Shown piece by piece: positions 1 through 45,493 of a DNA stretch of 45,493 nucleotides. Within the stretch, counting starts at the first letter, position 1. Each line of letters begins with the position of its first letter. A program made the translations under genes and the position numbers. The stretch comes from Muribaculaceae bacterium (GTDB lineage: Bacteria; Bacteroidota; Bacteroidia; Bacteroidales; Muribaculaceae): positions 1 to 45,493 of the forward strand of contig JAFTEU010000124.1 of assembly GCA_017453505.1 (NCBI GenBank). Direction: 5' to 3'. The notes below the pieces were generated by a model. It was not told where the DNA came from. It ran no database searches and saw only the letters and a list, made by a program, of their open reading frames with translations.

Positions 1-48
1 TATCCCACGTTACTGGAATACTACGAGAAATTGCACCCACACTTATGA
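1..48 (+). CDS. C-terminal tail of a group II intron-encoded protein (partial)
   Basis: Only 15 codons plus a TGA stop are in the window, reading YPTLLEYYEKLHPHL. By itself this peptide is not diagnostic. The call rests on what follows: the stop codon touches a domain-V-like hairpin at about 47-83, the arrangement seen when the reverse transcriptase/maturase ORF of a bacterial group II intron runs to the edge of domain V. The start and all catalytic domains lie left of the window. An unrelated gene end is possible. Confidence 0.4.
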   Translation, partial: YPTLLEYYEKLHPHL

Positions 49-140
49 ACCGCCGTATGCCGAACGGCACGTACGGTGGTGTGAGAGGAAAGGAAACGAA
101 AGTAGGTCAGAAAACTTTCGTTTCCCGACCTACTCGATTT
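47..140 (+). mobile_element. 3' end of a group II intron (domain V and VI-like hairpins)
   Basis: A hairpin pairs ACCGCCGTA with TACGGTGGT (one G-U pair) around an inner stem TGCC/GGCA with a GAAC tetraloop and a two-base CG bulge, which matches the shape of the catalytic domain V of group II introns. It is followed by a second stem pairing GGAAACGAAAGT with ACTTTCGTTTCC (about 91-124), then CCGACCTACTCGAT, which resembles a bacterial group II intron 3' end. I infer that the intron ends near 136-140, about 15 bases before the next gene. The GAAC loop is not a perfect GNRA, and the exact splice site cannot be fixed without the 5' half. Confidence 0.6.
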
Positions 141-152
141 TAATGAATCACG

Positions 153-452
153 ATGAATGAGGATCTGCAGAAAGTTGACAACGCGCAGCATGGCCGTTTC
201 AAGCGCTGGCTGGATGCTGTCAAGCGGTGGTTGAGCCGCCTGTCGTTTCGCACAGGCGTCATTGTACTGGCCCTGTGTGTGCCGTGCTATATCTTCTCGT
301 TTGCCCAGATGGCCCTGCCCATCAGTGATGGGGCAAAGGCTGTGCTCTGGGTTATCTTCTTCGGCCTGGCGAAGACTTTTCAGTACGGTGGTCTCACCAT
401 CCTGGGAGTCGAGGGCTGGAAGCGTTTGAAGGGCCGCTTTGTCAAGAAATAA
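153..452 (+). CDS. small two-helix membrane protein, function unknown
   Basis: A 99-residue protein with a basic N-terminal third (KRWLDAVKRWLSRLSFR) and two hydrophobic segments, about residues 33-54 and 61-85, ending in a basic tail (KRLKGRFVKK). It is predicted to sit in the inner membrane with both ends cytoplasmic by the positive-inside rule. I cannot assign a family with certainty; it looks like the small transporter-associated membrane proteins common in Bacteroidales. It starts just behind the group II intron end, so its native upstream region may have been separated from it. The ATG at 153 is the only reasonable start. Confidence 0.6.
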   Translation: MNEDLQKVDNAQHGRFKRWLDAVKRWLSRLSFRTGVIVLALCVPCYIFSFAQMALPISDGAKAVLWVIFFGLAKTFQYGGLTILGVEGWKRLKGRFVKK

Positions 453-482
453 TTTTGTAATCTAAAAAAGTGCCGGATAATC

Positions 483-513
483 GTTGCGTATTAATAAATA
501 ATGTGTAACTTTG
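483..513 (+). promoter_or_regulatory. Bacteroidota-type sigma-70 promoter
   Basis: GTTG at 483-486 and TAACTTTG at 506-513 are separated by 19 bases, a good match to the TTTG-N19-21-TAnnTTTG consensus of Bacteroidota. It should start transcription near 520, giving a leader of about 60 bases for the repeat protein at 583. Confidence 0.7.
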
Positions 514-582
514 GGGGCACAGAGGAAGCCGAAACGCTTGAAAGGGAGTAGGCTATAGTATAAACCTAAATACAGGATTATC

Positions 583-1209
583 ATGGATGAGGAAATGAAG
601 AATGCCGAGCAGGCTGTTAACGAAGTAAAGAATGAGGGCGCAAGTATTCTTGACCAGTTGAAGGGTATGCTCAACGAGGCCACCAGTGGCGAGGGCAACG
701 TGTTTGACAAGCTCAAGGGCGTGTTCGAGGGTAAGGATGGTGAGCCCAGCATCTTTGACCAGGCTAAGGAAATGTTTGACGGCAAGGATGGCGAGGCAGG
801 CATGCTCGATCAGCTCAAGGAGATGTTCGATAAGGGCACGACTGCTGCCGGCGAGGTGGGTAACGACTTCCTGGAGAAAGCCAAGGAAATGTTTGAGACC
901 AAGGAGGGTGAGCCCAGCCTGCTGGATAAGGCTAAAGAAATGTTCGGCGAGGGCGCTACCGCTGCCGGCGAGATGATGGACAAGGCCAAGGACTTTGTGG
1001 AGCAGGGCACTGCCGCCGCTACCGAGGTCGCTCAGGACTTGAGCCAGAAAGCCAAGGAAGCCTTTGACCCCAAGGATGGTGAGCCCAGTGTTCTCGACAA
1101 GGCCAAGGATGCCCTTGACGATGCTACCAAGGCTGCCGAGGGCGTGATGGATAAGGTGGAAGATTTCTTGAAGAATACTTTTGGTCCCAAGGACGAAGGC
1201 CAGGCTTGA
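583..1209 (+). CDS. repetitive acidic LEA-like helical protein
   Basis: A 208-residue cytosolic protein with no signal peptide or membrane segment. It is built from degenerate amphipathic repeats of the form GEPSxLDxAKEMFxxKD (units beginning near residues 53, 70, 109 and 167) separated by Ala/Thr/Gly-rich linkers such as GATAAGE. It contains no Cys, His, Arg, Trp or Tyr and is dominated by Asp, Glu, Lys and Ala. This composition recalls group 3 LEA proteins, apolipoprotein-like helices and phasin-like proteins, which protect proteins or membranes or coat granules; which applies here cannot be told from sequence. A strong promoter lies directly upstream and a bidirectional terminator 115 bases downstream, so it is probably monocistronic. 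Confidence 0.7.
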   Translation: MDEEMKNAEQAVNEVKNEGASILDQLKGMLNEATSGEGNVFDKLKGVFEGKDGEPSIFDQAKEMFDGKDGEAGMLDQLKEMFDKGTTAAGEVGNDFLEKAKEMFETKEGEPSLLDKAKEMFGEGATAAGEMMDKAKDFVEQGTAAATEVAQDLSQKAKEAFDPKDGEPSVLDKAKDALDDATKAAEGVMDKVEDFLKNTFGPKDEGQA

Positions 1210-1325
1210 TTCATTCCCCGATAGAATAACTGCGGATGACGTGTCATGAACAAACGCAGTTGTATCACATAATTAATTATGTTCTGGCTCCTAATCGGCC
1301 AGCATAAATACATTGTCGTTTTGAA

Positions 1326-1361
1326 AAAATGAGGCATGTCATGATGACATAGCCTCATTTT
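1326..1361. terminator. bidirectional intrinsic terminator
   Basis: Ten-base arms AAAATGAGGC/GCCTCATTTT enclose a second inner stem (TGTCAT/ATGACA). A run of A on the left gives a T-rich tail on the minus strand, so it best serves the F420-ligase-like gene ending at 1381, and it also lies downstream of the repeat protein on the plus strand. Confidence 0.75.
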
Positions 1362-1380
1362 CTTGAACGATGAACAAATA

Positions 1381-2472
1381 TTATTCTGTCGCGTAATTAT
1401 CAAAATATCCTGATATCCAGATGACTGGTGTCCCTTTGTCGCCAGAGCCGGATGTCAAGTCAGCAAGAGAACCAACCAGATCACAATATCTGCGAGGTGT
1501 TGTGCCCTGGGATAACATGTTTCCAACAAGATTGTCATCTTTCTGCTTGATGAATTCCTTCATTTCTTCGGTCGAGGCATTCTTATTATCCGCGATATAC
1601 TTGATTTTTATCTCATTAGGTGTGCCTTTGAGTCCGTCGGTATAATAGGGTGAAACGACTGGATCGGCAAATTCCCAAATTCCGCCAACCGGATCCTTGA
1701 AGCAGCCGTCGCCATAGATCATAACCTCAACGGTCACATTATAGTTAGAATTGATGTGACTCTGGATTGAATCGCAGATTCTCTTACAAGCGTCCTGGCG
1801 AGGGAATAACTTCAATTTTTCTTCAGTTGCCTTATTAGATCCTAACAGGCCGAAATCCTCATTATAACCATGTTCACTGGAAGGCGTGGAGCAGATGTCG
1901 GTCAATGTATAAATCGGCATAACGGAACCTCCTGAAGTGGGGGCCTTGGTCAATTGACGTAACTCATTTTCATCAATATGGCATCTGCAATAGATTATAT
2001 TCTCATAGGACTGTTGCTTATCGAAAACGACTTCACAGTTTTCAGACTCGATCACCTCCTTATAGAATTTCTCGATGTCAACGGCAGTAAAGGGATTGAT
2101 TTTGTCGTTGCCCACTTCGTCCTTATCGTCGTCAAGCCGCAGATAAATAACCCTTGCCGCCCTTGCAATTCCTTTCAAGATAAGTGAAAACCTGTTTCTT
2201 GAATAGATGGGATACAGAACAGAGACAACCGGATTTTCACCAAATTTATCAACAATATCATGCGCAATATCGTCAACAGTTACATAATTCTCTTCAGATC
2301 TTGCGACTAATGCTTCAGTAACACAAATAATATCTTTATCCTTAAATGGTGTATGACATTCGCTGGATGCAGCGTCAAGACACCTGACAATAATTTCATC
2401 GAGATTCTTTTCGCCTGATTGAATAATCGGTAAACGAATTCCTCGACATGTTGTTCCAATAAATCTTCCCAT
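1381..2472 (-). CDS. F420-0:gamma-glutamyl ligase-like protein (CofE family), orphan
   Basis: A 363-residue protein related to CofE (PF01996), the GTP-dependent enzyme that adds glutamate to coenzyme F420-0. Recognisable CofE-like parts are GIRLPII near the N-terminus, DIICVTEALVARSEE at about residues 47-61, and the long conserved block containing GDGCFKDPVGGIWEF and EIKIKYIADN in the second half. It is longer than archaeal CofE (about 250 residues), with insertions in the middle. Bacteroidota are not known to make F420, and no other F420 gene is present, so the substrate is probably different. It lies 83 bases downstream of the carbamoylputrescine amidase gene in the same direction and ends at a strong terminator, so it may be co-transcribed with the agmatine genes. 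Confidence 0.7.
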   Translation of the reverse strand: MGRFIGTTCRGIRLPIIQSGEKNLDEIIVRCLDAASSECHTPFKDKDIICVTEALVARSEENYVTVDDIAHDIVDKFGENPVVSVLYPIYSRNRFSLILKGIARAARVIYLRLDDDKDEVGNDKINPFTAVDIEKFYKEVIESENCEVVFDKQQSYENIIYCRCHIDENELRQLTKAPTSGGSVMPIYTLTDICSTPSSEHGYNEDFGLLGSNKATEEKLKLFPRQDACKRICDSIQSHINSNYNVTVEVMIYGDGCFKDPVGGIWEFADPVVSPYYTDGLKGTPNEIKIKYIADNKNASTEEMKEFIKQKDDNLVGNMLSQGTTPRRYCDLVGSLADLTSGSGDKGTPVIWISGYFDNYATE

Positions 2473-2555
2473 TAAATAGCTGATATGTATAATTGTACTT
2501 TAATTTCTCTAGCGAAGTGCGATCGATGGTTACAGCAGCCCAAATTGCAGCGTCA

Positions 2556-3431
2556 TCAGTCGAGGAAACGCTTGTCCAGTTCACTGTAGTGGTCGATGCG
2601 CCTGTCGCGCAGGAACGGCCACCAGCGGCGGACTTGCTCGCTGCGCTCCATGTTGATATCGATGACCTGGATGTCCTCACTGTCGTTGGGGGCGCGGTAG
2701 ATAAGCTCGCCCTGCGGACCGGCGACAAAACTGCTGCCCCAGAACTGTATACCATTGGTCTGTCCTGACGGGTCAGGCTCATGTCCGACGCGGTTGACGG
2801 TGATCACGTGCAGGCCATTGGCCACGGCATGGCCCCGCTGGACGGTCGTCCATGCCTCGCGCTGCCGCTCCTGCTCGTCGGGGCTGTCGCTGCTCTCATA
2901 GCCGATGGCGGTGGGGTAGATCAACAGTTCAGCACCACGCATGGCCATCAGGCGGGCTCCCTCGGGATACCACTGATCCCAGCACACCATCACACCCAGC
3001 TTGCCCAGCGACGTCTGGATGGGGATGAAGCCTTGATCGCCGGGAGTGAAGTAGAATTTCTCGTAGTAGGCGGGGTCGTCGGGGATGTGCATCTTGCGGT
3101 ATTGGCCGGCCACGCTGCCGTCAGTGTCATAGACGACGGCCGTGTTGTGATACAGCCCAGTTGCCCGTTTCTCGAACATCGAGGTCACGAGCACGATGCC
3201 ACACTCGCGAGCCACTGCGGCATATTCCCTTGTCTCCTCGCCGGGAATCTCCACCGCGAGGTCAAAGTTGTCCACATTCTCTACCTGGCAGAAGTAGAGC
3301 GAGTCGTGCAACTCAGGCAGGACAATGAGTTGGGCACCCTGGCTGGCGAGTTGCTTGATTTTGCTGATGAGGGACTGGCGGTTGACCTTGATGTCACCGC
3401 TATTGCGTTGTTGTATGATTCCTACCTTCAT
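2556..3431 (-). CDS. aguB: N-carbamoylputrescine amidase
   Basis: A nitrilase-superfamily hydrolase of 291 residues that converts N-carbamoylputrescine to putrescine, CO2 and ammonia in the cytosol. The catalytic triad is visible: Glu40 in VLPELHD, Lys113 in YRKMHIPDD and Cys150 in VMVCWDQWYPE. Length and these motifs are typical of plant/bacterial AguB. The start is placed at the ATG giving MKVGIIQQRN; a longer frame would need a TTG five codons upstream. It follows the agmatine deiminase gene by about 40 bases, completing the two-step agmatine to putrescine route. Confidence 0.93.
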   Translation of the reverse strand: MKVGIIQQRNSGDIKVNRQSLISKIKQLASQGAQLIVLPELHDSLYFCQVENVDNFDLAVEIPGEETREYAAVARECGIVLVTSMFEKRATGLYHNTAVVYDTDGSVAGQYRKMHIPDDPAYYEKFYFTPGDQGFIPIQTSLGKLGVMVCWDQWYPEGARLMAMRGAELLIYPTAIGYESSDSPDEQERQREAWTTVQRGHAVANGLHVITVNRVGHEPDPSGQTNGIQFWGSSFVAGPQGELIYRAPNDSEDIQVIDINMERSEQVRRWWPFLRDRRIDHYSELDKRFLD

Positions 3432-3471
3432 GGTTTTAAGTATCAACGAATTATCTAATAACTGTTCACTA

Positions 3472-4521
3472 TTATCTGTTCACTGTCAACGCGCCTTTGG
3501 GGAGCTGCATCGTTGCGCAGTGCAACGAGCCATGCTGGCAGATGAGCGGGCGGCAGTCGATGCCCACGATCTGGCGACCCGGGAAGGCCTGTCCGATGAG
3601 CTCGCATGCCTTGACATCGTTCTCGGGCTGGCCATAGATGGGTACAAGCACCTGGTGATTGGTGATCAGGAAGTTGGCATAGGTCGCCGGCAGGCGGGAA
3701 ATCTCATCATAGCATGCATCGGGCAATGGCAGCTTGATGAGGTGATAATGGTTGCCGTCGGCATCGGTGAGCCCTTTCAGGTCTTGCTCCATCTGCATCA
3801 GCGGGGCGAAATGTTCGTCCTCTGGGTCGTCACAACCCGTATAGAGGATAACACCACCGGGGGCAAAACGGGCCAGCGTGTCGATGTGACCGTCGGTATC
3901 ATCACCGGTGAGCTCACCGTGATCCACCCATACCATCTTGTCGCAGCCCAGTCGTTGCAATAGTTCGCTTTCGAGTTGATTGCGGTCAAGGGTGTCGTTA
4001 CGGTTGGGGGCGGTGAGGCAGCAGGTGGTTGTCATCACCGTGCCGTTGCCGTCGGTCTCGATTGAGCCGCCCTCGAGCACGAGGTCGCGGCAGTTGAGCA
4101 TGGGCAAGTGGAAGATTCCCTTCCCGTGGAGTCGGCTACTCACCAGATTGTCGCAGTCTGCGGCAAATTTCATGCCCCAGGCGTTGAAGGTGAAGTCGGC
4201 GAGTGCCATACCGCCATCATGGTAGACAGTGATGGGGCCATAGTCTCGCACCCAGGTGTCGTTGGTGGGTAGCTCGACAATCTCGATGCGCGACCAGTCC
4301 ACGTCCTTGCCCAGGGCGTTGCGCACGTCCTCGGCATCGGGGGCGACGATGACCAGGCGCTCGTCATCCTCGAGGATGGCACGTGCCATTTCAACGTAAC
4401 AAGCCGTCACCTCGTCGAGCATGTATGCCCAGTCGGTGCCGGCATGTGGCCAAGCGATGAGAACACCGTCCTGCGGGTCCCATTCGGCAGCATAGCTGCG
4501 GTTTCTTCTTGATGGTAACAT
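3472..4521 (-). CDS. aguA: agmatine deiminase
   Basis: A 349-residue member of the peptidyl-arginine-deiminase-like (PAD_porph) family, which hydrolyses agmatine to N-carbamoylputrescine. Visible family motifs are AEWDPQDGVLIAWPH at residues 12-26, NDTWVRDYGPI at 87-97, EGGSIETDG at 150-158, TDGHIDT at 209-215 and the nucleophile Cys335 in GSLHCATMQLP near the C-terminus. All catalytic positions look intact. It is the first gene of the agmatine pair; aguB follows. No arginine decarboxylase is in the window, so agmatine must come from elsewhere in the genome or from outside. Confidence 0.95.
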   Translation of the reverse strand: MLPSRRNRSYAAEWDPQDGVLIAWPHAGTDWAYMLDEVTACYVEMARAILEDDERLVIVAPDAEDVRNALGKDVDWSRIEIVELPTNDTWVRDYGPITVYHDGGMALADFTFNAWGMKFAADCDNLVSSRLHGKGIFHLPMLNCRDLVLEGGSIETDGNGTVMTTTCCLTAPNRNDTLDRNQLESELLQRLGCDKMVWVDHGELTGDDTDGHIDTLARFAPGGVILYTGCDDPEDEHFAPLMQMEQDLKGLTDADGNHYHLIKLPLPDACYDEISRLPATYANFLITNHQVLVPIYGQPENDVKACELIGQAFPGRQIVGIDCRPLICQHGSLHCATMQLPKGALTVNR

Positions 4522-4602
4522 CTGTATGCTTGTTCAGTTTAATACACGGTAAAAGCGGCGGTGATGGTGTGTCACCTCATTGTACTAAACGACTGATGTT
4601 GC

Positions 4603-4842
4603 CTAAATATTGTTGCCGAACTCTTGATAATTGTCCCAGTAGGAATCTTGTGATTCCACTATCTCGTTAATGAAGTCGCGGTAACCGTCCTTGACAGTGT
4701 AACCGTTCTCTTCACACCAGACGGCATACTCGTCTTCAAATCCCTCGATCTCCCGTCGCATCCTTTCAAATTCCTGATCAAGGTCGGGCGTGTTACTGTA
4801 GCGGTCCAGGAGTTCTCGCAGTGTCTCAGAAATATCGTTCAT
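4603..4842 (-). CDS. small acidic protein, function unknown
   Basis: A 79-residue strongly acidic protein, rich in Glu, Asp, Tyr and Asn, predicted mostly helical, without signal peptide or membrane segment. No family is recognised. It lies 81 bases upstream of aguA in the same direction and could be the first gene of that transcript. The ATG at 4842 gives MNDISETLRELLDRY; codon usage resembles that of neighbours, which supports it being real. Confidence 0.55.
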   Translation of the reverse strand: MNDISETLRELLDRYSNTPDLDQEFERMRREIEGFEDEYAVWCEENGYTVKDGYRDFINEIVESQDSYWDNYQEFGNNI

Positions 4843-5075
4843 ATTCTTATCCCGTTATTTGGTTGTTAATTCACCTTGTGGAGATATAATACACTTGTAC
4901 CCTGTGGTCTCAATTTGAATGCTCAAATTTAGTGCTATTTTTTGAATTCCGCTATAAAGTTTAGTTAAAAAATATGTATGCTGTAAAATATAGTGGTTTA
5001 GGTAGTCGGTAGCCCCTTTTTCGCGTTGTCATGAAAAAGAAATGATTTTATGTGCTCCAAGTGCTAAACTTGTCG

Positions 5076-5083
5076 TAACTTTG
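5076..5083 (+). promoter_or_regulatory. -7 promoter element (TAACTTTG)
   Basis: A perfect TAnnTTTG element 40 bases before the DUF4836 start. The -33 region is weak: TGTG at 5051-5054, 21 bases upstream, is the best candidate. Confidence 0.5.
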
Positions 5084-5123
5084 TGCCACGGTTGCTGGCA
5101 CAGCGCCTCCAGCCGAGTGTCAC

Positions 5124-6686
5124 ATGTTTAATGCATCAATTGACTTTTTAATGATGACCTCCAGGTGGTTGAAATACATGTCGGCGGCATTGCTGGTCCT
5201 CTTGTTGACCGGTTGTGCAGGCGATGATCTAGAGAAAATGATTCCTGCCGACGCGACAGGTGTAGTTAGCCTTGACGTGCCTCGCATTCTCAAGCAGGCG
5301 GGCATGCTCGACGACGGCAAGGTCGTCTTGCCCAAGTCCCTGCAGCAGGCTATCGATGACAATGACACGTCACCGCTGTGTATCCTGCTCAGCGACCTGC
5401 CGCAGATGGGCATTGACACCGACAGCAAGGCCTATGCATTCTTCACGGTCAAGACCTTCGGCCGCGTGATGCTGGCGCAGCTCGACGACCCTGACAAGGC
5501 CCGCAAGACATTGCAGATGCGCGTCGGGGGTGATTTCGCCAAGGTTGAGGGTCTGGACTGCATGTATGTCAAGGATAACCTCTATGCCATCGATGGCAAT
5601 GTGCTCCTTGTAGGTACCGTCAACAAGGTGATGGAGGCCGCGCGCGCCGCCAAGGCCGCCAAGGGCATCCTCTCCAAGACGGCAACGAGCATCCTCGACA
5701 ACAACGAGGTGAAAGAAGTGCTCAACAAGGATGCCGCCATCAATGCCTGGGTGCAAGGCAAGGCGGTCAAGATGATACTCAACAAGAGTGACGTCTATCG
5801 CGAACTCTCGCAGAAGATGCCTCTCATCGAAATCTTCACCGAGAGTGACATCGATGCCATCACATGCAATATCGACTTTAACCAAGAGCAGGTCGAGATG
5901 GACACCCACATCCTCGCCAGAGAGGACAGCGAGTATGCCCAGTTGCTCAATACCACCCTGGGTACTCCCAGCAACAGCGTGCTGCGCGCCATCCCCAACT
6001 CGATGGACTACATCTTCACCCTCTGCGTTAAGGGTGACGAGTTCGTCAAGCTCAAGCAGATTCAGCAGCTCTTGTCCATGTTTGGCAAGCTGCCTTACAT
6101 CGGACGCATCGATCTGGCCAGTATATTGTCAACTGTCGACGGCCCGTTCACCATCGGTCTTGCCCGTGACCCGCATCTGGAGGGCGAGTGGAACATGGTG
6201 ATCGCCACCCGTTCCACCAATCCCGACGGTGTCGTCAGCCAGATCAGCAACTTCGCCAATTCCATGGGACAGGCTCCCGAACTCTATGAGGGCGAGTATA
6301 TCTACCAGTATGACAACAAGATGATACGCATCGGTGTCATCGACGGTATCCTGTACCTCAAGATGCTTGACTACGAGCAGACCGAGGGGTATGCCTATGA
6401 CATGGTGCCTGTGCGCGACTTCTTTGATGGCGCGTTGATGGGCTTCTTTGCCCAGACACATAATGCTGATGGTGTCAATGGCTACTTCGACTTCGGCTTG
6501 AATGACATCTTCAACGGCAAGGGGCACTTCTACACCAGCGACGAGAAGGCTAACGCATCGCTCGAACTGCTGCGTGCCCTGTGCAGTATCAAGGCAGGGG
6601 ACTCCTTCGGCAACGAGGATGAGGACGATGGTGACTTCTCTTCGTTTGTGACGGGTTCCATCGACAAGCTGCAGCCCATGCAGTAG
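5124..6686 (+). CDS. DUF4836 family lipoprotein
   Basis: A 520-residue envelope lipoprotein. The N-terminus has a hydrophobic segment ending in a lipobox LLTGC with Cys31, so the mature protein is a lipid-anchored protein, probably in the outer membrane. The body beginning with MIPADATGVVSLDVPRIL is typical of the Bacteroidales DUF4836 family (PF16120), whose function is unknown. ATG codons at residues 10 and 11 (5151 or 5154) would give a more ordinary signal peptide length and may be the true start. The gene has its own -7 element and ends before a strong hairpin, so it is probably monocistronic. Confidence 0.8.
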   Translation: MFNASIDFLMMTSRWLKYMSAALLVLLLTGCAGDDLEKMIPADATGVVSLDVPRILKQAGMLDDGKVVLPKSLQQAIDDNDTSPLCILLSDLPQMGIDTDSKAYAFFTVKTFGRVMLAQLDDPDKARKTLQMRVGGDFAKVEGLDCMYVKDNLYAIDGNVLLVGTVNKVMEAARAAKAAKGILSKTATSILDNNEVKEVLNKDAAINAWVQGKAVKMILNKSDVYRELSQKMPLIEIFTESDIDAITCNIDFNQEQVEMDTHILAREDSEYAQLLNTTLGTPSNSVLRAIPNSMDYIFTLCVKGDEFVKLKQIQQLLSMFGKLPYIGRIDLASILSTVDGPFTIGLARDPHLEGEWNMVIATRSTNPDGVVSQISNFANSMGQAPELYEGEYIYQYDNKMIRIGVIDGILYLKMLDYEQTEGYAYDMVPVRDFFDGALMGFFAQTHNADGVNGYFDFGLNDIFNGKGHFYTSDEKANASLELLRALCSIKAGDSFGNEDEDDGDFSSFVTGSIDKLQPMQ

Positions 6687-6713
6687 GAGACACCTTAATA
6701 TATATAGATACAA

Positions 6714-6750
6714 CGAGGGCATGTCATGAGATGGTCACGACATGCCCTCG
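6714..6750. terminator. strong convergent-gene hairpin
   Basis: Perfect 12-base arms CGAGGGCATGTC/GACATGCCCTCG lie between the stop codons of the plus-strand DUF4836 gene and the minus-strand barrel gene. There is no clear T-run, so it is a probable but not classical bidirectional terminator. Confidence 0.6.
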
Positions 6751-6767
6751 CCGTTGAAATGGGTGAC

Positions 6768-7256
6768 TTAGAACTTGTAGTTGAGGCCGAGGCCGATGAT
6801 GCCCTGGTCAACCTTGCGGATGATGGTGTGGCGGTACTCGAGATTAACGCCAAACTTGTCGTTGATTTCGTATTCCAGACCGATACCCAGATTCAGACCC
6901 AAGTGATTGTTCTCGCCCTTGTCATTATACTCGCCCTTGTAGTCGACAGCGGTGTAATTGAGACCAGCCAGCGGATAGATGTAGAACATGTTGTCCTTGA
7001 GGTTGACAAGATAGTGGGCGTTGAGGTTGATGTCCCACCACGACATGTGCTTGTGCTCAAAGAAGTAGTTAAAGCCTACCTCGCCACGCAGGTGGTCGAT
7101 GATGCCATACTGGAAGCGTGCGCCTAGACCCATGCTCTCAATCTCGCTACCGTACACCAGATTAATGCCTGCAGCAGTCTGGCCTTGTTCGGCCTGTGCA
7201 TGCGCCAGCCCCATGCCCATGATGAGCATGCAGGCCAAAGTCAAAATCTTCTTCAT
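6768..7256 (-). CDS. small outer-membrane beta-barrel protein
   Basis: A 162-residue protein with a clear signal peptide (MKKILTLACMLIMGMGLAHA) followed by alternating amphipathic strands typical of an eight-stranded barrel: GINLVYGSEI, LGARFQYGII, EVGFNYFFEH, LNAHYLVNL, IYPLAGLNYT, GLNLGIGLEY and FGVNLEYRHTI. It ends in the aromatic residue Phe (LGLNYKF), the usual signal for barrel insertion. It belongs to the broad OmpW/OmpA-barrel-like group; no ligand can be assigned. It stands alone between two terminator-like hairpins. Confidence 0.8.
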   Translation of the reverse strand: MKKILTLACMLIMGMGLAHAQAEQGQTAAGINLVYGSEIESMGLGARFQYGIIDHLRGEVGFNYFFEHKHMSWWDINLNAHYLVNLKDNMFYIYPLAGLNYTAVDYKGEYNDKGENNHLGLNLGIGLEYEINDKFGVNLEYRHTIIRKVDQGIIGLGLNYKF

Positions 7257-7410
7257 TTTTCTCTTCAGTTTTTGTTTATTGATATGAAATTTATTTTGCC
7301 GCTAATTTTCAATTTGTAAAAGTATAAACTTTTTTTCATTCTAGCAAATAATGTTGTGGCTTTCCGTGAATTATTGTGTGAAACAGACACTTTTCCCGAC
7401 AATTATCATG

Positions 7411-7435
7411 AAAAAAGCTGCCCTTGTGAGGCAGC
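7411..7435 (-). terminator. rpoD intrinsic terminator
   Basis: On the minus strand a GCTGCC/GGCAGC stem with a seven-base loop is followed directly by six T. It lies 35 bases after the rpoD stop. Confidence 0.85.
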
Positions 7436-7469
7436 CCGAAGCTTTTGTGTCAGAATGTAATCGCGGGGT

Positions 7470-8327
7470 TTAGCCCAGGTAGGCCTTGAGCAACTTGCTC
7501 TTTTGCCCCTTGAGGCGGCGGATGGCTTTTTCCTTGATCTGGCGCACGCGTTCGCGGGTCAGGTCAAACTTGGCGCCAATCTCCTCAAGCGTCATCTCCT
7601 GGCAACCGATGCCGAAGAACATCTTCAAGATGTCCCTCTCGCGCGGACTGAGCTGATCCAGGGCACGGTTCACCTCCTTGGCCAGCGACTCCTGGTTCAG
7701 GGTCGAGTCAGCCATCGGCGAGTCGTTGTTGGGCAGCACGTCCAGCAGACTGTTGTCCTCGCCCTCGACAAAGGGGGCATCAACCGATACATGACGGCCC
7801 GACACCTTCATGGTGTCGCTGATTTTGTCCACAGGAATGTCCAGTCGCTCGGCGAGCTCTTCGGCTGACGGGCGACGCTCATGTTCCTGTTCAAAGCGTG
7901 ATTGGGCCTTGCTGATCTTGTTGATTGATCCCACCTGGTTGAGGGGCAGCCTGACGATGCGGGACTGCTCGGCCAGCGCTTGAAGGATAGATTGACGAAT
8001 CCACCACACGGCATAAGAGATAAACTTGAAGCCACGAGTCTCGTCGAACTTCTGCGCTGCCTTAATGAGGCCCAGATTGCCCTCGTCAATCAAGTCGGGA
8101 AGACTCAATCCTTGGTTCTGATACTGTTTTGCGACAGAAACGACAAAGCGCAAGTTGGCGCTGACAAGTTTGTCCAAAGCTGCTTGGTCACCTTGGCGAA
8201 TGCGTTGAGCCAGCTCGACTTCCTCATCAACAGTAATGAGTTCCTTACGGCCGATTTCCTGAAGATACTTGTCGAGGGACGCACTCTCGCGATTAGTAAT
8301 GGATTTTGTGATTTTAAGTTGTCTCAT
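7470..8327 (-). CDS. rpoD: primary RNA polymerase sigma factor RpoD
   Basis: A 285-residue sigma-70 factor of the short Bacteroidota type: region 1.1 is missing. Region 1.2 starts near residue 18 ([15 protein letters not shown]); region 2 contains [34 protein letters not shown] and [15 protein letters not shown]; region 3 has [13 protein letters not shown]; region 4 has [18 protein letters not shown] for -33 recognition. It is the housekeeping sigma factor and explains the TTTG/TAnnTTTG promoters found across this window. It has its own near-perfect promoter only about 25 bases upstream of the start and its own terminator. Confidence 0.97.
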
Positions 8328-8352
8328 CTAACTTCTGTACAGTTTAAGCATG

Positions 8353-8384
8353 CAAAGGTACTGCAAATTTTTGATTACACCAAA
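8353..8384 (-). promoter_or_regulatory. rpoD promoter
   Basis: On the minus strand TTTG (8384-8381), a 20-base spacer and TACCTTTG (8360-8353) match the Bacteroidota consensus exactly. The predicted leader is under 20 bases. Confidence 0.85.
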
Positions 8385-8754
8385 TAATTTATCGATTTTT
8401 TTTGAGATAAAAATGTTGAATGCCATTTTGAGGCATGATGAACCTGTTTATCTATCATCTCGGCCTGACTTCTTGGGGTTGTCAGGTGATGATTGACAGA
8501 TAAATATGAATAGCAAATAACGTGCCAATAGCAGAAATGCCTTGTTCACGTCAATTGCTGCCACCACAATATAGTAACAACGGGTTAAAAATTCGTGAAG
8601 ATGAACAGTTTTTTCTCCTCTGTTACATTCCTATCAAAACACTAGAGATTGGCTGCTATGTCGTGGACATTGTTGCTTGCCAGGGATGATGGGTTTGGCA
8701 TTAGGGGGTGGATGCGTTGCCGTGGGCGGGTTTTTGGGCGCCCTTGCAATACTG
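8385..8754. other. intergenic region with a long multi-stem hairpin
   Basis: No credible coding frame lies in this stretch. It holds one marked structure at 8447-8504, where TTTATCT/AGATAAA, ATCATC/GATGAT and CCTGAC/GTCAGG nest into one interrupted hairpin. It could be a processed RNA, a terminator of the small gene at 8755-8943, or a DNA structure. Nothing else recognisable was seen. Confidence 0.5.
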
Positions 8755-8943
8755 TCACGACACAGACAGTCTCTCGTGTTCACTGTTGATCAACTGCTCC
8801 ACAACAGCGGCTAGCGGCTTCTCTAATGTGGCGGCTAGCTCTTTGAGTCTCGTTTTAGTGTCCTCTGAAATAAGGATTGATAACTGCACTCGTTTTCCGT
8901 AAATTCTGGGTCTTCCGGCACCAGGTCTTGATCCTCCTCTCAT
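8755..8943 (-). CDS. small ribbon-helix-helix-like DNA-binding protein
   Basis: A 62-residue protein that begins with a basic Gly/Arg/Pro motif (RGGSRPGAGRPR), often seen at the N-terminus of small DNA-binding and phage/plasmid proteins. It is followed by a strand-helix-helix pattern (KRVQLSILISEDTKTRLKEL then AAVVEQLINSEHERL) resembling CopG/Arc-type ribbon-helix-helix regulators. No partner toxin or mobility gene is adjacent. A -7-like TATCTTTG lies on the minus strand at 9056-9049, about 105 bases upstream. Function as a regulator is inference. Confidence 0.6.
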   Translation of the reverse strand: MRGGSRPGAGRPRIYGKRVQLSILISEDTKTRLKELAATLEKPLAAVVEQLINSEHERLSVS

Positions 8944-9165
8944 AATATTACATGGGGTTGTGAGATTGTCTGTTTTTAATGGCCGGCAGCAAGGTGCTGG
9001 GTGGCCTCTAAAAATAAATCAATCTCTGGTGAATATTGTTCTGCTTTGCAAAGATATAGCTATTTTTTGTATTTTCGGTAATTTTTCTGCAAAAAAAATC
9101 ATTTATTTTTCAAATTACATAACATATCATCATGATTTTGGGTCTCCCCTAAGAGGATGGTAACA

Positions 9166-9199
9166 ATGATGGCAGCGGCTGGAATGCCACTGCCATCAT
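9166..9199 (-). terminator. hairpin after htrA
   Basis: Ten-base arms ATGATGGCAG/CTGCCATCAT with further inner pairing lie 30 bases after the htrA stop. There is no T-run, so termination is likely but not certain. Confidence 0.55.
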
Positions 9200-9228
9200 G
9201 ATGGGTCGTGTATGCTTTTTTCAGCTGA

Positions 9229-10752
9229 TCAATCAGCGTCGTCGTCACTTAGGTCGACGGCATAGTATACCTTCTTGCCGGTGGGGTAGAAGCCGGTGAT
9301 GAACATCACCTTGTCGCTGTCACTGCTGCGCATGATCTGGTTGTAGATGTTCTCTACGTCGTCACGGGAATCAACGGGGATGTTGTTGATGTCCGAGATG
9401 ATGAAACCGTCACGGATGCCGGCACTCTTGAACTTGCCGGTCTTGATGCCGACAACCTTCAGGCCCTTTGAGATGCCGAGGTCTTCTTTTTCCTGCTCGC
9501 TGAGTTCGGTGAAGGCGCATCCCAGCGACATGACGTCGCTCTGCTTGGTCATCTTGGTGTTGCCCTGGTCGTTCTGGAAGGTGACGGTCGTCTTGTGCAG
9601 TTTGTTATCGCGATAGTACTCCACCTCGGCCTTGTCACCAGGACGCAGCTTGTTCATCTCTTCCTGCAAGCCGCCGCTGTCCTTGATGCGTGCACCGTTC
9701 AGTCTGACGATGACATCACCCTCGTGCAGGCCGGCGGCCTTGGCGGCACCACGGTCGGTGATCTTGGCGACATAGATGCCCTCGTTGGTGGCGGCAATGC
9801 CTTCCTCCTTGGCCTTCTCGGCGGTCAGCTCAGAGTACTGGATGCCCAGCACGGCGCGCTGTACGGTGCCATATTGCTTGATGTCGGTGATGACCTTCTT
9901 GACGGTGTTGCTGGGGACGGCAAATGAGCATCCGCTGTAGTTCCCCGTCTGGGAATAAATCATGGTGTTGATGCCGATGAGCTCGCCAGCGGTGTTGACC
10001 AGTGCGCCACCCGAGTTGCCGGGGTTGACGGCTGCGTCATGCTGGATGAATGCCTTAATGCCGGTGTTGTCGCTGGTGTTCATGCCGCGTGCCTTGGCAC
10101 TGATGATGCCGGCGGTGACGGTCGAGTTGAATCCGAAGGGGTTACCCACGGCGACGCACCATTGCCCTACCTTGACATCATCACTGTTGCCGATGTTGAT
10201 GGCAAACAGGTTCTTGGCGTTGATCTTGATCAGCGCGATGTCGGTTTGCTCGTCGGTGCCGATGACGGTAGCGTTGAACTGGCGGTTGTCATTGAGGGTG
10301 ACCTCCAGCTTCTCGGCGCCATTGATGACGTGGTTGTTGGTCACGATGTAACCATCGGAGCTGATGATCACACCCGACCCCATTCCCGTGGGTTGAGGTT
10401 CGCTCTGCTGTTGCTTGCGTTGGCGCTGTCCCTGACCGTAACCGGGGCCGAAGAAGAACTCAAACGGGTCAATGAAGTCGTAGCTCCTTTGCTGGGTGAA
10501 GACCTTGATGCTGACGACACAGTTGATGGTGCTCTCGGCTACATCGGTGAAGTCACGGCTCAGGTCTACAGGCCTAGCAGATGATGTGGCCACATACCCG
10601 TCGGCCTGGGTAGTGGCTGCTTCCTTGCTCACCACATAGGTATCGGTAATGATGCCTTTCTTCTGCAATTCACTTGTTGCCATCATGGTGGCCGCCGATC
10701 CCAGGATTGACGCTCCCACGAGCATGATAGCCAATTTCAAATTCTGTTTCAT
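9229..10752 (-). CDS. degP: periplasmic serine protease/chaperone, HtrA/DegP family
   Basis: A 507-residue Do-family protease exported by an N-terminal hydrophobic signal (residues 7-26). The trypsin-like catalytic triad is intact: His141 in TNNHVINGA, Asp171 in TDIALIKI and Ser247 in NPGNSGGAL. Two PDZ domains follow, the first around residues 290-385 (AVLGIQYSEL, GLHEGDVIVRLNG) and a second in the last 100 residues (KSAGIRDGFIISDIN). The enzyme degrades misfolded envelope proteins. It is transcribed alone. In the context of this window it is the quality-control protease beside many secreted proteases. Confidence 0.95.
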   Translation of the reverse strand: MKQNLKLAIMLVGASILGSAATMMATSELQKKGIITDTYVVSKEAATTQADGYVATSSARPVDLSRDFTDVAESTINCVVSIKVFTQQRSYDFIDPFEFFFGPGYGQGQRQRKQQQSEPQPTGMGSGVIISSDGYIVTNNHVINGAEKLEVTLNDNRQFNATVIGTDEQTDIALIKINAKNLFAINIGNSDDVKVGQWCVAVGNPFGFNSTVTAGIISAKARGMNTSDNTGIKAFIQHDAAVNPGNSGGALVNTAGELIGINTMIYSQTGNYSGCSFAVPSNTVKKVITDIKQYGTVQRAVLGIQYSELTAEKAKEEGIAATNEGIYVAKITDRGAAKAAGLHEGDVIVRLNGARIKDSGGLQEEMNKLRPGDKAEVEYYRDNKLHKTTVTFQNDQGNTKMTKQSDVMSLGCAFTELSEQEKEDLGISKGLKVVGIKTGKFKSAGIRDGFIISDINNIPVDSRDDVENIYNQIMRSSDSDKVMFITGFYPTGKKVYYAVDLSDDDAD

Positions 10753-10824
10753 GTTGTTTTATTGTTAATTTATTGTCGATTTTAATTGTTTGGATTGTTA
10801 ATTTTAACTTTTCAAATTTTGTGC

Positions 10825-10854
10825 CAAATGTACAACTAAAAATGACATGTGCAA
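10825..10854 (-). promoter_or_regulatory. htrA promoter
   Basis: Minus-strand TTG (10854-10852), a 19-base spacer and TACATTTG (10832-10825) fit the Bacteroidota consensus. They lie about 75 bases upstream of the htrA start. Confidence 0.6.
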
Positions 10855-10971
10855 TGCGAAATCTCACGTTTTTAAACTAAATTAATAGCATTGTAATCAT
10901 TTTTATATAGTTTTACATTACAACTTTGGCAAATAACATAAAATGACAAATTGAATTGTGATAACAGAAAA

Positions 10972-11006
10972 GAGATGTCATGGGGTGACACCATGGCATG
11001 GGTCTC
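10972..11006 (-). terminator. terminator of the dxs-trkA-trkH operon
   Basis: On the minus strand GAGA/TCTC and GTCATGG/CCATGGC (one G-U pair) stack into one stem followed by TTTTC, directly after the trkH stop codon. Confidence 0.65.
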
Positions 11007-11009
11007 GTG

Positions 11010-12491
11010 TCAGTCTTTCTTCCAGAAGGATCGCGTGAAGATGACCAGAACCGTGAATAGTTCTAGACGGCCGATCATCATTTCAAAGGCCAGTACCCAC
11101 TTAGCTCCGGCGTGGAGCGATACCCACGACCCGTTGGCTCCGGTGACACCGTGGCCGATTCCCACATTACTGATGGCCGACATCGATGTGTACATCGCGT
11201 CAAACACAGGCAGGCCGAAGAAGGTCAAGTACAGTGCCACCACCATAATAATAAGGATATAGACTGTAAAGAAGGTGTTCACCTTGTTCACGACGTGATT
11301 GGGGACGGGCTTTCCGTCAACATGGACAGCGCGCACCGAGTTGGTGTGCAGGACGCGGTAGAACTCGTTAGCTGTGTTTTTCAGTAGCACGATCAGGCGG
11401 TCCATCTTGGCACCGCCCGAAGTCGATCCGGCCATGCCTCCAAAGAACATCATCACCATGAGCACCACCGTCACAAACTCGCCGCTGTCCTCGTAGTCAA
11501 ACGTGGAGAATCCAGTCGATGTGATGGCCGACAGCGTGTCAAACGCACTGTAGATGAAGCGGTCGCCGTGAGTGTCAAGAAAACCCTTGTAGGACATGTA
11601 GCCCATGATGGCGATTGTGGTGATGAGCGTCGTCATGCAATACCATCTCAAGGTGTTGTTCTTGGTCAGGCGCTTGAAGTTGCCACGTCCCACGGCAGCG
11701 ATGAGAGAGAAACTGATGCCGCCGATGAACATGAAGATGATGACGACGATGAAGACATAGCTCGATTGCCAGTAATCGATGCCGATGTTCTTGGTAGAGT
11801 AGCCGCCGGTCGAGGTGGTTGTCATGGCGTGGCAGACGGCATCAAACCAGTCCATTGGACCAATGTAGAGCAGCGCTGTCAATAACGCAGTGAGTCCGAT
11901 GTAGATGATCCACAAGTCCTTTGCCGTCTGGCTCACGCGGGGGCGCAACCGCTCGTGGGTAATGCCGGTTACCTCGGCGTTGAACAGGGCAATACCGCCC
12001 TTCTTGTTGAGCATGGGGATGACGGCAAGCGTGAACAGGATGATTCCCATGCCTCCAATCCACTGGGTCATGGCACGCCAGAAGAGTACACCCCGTGGGA
12101 TTTCCTCGACATATCTTATCACGCTCGAGCCCGTGGTCGTGAAGCCTGCCATGGTCTCAAAGAAAGCGTCGGTCACATTATTGAATGTGTCGCTGAAGAG
12201 GTAGGGCAGCATGCCGAACAGTGAGAAGAACACCCAGATGATGGCGGTCAGCATCAATCCCTCGCGCTTGTGCATCGACGTGCTGTGGGGCCTGATGCCG
12301 AAGGCCATCGCGGCACCCACACCGGCGGTGATGGCAGCGCTGTAGATGAATGAACGCAATGCCGTGGGCTCATTGAACCACCATGAGACAGCCAGCGGCA
12401 ACAGCATGAAGGCCGCCTCGATGAGCAACAGCCATCCCTGCATGCGCAGCACGATGGCAAAATTGATGTTCTGGTTCTTGAGTCTGGGCAT
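11010..12491 (-). CDS. trkH: Trk-type potassium uptake channel subunit
   Basis: A 493-residue inner-membrane protein with many hydrophobic segments. It belongs to the TrkH/KtrB superfamily, where four repeated membrane-pore-membrane units line a K+ path. Pore-loop signatures are visible: TMAGFTTTGSSVI, TTTSTGGYSTKN, AITSTGFSTFD and SAISNVGIGHG, each supplying the conserved Gly of the selectivity filter. The N-terminal half includes TQWIGGMGIILFTLAVIP, typical of the family. It is the last gene of an operon, 30 bases after trkA, whose product gates the channel. Confidence 0.95.
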   Translation of the reverse strand: MPRLKNQNINFAIVLRMQGWLLLIEAAFMLLPLAVSWWFNEPTALRSFIYSAAITAGVGAAMAFGIRPHSTSMHKREGLMLTAIIWVFFSLFGMLPYLFSDTFNNVTDAFFETMAGFTTTGSSVIRYVEEIPRGVLFWRAMTQWIGGMGIILFTLAVIPMLNKKGGIALFNAEVTGITHERLRPRVSQTAKDLWIIYIGLTALLTALLYIGPMDWFDAVCHAMTTTSTGGYSTKNIGIDYWQSSYVFIVVIIFMFIGGISFSLIAAVGRGNFKRLTKNNTLRWYCMTTLITTIAIMGYMSYKGFLDTHGDRFIYSAFDTLSAITSTGFSTFDYEDSGEFVTVVLMVMMFFGGMAGSTSGGAKMDRLIVLLKNTANEFYRVLHTNSVRAVHVDGKPVPNHVVNKVNTFFTVYILIIMVVALYLTFFGLPVFDAMYTSMSAISNVGIGHGVTGANGSWVSLHAGAKWVLAFEMMIGRLELFTVLVIFTRSFWKKD

Positions 12492-12521
12492 AAATGATAT
12501 TCTTGTTTCTGGTTGAGTCGT

Positions 12522-13853
12522 TTATGAGAAATACTTGTCGAGCTTGTGTATTGCCCCTTGCAGGCAGAAGACCACTACATGGTCCCCGGCCTGGATGCGG
12601 GTGCTGCCATTGACGAGTTGCCCCTTGCCGTCGCGCACGAGACCGGCTATCGTGAAGTCGCGGCTCAGCTTCAGATCCTTGACATCGGCCTTTGTCACGC
12701 GGTCGCCTTCCTCGACGATGACTTCGGCCACCTCGGCATCGGCCAGGGCCAGACAGCGGGCGTTATCCTCATCAGCGTCGATCATGATCTGGTAGATGCG
12801 GCTGGATGCCAACAGCTTCTTGTTGACGATAGTGCCGATGTTCAGGGCCTCGGCCTCATAGATGAACTGGATGTCCTCGACCTGGGCGATGGTTTTGGCC
12901 ACGCTGTTGGTCTTGGCTATCATGCAGGCCATCATGTTGACGGCACTGTTCTCTCCCAGTGCGATAAAGGCGTCATAGTTGCTCACGCTCTCCTCCTCAC
13001 TGATCTCGCTGTCGCGGAAGTTGCCTTGCACCAGCTTGCAGTTGGGATAGCGCTGAGACAGCTCATCACAACGTTGCATGTCCTCCTCGATGACCTTGAT
13101 GTCAATATTCTTGCCCAGCTTCTTGATGAGTTGCTCGGCGATGTCGTTGCCGCCCACGATGAGCATGTTGTCAACAGGAGTTTGTATCTTGCCGCAGACC
13201 TCTCTCACCTCGTCAATGTGGTCGCGGGTAGTGGCAACATAGATGATATCATTCTCGAGCACACGGTCATCGCCTCGGGGGATGATGATCTCGCGGTCGC
13301 GTTTGATGGCCGACACGTGAAGGAAGTCGCTGATGTTAGACACATCCTTGAGCATCTGGCCGACGATGATAGCGTTGGAGCGCACCTTCACGCCCACGAC
13401 AATGAGCTCGCCGTCGAACAGTTCAAACCAGTTACGGGCCCACGTGCGCTTGAGCGCACTTGCGATTTCCTTGGCGGCTAGCATCTCGGGGTAAATCAGG
13501 TGATCGATGCCCAGGTTGGTGATGTGTAACCGCCACTTGGGGTTGAAGAACTCGTCGTTGTCAACGCGCGCGACGGTCTTCTTGGCTCCCAGGCGCTTGG
13601 CCATCGAGCAGGCCAGGATGTTGCGGGCCTCGCTCTTGGTGACGGCGATGAACAGGTCACACAGGCCCGTCTTGATGGCGTTCAGGTCGCTGAAGGAGAT
13701 GGCGCTACCCTGATGGGTGAGCAGGTTATAGTTCTCGAGGGGCTCGAGTTTCTTGTTATCAACGTCCATGACGATGATGTCCTGCTCCTCGACGCTGAGC
13801 ATCTTGGCTAGATGGGTCCCGACTTCTCCTGCGCCGGCAATAACGATTCTCAT
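12522..13853 (-). CDS. trkA: Trk potassium uptake regulatory subunit
   Basis: A 443-residue cytosolic protein with two tandem RCK units. Each has a Rossmann nucleotide-binding fold: GAGEVGTHLAKML with VMDVD at the N-terminus, and MLIVGGNDIAEQLIKKL with VIEEDMQR in the second half. Each is followed by a TrkA-C domain (one around residues 140-225, one in the last 80 residues). It binds NAD(H) or adenine nucleotides and controls TrkH. It sits 9 bases downstream of dxs and 30 bases upstream of trkH, so the two Trk subunits are made together. Confidence 0.95.
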   Translation of the reverse strand: MRIVIAGAGEVGTHLAKMLSVEEQDIIVMDVDNKKLEPLENYNLLTHQGSAISFSDLNAIKTGLCDLFIAVTKSEARNILACSMAKRLGAKKTVARVDNDEFFNPKWRLHITNLGIDHLIYPEMLAAKEIASALKRTWARNWFELFDGELIVVGVKVRSNAIIVGQMLKDVSNISDFLHVSAIKRDREIIIPRGDDRVLENDIIYVATTRDHIDEVREVCGKIQTPVDNMLIVGGNDIAEQLIKKLGKNIDIKVIEEDMQRCDELSQRYPNCKLVQGNFRDSEISEEESVSNYDAFIALGENSAVNMMACMIAKTNSVAKTIAQVEDIQFIYEAEALNIGTIVNKKLLASSRIYQIMIDADEDNARCLALADAEVAEVIVEEGDRVTKADVKDLKLSRDFTIAGLVRDGKGQLVNGSTRIQAGDHVVVFCLQGAIHKLDKYFS

Positions 13854-13862
13854 ATATCTGTT

Positions 13863-15785
13863 TTATTGTGGTTTCTTGTCAAGAAGTTCGATGATGGCTC
13901 TCTCCAGTGACTGGGCATCCATGCCGCATCGTTCATATAGCTCGGCTACGGTTCCCTGGTGCACAAATTCGTCCTGAACGCCCAGCATCTTAAGCCGTGT
14001 TGTGCAGCTGTGTTGCGTGATCCACTCGGACACTGCCGACCCCAGGCCGCCCACGACGGTGCCGTCCTCAATGGTGATGATGCTGTGGTAGTGGCTGGTG
14101 ACCTCGGTGAGGATATCTTCGTCGATGGGCTTCAGGAATATCATGTCATAATGACCCACCTGGATGCCGCGCTCTTTCAGGCGACTGACGACATCAATGA
14201 CCTCGTTGCCGATGTGGCCGATGCTCAACACGGCTACACCGTTGCCCTCGCTCATGCGGCGGCCTTTACCGATGGGCAGCGCCTGCATCTCGTTGTGCCA
14301 GTCGGCGATGATGCCTTTGCCGCGCGGGTAGCGGATGGCGAATGGGCCGACACCCTCTTGCTGAGCCGTGTACATCAGGTTGCGCAGGTCGTGTTCGTTG
14401 ATGGGCGATGTGACGGTCATTCCGGGAATGCAGCGCAGATAGGCCAAGTCAAACAGGCCATGGTGCGTCACGCCGTCCTCGCCGACGATGCCGCCGCGGT
14501 CGATGCAGAAGGTCACTGGCAGCCCTTGGATGGCCACATCATGAATGATGGAGTCATAGCCGCGCTGCAGGAAGGTGCTGTAGATGGCGCAGTAGGGGTG
14601 CATGCCGTCCTTGGCCAGGCCGCCGGCAAAGGTCACCGCATGCCCCTCGCTGATGCCCACGTCAAAGGCGCGTCGTGGCATCTCCTCAAGCATCAACGAC
14701 ATTGAGGTGCCGCTGGGCATGGCTGCTGTGATGCCCACAATCTTGTCGTTCTCACGCGCCAACTCGACCAGCGTCTTGCCGAACACGTCCTGGTACTTGA
14801 TCGGGCCGCCCTTGCCGCCCTTGATGCGTTCGCCCGTTTCCTCGTCAAACTTGCCCGGTGCATGCCAGGTGGCGGGATCGGCCTCGGCAGCGGCAAATCC
14901 CTTGCCCTTAACGGTGCGCACGTGGACCAGCTTGGGACCGGTCATGTCCTTGATCTCCCTGAATATCTTAACTAAGCGCTTCACGTCATGCCCGTCATAG
15001 AGGCCGAAGTAGCGGATGTTCAGTCCCTCAAAAATGTTCTGCTGGCCCGAGAACAGCGACTTCAACGCGTTGCTGAAGCGCATGATCAGCCCCTTGCGGT
15101 TGTCGTTGATGACATTGTGGCGGCGCAGGAACTGGTAAGTCTTGTAGCGTAGCTTATTGTAGCGGTGCGATGTGTGCAGGTCGCTCATGTAGGAACTCAG
15201 GGCACCCACGTTGGCATCGATGGCCATATCGTTGTCGTTGAGGACGATAATCAGGTTATTGGGGTTGGTCGTGGCGTTGTTGATGCCCTCAAAGGCAAGC
15301 CCGCCGCTGATGCTGGCATCGCCGATGACAGCGACCACCTTGCGCTCCTGGTTGTCTTGCAGCTCGGCGGCGATGGCCATGCCCAGTGCTGCCGAGATGG
15401 AGTTGGACGCGTGTCCTGCGGTGAAGGTGTCATATTCGCTCTCGGCAGGGTTGGGGAAGCCGCTCAAGCCGTCCAGCTTGCGGTTGTCGTCAAACTGATC
15501 CCGTCGGCCAGTCAATATCTTGTGGGCATAGGCCTGATGCCCCACGTCCCACACCAGCCGGTCATCGGGCGTGTTGAACACGTAGTGTAGTGCCACCACG
15601 ATCTCGACGGCACCCATGCTTGAGGCAAAGTGGCCTGGATTGCTCGATAGCTCGTGTATCATGTATTGCCGCAGCTCGTGGCACACCTGTGGCAGCTTGT
15701 CGATGTCGAGTCTCCTCAGGTCGGCAGGTGTGTCGATGGTGGCCAGCAGCGGACAGTGTTCTTGTATATAGGGCTTTGTTGTCAT
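13863..15785 (-). CDS. dxs: 1-deoxy-D-xylulose-5-phosphate synthase
   Basis: A 640-residue thiamine-diphosphate enzyme that condenses pyruvate and glyceraldehyde 3-phosphate, the first step of the MEP isoprenoid pathway. Family marks include SSNPGHFASSMGAVE, DVGHQAYAHKILTGR and SGFPNPAESEYD in the N-terminal part. The ThDP/Mg2+ motif is GDASISGGLAFEGIN with LNDNDMAID, and VAIQGLPVTFCIDRGGIVGEDGVTHHG lies in the pyrimidine-binding domain as separate conserved blocks. Length is normal. It starts 2 bases after the small membrane protein gene and runs into trkA, so isoprenoid synthesis and K+ uptake share a transcript. Confidence 0.96.
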   Translation of the reverse strand: MTTKPYIQEHCPLLATIDTPADLRRLDIDKLPQVCHELRQYMIHELSSNPGHFASSMGAVEIVVALHYVFNTPDDRLVWDVGHQAYAHKILTGRRDQFDDNRKLDGLSGFPNPAESEYDTFTAGHASNSISAALGMAIAAELQDNQERKVVAVIGDASISGGLAFEGINNATTNPNNLIIVLNDNDMAIDANVGALSSYMSDLHTSHRYNKLRYKTYQFLRRHNVINDNRKGLIMRFSNALKSLFSGQQNIFEGLNIRYFGLYDGHDVKRLVKIFREIKDMTGPKLVHVRTVKGKGFAAAEADPATWHAPGKFDEETGERIKGGKGGPIKYQDVFGKTLVELARENDKIVGITAAMPSGTSMSLMLEEMPRRAFDVGISEGHAVTFAGGLAKDGMHPYCAIYSTFLQRGYDSIIHDVAIQGLPVTFCIDRGGIVGEDGVTHHGLFDLAYLRCIPGMTVTSPINEHDLRNLMYTAQQEGVGPFAIRYPRGKGIIADWHNEMQALPIGKGRRMSEGNGVAVLSIGHIGNEVIDVVSRLKERGIQVGHYDMIFLKPIDEDILTEVTSHYHSIITIEDGTVVGGLGSAVSEWITQHSCTTRLKMLGVQDEFVHQGTVAELYERCGMDAQSLERAIIELLDKKPQ

Positions 15786-15787
15786 GG

Positions 15788-15970
15788 TTACTTGTCAGGA
15801 TTATTTCTCACATATTTCTTGTAGAGAGGCACAAACACGATGATGCCCGACGCGACAATAGTGAAAATCACCATGAAGTCTATCCTTGCCGCCCGGGTGA
15901 GCAACAGCCAGCACAATCCCACCCACAGGAGCAGGATGCATGCAAAGCGTATCATATTACCTGTTGTCAT
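15788..15970 (-). CDS. small membrane protein, first gene of the dxs-trk operon
   Basis: A 60-residue protein with two hydrophobic segments, about residues 7-24 (FACILLLWVGLCWLLLTR) and 30-48 (MVIFTIVASGIIVFVPLYK), and a basic C-terminal tail. It is predicted to be an inner-membrane hairpin. No family is recognised. It ends 2 bases before the dxs start, so it is translationally linked to it, and a -7-like element lies about 35 bases upstream of its start. Confidence 0.7.
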   Translation of the reverse strand: MTTGNMIRFACILLLWVGLCWLLLTRAARIDFMVIFTIVASGIIVFVPLYKKYVRNNPDK

Positions 15971-16005
15971 TGTTGTAGTAGTGTCGTGTTAATGTATGTA
16001 ACCTG

Positions 16006-16013
16006 CAAAGGTA
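16006..16013 (-). promoter_or_regulatory. -7 promoter element of the dxs-trk operon (TACCTTTG)
   Basis: A perfect minus-strand TAnnTTTG element, identical to that of rpoD. No clear TTTG is found at the expected -33 distance. Confidence 0.5.
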
Positions 16014-16050
16014 ATCATTATTTGTGAAACTGAGGCTTCTTGTCAGGTTT

Positions 16051-16101
16051 TTCACGCTTTTTCGTGAAAAAGTGGAGGCGCGATGTCCTCGCGCCCCCAC
16101 T
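16051..16101 (-). terminator. terminator of the first C10 peptidase gene
   Basis: On the minus strand 13-base arms (16101-16089 with 16083-16071, one mismatch) are followed by TTTTTC. A second small hairpin TTCACG/CGTGAA lies at 16051-16068. Confidence 0.8.
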
Positions 16102-16129
16102 GTGGGTTATCGGTTATTCAACCGTTTTA

Positions 16130-17560
16130 TCAAATGTTGCCCTGGAGCAGCATGTCGATCAGCGTGGTCACGTCATCAATGTTGATGCGTCCGTCCTGAT
16201 CCACGTCAGCCTCGGCGGGTGCAGTGTCGGTGTTGCCTTGGAGCAGTATGTCGATCAGCGTGGTCACGTCATCGATGTTGATGCGTCCGTCACCATCCAC
16301 GTCGCCATATTTCACTTGGGGCTGAGGATCGTCGCCACTGGGGGCGTTGGGCGAGACATAACCCTCATAGGGGTACAGGTCAATGATCATGAAGAGGGCA
16401 TCGTTGAACTCCATGTACTGACCTTGAACGGTCACGTTGAAGGCACCGTACTGGAACCAGCCGTCACCGCGGCCATACCAGCCCCAGTTCACGTGGAATA
16501 ACCCATCGGCATCAATACCATCGACAACAAAGGCATGTCCGTCGCCGATATCCTCCATCGAGTAGGGGATGGGGTGGTAGGCCTCGATCTGGGCGGTCAT
16601 GAGTTCAACCCATTCCTCATCGGTGTAGTCGGTTTTGTTCCATGTGTCGCGTGAAGGCCATGCCTCGATGCCGAGGAGCTTGGCGTTTTCGCTGTAGCCC
16701 AACTTGATGAAGCCATCGGTCTGCTTGCGCACATTGCTGCCGCTGCCGCTGGGCGAGAAGTTCATCTCACAGGATTGAGCTGCGTAGTAGCACAACCAGG
16801 CCACTTCATCCTTTTGCTCGTCAGTGATGCCGGGAACCCATGTCAGTGAGCCACTCTCGTTGAACATCGTGTATTGATCGACGATTATATCATAGTCAAT
16901 CGTGCGTGCGGGCAGTGTGGGCTCTTGCACGTTCTGATAAGAGTTGCGGTAGCCAGGCAGGCTAGGCATGTTCTTGGGATATTCCCAGTAGTTAAGGATT
17001 TGCGCCATGGCGAGGCCTGCACATCCCACCGAGCTATAATCCACTTTATAACTATCGGGATCATAGTACTGGGGGCAATGGCGGTTGAAAGGATTACCTT
17101 GGGCCCAATTGCTCTTCATCAACGGGCCGATGGGAGTCCTGCGCTGGGCTGTCTTCATGGGCTGAGTCTCGCCCTTAAAGTTCTTGAGGACCTCGATCTG
17201 ACGTTTGTACCTGCCCAGATAGGCCTTGGTGTTCTCGGGAAGGGCATTCATGTCGATGTTGCCTTGGTCGCCATAGGCGAGCACCTGCTTGGCACGGTCG
17301 TCACCGGCGATGATGACCCAGCCGCCGCCCTTGATGTTGAACACATAGTAGGCATTGCCCTCGACACTCGATTTCTCGGTGTAGACCAGCTTGATGTCGC
17401 TCATGGCGGGAGCATTGAGCATGCCGCGGGTGGCAAGATGTTGCTTGACGAACTGGTTGGCGGCCTGACGGGCGGCCTGTGCGTCGATGCCAGCGGCACT
17501 GGCGGTCATTACACCGGCAAGAGCCAGCACGCAGCTAAGACTTAGTTTCTTGAAGTTCAT
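16130..17560 (-). CDS. secreted C10 (streptopain-like) cysteine peptidase with C-terminal dockerin-like pair
   Basis: A 476-residue exported zymogen. A signal peptide (residues 1-23) is followed by a Spi-type prodomain (about 25-135, with WVIIAGDDRAKQVLAYG) and a C10 catalytic domain. The nucleophile is Cys180 in SSVGCAGLAMAQ, His342 is in GDGHAFVVDG, and Asn358-Trp359 are in FHVNWGWYG; all are intact. Residues 419-476 are two dockerin-I-like repeats, each with a calcium-loop pattern (DVDGDGRINIDD and DVDQDGRINIDD) followed by the helix VTTLIDILLQG. The two repeats are almost identical at the DNA level (96-base offset). The gene has its own -7 element (17629-17622) and its own terminator. Confidence 0.9.
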   Translation of the reverse strand: MNFKKLSLSCVLALAGVMTASAAGIDAQAARQAANQFVKQHLATRGMLNAPAMSDIKLVYTEKSSVEGNAYYVFNIKGGGWVIIAGDDRAKQVLAYGDQGNIDMNALPENTKAYLGRYKRQIEVLKNFKGETQPMKTAQRRTPIGPLMKSNWAQGNPFNRHCPQYYDPDSYKVDYSSVGCAGLAMAQILNYWEYPKNMPSLPGYRNSYQNVQEPTLPARTIDYDIIVDQYTMFNESGSLTWVPGITDEQKDEVAWLCYYAAQSCEMNFSPSGSGSNVRKQTDGFIKLGYSENAKLLGIEAWPSRDTWNKTDYTDEEWVELMTAQIEAYHPIPYSMEDIGDGHAFVVDGIDADGLFHVNWGWYGRGDGWFQYGAFNVTVQGQYMEFNDALFMIIDLYPYEGYVSPNAPSGDDPQPQVKYGDVDGDGRINIDDVTTLIDILLQGNTDTAPAEADVDQDGRINIDDVTTLIDMLLQGNI

Positions 17561-17621
17561 AGTTTTTAATTGATTCGGGTTTATAAATAATTTAAGAAAT
17601 GTGTCGATCGCTTTGATTCGC

Positions 17622-17629
17622 CAAAATTA
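17622..17629 (-). promoter_or_regulatory. -7 promoter element (TAATTTTG) of the first C10 gene
   Basis: A minus-strand TAnnTTTG element 62 bases upstream of the start at 17560. No TTTG is seen at the normal -33 spacing. Confidence 0.45.
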
Positions 17630-17726
17630 TGAATTTTTTTTCAAATTCATCATTTTTTTCAAGAAAAATCGGTGCATGTCCCTGAAAACTTATCGAAACC
17701 TGCTATCCGCCCGTCACTGACCCTCA

Positions 17727-18698
17727 CTATAGCGCCAGCCTCATACCGATGAGGTCGCCCCGCAATGTGGGCGCAAAGTGGAACCGCTCACTCGTCCGGC
17801 AATACCTGCTCTCTCCGCTCCAGCCTCCGCCGCGCAGCACCTTGCTCTTTCCCGTCGCTGGCCCGGATGGATTAACTTGTTCTTGGCTATCATAGGGGGC
17901 GAACCAGTCTTGGCACCATTCCCACACGTTGCCGCTCATGTCGAGAATGCCTAGTTCGTTGGGGGCAAGTGTGCCGACGGGATGCGTTGTGCAATCGCCG
18001 CCCTTGATGTTATATCCCCACCAGGCCACTCGGTCGATATCATCGCTGCCGGCATACGGGTAGTCCTTGCTCTTGCTTCCGCCACGGGCAGCGAATTCCC
18101 ACTCGGCTTCGGAGGGCAGGCGGAACCGCTTGCCTGTCATGGCATTGAGCCTTGTGATAAACTGCTGGCAGTCGTTCCAGTTGACTCCTTCCACAGGACG
18201 CTTCAGGTTGCCGGTGAATCGGCTAGGATTGTTGCCCATCACGGCTTGCCACAGTTCTTGCGTCACCTCGGTTTCACCGATGGTGAAATCAGGCACAGTC
18301 ACTTTGTGGACGGGGGTTTCCCATTGGGACGCATTGCCATCGGTGCTTCCCATCCAGTAGGTTCCTCCTGCTACACGCACCATCCTGACCTTCACAGTGG
18401 ATGTTACGTCAACGATGACGATGTCATACTGCGGCCCTCGCAGCAGGATATCGATCAGCGATGCCAGGTCGTCGATGGTCACATGACCGTCATTGTCGAT
18501 GTCTGCGGCAGCGACATTGACTTGGTTCGGCCTCTCGGTCAGCAGGTAATCGATGAGAACCGCCACATCATCAATACTCACGCTGCCATCATTGTTTACG
18601 TCACCTTGTTGGATTTGAGCCTGCATGCTCAGTGAGCCAAGCAGTAGCCACATCAGTAGTGTAGCAGTTCTCAATAAAAAATGAATATAATTCTTCAT
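17727..18698 (-). CDS. secreted FGE/SUMF1-like protein with N-terminal dockerin-like pair
   Basis: A 323-residue exported protein. After the signal peptide (about 1-27) come two dockerin-like repeats at residues 32-88 (DVNNDGSVSIDD and DIDNDGHVTIDD, each with a leucine-rich helix). From about residue 105 a formylglycine-generating-enzyme-type fold follows, with TYWMGST, ETEVTQELWQAVMG, FRLPSEAEWEFAARGG, DMSGNVWEWCQDWF and VLRGGGW. The first of the paired active-site cysteines of true FGE appears to be missing: the C-terminal segment reads SGESRYCRTSERF. It is therefore more likely a binding or structural member of the family. It is the last gene of a three-gene operon with the C10 peptidase at 20967 and the subtilisin. 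Confidence 0.85.
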   Translation of the reverse strand: MKNYIHFLLRTATLLMWLLLGSLSMQAQIQQGDVNNDGSVSIDDVAVLIDYLLTERPNQVNVAAADIDNDGHVTIDDLASLIDILLRGPQYDIVIVDVTSTVKVRMVRVAGGTYWMGSTDGNASQWETPVHKVTVPDFTIGETEVTQELWQAVMGNNPSRFTGNLKRPVEGVNWNDCQQFITRLNAMTGKRFRLPSEAEWEFAARGGSKSKDYPYAGSDDIDRVAWWGYNIKGGDCTTHPVGTLAPNELGILDMSGNVWEWCQDWFAPYDSQEQVNPSGPATGKSKVLRGGGWSGESRYCRTSERFHFAPTLRGDLIGMRLAL

Positions 18699-18736
18699 GT
18701 CCTTGCTTGATATAGAATTTCACACGCTAACTATTC

Positions 18737-20932
18737 TCATAGCCTGATGAGGGTCGATCCCGTAGTCGAGGCCTTGCCGGTCGTCACTTGCACTGCATAG
18801 ATTCCTTGGGGCAGTTCCGAGAGGTCAACAACAGCGTGACTGCTGCCGATGGTGGCCGTCAGCACCTGTTCGCCGCTGGTCGAGAAGACGGTAACCGTGG
18901 CAGTTGATGCCTCGTCGCGCTCCACGGTGAGCTGTGTGCCAGTCAACGTGATTCTAGCAGCCTCGGGCTGATGGAGCGACAATTCAGTGATATTGGACAT
19001 CTCCAGCACATAGAGCAACCCCTGGTAAACATCAATCTGGCCGTGGCCGTAGATGTTGTTGGGATAGCTCATGTCCTGTTCGGGATGGGTGCTGGTGTGG
19101 GCGATCACGTCAAGCACATCCTCGGGTGTAAGTGTCGGGTCGGCTTCCAGCCACAGTGCCACGGCTCCGGCTACCACAGGCGATGCCATGCTCGTGCCTG
19201 TCTGTGCCATGAAGTAGTAGTCCTTGCCGTTATAGGTTACCTTGTCGGTGATATTGGCGCGCTCGCTCTCAAAGTCGTCGTAGAAGCTGTTATAGGCGGC
19301 CTTGATGTTCATGCCGGGGGCCACCACATCGGGCTTGATGACACCGTCAAATGTGGGACCGCGCGACGAGAATTGCGTGATGTGGCCGTTCTGGTCGGGT
19401 GCAAAGCTCACCATGCTGGTGTTGGTGTTACCCTCAATATTGGTAAACGTGGTCTTGTAGCCCGTGGCACCCACGGCGATCACGCGGTCGAGCACGGCAG
19501 GCCAGCACACGGTATAGTCGCGGTCGGTGTGGCAATAGGCAGGAGCCCCGCTCACGTTGACAAACGGGCAATACATCAAGTCGGTATAGAGCCATGCGGG
19601 CTCGTCGCTGCTGAGGAGACAGACAGCGCCACACAGCAGCAGGTATCCGATGTTGGGCATGTCGCCCTTGATGTGATAAACCTTGCCTCTAGGGTCAGGA
19701 TAGTCGTTGCGGTAGATGTGCAGAGCCACGGAACCCATCGACACGTTCACCGTCAGGTGGCATGTGTCGCCCTGCAGGCTGTCGATGCTGTCGGTGTCGA
19801 AGGTGATCGTCCCCTCGATGTTGCCGCCCATGAGCTTCATTCCCAGGAAGTCGAACCTCACCTGTTGGTTGCCAGGGGTGACGATGTCCATGTCGATGAG
19901 GCCGCCACCGCCCAGACCATTGATGATGCCCACACCTGCGGCGGGATCACTGGCCAGCTTATGCATGTGGGCAGCGTTGGTGCCGAAGTTGCCTGCCGCG
20001 GCCACAATGATGCGTCCCGGGCCGACGAGCTGCTCGAGAGCCTCGCCCTCGAGGATGCGTTGCCGCGTGAGCGTGATACTCTCACAGCTGCTCAGGTTGA
20101 TCACGCAGGGCTTGTTGTCGAGCGCCGCGCGGTCAAAGATGTACTTGAAGCCCAGTACCGCCGTGGCCGATGTATGCTCATCGGGGTTCTCAAAGTCTCT
20201 CCTGTAGGAGTTGAAGTCGGCCAGATAGATGTCGCTCTCGGGTGCCATGCCCTGGAACTTGCCATCAACGGCACTGCCTGCCATGGTGCCCAGCACGTGT
20301 GTGCCGTGGGTGTGGCTGTTGGTGTGCTGCGAGTGGCCGTAAGCGGCGATTTCCTCGGCCGTTTCCAGTGCGTGGCCGAGTGTGCCGTCGTCATTGGGCC
20401 ACAGGAAGTCGTAGTAATACTTGACACGCGTCTGGCCGTCGCCATCAAGGAACGACGGATGAGTGAAGTCAAAGCCGATGTCAAATACACCCGCAGCCAC
20501 ACCCTTGCCCGTGAAGGCTTGTGGCAGTCCAGTGCCTTGATAGACTCTGGTAGCATCAATCTGGCCAGGTGTAACGTCCATCGCAGGTTGTGGCATGCGT
20601 TCTGCCTCGATGCGCTCGATGCGCGAGTCCATCGATAAGGCAGCAACACTCGTCACAGGGATGTCGACGATGTAGATGCGGCCGACGCGGTCAATCACAC
20701 GGCAGCCATAGGTCTCAAGCAGGGCAGGACTCTGACCACTGTCCTGAAACGTCAGCAACGCCATGAAGTGTTTCTCTTGACGGGAAGCCCCGTTGATGGA
20801 ATTACCAGTTGCCCTGGCCCGGTTGCAGATGTCGATGACACCTGTCGAGACCCGGTGCGGATTAATTGTTTGCTGGGCCGCCAGTGGCAAGGCCAGCAGC
20901 AACAATAGCATGAGAATTGTTGTCTTTTTCAT
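18737..20932 (-). CDS. secreted subtilisin-like serine protease (S8) with a T9SS-type C-terminal domain
   Basis: A 731-residue exported protease. The start is the ATG at 20932 (MKKTTILMLL, a clean signal peptide); a longer frame merely overlaps the dockerin end of the upstream gene. The triad is intact: Asp151 in GVFDIGFDFTHP, His209 in HTHGTHVLGTMAGS and Ser581 in GTSMASPVVAG; Asn315 in AAAGNFG is the oxyanion-hole residue. An insert of about 200 residues separates the last two regions. The final 75 residues (TVTVFSTSGEQVL then LPQGIYAVQVTTGK) resemble the type A C-terminal sorting domain of the type IX secretion system. Unlike its neighbours it has no dockerin module. It lies 34 bases after one C10 gene and 38 bases before the FGE-like gene. 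Confidence 0.9.
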   Translation of the reverse strand: MKKTTILMLLLLLALPLAAQQTINPHRVSTGVIDICNRARATGNSINGASRQEKHFMALLTFQDSGQSPALLETYGCRVIDRVGRIYIVDIPVTSVAALSMDSRIERIEAERMPQPAMDVTPGQIDATRVYQGTGLPQAFTGKGVAAGVFDIGFDFTHPSFLDGDGQTRVKYYYDFLWPNDDGTLGHALETAEEIAAYGHSQHTNSHTHGTHVLGTMAGSAVDGKFQGMAPESDIYLADFNSYRRDFENPDEHTSATAVLGFKYIFDRAALDNKPCVINLSSCESITLTRQRILEGEALEQLVGPGRIIVAAAGNFGTNAAHMHKLASDPAAGVGIINGLGGGGLIDMDIVTPGNQQVRFDFLGMKLMGGNIEGTITFDTDSIDSLQGDTCHLTVNVSMGSVALHIYRNDYPDPRGKVYHIKGDMPNIGYLLLCGAVCLLSSDEPAWLYTDLMYCPFVNVSGAPAYCHTDRDYTVCWPAVLDRVIAVGATGYKTTFTNIEGNTNTSMVSFAPDQNGHITQFSSRGPTFDGVIKPDVVAPGMNIKAAYNSFYDDFESERANITDKVTYNGKDYYFMAQTGTSMASPVVAGAVALWLEADPTLTPEDVLDVIAHTSTHPEQDMSYPNNIYGHGQIDVYQGLLYVLEMSNITELSLHQPEAARITLTGTQLTVERDEASTATVTVFSTSGEQVLTATIGSSHAVVDLSELPQGIYAVQVTTGKASTTGSTLIRL

Positions 20933-20966
20933 AATCTTCTTATTAAAGTGATGGTGGTTTACTGAA

Positions 20967-22292
20967 TCATGTGTTGGGACCATGTAGCAGCTGGTCGATG
21001 AGTGCTGCCACATCGTCAATGCTGACATTGCCGTCGCCATCCACGTCGCTCCCAGGTGTGCTCTCGCCATTGCCCAACAGCAGGTCGATGAGGGCGGCCA
21101 CATCGTCGATGCTTATAATCCCGTCGCCGTTCACATCGCCGGCGATGAATTGTTGCATGCCGGGTACAAAGCCCAGCACCATGTCTTGATAGGCATTGAA
21201 CTGCAGGCCGCGCACGTCGAGTAGAGCGATGTCATAGTAGCCGTCATGGTTGCCGTACCATCCCCAATTCACGTGCACCAATCCCTGCTCGTCGTAGCCA
21301 TCGATGATAAATGAGTGGCCAGCGACACCCAGTCCGCCCTGGTTGGGGTTGAAGTTCATGTGGACACCCTGGTAATACAGCGGATGGCCCTGGCTCAGTT
21401 CTTGATAGACCATGTCCATCCACGATGGTTCGTCATACTGGTTGCGCGCCACGATGTGGGCATCCTTGCTGTAGCCTAAAATCTGTTGTGCTCCGTATAG
21501 TGCAGAGATGTTGCTCGATCCCGACTCATCGGCACCGTAGGTCATCTGGCTGATGAGGCCGCAGTGGTAACTCAGCAAGGCAACGGCGCGTCCCTGAATC
21601 TCGGTATACTCGCCCTCATAGTCCTCCAGCATGTTGTCCCAGTCATAGGTGGCATCAAAGTTTGCCGTGGCACCCTGGTTGCCGATCATGAAATCGCAAG
21701 TCGCTGCCGCATGGGCCGGATAGCGGTAATAGTATGCGATTTGGGCCAATGCCGTCGCTACGCAGCCCACAGCGCAGTGGGCCTCGTCGGGGCGGTAGTC
21801 GCTGCAGATTTCGCCATCGGCAGTGGGACACCAGTTGGAAAACGGGGCATCCTGGCCCCACCGGGTCTTGATTAATGCCTCGACGTGGCTCGGGTACTTG
21901 GAGGGGTCGGGCAGGGTAGTGGTGAATGCTTTGTCCTGTTGCATGAGAAGGCGTGACACCTCCTCAATGCTGGCGCAATACCATTCAAAGCCAGGATTAG
22001 CGCCACGTCTGCTCTCAAGAGGGGTATCACTGACCGCCAGCACTGCAGGCAGACGGTCGTCGGCGGCGATCATGGCGAAGCCGCCACCCATGGGGTCGCC
22101 ATAGATGCTGTAGGCAGCGCTTGACCGCAAGACTTGGATGCCGTTAGCCGCACTGAGCCTGTGGCCGTGAGTCATGAGTGCTCCGATGGCGGCTTTTCTC
22201 ATGGCTCGCTTGTCACGTTGCCCGCTCCAAGCAGGCATCGCAACGGCTACAGCCATGAGAAGGATAGTTGTAATTCGTTGAATTCTATACAT
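20967..22292 (-). CDS. secreted C10 cysteine peptidase with C-terminal dockerin-like pair
   Basis: A 441-residue exported peptidase, first gene of an operon with the subtilisin and the FGE-like protein. A signal peptide covers residues 1-23 and a Spi-type prodomain follows (GGGFAMIAADDRLPAVLAVS). The catalytic residues are Cys177 in CAVGCVATALAQ, His326 in AGHSFIIDGYDE and Asn342-Trp343 in VHVNWGWYG. The dockerin-like pair occupies residues 385-441, with loops DVNGDGIISIDD and DVDGDGNVSIDD. The prodomain is more divergent than in the other four copies, so the substrate or activation step may differ. Confidence 0.9.
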   Translation of the reverse strand: MYRIQRITTILLMAVAVAMPAWSGQRDKRAMRKAAIGALMTHGHRLSAANGIQVLRSSAAYSIYGDPMGGGFAMIAADDRLPAVLAVSDTPLESRRGANPGFEWYCASIEEVSRLLMQQDKAFTTTLPDPSKYPSHVEALIKTRWGQDAPFSNWCPTADGEICSDYRPDEAHCAVGCVATALAQIAYYYRYPAHAAATCDFMIGNQGATANFDATYDWDNMLEDYEGEYTEIQGRAVALLSYHCGLISQMTYGADESGSSNISALYGAQQILGYSKDAHIVARNQYDEPSWMDMVYQELSQGHPLYYQGVHMNFNPNQGGLGVAGHSFIIDGYDEQGLVHVNWGWYGNHDGYYDIALLDVRGLQFNAYQDMVLGFVPGMQQFIAGDVNGDGIISIDDVAALIDLLLGNGESTPGSDVDGDGNVSIDDVAALIDQLLHGPNT

Positions 22293-22445
22293 AGTTGTCA
22301 GGCTTACTTAAGTTTCGCAAGTAGATAACTTGCTCAATGTTTCATGTTTAAATGTTAAAGAGTTGTCTCTTAAAAAACTGAAAAAATCTGGCAAAAGCCA
22401 TCATCTGGCATTTCAAAGTCCATCTTTAACCGTTAACCTTTATCC

Positions 22446-22476
22446 TCAAGTTTCTAAAGTCACTTTAGAAACTTGA
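22446..22476. repeat. palindromic repeat, copy 1 (also terminator-like)
   Basis: Perfect 15-base arms (22446-22460 and 22462-22476) around a single C. It lies 8 bases after the stop of the C10 gene ending at 22484. On the minus strand it continues into short G-rich tandem units (GGATAAA, GGTTAAC, GGTTAAA). The arm sequence is related to the palindrome at 43760-43799. It could act as a terminator but has no T-run. Confidence 0.7.
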
Positions 22477-22483
22477 AAATCCT

Positions 22484-23893
22484 TTAATCTGCATGGAGCA
22501 ACAGGTCGATGAGCGAACTCACATCACCGATGGTTACCTCGCCGTCCTCGTCGACATCGGCGCTGGGGTGCCCTGTCGTTTCACCACGTAGCAGCAGGTC
22601 GATCAAGGCACTCGCGTCATTGATGCTGACCTCGCCGTCCTCGTCCACATCGCCTAGCAGCAGGGGCTTGTCAGGAATGACAAGCACACATTCCTGGTAA
22701 TAGTCAAAGTCATATTCGCTCGGGTCGAGCGCGCTGCTCATGAAGTAACCGTCATACTTGCCAGCCCAGCCCCAGTTGACGTGGAAGCGTCCCTGGCTGT
22801 CATAGCCGTCGATGACAAAGGCGTGTCCACCTGCGTAGCCGTAGCCGCTATAAATGAGCGGATGACCGGCATCCAAGTCGGCCCGCAGAGCCGCATCCCA
22901 GTCACCCGCATACTCATCGCGTGAACGGTACTCGGTCCGGTAACCGAAGAATTCCTCCAGCGCCAGTTTGATATAGCCAGTGGCCGAGGCGCTGCCCTCG
23001 GCACCATAGCTCATCCTTACTGAGATGCCCACGTCGCTCATGAGCTTGGCAACCGCATTGCCGTAGATGCCATCAGGGTCGGGAATCGTGTCGCCATGGT
23101 CATCAATGATGTGAATCACGACATGCCCGTTCTCGTCCAGGTAGCCATGAGAATTCTTGTCGGCATAGAGGTAAATGTCCCTCATCAGGTCCCACTGATA
23201 GACTGACTGTGAGAAATCGGCGCTCAAGGTGACCTCGCGGCTGTCGGCGTAAGGCAGGTTTGGGTTATAAAATGTCACATAAGTTGTATAGCTGAAGCTC
23301 CCTGTGCCTTGCTTGGGCCACTCATAGTAGTTCATGACTTGGGCGGTGGAGGTGGCAGCACAGCCAGTACATGCATGACCACCATAGATCAGGTGCGGAT
23401 CATCGCCGGATGGAGCCTCGGGGCACAAGTCATTGTATGGACGGCATTGGTGCCACCGCGTGGTGAGCAATGGAGCGACGCTCGTGCTCAACTGCCTTGC
23501 GGTCAATGGTTGTGCTTCAGGATGATTGCGCAGGAAATCGACTTGACGTTGCAGATCGGCCAGCCATGCTGTGAGTGCCTCGGGCATGTCGTCAGGATTA
23601 AAGGTGCCGCTCATGCTGTAGCCGCACACCGGTTCCAGACGGTCATCGCCACTGACGATGATGAAGCCGGCATCCTGCCTCTGGTTGAACACGTAATAGT
23701 CGGGCAGGCCATCGGGCGAAAGTCCTTGATGAGTCAGTGCCAGACTTGACGTGGCGGCTTTGTTGAATGTGCCGCTGGATTGACTGACAAAACGCTGTGC
23801 AATAGCTTGTGCCTCCCGCGGGGTGATGGGTGCTGCCAGCAGCATTGTTGCCGTCAGGGCAAGTGACATGAGTGAAGAAGTGAATCGTTTCAT
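22484..23893 (-). CDS. secreted C10 cysteine peptidase with C-terminal dockerin-like pair
   Basis: A 469-residue exported peptidase. The start is set at the ATG at 23893, which gives the signal peptide MKRFTSSLMSLALTATMLLA; the 48-codon longer frame has no signal features. The Spi-type prodomain spans about residues 25-130. Catalytic residues are Cys178 in ACTGCAATSTAQ, His357 in GGHAFVIDGYD and Asn373-Trp374 in FHVNWGWAG. The dockerin-like pair is at 413-469 (DVDEDGEVSIND and DVDEDGEVTIGD). This pair and its linker (GETTGHPSADV) are nearly the same as those of the unrelated protein at 27602-29356. A near-perfect promoter lies 115-145 bases upstream. Confidence 0.9.
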   Translation of the reverse strand: MKRFTSSLMSLALTATMLLAAPITPREAQAIAQRFVSQSSGTFNKAATSSLALTHQGLSPDGLPDYYVFNQRQDAGFIIVSGDDRLEPVCGYSMSGTFNPDDMPEALTAWLADLQRQVDFLRNHPEAQPLTARQLSTSVAPLLTTRWHQCRPYNDLCPEAPSGDDPHLIYGGHACTGCAATSTAQVMNYYEWPKQGTGSFSYTTYVTFYNPNLPYADSREVTLSADFSQSVYQWDLMRDIYLYADKNSHGYLDENGHVVIHIIDDHGDTIPDPDGIYGNAVAKLMSDVGISVRMSYGAEGSASATGYIKLALEEFFGYRTEYRSRDEYAGDWDAALRADLDAGHPLIYSGYGYAGGHAFVIDGYDSQGRFHVNWGWAGKYDGYFMSSALDPSEYDFDYYQECVLVIPDKPLLLGDVDEDGEVSINDASALIDLLLRGETTGHPSADVDEDGEVTIGDVSSLIDLLLHAD

Positions 23894-24006
23894 AGATAAA
23901 GAGACATTAATTTTAGTGAATAAACAAGATATTTGTGGTAGTTGTGTCCTGGTTACAGATTGAAACTGGCTGTTTGCCGCCTCAAGGTTCTGGAACCAGC
24001 TCGCTA

Positions 24007-24038
24007 CAAATATAAAATTTAGAGTTGAGTTGTACAAA
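24007..24038 (-). promoter_or_regulatory. promoter of the C10 gene at 22484-23893
   Basis: Minus-strand TTTG (24038-24035), a 20-base spacer and TATATTTG (24014-24007) match the consensus exactly. Confidence 0.8.
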
Positions 24039-24164
24039 TTTCTTGAGTGAAAATCTCGGGAAACGACCGTTTATTTATGTAAAAATAATAAATATAAGGT
24101 GTTTATTCACCATGCCCGTAGGGTAAGGGTTTGCATTACAGTTTGATTACGATTTGTAATAATT

Positions 24165-24201
24165 ATTGAGGCGAAATGGTAAATCCCCATTCCGCCTCAA
24201 T
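24165..24201 (-). terminator. terminator after the C10 gene ending at 24236
   Basis: Fifteen-base arms with one mismatch (ATTGAGGCGAAATGG against CCATTCCGCCTCAAT) enclose a seven-base loop, 34 bases after the stop codon. Confidence 0.7.
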
Positions 24202-24235
24202 CATGTCAACTTGTTGTTGAGATATGTTCTTCTAA

Positions 24236-25627
24236 TTATTCTCCGCTTAGCAACTTGTCGATGAGGGCCGTCACGTCATCAATCGAGATGTTGCCGCTAC
24301 CATCCACGTCGGCGGCTGCGAGATCAACGCCAGTGGCATTCTGCGAGAGCAGATAATCGATCAGAGCCGTCACGTCATCGATGTTGACGTTGCCGTCCAT
24401 GTTGACATCACCGATAAGAACAGTTACAGGGGGCTGCCAGCCCTCGGGCGGCTGGATGCCGATGAGCATCTCATGGCCTGAGTTGAAGCGCAGGTAGTCA
24501 CCCTCGCGGTGGGTCATGTTCAGAGCAGTCGATACATACCAGCCGTCGCATGTGCCATACCAGCCGAAGTTGTAGTGGAACTTGCCCTCGGCATTGTAAC
24601 CGTCGCAGATGAAGGCATGGCCGCCGCCACCAGCAACATCGTTGGCAGCGTAGAGGATAGGACGACCTGCGTCAAGTTCGGTCTTCATCATGGCTTCCCA
24701 CTGGGCGGTGGTGTAACTGCTGCTGTACCAGCCGCTTTTCTGGACATACTGGGCGCTGCTGCGATAGCCGAAGGCCTTCATCGCAGCCAGCTGGTCGCTG
24801 GTGTAGGCACCACTGCCTTCAGGACTGTAGCCCATCTCGACAGCCTGACCGCAATAACGGCCCAACTTGGCTACCTCTTGGGCCTGGGCATCGGTATAGG
24901 TATCTTGAACGAGCTGGCTGTTGTCCCAGTCCCAGTGGCAATAGCTGGGAATCATCAGGCTGTAGTCAAATGTGGTGGCAGGCAAGGCCTGAACGGTCTT
25001 GCGGATGCTTGAGCAATAGTAGGATGAAACCCCGCTGCAGCTCTCGGGATACTGCCAGTACTTCATCACCTGGGCCATCGCGGTGGCCACACAGCCCACG
25101 ACGCAATATTGATTGTTGTAGACGGGGCACTGCCAGTCGTAGGGGGCTTCCTGGCCCCAATTGGTCTTGATCAAAGGATCCACGCCTGTTGTCGCTTTGA
25201 ACGACTGAGGGGCGGGAACCAGGTCATCACCCTCATAGGTCTGCAGGTATTCAATTTCGGCTTTAAAACCATTGAGCAAGCCTTGCAGGCCATAGGGCAA
25301 GCGGTTGAAGTCCAACTGGCCCTTGTCACTGTAGCCCAGTACCTGGGGTGCGCGGTCCTCGCCGGCGATGATGATAAAGCCGCCGCCTTTCAGGTTGAAG
25401 GCATAGTAGTCGTTGGCACCGGCAACCGTGCTCGAGGCCTCTGTGTGGATGAGCCGCAAGTCGGCAGTAGCAGGGGCTCGGAAAGTACCCTTGGCGGCTT
25501 GATTGTGGATGAAATTGCCTGCCGCGATGCGTGCGGCATTGGCATCAATGTTTCCGGCACTGGCCGTGAGTGTGGCCATCGCCAGTGATGCAAGCATCAT
25601 TGAACTTAGGAGATTTTTCATTTTCAT
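24236..25627 (-). CDS. secreted C10 cysteine peptidase with dockerin-like pair (tandem paralogue A)
   Basis: A 463-residue exported peptidase: signal peptide 1-24, Spi-type prodomain about 26-132 (GGGFIIIAGEDRAPQVLGYS), then the C10 domain with Cys179 in CVVGCVATAMAQ and His337 in GGHAFICDGYN. The usual Asn-Trp pair reads Asn353-Phe354 (HYNFGWYG). The dockerin-like pair is at 406-463; the second loop reads DVDGSGNISIDD, with Ser replacing the third acidic ligand. It is very similar over prodomain and catalytic domain to the next gene upstream (25677-27338), from which it is separated by 49 bases, so the two are a tandem duplication in one transcript. Confidence 0.9.
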   Translation of the reverse strand: MKMKNLLSSMMLASLAMATLTASAGNIDANAARIAAGNFIHNQAAKGTFRAPATADLRLIHTEASSTVAGANDYYAFNLKGGGFIIIAGEDRAPQVLGYSDKGQLDFNRLPYGLQGLLNGFKAEIEYLQTYEGDDLVPAPQSFKATTGVDPLIKTNWGQEAPYDWQCPVYNNQYCVVGCVATAMAQVMKYWQYPESCSGVSSYYCSSIRKTVQALPATTFDYSLMIPSYCHWDWDNSQLVQDTYTDAQAQEVAKLGRYCGQAVEMGYSPEGSGAYTSDQLAAMKAFGYRSSAQYVQKSGWYSSSYTTAQWEAMMKTELDAGRPILYAANDVAGGGGHAFICDGYNAEGKFHYNFGWYGTCDGWYVSTALNMTHREGDYLRFNSGHEMLIGIQPPEGWQPPVTVLIGDVNMDGNVNIDDVTALIDYLLSQNATGVDLAAADVDGSGNISIDDVTALIDKLLSGE

Positions 25628-25676
25628 AGTTTGAAGTAGTTTTAAATGATTATTTTATGTTAATGGATGTGTTTAC

Positions 25677-27338
25677 TTAATTGCCGAGCAGTACATCAAT
25701 CAGCAGTGCTACATCGTCGATGGTGAGTGCGGGGTGCGAGCCTTCCAACAGATAGTCGATCACGGTCGCCACGTCATCGATGGTGAATGCAGAGTTATAC
25801 TTGGCCATGTGACCCACTACATTCAGGCTGCCGCTGTCGCAGTTGACCTGGGAAGTGATGCGCTGCATGGAGCCCTGGTAGTAGTGGAATTGCATGCTAT
25901 AGGAGCCGGCCTCGAGGGTTGCGGGCAGGGTGATGGTGCTGGACACGGTGCTGCCCTGTTCGAAGTCGGCGACAGCCACCTTAACGACGGTGCTCGTTGC
26001 CATGCGGCGGCCTGTAGCACTATTGATCGAGAACATCAGGTTAGCATTGTCATAGGTCGAGTGGATATTGACGTTTGAGGCCTCAATGCTTGCACTCTCA
26101 CCCAGGATGAGAAGACCGTCCTGCACATTCAGTTCATCGGCCGAGATGACGCAATAGGTGGGAGGAACAACACCCAGGAGCATCTCATGGCCTGAATTGA
26201 AGTGCAGCGCATCACCGTCGCGGTGGGTCATGTTCAATGCTGTGGAGACATACCAGCCGTCACACGTGCCGTACCAGCCGAAGTTGAAGTGGAACAGCCC
26301 CTCTGCATTGTAACCGTCGCAGATAAAGGCATGGCCTCCAGCTGCTGGGTCGCTGGCCGAGTACAGGATGGGCTGGCGCTTGTCAAGCTCTTCCTTGATC
26401 ATTGCTTCCCATTCCTCGGTCGAATAGTACTCCGAGCCCCACCAGCCGCTACGCTCCACGTCGCGGGCATCACTGCTGTAGCCGAAGGTGATCATGCCGC
26501 TCAACTGGCTGCTGGTGTAAGCGCCACTTCCTTCGGGGCTGTACCCCATGTGTACAACCTGGCCGCAATAACGGCCCAGCTTGGCTACCTCTTGGGCCTG
26601 GGCATCGGTATAGGTGTCCTGGATGAGCTCGCTACGGTTCCAATCCCAGTGGCAATAGGAGGGGAGCAACTTGTTATAATCAATGCTGGTTTCGGGCAAG
26701 GCGGGAATTGTCTGGCCGATATCATAGCAATAGTATGAGTTGATTTCAGGTAGAACCGTCGGGTAACGCCAGTAATTCATTACCTGGGCCATTGCTGTGG
26801 CAACGCAGCCCACGACACAGTACTCGCCATTATAGACGGGGCACTGCCAGTCGTAGGGATCTTCCTGACCCCAATAAGTCTTGATTAGGGGGGCGATACC
26901 GCCTCCGCTGGTAGCACGGAGAGCGGGTGTGGCATTCAAGTCAGGATGAGCCTGCAGGTACTCGATCTCCTCTTTGTATCCACGCATCAGCGCCTTGAAG
27001 TTGTCAGGCAGATTGTTGAAGTCCAGATGTCCCTGGTCACTATAGCCCAGCACCTGGCTGGCACGGTCTTCTCCGGCCATGATGATAAAACCGCCTCCCG
27101 TGATGTTGAAGGCGTAATACGCTTTGGCAGTCTGGTCGGCTTGCGAGGGCTCGCTGTAAGCCAGTTTCAGGTCGCTCATTGCGGGTGCCTTCAGTGAACC
27201 AGGACGGGCAGCCGCATGCTGTCTGATGAAATTACATGCCTTTGCTTGTGCCGTATTGGCATCAATGTTGGCGGCATTGAGGTTTGTAGTGGCAAGGACT
27301 ACTAGAGCACATGCACTCAATAGATTCTTTATTCTCAT
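25677..27338 (-). CDS. secreted C10 cysteine peptidase with an extra domain and a loop-less dockerin remnant (tandem paralogue B)
   Basis: A 553-residue exported peptidase, first gene of the tandem pair. Signal peptide 1-23, Spi-type prodomain about 25-130, then Cys178 in CVVGCVATAMAQ and His336 in GGHAFICDGYN, with Asn352-Phe353 in FHFNFGWYG. Unlike its paralogue it has about 110 extra residues after the peptidase domain (about 395-507), probably a beta-sandwich (GSTVSSTITLPATLEAGSYS). The last 46 residues keep both dockerin helices (FTIDDVATVIDYLLEG and LTIDDVALLIDVLLGN), but both Asp-rich calcium loops are gone. A near-perfect promoter lies about 50-80 bases upstream. Confidence 0.88.
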   Translation of the reverse strand: MRIKNLLSACALVVLATTNLNAANIDANTAQAKACNFIRQHAAARPGSLKAPAMSDLKLAYSEPSQADQTAKAYYAFNITGGGFIIMAGEDRASQVLGYSDQGHLDFNNLPDNFKALMRGYKEEIEYLQAHPDLNATPALRATSGGGIAPLIKTYWGQEDPYDWQCPVYNGEYCVVGCVATAMAQVMNYWRYPTVLPEINSYYCYDIGQTIPALPETSIDYNKLLPSYCHWDWNRSELIQDTYTDAQAQEVAKLGRYCGQVVHMGYSPEGSGAYTSSQLSGMITFGYSSDARDVERSGWWGSEYYSTEEWEAMIKEELDKRQPILYSASDPAAGGHAFICDGYNAEGLFHFNFGWYGTCDGWYVSTALNMTHRDGDALHFNSGHEMLLGVVPPTYCVISADELNVQDGLLILGESASIEASNVNIHSTYDNANLMFSINSATGRRMATSTVVKVAVADFEQGSTVSSTITLPATLEAGSYSMQFHYYQGSMQRITSQVNCDSGSLNVVGHMAKYNSAFTIDDVATVIDYLLEGSHPALTIDDVALLIDVLLGN

Positions 27339-27385
27339 GATTCTTGAAAGTTAGGTTAGTTACGCTGATTTTGATATTTTGCTGC

Positions 27386-27417
27386 CAAAAGTAGTAAGTT
27401 TTTGATAAAATGCCAAA
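27386..27417 (-). promoter_or_regulatory. promoter of the tandem C10 operon
   Basis: Minus-strand TTTG (27417-27414), a 20-base spacer and TACTTTTG (27393-27386) match the consensus exactly. Confidence 0.8.
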
Positions 27418-27521
27418 GAAATATGAATATATTGTGTAATTTTCCTTGAAAAGAGTGGTCGCTCCATCATTTTACTTTTGTGGTCTTGTCAATTTATGAG
27501 TTAAGGCAACTTTATAAACTA

Positions 27522-27562
27522 GGGGAGGAAGAAACGATGACAATCAGCGTTTCTTCCTCCCC
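27522..27562 (-). terminator. strong hairpin after the large dockerin protein
   Basis: Perfect 15-base arms GGGGAGGAAGAAACG/CGTTTCTTCCTCCCC with an 11-base loop, 40 bases after the stop codon at 27602. Confidence 0.7.
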
Positions 27563-27601
27563 TCCTTGAAGGCGTTATCAGAGATAAACGATCAATTCTC
27601 G

Positions 27602-29356
27602 TTACATCTTGAGCAGAATATCAATCAGGCTGCTCACATCACCGATGCTTACCTCGCCATCCTGGTCAACGTCGGCTGCGGGATGTCCTGCCGTTTCACC
27701 CATGAGCAGCAGGTCGATGAGGGCACTCACGTCACTGATGCTTAACTCACCGTCCTGATCAACATCACCAATCAGAACCTGTGCCCCACTTCCAGCATCA
27801 CCGTTATAGATGCTCACGGGCAAGGTAAAGGCGGCAACTACAGAGCTCTGGCCGATGGTGTTGGTCAGTGTAGAGGTCTCCTCACCGCTGTAGATGGTGG
27901 TGGTGTTCTTGCCCATGCGGCCCATGACATACAGGTTATTCTGGTCGCACACGGCAGTGCAGTTCTGGATATCGTTGGAGTTGTTCATCAGCACCCACTG
28001 GTCACCGGCGCTCAGGTCCTCGATGTTGTATCGCTGGATGAACATGTTGTTGATGAGCACGTGACCGTAGGCATAGACGCTGCTCTTGTCATCCTTGCTC
28101 TCAAACACACCGTTGAAGCCAGCCTGGTTGGTGCCATACTCGGTGGCACCCAGCCATGAGCCGTCTTCCTTGTTGAGGCGAAGCAGCATGCCGTCGCGGG
28201 TCTTGCTCGACCAGTCGTGGCTATTTCCCTGCTCGTCGGCCAAGTTGGCGCGTACCTTGCCGGTCAACCACATGTTGTCTCCAATGACGTTAACAGTCAG
28301 TTTATTATAGATGGCACCCTTGTAACTGTCGAGGATGGTTTTGGCCCACTCGACGTTGAGGTCAGTGTCCATGCAGCCTACCAGCAGGTCACGGTAGTTT
28401 TCGCCCTGACCTTGAGCCAGCTTGGTGCCGTCCAGAGAGATTGGGTTGTCGCTCTCGATGTAGCCGGCGAAGTAGATCTTGCCCTCGTTCATCGTCAGGC
28501 TAGCGATGTTGGCAGATGTTGTGGTACCCTCTTGGACCAGGCTCTTCTTGTAGTTGCCTTGTGCGTCAAACTTAGCGATGAACAAGTCACCGCGGGTCTT
28601 CTGAGAATCGCCATTCCATCCCTCGCTGCTCTGCGAGGTCAAGGTAGTGCCGTCAAGGGTAATGCTCGTGACAAACCTGCCGCTCACGTAGAGGTTGTCC
28701 TCGCTATCGACAGTGATGTCGCCAATGTACACGGCATCGGCGGTATAGGTGCTGGTGGCGTCAGGCATGGGAGTGTTGTCCACTTGGATCATCTTGTGCC
28801 ACTCGATCTCGCCCTGGCCGTCCACCTTGAGGATAACGACTTGATAGAAACGGTTGCCGTCTGTCAGCTGCCAGTCCAGGGTGGTGTTGGCACCCTTGGC
28901 ATCGACAAAGTTGATTTTGCTGTTTTCCTGGCCTGCGGTGTGGCGCAGCTTGGCTACCAGATAGGCCCCACCATCGCTTGTGGCGGCTACCATGCCGTTG
29001 TTGGCGGCACCGTCACCGCTAGTGCTATAGACGCTCCACATGGGGGCTCCTGTCTGGGCATTGGTCTTGACGAGCACCATCGAGTTGTTGTAGCTGGTGC
29101 TGCCATGGTTGGTGCCTGTGCCCACCACTTGGTCGCCGAAGGTGATCTGCTGCTCCTCGGTGGTCGTGCCGCAGGAGTTAAACACCAGCAGGTTACCATC
29201 GCTGGACATAGCGATGTTGTAGCCGATGTTGGCGAGCATTGCACCGCCGTCGTTCTGCCAGCTGAAGTTGTTGGCCCACATCAGGGTGGGAGTCTGAGCG
29301 CTTGCCATCATTGCACTGGCGGCAAGACCCAGCATGAACATGTAACTTTTCTTCAT
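27602..29356 (-). CDS. large secreted repeat protein with C-terminal dockerin-like pair
   Basis: A 584-residue exported protein with signal peptide MKKSYMFMLGLAASAMMASA. The long middle part consists of repeating strand-rich units with phrases such as GDITVDSEDNLYVSGRF, DLFIAKFDAQGNYKKS, KIYFAGYIES and GMLLRLNKEDGSWLGA, which look like the SBBP/beta-propeller repeats of extracellular proteins. No catalytic motif is visible. The dockerin-like pair occupies about residues 527-584 (DVDQDGELSISD and DVDQDGEVSIGD). It is transcribed alone, with a -7 element at 29416-29409, and is divergent from the redox cluster. Confidence 0.8.
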   Translation of the reverse strand: MKKSYMFMLGLAASAMMASAQTPTLMWANNFSWQNDGGAMLANIGYNIAMSSDGNLLVFNSCGTTTEEQQITFGDQVVGTGTNHGSTSYNNSMVLVKTNAQTGAPMWSVYSTSGDGAANNGMVAATSDGGAYLVAKLRHTAGQENSKINFVDAKGANTTLDWQLTDGNRFYQVVILKVDGQGEIEWHKMIQVDNTPMPDATSTYTADAVYIGDITVDSEDNLYVSGRFVTSITLDGTTLTSQSSEGWNGDSQKTRGDLFIAKFDAQGNYKKSLVQEGTTTSANIASLTMNEGKIYFAGYIESDNPISLDGTKLAQGQGENYRDLLVGCMDTDLNVEWAKTILDSYKGAIYNKLTVNVIGDNMWLTGKVRANLADEQGNSHDWSSKTRDGMLLRLNKEDGSWLGATEYGTNQAGFNGVFESKDDKSSVYAYGHVLINNMFIQRYNIEDLSAGDQWVLMNNSNDIQNCTAVCDQNNLYVMGRMGKNTTTIYSGEETSTLTNTIGQSSVVAAFTLPVSIYNGDAGSGAQVLIGDVDQDGELSISDVSALIDLLLMGETAGHPAADVDQDGEVSIGDVSSLIDILLKM

Positions 29357-29408
29357 TTTACGTTTCTTGTTTACTTTATCTATAAATGATTCACTTTTTC
29401 ACACGATG

Positions 29409-29416
29409 CAAAATTA
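29409..29416 (-). promoter_or_regulatory. -7 promoter element (TAATTTTG)
   Basis: A minus-strand TAnnTTTG element about 53 bases upstream of the large dockerin protein; the -33 position has only a T-rich sequence (ATTTT). Confidence 0.45.
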
Positions 29417-29610
29417 CTCCCGTCAATTTTCCTGTAAAATAACCTATTATAGTGTTTTTCAGCAATTCTTCTCACTATATTTGGTGAATAACAGAGATTC
29501 AGCCGCAATGAATGCTTGACGTGATACTCGCCCTACGGTAGAGTGGCATGCAATGTGATTTTGGTAGTTAATTCTTCAATAATGGTTGGTATTTATTGTA
29601 AATGTAGTAG

Positions 29611-29618
29611 TAATTTTG
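29611..29618 (+). promoter_or_regulatory. -7 promoter element (TAATTTTG) of the redox cluster
   Basis: A TAnnTTTG element 35 bases before the chosen start of the hydrolase. A TTG at 29586-29588 is 22 bases upstream. Its position argues against the GTG at 29623 as the start codon. Confidence 0.5.
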
Positions 29619-29652
29619 CATTGTGAAAAAGAATTTCGTAATTTCATCCGTT

Positions 29653-30747
29653 ATGAAGACAAGAACTATCATTTTATTGACAATAGCCGCATGCGCACTT
29701 GCAACTGGCGGTGCCTCGGCTCAAAACAACCGACACATGAAACAGACTCAGATCAAGAAGCAAGAGCTCCAGCTCACCACCGTGTGGGACAAGGTTTTTC
29801 CCAAGAGTGACAAGGTGGATCACAAGAAGGTGACCTTTGTTAACCGTTATGGCATCACCCTGGCTGCCGACATGTATGTCCCCAAAGGGGCAACTGGCCG
29901 TCTTGCGGCTATTGCCATGAGCGGCCCCTTCGGCGCTGTCAAGGAGCAGTGCAGTGGATTGTATGCCCAGCAGATGGCTGAACGCGGTTTCTTGGCTATC
30001 GCCTTCGACCCGTCGTTTACTGGCGAGAGTGGGGGAGAACCCCGCTACATGGCGTCACCCGACATCAATACCGAGGATTTCCAGGCTGCGGTCGATTTCC
30101 TCTCGACACTGGACAACGTAGATCCAGATCGTATCGGTATCTTGGGCATCTGTGGCTGGGGTGGCCTGGCACTGAACACCGCTGCCATCGACACCCGCAT
30201 CAAGGCCACTGCCGTGATGACGATGTATGACATGACGCGCATTAATGCCCGCGGCTACTTTGACTCAATGGACGAGGAGGCCCGCTACCAACAGCGCGTC
30301 GCCTTGAACAATCAGCGCACTGCCGACTATGCCCGTGGCTACTACGAGACAGGTGGTGGTGTGGTGGATCCACTGCCCGAGGACGCTCCGTTCTTTGTCA
30401 AGGACTATTATGACTACTACAAGACTCCGCGCGGCTATCACGAGCGATCGCTCAATTCCAACGACGGCTGGAATCAGACGGGCTGCATCTCGTTCATGAA
30501 CCAGCCCATCTTGAAGTACACCAAGGAAATCCGCTCGGCAGTCCTCATCATCCATGGTGAGAAGGCCCACTCGCGCTACTTTGCCGAGGACGCTTACCGC
30601 GACATGACCTCCTATACCAATTACCGTGACAACAAGGAATTGATGATTATTCCTGGAGCTACCCACACCGACCTCTATGACGGCGGCAAGGATCAGGTCA
30701 TCCCCTGGGATAAGTTGGAGGCATTCTTCAAGAAGAACTTGAAGTAG
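29653..30747 (+). CDS. exported alpha/beta hydrolase (COG1073-like)
   Basis: A 364-residue protein with a signal peptide (MKTRTIILLTIAACALATGGASA). The start is set at the ATG at 29653; an earlier GTG would sit on the predicted transcription start. The alpha/beta-hydrolase fold is shown by GITLAADMYVPKGA, the strand-turn FDPSFTGESGG, the nucleophile elbow GICGWGG and the late His in GATHTDLYD. The elbow carries Cys167 where most hydrolases have Ser, as in dienelactone-hydrolase-like members. The substrate is unknown. It is the first gene of a co-oriented cluster with flavodoxin, DUF362, alcohol dehydrogenase and a cupin protein. Confidence 0.85.
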   Translation: MKTRTIILLTIAACALATGGASAQNNRHMKQTQIKKQELQLTTVWDKVFPKSDKVDHKKVTFVNRYGITLAADMYVPKGATGRLAAIAMSGPFGAVKEQCSGLYAQQMAERGFLAIAFDPSFTGESGGEPRYMASPDINTEDFQAAVDFLSTLDNVDPDRIGILGICGWGGLALNTAAIDTRIKATAVMTMYDMTRINARGYFDSMDEEARYQQRVALNNQRTADYARGYYETGGGVVDPLPEDAPFFVKDYYDYYKTPRGYHERSLNSNDGWNQTGCISFMNQPILKYTKEIRSAVLIIHGEKAHSRYFAEDAYRDMTSYTNYRDNKELMIIPGATHTDLYDGGKDQVIPWDKLEAFFKKNLK

Positions 30748-30833
30748 TCATTATCTGACAATGATAAACTGACTTTTAATAACAATATCGAGGACGTTAC
30801 CTCTGTCAATTGACATCTTGTTGTCAAAGTAAT

Positions 30834-31412
30834 ATGAAAATCAAGAAATTAATATTAACTATCGCTGCTTGCTGCCTGGCTATCAACGCAATGGCTGCTG
30901 GCGACAACCAAAACAAAGATGAAGAAATGAGTAATAACAGTAGAAAGACGCTTGTGGCCTACTTCAGTGCTACAGGCACTACAATGGAGGCTGCTGCCAA
31001 GCTGGCCAAGGCCGCAAGTGCTGACCTGTTTGAAATAGTTCCCGAGGTTCCCTACACACCTGCCGACCTCAACTGGCGCGACAAGAAGAGCCGCTCAACC
31101 CTTGAGATGGAGAACAAGTCGAGCCGTCCTGCTATCGCTAGCCGTGTAGAGAACATGGAGCAGTATGATACCGTGTTTGTGGGTTACCCCATCTGGTGGT
31201 ATATCGCCCCGACAATCATCAATACCTTCCTCGAGCAATATGACCTGACCGGCAAGACCATCGTGCCGTTCTTCACTTCAGGTGGAAGTGGTGCGGGTGA
31301 GACGATGAGGTATCTCAAGCCGTCGGCACCTGGTGCCAATTGGGTCGAGCCCAAGAACCTGAATTACATGGGTGAGGGTGAGATGAAGTCTTGGGTTGAA
31401 TCCCTCAAGTGA
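30834..31412 (+). CDS. flavodoxin-like protein with a signal peptide
   Basis: A 192-residue flavodoxin-family protein. The start is the ATG at 30834, giving the signal peptide MKIKKLILTIAACCLAINAMA; the longer frame begins at a TTG. The FMN phosphate loop reads FSATGTTMEAA (residues 44-54), and YPIWWYIAPTIINTFLEQYD and FFTSGGSGAGETMRYL are typical of the flavodoxin_4/NADPH-quinone-reductase-type branch. A flavodoxin exported by what looks like a Sec signal without a twin-arginine motif is unusual, since FMN would have to be loaded outside the cytosol. It could instead be a tethered or lipid-linked form. It lies 86 bases after the hydrolase. Confidence 0.87.
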   Translation: MKIKKLILTIAACCLAINAMAAGDNQNKDEEMSNNSRKTLVAYFSATGTTMEAAAKLAKAASADLFEIVPEVPYTPADLNWRDKKSRSTLEMENKSSRPAIASRVENMEQYDTVFVGYPIWWYIAPTIINTFLEQYDLTGKTIVPFFTSGGSGAGETMRYLKPSAPGANWVEPKNLNYMGEGEMKSWVESLK

Positions 31413-31421
31413 GCCAAAGTG

Positions 31422-31453
31422 TTTGCATTATTCAGGTAATTGTTGTATCTTTG
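31422..31453 (+). promoter_or_regulatory. promoter of the DUF362 gene
   Basis: TTTG at 31422-31425, a 20-base spacer and TATCTTTG at 31446-31453 form a consensus promoter, 30 bases before the start codon. The DUF362 gene therefore need not depend on the upstream genes. Confidence 0.8.
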
Positions 31454-31482
31454 TACGCTTAACCAATTATTATCTACTCACA

Positions 31483-32427
31483 ATGAATAGAATTAAGATC
31501 TTTATGGTCATGGCGGCTACGTTGTTGGCGCTCGTGACCAATGCCCAAAGTAAGGTGTATTACACAAGCGAAATCTCGCCCGAGTCACTGGTGAAGATTT
31601 ACAAGGCACTGGGTGTGGAAGCTACGGGCCGTGTCGCTGTGAAAATCAGCACTGGCGAGGCAGGCAACACCCACTACTTGAAGCCTACCCTCATCCGCAA
31701 CCTGGTGGAGGAGGTCGGCGGTACCATCGTGGAGTGCTGCACGGCTTATGGCGGTTCTCGTCAGGATGTTTCCAAGCATTGGCAGACTATCCACGAACAT
31801 GGTTTTGATTCAATCTTTGCTGTCGATATCATGGACGAGTATGGCCAGATGCGAATCCCCGTTAAGGACCGTAGCCACATCAAGTATGACATCGTTGGCG
31901 ATCATCTGGCTAATTATGACTGGATGATCAATTTGGCCCACTTTAAGGGACATGCCATGGGTGGATATGGTGGTGTGCTGAAGAACGCCTCTATCGGTGT
32001 TGCCAGCACTGCAGGCAAGGCCTATATTCACTCAGCCGGTTATACCGATGATGCCAGCGACGCATGGAAACACATTGAGGATCAGGACGGCTTCCTCGAG
32101 TCGATGGCTGCCGCTGCCCAGGCTGTCCATAACTATATGGGTGGTCACGTTATTTATATTAATGTGATGAACAACATGTCGGTTGATTGTGACTGTGATG
32201 GCACCCCCGATGAGCCCAAGCTCAAGGACATGGGCATCATGGCAAGTCTTGACCCTGTCGCTCTCGATTGGGCATGTGTCCAGATGGTGTTTAACCACAA
32301 GGCAACTGTCGGTGATGACAATGCGCCGCTCATCGAGCGTATCAACAGCCGTCACGGCACTCACACCATTGACTGGGCTGAGCACATCGGCCTCGGTTCC
32401 AAGAACTATGTGATTGTAAAACTCTAA
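31483..32427 (+). CDS. exported DUF362 family protein
   Basis: A 314-residue protein with signal peptide MNRIKIFMVMAATLLALVTNA. The body matches the DUF362 family (PF04015): RVAVKISTGEAGNTHYLKP, GTIVECCTAYGGSRQD, INLAHFKGHAMGGYGGVLKN and LDPVALDWACVQMV. Some DUF362 proteins carry ferredoxin-type iron-sulfur sites; here only the short Cys pair in SVDCDCDGTPD is seen, so a cluster is doubtful. It may bind a metal. It has its own promoter and a hairpin behind it. Confidence 0.85.
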   Translation: MNRIKIFMVMAATLLALVTNAQSKVYYTSEISPESLVKIYKALGVEATGRVAVKISTGEAGNTHYLKPTLIRNLVEEVGGTIVECCTAYGGSRQDVSKHWQTIHEHGFDSIFAVDIMDEYGQMRIPVKDRSHIKYDIVGDHLANYDWMINLAHFKGHAMGGYGGVLKNASIGVASTAGKAYIHSAGYTDDASDAWKHIEDQDGFLESMAAAAQAVHNYMGGHVIYINVMNNMSVDCDCDGTPDEPKLKDMGIMASLDPVALDWACVQMVFNHKATVGDDNAPLIERINSRHGTHTIDWAEHIGLGSKNYVIVKL

Positions 32428-32436
32428 CCCAAATAT

Positions 32437-32466
32437 GGACCTCAAGACCTTAAAGCCTTGAGGTCC
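32437..32466 (+). terminator. hairpin between DUF362 and alcohol dehydrogenase genes
   Basis: Perfect ten-base arms GGACCTCAAG/CTTGAGGTCC with a ten-base loop, just after the DUF362 stop. There is no T-run, so partial read-through into the dehydrogenase gene is possible. Confidence 0.55.
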
Positions 32467-32486
32467 CTAATTAATCATTCAACCCA

Positions 32487-33659
32487 ATGAACAACTTCGT
32501 TTATAACATTCCTGTCAAGGTTTACTTTGGAGAGAATCAGTTGCAGCACCTCAGCGAGGAGCTTGCAAAGTTCGGCAAGCGCGTCCTGCTCACCTATGGT
32601 GGCGGTTCGATTAAGCGCACTGGCCTCTATGATGCCGTTGTGGCCGAGGTCAAGAAAGCAGGCATGGAACTGTTTGAACTCTCAGGAGTCGATCCCAATC
32701 CCCGTATCGACAGCGTGCGCCGCGGTGCCCAGATGTGCAAGGAGCACAATATCGACGTGCTGCTGGCCGTGGGTGGTGGCTCGACCATTGATGCCACCAA
32801 GTTTATGGCTGCTGGTGCCAAGGTTGACCATGACCCATGGGACTTCTTCAACGAGAAGTGGGCTCCTATCACCGAGGCCCTTCCCATCATCAGCGTGTTG
32901 ACACTCTCGGCAACCGGCAGCGAGATGGATGCTGGTGGTGTGATCAGCAACCCAGAGACCAACGACAAGTTGGGTCGTGTTGAGTCACCCATCCTGTTGC
33001 CCAAGGTATCGTTCCTTGATCCTACTGTGACCTATACCGTCAGCCCCTATCAGACTGCCTGTGGCGCTGCCGACATGTTGTCCCATATCTTTGAGGTCTA
33101 TTTCAATACCGACCAGGATTTGTACATGCTCGACTGCTTCATGGAGGGTATGATGAAGACTATCATCAAGTATGCGCCCATCGCTCTGAAGGAGCCTTGC
33201 AACTATGAGGCACGTGCCAACTTGATGTGGACTTCGTCATGGGCCATCAACGGCTTTATCAATGGTGGCAAGCGCAAGGCATGGAGTTGCCATCCGATGG
33301 AGCATGAGGTCTCGGCCTACTATGACATCACCCACGGTCTTGGTCTTGCCATCATCACTCCTCGCTGGATGGAGTATTGCTTGGGCGAGGACACCGTGAG
33401 CAAGTATGTGCAGTTCGGTGTGAATGTCTTCGGCATCGATGCTAATCAGCCTGCTATGGACATAGCCCACCAGGCTATTGACAAGGTGAAGGAATTCCTC
33501 TTCACTACTTTGGGCCTCAAGAGCACCTTTACCGAGCTGGGCATTGGTGATGAGCACATTCCCACGATGGCCCGCAAGGCTTGCAATGGCGGTGTGTTGC
33601 CTGGTTTTGTGCCCCTCAATCAGCACGATATCGAGGTCATCTTCCGCAACTGCCTGTAG
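32487..33659 (+). CDS. iron-containing alcohol dehydrogenase (YqhD/BdhA-like)
   Basis: A 390-residue cytosolic enzyme of the group III metal-dependent alcohol dehydrogenases, which reduce aldehydes with NAD(P)H. The nucleotide-binding part shows YGGGSIKRTGLYD and AVGGGSTIDATKFMAAG. The metal site is recognisable from ACGAADMLSHIFEVYF (Asp and His) and from CHPMEHEVSAYYDITHGLGLAI (two more His). NPxxD-type and SATGSEMD motifs also fit. The closest functional analogues are YqhD (aldehyde detoxification) and BdhA (butanol dehydrogenase). In this cluster it would supply reduction or removal of reactive aldehydes. Confidence 0.93.
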   Translation: MNNFVYNIPVKVYFGENQLQHLSEELAKFGKRVLLTYGGGSIKRTGLYDAVVAEVKKAGMELFELSGVDPNPRIDSVRRGAQMCKEHNIDVLLAVGGGSTIDATKFMAAGAKVDHDPWDFFNEKWAPITEALPIISVLTLSATGSEMDAGGVISNPETNDKLGRVESPILLPKVSFLDPTVTYTVSPYQTACGAADMLSHIFEVYFNTDQDLYMLDCFMEGMMKTIIKYAPIALKEPCNYEARANLMWTSSWAINGFINGGKRKAWSCHPMEHEVSAYYDITHGLGLAIITPRWMEYCLGEDTVSKYVQFGVNVFGIDANQPAMDIAHQAIDKVKEFLFTTLGLKSTFTELGIGDEHIPTMARKACNGGVLPGFVPLNQHDIEVIFRNCL

Positions 33660-33688
33660 TCATTCTGGTAAGAGTAATCCCATTACAT

Positions 33689-33730
33689 CCACGTCAACCA
33701 CGGTTCTGGCAAAGAACGGGGTTGACGTGG
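33689..33730 (+). terminator. terminator of the alcohol dehydrogenase gene
   Basis: Perfect 11-base arms CCACGTCAACC/GGTTGACGTGG enclose an inner stem GTTCT/AGAAC and are followed by TTTGATTTCCGTTTT. Confidence 0.8.
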
Positions 33731-33813
33731 TTTGATTTCCGTTTTGATGATTTATCGGTATTTTGTGTAGAAATATCAGTAATAAAGGTAATATTTGTTA
33801 TGGAAATCCGTTA

Positions 33814-33821
33814 TAATTTTG
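33814..33821 (+). promoter_or_regulatory. -7 promoter element (TAATTTTG)
   Basis: A TAnnTTTG element 30 bases before the cupin fusion gene. A TTTG at 33794-33797 is only 16 bases upstream, short of the normal spacing. Confidence 0.5.
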
Positions 33822-33850
33822 CAGCTGAATAATTGTAACAACTCACTGCA

Positions 33851-34966
33851 ATGGCAATGAATAAAATCAATCAACTAATAACTATCATCATTTGCTCATT
33901 CGTAATGATTATGACGTCTAATTATATTAACGCACAGTCACAGATGAACATAAAGAAACAGAGCCTGGTCACCATCTCAGCACTGGAGGCTAAAGGTGAC
34001 TTACAACGATTGGCTCCCGCTATCCATGAAGGCTTGGACAACGGATTGACCGTCAATCAGATCAAGGAAGCCCTCTCTCAACTGTATGCCTACACGGGAT
34101 TTCCCCGCTCCCTCAATGCCCTGGGTGTGTTGCAGCAGGTCGTGAAGGAGCGCGACGAGAAGGGCATGAAAACCGAGATGGGCCCAGATGCCACACCGCT
34201 GCCCGAGGACTATGATGCTCTCAAGCAGGGCACAGAAGTGCAGACCCGCTTATCTGGAGCTCCCTTCAACTATGAGTTTGCGCCCCAGACCGACTATTAT
34301 CTCAAGGCGCACCTCTTCGGCGATATCTTCGCCCGTACCACGCTCACCGATGATGAGCGTGAGATTGTCACCGTCAGCGCTATCTCGGCCCTTGAGGGAT
34401 GTGAACCCCAGTTGCAAGCCCACGTGCGTGGAGCACGCAACATGGGTGTCACCGATGACGAGCTGCATGCCATTCCCCAGGTGCTTGACTACACTGTGGG
34501 TAAGATCGAGGGCTGGCGAGCCCGCAAGGCGGTGAACACTGTCTATGGTGAACCAGCTGGTGAGGGTCGTCCCAACGATGGCACTTGGCCTCGTGGCGAC
34601 TTCAATGCCGATTATGCGCAGTACTTCATCGGCAATAGCTATATCGCTCCTCTTGATGCCCAGAACGGCGGTCCCGTCAATGTGACCTTTGAGCCGGGGT
34701 GCCGCAATAATTGGCATGTTCACCATGGTGCCGTCCAGGTGCTCATCTGTGTTGATGGTCGTGGCTGGTATCAGGAGTGGGGTAAATCTCCGGTCGAGCT
34801 GAAGCCTGGCACCGTGATTGCCATTCCCGAGGGCGTTAAGCACTGGCATGGTGCCGCACGTGACACATGGTTCCAGCACATTACCTACATGACAAGGGTC
34901 GAACCGGACAACTCTACCGACTGGTTAGAGCCAGTAGAAGACGGTTTTTATAATAAATTGAGGTGA
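33851..34966 (+). CDS. exported carboxymuconolactone decarboxylase-like/cupin fusion protein
   Basis: A 371-residue protein with a signal peptide ending near residue 29 (NYINAQSQ). Two carboxymuconolactone-decarboxylase-like helical units follow (around residues 38-95 and 145-225), then a cupin domain from about 275 with metal-ligand motifs NNWHVHHGAVQV and IPEGVKHWHGA. In the second unit the AhpD-type CxxCxxxH motif reads CEPQLQAH, so the resolving Cys is Gln and a thiol-disulfide activity is unlikely. Similar fusions are found beside flavodoxin and dehydrogenase genes in other Bacteroidota. The alternative start at 33857 changes little. Confidence 0.85.
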   Translation: MAMNKINQLITIIICSFVMIMTSNYINAQSQMNIKKQSLVTISALEAKGDLQRLAPAIHEGLDNGLTVNQIKEALSQLYAYTGFPRSLNALGVLQQVVKERDEKGMKTEMGPDATPLPEDYDALKQGTEVQTRLSGAPFNYEFAPQTDYYLKAHLFGDIFARTTLTDDEREIVTVSAISALEGCEPQLQAHVRGARNMGVTDDELHAIPQVLDYTVGKIEGWRARKAVNTVYGEPAGEGRPNDGTWPRGDFNADYAQYFIGNSYIAPLDAQNGGPVNVTFEPGCRNNWHVHHGAVQVLICVDGRGWYQEWGKSPVELKPGTVIAIPEGVKHWHGAARDTWFQHITYMTRVEPDNSTDWLEPVEDGFYNKLR

Positions 34967-34990
34967 TTTGGCTGAAATTTATTTCAAAAT

Positions 34991-35021
34991 TTTGGAGTAT
35001 GTAAAATTCTTAGTAATTTTG
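34991..35021 (+). promoter_or_regulatory. promoter of the candidate small RNA
   Basis: TTTG at 34991-34994, a 19-base spacer and TAATTTTG at 35014-35021 match the consensus; the start is predicted near 35028. Confidence 0.8.
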
Positions 35022-35027
35022 CAGAAC

Positions 35028-35204
35028 TAAAAAGACCTTTGATGTGTCATGGACATCAATGGTACTGAAGTTACAAGAGGATACTCTTTTCATAATTCAT
35101 ACATACTATTTTCAACTTTCACATCTTAAGTTAAAAGTTAATAAATTTGGAGAAATGTTATTTGCAAGAAAGCCGTCCCGCGTGAGCGATGCGGCTTTTT
35201 TTAT
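35028..35204 (+). ncRNA. candidate small RNA of about 175 bases
   Basis: A consensus promoter upstream and an intrinsic terminator downstream bracket a stretch with no good reading frame. Three local hairpins are visible before the terminator: TTGATGT/ACATCAA with a seven-base loop (35039-35059), AAGAG/CTCTT with a GATA loop (35075-35088) and AACTTT/AAAGTT (35114-35139). The size is in the range of 6S RNA, but I cannot match its characteristic central bubble, so I leave it unnamed. A leader of the TonB operon ending in an attenuator is the main alternative. Confidence 0.55.
35169..35204 (+). terminator. intrinsic terminator of the candidate small RNA
   Basis: AAAGCCG (35169-35175) pairs with CGGCTTT (35192-35198) and an inner CGC/GCG stem closes on a GTGA tetraloop; a run of T follows to 35202. 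Confidence 0.85.
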
Positions 35205-35339
35205 GTTATGTTGCATTTCAATGGATTGATTGAACTGCGTTTTGCAGGGCTTTGTGGATATGCACTTATAGCCTATAATGATGAAGGTTAGAGCCTAAAT
35301 TCCCAATTTTTGGCTATCGTGCCGTTGATGGGGATAACG

Positions 35340-35347
35340 TAATTTTG
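35340..35347 (+). promoter_or_regulatory. -7 promoter element (TAATTTTG) of the TonB receptor operon
   Basis: A TAnnTTTG element 37 bases before the receptor start. No well-placed TTTG is found upstream, which suggests an activator-dependent or alternative-sigma promoter. Confidence 0.5.
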
Positions 35348-35383
35348 CAGCGCAATCAACTTACGGAATTCCTATTCAGCGAG

Positions 35384-38122
35384 ATGAGAAAATACCTATT
35401 ACTGATGATAGCGTTGCTGCTGTCGGTTACTGCAGCGCGGGCGTACACTCTGCGAGGCTCGGTGGCTGACGGACAGACGCATGAGAAAATCCCCTTTGCA
35501 ACCGTGACGGTTACCCCAGGCAATCATGTCACTCAGACTGATGCGTCTGGTAATTTTCATTTCACCATAGATGGTGGACGCTACACGTTGTCAGTTTCCT
35601 ATGTGGGTTACAAGCCATTCAGGGCCGAGGTTACCATCACTGCCGACCGCACGCTGGATATCGTTATCGATGAAGACAGCCACGTGCTGGGCGACGTGGT
35701 GGTCACCGCCAAGGAGTCTACCGGCATCACCAGCACATCGCGCATCGACCGTGACGCGATGGCTCACCTGCAGCCCACCAGCTTCACCGACTTGATGGAG
35801 CTGTTACCTGGCAACATCTCGCACAATCCCAATATGGGTTCGGTCAATACCATCAAGCTGCGTGAGACGGGCAGCAGCAACCCCGACTATGACATCTCCT
35901 CGCTGGGAACACTATTCATGGTTGACGGCGCGCCCATTAATGGCGATGCCAACATGCAGGGCATCCCCGATGGCAGTGAGTCTGCCCGCGACATGACTGG
36001 CAAGGGTGTGGACATGCGCACGCTCAGCACCGACAACATTGAGAGTGTGGAGGTTATCCGTGGCATCCCCTCGGCTGAGTACGGCAACCTCACCAGCGGT
36101 ATGGTCAACATCAAGCGCATCCGTCGAGCCACGCCGTTCACAGCCCGTTTCAAGGCCGACGAGTATAGCAAGTTGGCATCGGTGGGCAAGGGCTTCTACC
36201 TGGGTAACACAGGACACATCATGAATGTTGATGCAGGTTACCTGGACTCGAAGATAGATCCGCGCAACACGCTCGAGAATTACAAGCGCTTGAACCTGTC
36301 GGCCCGTTTGAACTTCCGTTTTGACCACTCAGCGCTGACGACCTCCTGGATTACGGGTGTGGACTACACGGGCTCGTTTGACGACGCTAAAGAGGATCCT
36401 GACCTGAGCTACCGCAAGGTCGATGAGTACAAGTCCCGCTATAACCGATGGAATTTCACCAGCGACCTGACCTTCTCTTTCTCTCACCAGCAATGGCTCA
36501 AGAGCGTGAACGTCAACACGTCGGTGAGCTATCAGCATGACCGTCTGGAGCGCAACAAGCAGGTAGCGCCGCAGCGTGCCTCGGTTGCTCCCACAACCAT
36601 GGACGAGGGGGAACACGACGGTCAGTACTTGCTCAGTGAATACATTGCCAACTACGTCAGCGACGGCAAGCCGCTCAATCTTTTTGTCAAGGCCAAGGCC
36701 GAGGGCGGCTGGAATATAAATAAGGTGAAGAATGCCTACAAGGCTGGTCTTGAATGGACACTCTCCAAGAACTATGGTGACGGGCAGGTCTATGACCTCA
36801 CACGTCCGTTGGGTGCCTCCTGGACGACTCGCCCCAGGGCTTTCAAGGATATTCCCGCCCTGCATGTGCTTTCGTTCTACATCGAGGATAACATTACCCT
36901 GCCTGTCGGATCTGCAACACTCGAGACCCAGTTAGGCCTCCGTTCCATCCAGTTGCCTGGACTTGGCGGCCGATATCTGCTCAGCAACCGTCCTTACCTG
37001 GATCCGCGCCTCAATGTCAAGTTGACCTTGCCGGCTATCCATGTCGGGGATCATGAGGTGCACACCTATTTGGCCGGTGGTTATGGCTTGACGACCAAGA
37101 TGCCAACCATCAACCACTTGTTCCCGCAAGTCAATTACCACGACTATATCCAGTTGAACTACTATGACGTGAACGATCCTGTGAACCGTAGCCGCATCAG
37201 TCTGCGCACCTACATTGACGACGTGGCCAACTATGACCTCAAGCCTGCCCGCAACCACAAGTGGGAAATCCGTTTGGGCGGCAACATAGGGCGCAATAGC
37301 TTCTCAGTGACCTATTTTAACGAGAAGATGCGTTCTGGTTACCGTTACAGCGCCTTCTATAAGCCCTACAGCTACCGCTGGTATGACGTGAGCGCTATCG
37401 ATCCGATGACCTTGACGGCACCGCCTGAACTCGAAACGCTGCCCTATGAGGACCGTACCGTCTTGGGTGGTTATAGCAAGCAGACCAATGGTAGCCGCTT
37501 GAATAAGGAGGGTATTGAGTGGGTCATCACCACGGCCCGATGGCAACCCGTCGCGACAGCCTTGACGGTGACGGGCGCTTGGTTCCGCTCGACCTACACC
37601 AACTCGCAGATGATGTACAGTCCCGTTACCGATGTGGTCGATAATGTCATCGTGAGCAACCGTTATGTGGGCCTATATGATTGGAATGACGGACGTGTCA
37701 ACGAACAGTTGAACACCAACTTCATGTTCGACACACAGGTGAAGCGATGGGGGCTGGTCTTCACGACCAATGTGCAGTGCATGTGGTTTGAGAGTACCCG
37801 CCGCCTGTCTCAGGATGGAACCCCCGTGTCCTATATCGACGCGACCGACGGCCAGCTGCATCCCTACACGCCTCAGTCGCTAGCTGATCCGCTGTTGCAA
37901 TTCCTCACCAAGTATTACAATAGTGATGTCTATAAGAAGCAGACAACACCAGCTGCCATCTATGTCAACCTCAAGGCGACCAAGGAAATCGGCAAGCACC
38001 TCAGGGTCGTGGTCTTTGTCAACCGCATCCTTGACTATCTGCCCGACTACAAGTCTAACGGGTTGACTGTCCGCCGCAGCAGCGACCCTTACTTCGGTAT
38101 GGAACTCAATTTCTCGCTATAA
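35384..38122 (+). CDS. TonB-dependent outer-membrane receptor
   Basis: A 912-residue receptor, start at the ATG at 35384 (MRKYLLLMIALLLSVTAARA signal peptide; a longer frame uses TTG inside the promoter). Residues about 21-105 are a carboxypeptidase-regulatory-like domain (TLRGSVADGQTHEKIPFATV, SVSYVGYKPF). The plug follows (DVVVTAKESTGI, then SFTDLMELLPGN and SVEVIRGIPSAEYGNLTSG), and the rest is a long barrel ending in MELNFSL. It has no SusD partner downstream, so it is not a glycan-type SusCD pair. It heads an operon with a DUF4876 lipoprotein, a barrel protein and an M16 protease, which suggests uptake of a peptide, metal complex or similar ligand. Confidence 0.92.
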   Translation: MRKYLLLMIALLLSVTAARAYTLRGSVADGQTHEKIPFATVTVTPGNHVTQTDASGNFHFTIDGGRYTLSVSYVGYKPFRAEVTITADRTLDIVIDEDSHVLGDVVVTAKESTGITSTSRIDRDAMAHLQPTSFTDLMELLPGNISHNPNMGSVNTIKLRETGSSNPDYDISSLGTLFMVDGAPINGDANMQGIPDGSESARDMTGKGVDMRTLSTDNIESVEVIRGIPSAEYGNLTSGMVNIKRIRRATPFTARFKADEYSKLASVGKGFYLGNTGHIMNVDAGYLDSKIDPRNTLENYKRLNLSARLNFRFDHSALTTSWITGVDYTGSFDDAKEDPDLSYRKVDEYKSRYNRWNFTSDLTFSFSHQQWLKSVNVNTSVSYQHDRLERNKQVAPQRASVAPTTMDEGEHDGQYLLSEYIANYVSDGKPLNLFVKAKAEGGWNINKVKNAYKAGLEWTLSKNYGDGQVYDLTRPLGASWTTRPRAFKDIPALHVLSFYIEDNITLPVGSATLETQLGLRSIQLPGLGGRYLLSNRPYLDPRLNVKLTLPAIHVGDHEVHTYLAGGYGLTTKMPTINHLFPQVNYHDYIQLNYYDVNDPVNRSRISLRTYIDDVANYDLKPARNHKWEIRLGGNIGRNSFSVTYFNEKMRSGYRYSAFYKPYSYRWYDVSAIDPMTLTAPPELETLPYEDRTVLGGYSKQTNGSRLNKEGIEWVITTARWQPVATALTVTGAWFRSTYTNSQMMYSPVTDVVDNVIVSNRYVGLYDWNDGRVNEQLNTNFMFDTQVKRWGLVFTTNVQCMWFESTRRLSQDGTPVSYIDATDGQLHPYTPQSLADPLLQFLTKYYNSDVYKKQTTPAAIYVNLKATKEIGKHLRVVVFVNRILDYLPDYKSNGLTVRRSSDPYFGMELNFSL

Positions 38123-38131
38123 ACCAAAACA

Positions 38132-39406
38132 ATGATAATGATGAAGAAAATCCATTTTCTCTTGATGCTCTTGATGCTTGCCACAGCTTGTGACGACAAG
38201 CTCGATGAGAATCTCGCTTATTTCACCCCAGTGTTTACGGTCAATATGCCCGACGAACTGCAAGGAGCCACCGTCACGACCCAGCAACTCGAGGTCAAGG
38301 ATGTCTCCAGCGGCCGCAAAGTCATCTATAGTGACCTCAGTGACGTGTCGCTCAAGACGGGCCTCTATGACATGGGCTATGAAGCCGATGTCGTCAAGGA
38401 CGGTATTACCCGGCACGTGACGGCCTATGTACAGTCGGTGCAGATTTCCGCATCTAGCTATTCGGTGACGTTGCCAGCCTTTGAGAGCCTGGTCAACGAT
38501 GATTTCATCATCGAGGAAATCTTTTTCACTGGCACGTTGCAGACTTCTGGAAACCAGTACTACGGTGATGACTACATCAAGATTTACAACAACACCGACC
38601 ATATCCTCTATGCTGATGGCCTGACTTTATTGGAGTCCAAATTCACCACGACCGACAAGTATGACTATGACCCTGACATCATGGGGGAAGCCATGACCGT
38701 GCAGGCTATTTACACCATCCCAGGCAGTGGCAAAGACTATCCTGTACAGCCTGGTGAGAGTCTGATTCTTGCCGACACTGGCATCGACCACAAGGTGGCC
38801 AACCCCAATAGCTTCGACCTGAGTGCCGCCGACTGGGAGTGGTATGACGTCTCGACTAGCGCAAGTCACATGGACATCGACAGCCCCACGGTACCCAATC
38901 TCGACAAGTGGTACTGCTACACACAGTCGTTCTATGTGTTGCACAACCGCGGCTTCCGTGCGCTGGCCATTGCCCGTATCCCTGTTGGCAAGGAAGAGTA
39001 TCTGGCCAATTATTCTTATACCTACAATTACGTCGTGGTCAACGCATCAGGTACTTTCCCCATGACCCAGAAGGCTTACAAGGTGCCTAACGCTTGGATC
39101 GTTGATGCCGTCAACTGCAGCGTCGCGTCGGAGTATGCATGGAATGTCACTGCACCGGCCCTGGATCGCGGCTGGACCTATTGCGGGACTGTCGATCACG
39201 ACAAGTCACGCTATTTCCACAGTGTGCGCCGCAAGATGCTCTACCTCAAGGATGGATGTCCTCACTTCAAGGACACCAACAACTCGACCGAAGATTTTAA
39301 TCCCTATTGCATCCCCAGCCTGATTGAGGAGCAAGGCACCGTGATTGATATGGACGGTAACCTGTGCACCCAGCGCACGTGGGACGGTGTAACCCCTAAG
39401 GATTGA
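38132..39406 (+). CDS. DUF4876 family lipoprotein
   Basis: A 424-residue surface or periplasmic lipoprotein. A short hydrophobic signal ends in a lipobox ATAC at Cys20, followed by DDKLDENLAYF. The remainder fits the Bacteroidales DUF4876 family (PF16215), with an N-terminal Ig-like part and the motif DFIIEEIFFTGT at the start of the main domain (about residue 128). It begins 9 bases after the receptor stop and its TGA overlaps the next start. It is a likely ligand-binding partner of the receptor, in the place a SusD protein has in glycan systems. Confidence 0.8.
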   Translation: MIMMKKIHFLLMLLMLATACDDKLDENLAYFTPVFTVNMPDELQGATVTTQQLEVKDVSSGRKVIYSDLSDVSLKTGLYDMGYEADVVKDGITRHVTAYVQSVQISASSYSVTLPAFESLVNDDFIIEEIFFTGTLQTSGNQYYGDDYIKIYNNTDHILYADGLTLLESKFTTTDKYDYDPDIMGEAMTVQAIYTIPGSGKDYPVQPGESLILADTGIDHKVANPNSFDLSAADWEWYDVSTSASHMDIDSPTVPNLDKWYCYTQSFYVLHNRGFRALAIARIPVGKEEYLANYSYTYNYVVVNASGTFPMTQKAYKVPNAWIVDAVNCSVASEYAWNVTAPALDRGWTYCGTVDHDKSRYFHSVRRKMLYLKDGCPHFKDTNNSTEDFNPYCIPSLIEEQGTVIDMDGNLCTQRTWDGVTPKD

Positions 39407-40920
39407 TGATGAGACGCATAACCCTGCTTTCCCTGTTGTGTGTGTGGCTCTCCATAGCTATGCTGGCCCAGGAGTCTCCTCGCTGGATGTCGCTCGACGA
39501 CACGCTGCGGGTGGACCGGCTGCTCTCGTTGGCATGGCAGAATCCTGTCGTCAACCAGTTCTCGCGTACCGATGGCATCAGCCATGCCGGTGGCGGCTTC
39601 TCCTTGCACGACGAGGATGGCGAGACCGCGCTCGATGTGCAGCGTGGCAACTATTCCCGCATGTGGCATCTGGCAGCCGACACCCACATCAAGCATCATC
39701 GTTCCACACTGTGGGGACATGCCCGCTATGAGAACGGCTTTACCCGCAATATTACATGGAACGAGACCAGTGATATCTCGACGGTTTATCCTTATCTGCT
39801 TGCCGACAGCGTTTTGTCATCGAGGATGAAGAGTGAACGCTATAGCTTCGGCGGAGGCTATGCCGACGGTAACGGCCACCTCTATTGGGGCGCATACATC
39901 GACTACACTGCCGGCTTGCATTACCGCAATGTTGACCCCCGCCCCCGCAACATCACGGCTTGCCTCGATATGTCTGCTGGCATCGGCATGAAAGTGTCAA
40001 CTACCCACATGGCTGCAGTGTCGCTCAACTTCAGAAAATACAAGCAGACCAACAATGTGGCCTTCTACAGCGAGTTGGGTCACGACAAGGTGTTCCACTT
40101 GACGGGACTGACCAATGACTATGGGCGCTTTGCAGGTACTGGCGAGGCGACCTACTATAACGGTTACCGCTGGGGGGCAACCCTTGACCTGCATCCGCTG
40201 CGTGCCCGTGGCATCACGGCAAGTGTGAATGCTTCAAGGTTTGCGTTTGACAACATCCTGACAGGACTCAACAAGTTGCCGCTTGCCCGTGTCACGCACA
40301 ATTCCCTTAGTGGAGAACTGGGTTGGCTAGGACGATCATGGGGCGTGCGTGCAACCATCGAGGCATCTCGTCGCGTGGGCACTGAGAATGTATTCGGTGA
40401 CGCTGCGGCCATGGTTTACCCTAAGATCGGCAGCAATGACATGTATCACGAGAACCGCTTCGACATTGGCATTGATGCCTTGTGGTCCAGCTTGTGGTCG
40501 TCGTCTTTCAAGACCGATATCCATCCATTTGTGGCCTATCGTCACTTGAACGAGATTTATGCCGACCCACAATGCTGCCGCTTGCTAGGCGAGGTGGAGT
40601 GGGGTACTCGACTGGATGGCCGCTGGCATGTAGGGCGGTTCATGCCTGGGCTGGCATTGGGCTTCAAGCTCGACCATCCCGTGGACAGCCAGTGGCTGGC
40701 CAGCGGTGTGAAGGAGGAGCTGCAGGGACTGATGCGGGCTCGACGGGCTAGCTATGACTACCTGAGCAATTTCCACTGGCAAGGCGAGGCCGTGTTCTCG
40801 CTACAGGTCGCAACCTCCAGCCGTCAGGCCATCCGCTTGATGTGCGGCGCTGTTATGGGCTGTTACCATTCAGGCCTCAAGACCATTGACTTACTCACGA
40901 CAATTAACTACATTTTCTAA
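39406..40920 (+). CDS. outer-membrane beta-barrel protein (DUF6850-like)
   Basis: A 504-residue protein with a signal peptide (MMRRITLLSLLCVWLSIAMLA). The body alternates short strand segments and turns (FSFGGGYADG-like runs, GHLYWGAYIDYTAGLHYR, AAVSLNFRKY, ATLDLHPLRARGI) and ends in an aromatic residue, NYIF, as outer-membrane barrels do. It matches the kind of barrel protein found after DUF4876 genes in Bacteroidales, annotated DUF6850; I am moderately sure of that name. The ATG at 39406 shares one base with the preceding TGA, so the two genes are translationally coupled. The M16 protease follows after 4 bases. Confidence 0.75.
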   Translation: MMRRITLLSLLCVWLSIAMLAQESPRWMSLDDTLRVDRLLSLAWQNPVVNQFSRTDGISHAGGGFSLHDEDGETALDVQRGNYSRMWHLAADTHIKHHRSTLWGHARYENGFTRNITWNETSDISTVYPYLLADSVLSSRMKSERYSFGGGYADGNGHLYWGAYIDYTAGLHYRNVDPRPRNITACLDMSAGIGMKVSTTHMAAVSLNFRKYKQTNNVAFYSELGHDKVFHLTGLTNDYGRFAGTGEATYYNGYRWGATLDLHPLRARGITASVNASRFAFDNILTGLNKLPLARVTHNSLSGELGWLGRSWGVRATIEASRRVGTENVFGDAAAMVYPKIGSNDMYHENRFDIGIDALWSSLWSSSFKTDIHPFVAYRHLNEIYADPQCCRLLGEVEWGTRLDGRWHVGRFMPGLALGFKLDHPVDSQWLASGVKEELQGLMRARRASYDYLSNFHWQGEAVFSLQVATSSRQAIRLMCGAVMGCYHSGLKTIDLLTTINYIF

Positions 40921-40924
40921 TAGA

Positions 40925-43756
40925 ATGAAACAAATGAGAAAATCGATTATCGCATTGCTGGCCCTTGTCGCCATGACAGCCACTGCTGCCGACGTTATCC
41001 CCATGGATCCTACGGTGCGCACGGGGACACTCGACAACGGTCTCACCTATTATGTGAAGCACAACAACTACCCTGAGCACCATGCCGATTTCTTTATCGC
41101 ACAGCGTGTGGGCTCGATTCAGGAAGAGGAAAACCAGCGAGGTCTGGCTCATTTCCTCGAGCACATGTGCTTCAATGGCACGAAGCATTTCCCCGGTAAC
41201 TCGCTCATCGATTACCTGGAGCGCAATGGTGTGAAATTTGGTGCCAACCTCAATGCCTATACCAGTACCGACGAGACGGTCTATAACATCAGCAACGTGC
41301 CCACAGGCCGGCAAGGATTGCTGGACTCCTGCATGCTCGTGCTCAGCGACTGGGGGCATGACCTGCTGCTGCGTGGCAAGGATATCGACGAGGAACGTGG
41401 TGTCATTGAGGGTGAATACCGCTACCGCAGCGGTGCCAACTACCGCCTGATGGAGAAATCATCCCCCGATGTCTATCCTGACTGCCTCTACGGCGCCCGC
41501 ATGCCCATCGGCTTGATGAGCGTGGTGAAGAACTTCAAGCACAAGGAGTTGCGCGATTATTACAAGAAGTGGTATCACCCCAGCAACCAGTGCATTATCG
41601 TCGTGGGTGACATCGACCCTGATTGGGCCGTGGCCAAGATACAAGAGTTATTCGGTAAGGTGAAGAATCCCAAGCATGCTGCTCCTGTGGTCCGGGTTGA
41701 GGTGCCCGACAATGAGCAGATCATCTCAACGGTACAAACTGACCCCGAGCAGACCACGACCAGCGTGCGGTTGTTGTTCAAGCACGATGACCTGCCCAGC
41801 GAGTTGATGCCGACGACGGCCTTCCTGCGAGACGATTACCTCAAGCATGTGGTGGCAGCCATGATGACCTCGCGTTTCAACGACTTGAAACAGGATGCCG
41901 AGGCTCCCTTTACCCATGTGGGAGTCACCGACCGCAATTTCATCATCTCTAAGTCCCGCAATGCCTTCCAGCTCATCGCAACGAGCAAGGAGGGTCAAGC
42001 TGATCGTACGATGCAATGGCTCGCACGTGAGGTGCAGCGTGCCAGCCGTTTTGGATTCACCGACGGCGAATTGCGCCGCGCTCGTCTCAACTATGTATCG
42101 GCCCTAGACAAGTTGTATCGTGAGCGTGACCGTTACAGCAACACGACACTGGCGCGCGACTTTGTCCGTGCCTATCTCGAGGGTGAGCCATTGAGCACCA
42201 TTGAGGTCTATCATGACCTGATGTTGAAGGAGATCGACCAGGTCACCCTTGACGAGGTAAACCGCTACTTCAATACCTTGGTCAGCCCTACCGATCGTAA
42301 TGTGGTGTTGATGACCTATGCCCCCGAGAAACAAGGTGTTGCCATTCCCACCCGACGGTCACTCATCGACAGTTTCCATGAGGGCCGCTCGATGCAGGTG
42401 ACGGCATGGGTGGATAGCGTCCAGTATGACCGGTTACTCACCGTTGAGCCTCTAGAGGGTTCTGTGGTCAAGGTCGAGCCGATGCCGGTATTTGGTGCTG
42501 AGTTGTGGACGCTTTCCAACGGCATGCGCGCCATGGTCAAGAAGACCAATCTCAAGCAGGACGAGGTAGTGATTGCTGGTGCTGGACCTGGTGGCTTGTC
42601 TCAGAATTATCGTGGTGCTCAAGATGGTCCTTCGTTCAAGGTGTTCGGCAATGTGGCTGCCACGTTGGGCTTCGGCCAGTTCTCGAGCAACGACCTCAAG
42701 AAGGTCTTGGCGGGCAAGAATGCCACGATGCGCACCTTCGTCAGCAAGACTGAAGAGGGTTTCCAGGGAACGGCTACCCGTGCCGATCTTGAGACGGCTT
42801 TCCAGCTGCTTTATCTCAAGTTGACATCGCCTCAGCAGGATGTGCCAGCCTTCAAGGCCTATCTGGAGAATAACCGCTCTCGCATTGCCAACCAGATGGC
42901 CGACCCTAAGTTTGAGTTTGCCGACTCTCTGTTTGCCAATGTGTTCAACCATCATCCGCTGGGTGGCGAGCGTCTGGGCAAGGATGAGGTGGATCGTGTC
43001 GATCTGGATCGTGTCCTCGAGGTCTATCGTGACCGTTTTGCCGACATGAGTGATGTCACTCTGTTCATCGTGGGTGACTTTGACACCGATACCCTGCGAC
43101 GGCTTTTGGGTCGATATGTCGCCTCGTTGCCAGCGAGCTCCGATGGCCGTCAAGAGCGTCCCCGTGACATCGGTTATCGCTTGTTTGACCACCATATCGA
43201 CACCCGCTGGACCCGCAAGATGGAGAATCCTCAGGACAAGGTCTATTTCTTCTGGACCGCCCAGTGTGACTATAACATGCGCAATGCTCTGCTGGCACGT
43301 GTGACGGGTCAGATTTTCTCAGCTATCTTCCGCCAGCACTTGCGTGAGGACCGTGGCTGGACTTATCATGTCGATACCCATTGCAGCGTCGTTCCGGACC
43401 AGAATGGCGACGATGCCCCCGTCATCTTCATGCCGCTCAATGTCACCGTCACCGCTGGCAAGGCCGATGAGACGCGGCAGATCATCACCGATGATGTCAA
43501 CGACGTTGCTGTCCATGGTGTCACCGCTGAACAGCTCGACAAGGTGGTGAAATACCTCTGTAAGGTCAATGCCGAGGATCGGCAGGACAACACCTACTGG
43601 ATGTCGATGATGAAGTACTATGACAAGTTCGGTATCGACTTCGACACCGACTATGTCAAGACGCTTCAGTCCTTCACCCCCGACGACATTCGCCGCTTCG
43701 TGGCCACCTACATTGCCCCGGCAACCATCCTGAATCTCACCATGACTCCCGAGTAA
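40925..43756 (+). CDS. secreted or periplasmic M16 zinc metallopeptidase
   Basis: A 943-residue insulinase-family protease (pitrilysin/PqqL-like layout with two halves). The signal peptide covers about residues 1-22. The inverted zinc motif is HFLEH at 76-80, with a third ligand near Glu156 in KDIDEERGVIEGEYR; GANLNAYTSTDETVYNIS is also typical. The second half has FTDG and R/Y motifs for substrate binding (HLREDRGWTYHV). M16 enzymes digest short peptides inside a closed chamber. As the last gene of the TonB receptor operon it most likely cleaves the imported ligand. Its start is 4 bases after the previous stop. Confidence 0.93.
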   Translation: MKQMRKSIIALLALVAMTATAADVIPMDPTVRTGTLDNGLTYYVKHNNYPEHHADFFIAQRVGSIQEEENQRGLAHFLEHMCFNGTKHFPGNSLIDYLERNGVKFGANLNAYTSTDETVYNISNVPTGRQGLLDSCMLVLSDWGHDLLLRGKDIDEERGVIEGEYRYRSGANYRLMEKSSPDVYPDCLYGARMPIGLMSVVKNFKHKELRDYYKKWYHPSNQCIIVVGDIDPDWAVAKIQELFGKVKNPKHAAPVVRVEVPDNEQIISTVQTDPEQTTTSVRLLFKHDDLPSELMPTTAFLRDDYLKHVVAAMMTSRFNDLKQDAEAPFTHVGVTDRNFIISKSRNAFQLIATSKEGQADRTMQWLAREVQRASRFGFTDGELRRARLNYVSALDKLYRERDRYSNTTLARDFVRAYLEGEPLSTIEVYHDLMLKEIDQVTLDEVNRYFNTLVSPTDRNVVLMTYAPEKQGVAIPTRRSLIDSFHEGRSMQVTAWVDSVQYDRLLTVEPLEGSVVKVEPMPVFGAELWTLSNGMRAMVKKTNLKQDEVVIAGAGPGGLSQNYRGAQDGPSFKVFGNVAATLGFGQFSSNDLKKVLAGKNATMRTFVSKTEEGFQGTATRADLETAFQLLYLKLTSPQQDVPAFKAYLENNRSRIANQMADPKFEFADSLFANVFNHHPLGGERLGKDEVDRVDLDRVLEVYRDRFADMSDVTLFIVGDFDTDTLRRLLGRYVASLPASSDGRQERPRDIGYRLFDHHIDTRWTRKMENPQDKVYFFWTAQCDYNMRNALLARVTGQIFSAIFRQHLREDRGWTYHVDTHCSVVPDQNGDDAPVIFMPLNVTVTAGKADETRQIITDDVNDVAVHGVTAEQLDKVVKYLCKVNAEDRQDNTYWMSMMKYYDKFGIDFDTDYVKTLQSFTPDDIRRFVATYIAPATILNLTMTPE

Positions 43757-43759
43757 CAT

Positions 43760-43799
43760 TCAAGTTTTTAAAGTGGTTGCAACCACTTTAAAAACTTGA
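43760..43799. repeat. palindromic repeat, copy 2 (also terminator-like)
   Basis: A perfect palindrome with 20-base arms, directly after the M16 stop codon. Its arms share the pattern CAAGTTTTTAAAGT with CAAGTTTCTAAAGT of the copy at 22446. It is followed by degenerate octamers (GTGTAA, AGGTGTAT, GGTGTAG, AGGTGCAG; 43801-43829) and by three copies of TCCTCTC (43830-43850). It may terminate the TonB operon and the facing C1 protease gene. Confidence 0.75.
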
Positions 43800-43882
43800 G
43801 GTGTAAAGGTGTATGGTGTAGAGGTGCAGTCCTCTCTCCTCTCTCCTCTCTAATCGTCAAGTTATGATTCTGCTAAGTGTCT

Positions 43883-45070
43883 CTAAAACCCTAGTCTCTT
43901 GCGCAGGTCTTTCTTGACAGCTTCCTTATTGAGGAAAATATAAGTCGTGTTCAGTGCGATGTAGGCCTTGGACATGTACCAGATGCCCTTATAGTCACCA
44001 GTCTGGCCCCACGAGTTCTTCACCTTGTAATATTCGCGTCCGTTCTGGTCGCGGGCGATGCCGAAGATCACCATCACGTGGTCGTATGTCGATTGCCAAT
44101 TGTCGAAACGCTCCTGGCGCAGCCCCTGGGTGGGAACCAGTTCGGGGGTCTGTGCACCTAGTTTCTTCAGTGATTCTGCTTTCTCTTGCTTGGTGAGCTT
44201 GAGCCAGCGGGCGGCATCGCTGCCTGTGAGGTCATCGGCATGCTCGATGTCGGCGGCAATGCCCAGGCCCGTGCGGGTGAAACCATCCTCGCTCACGTCA
44301 CCGCCCCAGCAGACGGTATAGCCCTGCTTGAGTGCCTCGTCAATAGTTGCCATCATCTCGTCGATCGTGACGTTCCAGCTGGGACGCGGGCGCCACTTGT
44401 AGGGAGCCTCGATGACAAATTGCTCGTAGAATGGGTGATGGGTGAAGCTCGTGATGCTCACGTAGTCCCGCTTGTCGATGCCCAGCATCTTGGCAAAGCT
44501 CTGTGGCGTGTATTGCTTGCCTTGATAGGTGAATGATTCGGGACACTGGCCCAGATAAGCATCCAGAATGCCCTGCAGGCCCACTTTCCACTGGCTGGTC
44601 AATTTGGTGCTGTTGCCCTTGGCGATAGACTCGACGTAGGGCTCCAGTGTAGCGAAAAATTCGGTGAAGTTGGCCAGTGTGTCACCAATCATCGAACCAG
44701 GACGAGCCATCGCGTCCTCGGGGCAGATGCCATGACGGTTGATGACCTCAAGGACGTCGTCGGCCGACCCGCCTTCCGAGAAACGGCTATAGCCATGCAT
44801 CCTCACGTGATACTCGGCACAATCGACATAGTCCTTGCTGGCAACAAACATCTCGCTCAGGTCGAACACCTTGCCTGTCGAGCGCAACAGCTCGGCCTCG
44901 ATGAAGCCGATGGTCGCATAGGACCAGCACGTGCCGCTGCGGCTCTGGTTCTTCACTGGGGTGATAGGGTTCTCGAGCACTGTCGTGAACACGATCTCAT
45001 CACTCGCCTGGGCGTGAAACAGGCATCCCAAGCATATCAACATCAAATAAATAATCGTCGTCTTCTTCAT
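43883..45070 (-). CDS. secreted C1-family peptidase, bleomycin hydrolase/PepC-like
   Basis: A 395-residue papain-superfamily protease with a signal peptide (MKKTTIIYLMLICLGCLFHA; a lipoprotein signal is possible because of Cys16, but no lipobox is clear). The catalytic set is complete: Gln42 and Cys48 in NQSRSGTCWSYAT, His331 in STYDHVMVIFG and Asn352 in VKNSWGQTG. The long insertion between Cys and His and the order of motifs match PepC/bleomycin hydrolase, which are normally cytosolic aminopeptidases; export is the Bacteroidales variation. It is convergent with the M16 operon and has its own promoter. Confidence 0.93.
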   Translation of the reverse strand: MKKTTIIYLMLICLGCLFHAQASDEIVFTTVLENPITPVKNQSRSGTCWSYATIGFIEAELLRSTGKVFDLSEMFVASKDYVDCAEYHVRMHGYSRFSEGGSADDVLEVINRHGICPEDAMARPGSMIGDTLANFTEFFATLEPYVESIAKGNSTKLTSQWKVGLQGILDAYLGQCPESFTYQGKQYTPQSFAKMLGIDKRDYVSITSFTHHPFYEQFVIEAPYKWRPRPSWNVTIDEMMATIDEALKQGYTVCWGGDVSEDGFTRTGLGIAADIEHADDLTGSDAARWLKLTKQEKAESLKKLGAQTPELVPTQGLRQERFDNWQSTYDHVMVIFGIARDQNGREYYKVKNSWGQTGDYKGIWYMSKAYIALNTTYIFLNKEAVKKDLRKRLGF

Positions 45071-45098
45071 AATTGATGGTTTTGAGTATTATTTTTTG

Positions 45099-45130
45099 CA
45101 AATATACAGATTCTCTTCCATCTGCCCAAA
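45099..45130 (-). promoter_or_regulatory. promoter of the C1 protease gene
   Basis: Minus-strand TTTG (45130-45127), a 20-base spacer and TATATTTG (45106-45099) match the consensus exactly. Confidence 0.8.
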
Positions 45131-45369
45131 TTTCAGTGCAACTCTTCGACTTACTTTCAAGCACAGTACAAGCGACGGTAGCTCATGGCCCGATAGATGA
45201 ATATCATAGAATGATTATTTATGATACTGACGATAACCGGAAAACTTGTGCAAGCCCTAATGCAAACGAGCTCGCTCGATTTGCTGAGGCGCAGCCAAGT
45301 TTATTCAAAGCTGGCAGCGCTGAAGAAGGGTTCTTTGATAGAGTACATATGGATAAACACAATGTTTAA
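45131..45369 (+). pseudogene. possible truncated coding remnant
   Basis: An open plus-strand frame runs to a stop at 45367-45369, right at the edge of the putative insertion sequence. The translation (for example DEYHRMIIYDTDDNRKT and ANELARFAEAQPSLFKAG) looks protein-like but matches nothing I recognise. No good start codon or ribosome site is present after the C1 protease promoter. It may be the leftover of a gene cut by the element, or simply noncoding. Confidence 0.3.
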
Positions 45370-45493
45370 GGGGACTTCTATAAATTAGCTTGACATGAAT
45401 TTTGATTTATTTTTGAGTAGATTTTGTTTTAGCTTTGCAGGAGCATAGCGAGCTATGGTCCAAGAAGATAAGACAAAATATGCCAAAAAGAAA
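45369..45493 (+). mobile_element. probable left end of an insertion sequence (partial)
   Basis: The sequence starting GGGGACTTCTATAAATTAG looks like an IS terminus, followed by an AT-rich leader with a -7 element TAGCTTTG (45430-45437) and a small hairpin CATAGC/GCTATG (45444-45457). The rest of the element would lie beyond the window, so the terminal inverted repeat and target duplication cannot be checked. Confidence 0.35.
45455..45493 (+). CDS. start of a possible transposase (partial)
   Basis: Thirteen codons reading MVQEDKTKYAKKK run open to the window end, starting 18 bases after a -7 element and within a small hairpin. A Lys-rich start fits a transposase but proves nothing on its own. 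Confidence 0.3.
   Translation, partial: MVQEDKTKYAKKK

Follow-up and report, generated by a model that had tools for sequence, protein, structure and literature searches.

A probable T9SS-anchored, protease- and LRR-rich docking system of dockerins and cohesins in a Muribaculaceae bacterium

An island of secreted proteins in the genome of a gut bacterium of the Muribaculaceae is best explained as part of a cellulosome-like docking system, anchored by T9SS and rich in proteases and LRR proteins, that would operate through type I dockerins and cohesins, a reading to which sequence comparisons lend a probability of about 0.74. Given roughly a hundred dockerin-tagged secreted proteins and likely cohesin sockets with an apparent anchoring tail, assembly probably takes place on the cell surface, much as in cellulose-degrading clostridia. 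The dockerins would plug secreted enzymes into cohesin domains; the cohesin proteins of this genome, given their signal peptide and C-terminal T9SS-like domain, should leave the cell through the type IX system and stay attached to its outer face, where dockerin-bearing C10 peptidases, LRR, FGE-like and other proteins would dock on them. Elsewhere in the genus, a second tier may be formed by scaffoldins that carry as many as six cohesins and end in a dockerin. In the C10 peptidases, the dockerin takes the position at which their counterparts in two sister genera apparently have a T9SS tail.

The window (the whole stretch of 45,493 nucleotides that was analysed) holds eight consecutive minus-strand ORFs for secreted proteins at 16130-29356 (Table 1), as an initial sequence-only reading had reported, and Pfam bears out its assignment of five C10 peptidases, one S8 subtilase and one FGE protein; the propeller likeness of the eighth protein, however, stays below threshold. 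All five C10 peptidases also match the I69 inhibitor. Dockerin_1 (PF00404) lies above its cut-off in six of the eight proteins (28.2-41.5 bits), and with E-values of 2e-6 to 2e-10 these matches are far beyond chance; the dockerin reading is supported, and the island modules are classed, from their sequences, as type I dockerins. When the module of the first protein was compared with the PDB by phmmer, 2ccl and 1ohz (xylanase Y chains, which we take to be dockerins) ranked top and calmodulins lower down. Seven paired modules of the form D-x-(N/D)-x-D-G had been claimed, and six stand; in the seventh, both calcium loops are gone and both helices (two ...IDDV..(V/L)ID.LL) are kept relative to its intact paralogue, and the Pfam scan of this protein gave no PF00404 match, nor were two F-hand repeats found in it.

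Table 1. The eight island proteins, all coordinates being those of the window
Protein	Position	Strand	Pfam match (bits)	Dockerin module	Remarks
C10 peptidase with I69 inhibitor domain, signal peptide and C-terminal dockerin	16130..17560	-	C10 147.6; I69 75.5; Dockerin_1 38.8	16145-16309	
FGE-sulfatase-like secreted protein with N-terminal dockerin	17727..18698	-	FGE 170.3; Dockerin_1 41.5	18441-18605	Module right behind the signal peptide, not C-terminal
S8 subtilase with C-terminal T9SS type A sorting domain	18737..20929	-	S8 132.6; PF18962 31.3 (cut-off 27)		No dockerin; sorting domain at 18749-18934, also TIGR04183 36.4 bits (cut-off 23); ORF as listed begins too early: ahead of the probable start around 20929 lie 58 codons, most of them shared with the end of the adjacent gene (20967-22292)
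C10 peptidase with C-terminal dockerin	20967..22292	-	C10 187.3; Dockerin_1 29.6	20985-21143	
C10 peptidase with C-terminal dockerin	22484..24037	-	C10 186.6; Dockerin_1 33.9	22496-22657	Likely start near 23893 (chosen by script)
C10 peptidase with C-terminal dockerin	24236..25627	-	C10 192.8; Dockerin_1 36.3	24248-24412	62% identical to the next protein over 456 positions
C10 peptidase with extra domain and degenerate dockerin	25677..27338	-	C10 186.1	25680-25793 (degenerate)	
Secreted repeat protein, weakly beta-propeller-like, with C-terminal dockerin	27602..29356	-	Dockerin_1 28.2	27614-27769	SBBP E 0.007, below cut-off

The genome-wide count of dockerin-like proteins that the same reading had called for comes to 105 matches in 105 different ORFs, one of them below the PF00404 cut-off, and a system specific to the island was rejected on this ground. 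By a crude rule, 98 of these ORFs have a signal-peptide-like N-terminus; 83 of the modules end no more than 10 aa from the C-terminus and nine lie inside the first 75 aa. Division into two halves with D at positions 1 and 12, that is, into two calcium-binding F-hand repeats, is seen in 98 of the 105, and one half module ends at a stop (C96:6840). Across the genus, each of 25 genomes has at least 29-122 dockerin modules among the matches listed, with up to 119 candidates scored per genome; another series of dockerin counts, with up to 28 scored candidates per genome, is likewise to be read as "at least".

The cargo is not purely protease-based. Among 104 of the 105 carriers scanned with Pfam (the protein at C96:6840, with a stop within its module, being omitted), at least 21 C10, four S8 and three M6 peptidases were counted at E<=1e-3, together with at least 18 LRR_5, eight CotH, four FGE and four alpha-amylase proteins, in categories that may overlap. 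At E<=1e-15, the only catalytic glycoside hydrolase families in this cargo are GH53 (two) and alpha-amylase (two); as cellulases and hemicellulases do not dominate the 104 carriers, the system is termed cellulosome-like rather than a cellulosome.

A search for cohesins with PF00963, which the sequence-only reading had proposed, gave no match above the cut-off (24.1) in this genome, the best reaching 16.5 bits (E 0.016, at C18:7053-7382). PF00963 alone was rejected as a way to decide whether a partner exists, for it misses the cohesin-like domains that the genome does hold: a purpose-built profile (A6) finds four of them, on contigs C18, C153, C4 and C21, and between one and 15 in each of the 25 genus genomes. 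Since they score under the Pfam cut-off, the four are called divergent cohesin relatives and not PF00963 members. Because A6 was built with the C21 domain among its rows, the A6 score of that domain is no independent result; a 26-row profile from which it was left out scores it at 26.6 bits. A possible fifth stretch (C23:8150, 16.1 bits, E 0.8) was left uncounted. Wider profiles lead to solved structures: one of 70 domains (A7, comprising 66 of 71 cohesin segments, five shorter ones being omitted, plus four from L111, L113, L125 and L127) retrieves 5n5p from the PDB at 4e-7 and further cohesins as well, and 29 of its 70 domains individually match PF00963 at E<=0.1. For a profile of 47 genus-only domains (A10), the five best PDB matches are all cohesins (5n5p at 4.9e-5, the next four at 0.015-0.024), and in three genomes (G003, G058 and G111) A6 and PF00963 pick out the same domains. 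At the level of profiles, the cohesin-like domains are homologous to solved cohesins. Rather than the genome-wide absence of any binding partner, which had been named as part of what would tell against docking, four candidate cohesin domains are present.

Each of the four is the only cohesin of its protein, which begins with a signal peptide and ends in a T9SS-like domain, an arrangement that favors the earlier suggestion of a cell-surface receptor even though its PF00963 test was negative. No tandem-cohesin scaffoldin was found in this MAG (88.8% complete, 188 contigs), only single-cohesin proteins, whereas multi-cohesin scaffoldins with a dockerin and an anchor occur in genus relatives. Among 20 relative loci (L184-L203), six cohesins behind a signal peptide and before a full dockerin (SP-COHx6-DOC) were seen twice (L184, L185), SP-COHx2-DOC once (L197), SP-COH-DOC four times, and, in three cases (L187, L198, L199), a signal peptide with two or three cohesins and only half a dockerin at the end, frequencies that are not estimates because the loci were picked for several matches or long ORFs; in 10 of 10 pairs at these picked loci, the scaffoldin gene adjoins a gene ending in dockerin, cohesin and tail. 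A profile of the tails (A8) retrieves the gingipain C-terminal domain from the PDB (7pq4 at 1.1e-6, 5hfs at 2.6e-6), with WD40 and NHL propellers ranked above it, and nine of 22 single tails match TIGR04183 weakly at E<=1 (best 1.4e-5). SprA is encoded at full length (2679 bits); the presence of T9SS was nevertheless rejected as a discriminator, being uninformative when SprA is found in 206 of 218 genomes of the order.

Dockerins and cohesins also keep company across the Bacteroidales. With a cohesin match defined as PF00963 at E<=0.01 or A6 at E<=0.001, all 16 genomes with at least five dockerins have one, against 58 of the 202 others (218 genomes); counting against the association, of the 141 genomes in which no dockerin was matched, 16 still have cohesin matches. 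At dockerin positions 10, 11, 17 and 18, identity is 0.77 within genomes and 0.34 between them, compared with 0.92 and 0.91 at the calcium ligands and 0.68 and 0.52 elsewhere, as calculated from those modules of this genome that split into halves (seven of the 105 being omitted) and from seven other genomes represented by their best Pfam scorers rather than a random sample. Such likeness within and difference between genomes is expected if dockerins follow their own cohesins. To see whether scaffoldin dockerins have a specificity of their own, three were compared in this way, with mixed results: that of G219 best fits its own genome (0.91), although it is itself among the ten G219 modules compared; that of G228 fits G218 (0.78) and its own genome (0.75) alike; and that of G227 is closer to G228 (0.49) than to its own genome (0.39).

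These patterns bear on what else the modules might be. The EF-hand pair could be a calcium-stabilized cap or fold-stabilizing module and the cohesin-like domains unrelated beta-sandwiches; binding is a prediction, some modules are N-terminal or degenerate, and four cohesins face 105 dockerins in this genome, all of which suits a cap. A cap, however, has no need for genome-specific residues at positions 10, 11, 17 and 18, for the SP-COHn-DOC architecture or for dockerin-cohesin co-occurrence, and the sandwiches retrieve solved cohesins from the PDB, so this explanation is held to be unlikely. Still less probable is that no cohesin is involved and that the secretion system, or a receptor in the membrane, recognizes the dockerin directly as an alternative signal for sorting or anchoring. 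The dockerin does occupy the C-terminal place of the T9SS-like tails on C10 peptidases of sister genera, and Pfam-recognized T9SS tails are rare in this genome (four PF18962 matches at E<=0.01, two of them over the cut-off); against this stand the cohesin-like domains themselves and the nine modules near the N-terminus, where, to our knowledge, no T9SS signal sits.

That the system is foreign or decaying, through clostridial contamination or as relics with lost partners, might be read from the one degenerate island module and the half module at C96:6840, but it is largely refuted and extremely improbable: all 25 genus genomes are dockerin-rich and have cohesin-like domains, two dockerin carriers adjoin sprA, and the motif is genome-specific and unlike the known clostridial ones. 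Surface docking through cohesins remains the preferred reading, although we know of no outer-membrane route for dockerin proteins without a T9SS tail, which counts against it.

One rather unlikely extension would supply such a crossing. Cohesin-dockerin pairing may act as a cargo adaptor for type IX secretion: in the periplasm, a few carriers with signal peptide, cohesin and T9SS tail would collect dockerin proteins by the dozen, and the complexes would leave through the translocon. In this genus, a common plug would then have replaced the T9SS tails of the separate proteins. Such a swap would account for proteins that lack a T9SS tail and end in a dockerin at the position of the tail that C10 peptidases from sister genera apparently bear. 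The latter (G025, G139) belong to the same peptidase family and the same taxonomic family, yet five of the seven found have, by eye, T9SS-like tails in place of a dockerin, L141 having none; NCBIfam T9SS models gave only sub-threshold matches, in two of the six scanned (L139, cut by the locus end, was omitted).

Among known systems, type I dockerins and cohesins build the cellulosome on scaffoldins such as CipA and Ruminococcus flavefaciens ScaA/ScaB/ScaE. The clostridial and ruminococcal cellulosomes share with the predicted system the dockerin on enzymes, its near-symmetric halves, cohesin arrays with a terminal dockerin, and anchoring proteins that combine a cohesin with a surface-attachment tail; here, by contrast, the host is Gram-negative, a T9SS-like tail replaces the SLH or sortase signal, the cargo is rich in C10 peptidases and LRR proteins, and this genome has single cohesins only. 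Closest in its many dockerins and few cohesins is, from the excerpts available, the Ruminococcus albus type, with one or no cohesin, where dockerins are interpreted as surface anchors of individual enzymes (PMC6118326, PMC8865330); unlike it, this genome has at least four cohesin-like domains on T9SS-like-tailed proteins, and multi-cohesin scaffoldins exist elsewhere in the genus.

The expectation that a protease-based docking system in Bacteroidota would be new holds in part. Excerpts of earlier papers already place dockerins in Bacteroidetes and on proteases (PMC7260996, PMC7480376), and Bacteroidetes cohesins are in print too; no report of T9SS-anchored cohesins or C10-dockerin proteins in Bacteroidota was found among open-licence papers. 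In the camel rumen, the sections available of one account list Bin136 (Bacteroidetes) with five dockerins and a cohesin-bearing count of one, name it among bins with 2-4 tandem cohesins, and list Bin129 (Bacteroidetes) with two cohesins and no dockerin (PMC6071333); they differ from the present case in that cohesins occur in only two of 32 Bacteroidetes bins, with at most 11 dockerins per Bacteroidetes bin, and they hold no link to anchoring or T9SS. Another camel-rumen study, as excerpted, gives cohesins only in Firmicutes_A bins (PMC9177762), and a phylogenetically distinct cohesin group from cow rumen (Bensoussan et al., 2017, as cited in PMC5742341) could be prior art. The puzzle raised by a rumen gene catalogue, of Bacteroidetes dockerins without recognizable cohesins, has as one answer, in an available passage, cohesins "too distantly related to be recognised" (PMC7260996), an answer that the present profiles and the four named genes make directly testable. 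The genome-specific dockerin motifs would likewise supply new candidate orthogonal plug-socket pairs. In Cloacimonadota, a scaffoldin that is anchored through T9SS and accompanied by peptidases bearing dockerins has been inferred; Candidatus Stygibacter, in the passages available, likewise has a tandem-cohesin scaffoldin, a conserved C-terminal domain for cell attachment, and GHs as well as S8 and C25 peptidases that carry dockerins; it differs in phylum and in its one large scaffoldin with CBMs, and those passages mention neither C10 peptidases nor dockerin-cohesin-tail anchors (PMC8542988). If the docking reading is correct, members of the Bacteroidales would possess a large surface docking system with cargo rich in proteases and LRR proteins, in which T9SS fills the role of the clostridial S-layer or sortase anchors.

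The eight consecutive minus-strand secreted genes recognized by the sequence-only reading in the window, which belongs to a MAG of 2.99 Mb (188 contigs; completeness 88.8%), were borne out, while its seven paired dockerin-like modules were revised to six intact dockerins and one degenerate copy. The S8 protein of this island has no dockerin and instead bears a T9SS sorting domain above the NCBIfam cut-off, and the five C10 peptidases share 33-43% pairwise identity, except for the pair at 24236 and 25677 (62%). The genome-wide count proposed in that reading revealed that dockerins are not confined to the island: 105 PF00404 (Dockerin_1) matches fall in 105 different ORFs, of which 98 have a signal peptide-like N-terminus (by a crude hydrophobicity rule), two a possible lipobox, 83 no more than 10 aa between the module and the C-terminus, and nine the module within the first 75 aa. 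Among 104 carriers scanned (Pfam E<=1e-3), peptidase families comprise at least 21 C10, four S8, and three M6 members, alongside at least 18 LRR_5, eight CotH, four FGE, and four alpha-amylase proteins. All 25 genomes searched in the genus contain PF00404 matches (29 to at least 122 per genome, scoring being limited to 119 initial candidates); in two further genera of this family, the counts are one and zero.

The same reading had suggested a search for cohesins (PF00963), which returned from the source genome a single sub-threshold match (16.5 bits) in a 2409-aa protein, C18, that ends in a dockerin, a cohesin-like domain, and a tail; two further proteins, C153 and C4, end likewise. Beyond these three domains themselves, their profile found in this genome just C21 (E 0.1) and C23 (0.8), both weakly. 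Against a 26-row profile of the three plus 23 related loci from rumen-type MAGs (titled uncultured Prevotellaceae, Bacteroidales, Porphyromonadaceae, and Muribaculaceae), C21, a 209-aa protein in which a signal peptide is followed by a cohesin-like domain and a tail, scored 26.6 bits, and a further profile (A6), built with C21 and without the C18, C153, and C4 domains, recovers those at E 1e-41 or better. Because a 70-domain profile searched against all PDB sequences matched the scaffoldin chain 5n5p (4e-7) and then a run of further cohesins, 29/70 domains individually matched PF00963 at E<=0.1, and domains of three genomes (G003, G058, and G111) are detected by A6 and PF00963 alike, the cohesin-like domains are assigned by profile comparison to the cohesin superfamily as divergent members, though the four from the source genome lie below the Pfam cut-off. 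To rule out order-level outliers driving the PDB result, 47 genus-only domains were run; these matched 5n5p at 4.9e-5, and the four following matches were likewise cohesins (0.015-0.024).

Loci and architectures recorded in the source genome and its relatives
Location	Genome	Feature
window:3472-4521	source	peptidyl-arginine deiminase family protein, Porphyromonas-type (PAD_porph), 391.6 bits
	source	second PAD_porph protein, bearing a dockerin
window:25680-25793	source	degenerate dockerin; calcium loops deleted from both halves, helices retained
window:35345-39406	source	TonB-dependent receptor plug protein, then DUF4876 protein
window:40886-43756	source	M16 peptidase, after the preceding pair
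C96:6840-6941	source	dockerin match broken by in-frame TAG past first half
C129:6910-17307 (L081, L134)	source	two dockerin-bearing proteins immediately upstream of sprA (T9SS translocon gene)
L202:1-2208	G241	single ORF, cut by stretch end: signal peptide, cohesin, dockerin, then FGE-like sequence (by eye)
	G227, G228	scaffoldin: signal peptide, six cohesins, dockerin
	G227	scaffoldin: two cohesins, dockerin
	G219, G234, G235, G238	scaffoldin: one cohesin, dockerin
	G220, G221, G228	scaffoldin: two or three cohesins, then Ig-like stretch, half a dockerin only

All ten scaffoldin genes listed above for genus relatives G219-G221, G227, G228, G234, G235, and G238 adjoin a gene ending in dockerin, cohesin, and tail; the downstream neighbour of the C153-type gene, judged by eye, is a lipoprotein-peptidase-like gene at each of three loci inspected. 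Across 218 evenly drawn Bacteroidales genomes, most families being represented by one or two, dockerins matched in 77, PF00963 in 67 at E<=0.01 (above the cut-off in 56), and A6 in 17. A cohesin match by either model occurred in 16/16 genomes with at least five dockerins vs 58/202 others (Fisher p 1e-8, relatedness ignored); 16/141 dockerin-negative genomes nonetheless have one. Four genomes of other families (G003, G048, G094, and G196) are rich in dockerins and also have one long ORF containing several PF00963 matches (the longest, in G094, of 8081 aa), and the order may harbor additional scaffoldin systems.

Dockerins of eight genomes (7-20 best-scoring modules for each of the seven others) are equally conserved at calcium-ligand positions within and between genomes (identity 0.92 and 0.91), while positions 10, 11, 17, and 18, which are cohesin-contact positions in clostridial dockerins, differ sharply (0.77 within vs 0.34 between; remaining positions, 0.68 and 0.52), suggesting that the dockerins of a genome have a partner in common. 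The consensus reads NIDDV..LID in the source genome, TSADI..IYN in G228, and NVSDV..IN in G232, where the four positions are invariant in 40/40 halves. Recent spread of one module in each genome would produce within-genome uniformity, but would not pick out these four positions, at which 300 label permutations gave a maximum difference of 0.041 vs 0.43 observed. Among three scaffoldin dockerins compared, the best fit was not in every case to the genome of origin. In Ruminococcus flavefaciens, one report places dockerin contacts at 11 and 15 and ties near-identical halves to dual binding (PMC5429695). The degenerate island dockerin retains I10, D11, I17, and D18 in both halves, so that it could be either a relic or a plug that needs no calcium.

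The source genome probably encodes a T9SS, judging from SprA, which is matched full-length; SprA also occurs in 206/218 order genomes. The tails of cohesin-like proteins are likely T9SS tails: a 22-tail profile matched gingipain C-terminal domain entries in the PDB (1.1e-6 to 2.6e-5) at chain ends, although WD40 and NHL propellers outscored these, many by partial matches, and, at E<=1, 9/22 tails matched TIGR04183 (type A sorting domain) and 3/22 the type C signal. In two dockerin-poor genera of the family, 5/7 C10 peptidases carry similar-looking tails by eye (T9SS models matched 2/6 scanned, below cut-off), and the dockerin occupies the place of this tail.

Given the observed modules, partner domains, architectures, co-occurrence, and variation by genome, dockerin proteins would probably dock calcium-dependently onto cohesins whose tails the T9SS would anchor, with surface proteolysis and adhesion as the presumed benefit. 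Dockerin proteins might leave the periplasm unaided; that they travel bound to cohesin-tail carriers seems improbable.

Rumen Bacteroidetes MAGs are described as having dockerins without cohesins, in a role termed unclear (PMC7260996); camel-rumen studies place cohesins in 2/32 Bacteroidetes bins, one with five dockerins, as stated in the text (PMC6071333), or confine them to Firmicutes_A (PMC9177762); and peptidases are commonest among dockerin proteins with a catalytic domain in a rumen consortium (PMC7480376). An open-licence literature search returned no report of Bacteroidales cohesins anchored by the T9SS, of the many dockerins that accompany them, or of C10 cargo. Nevertheless, since dockerins, Bacteroidetes cohesins, and, in Cloacimonadota, an inferred scaffoldin with a T9SS-type C-terminal domain and dockerin peptidases (PMC8542988) have already been published, the docking system is best regarded as a variant of something known.
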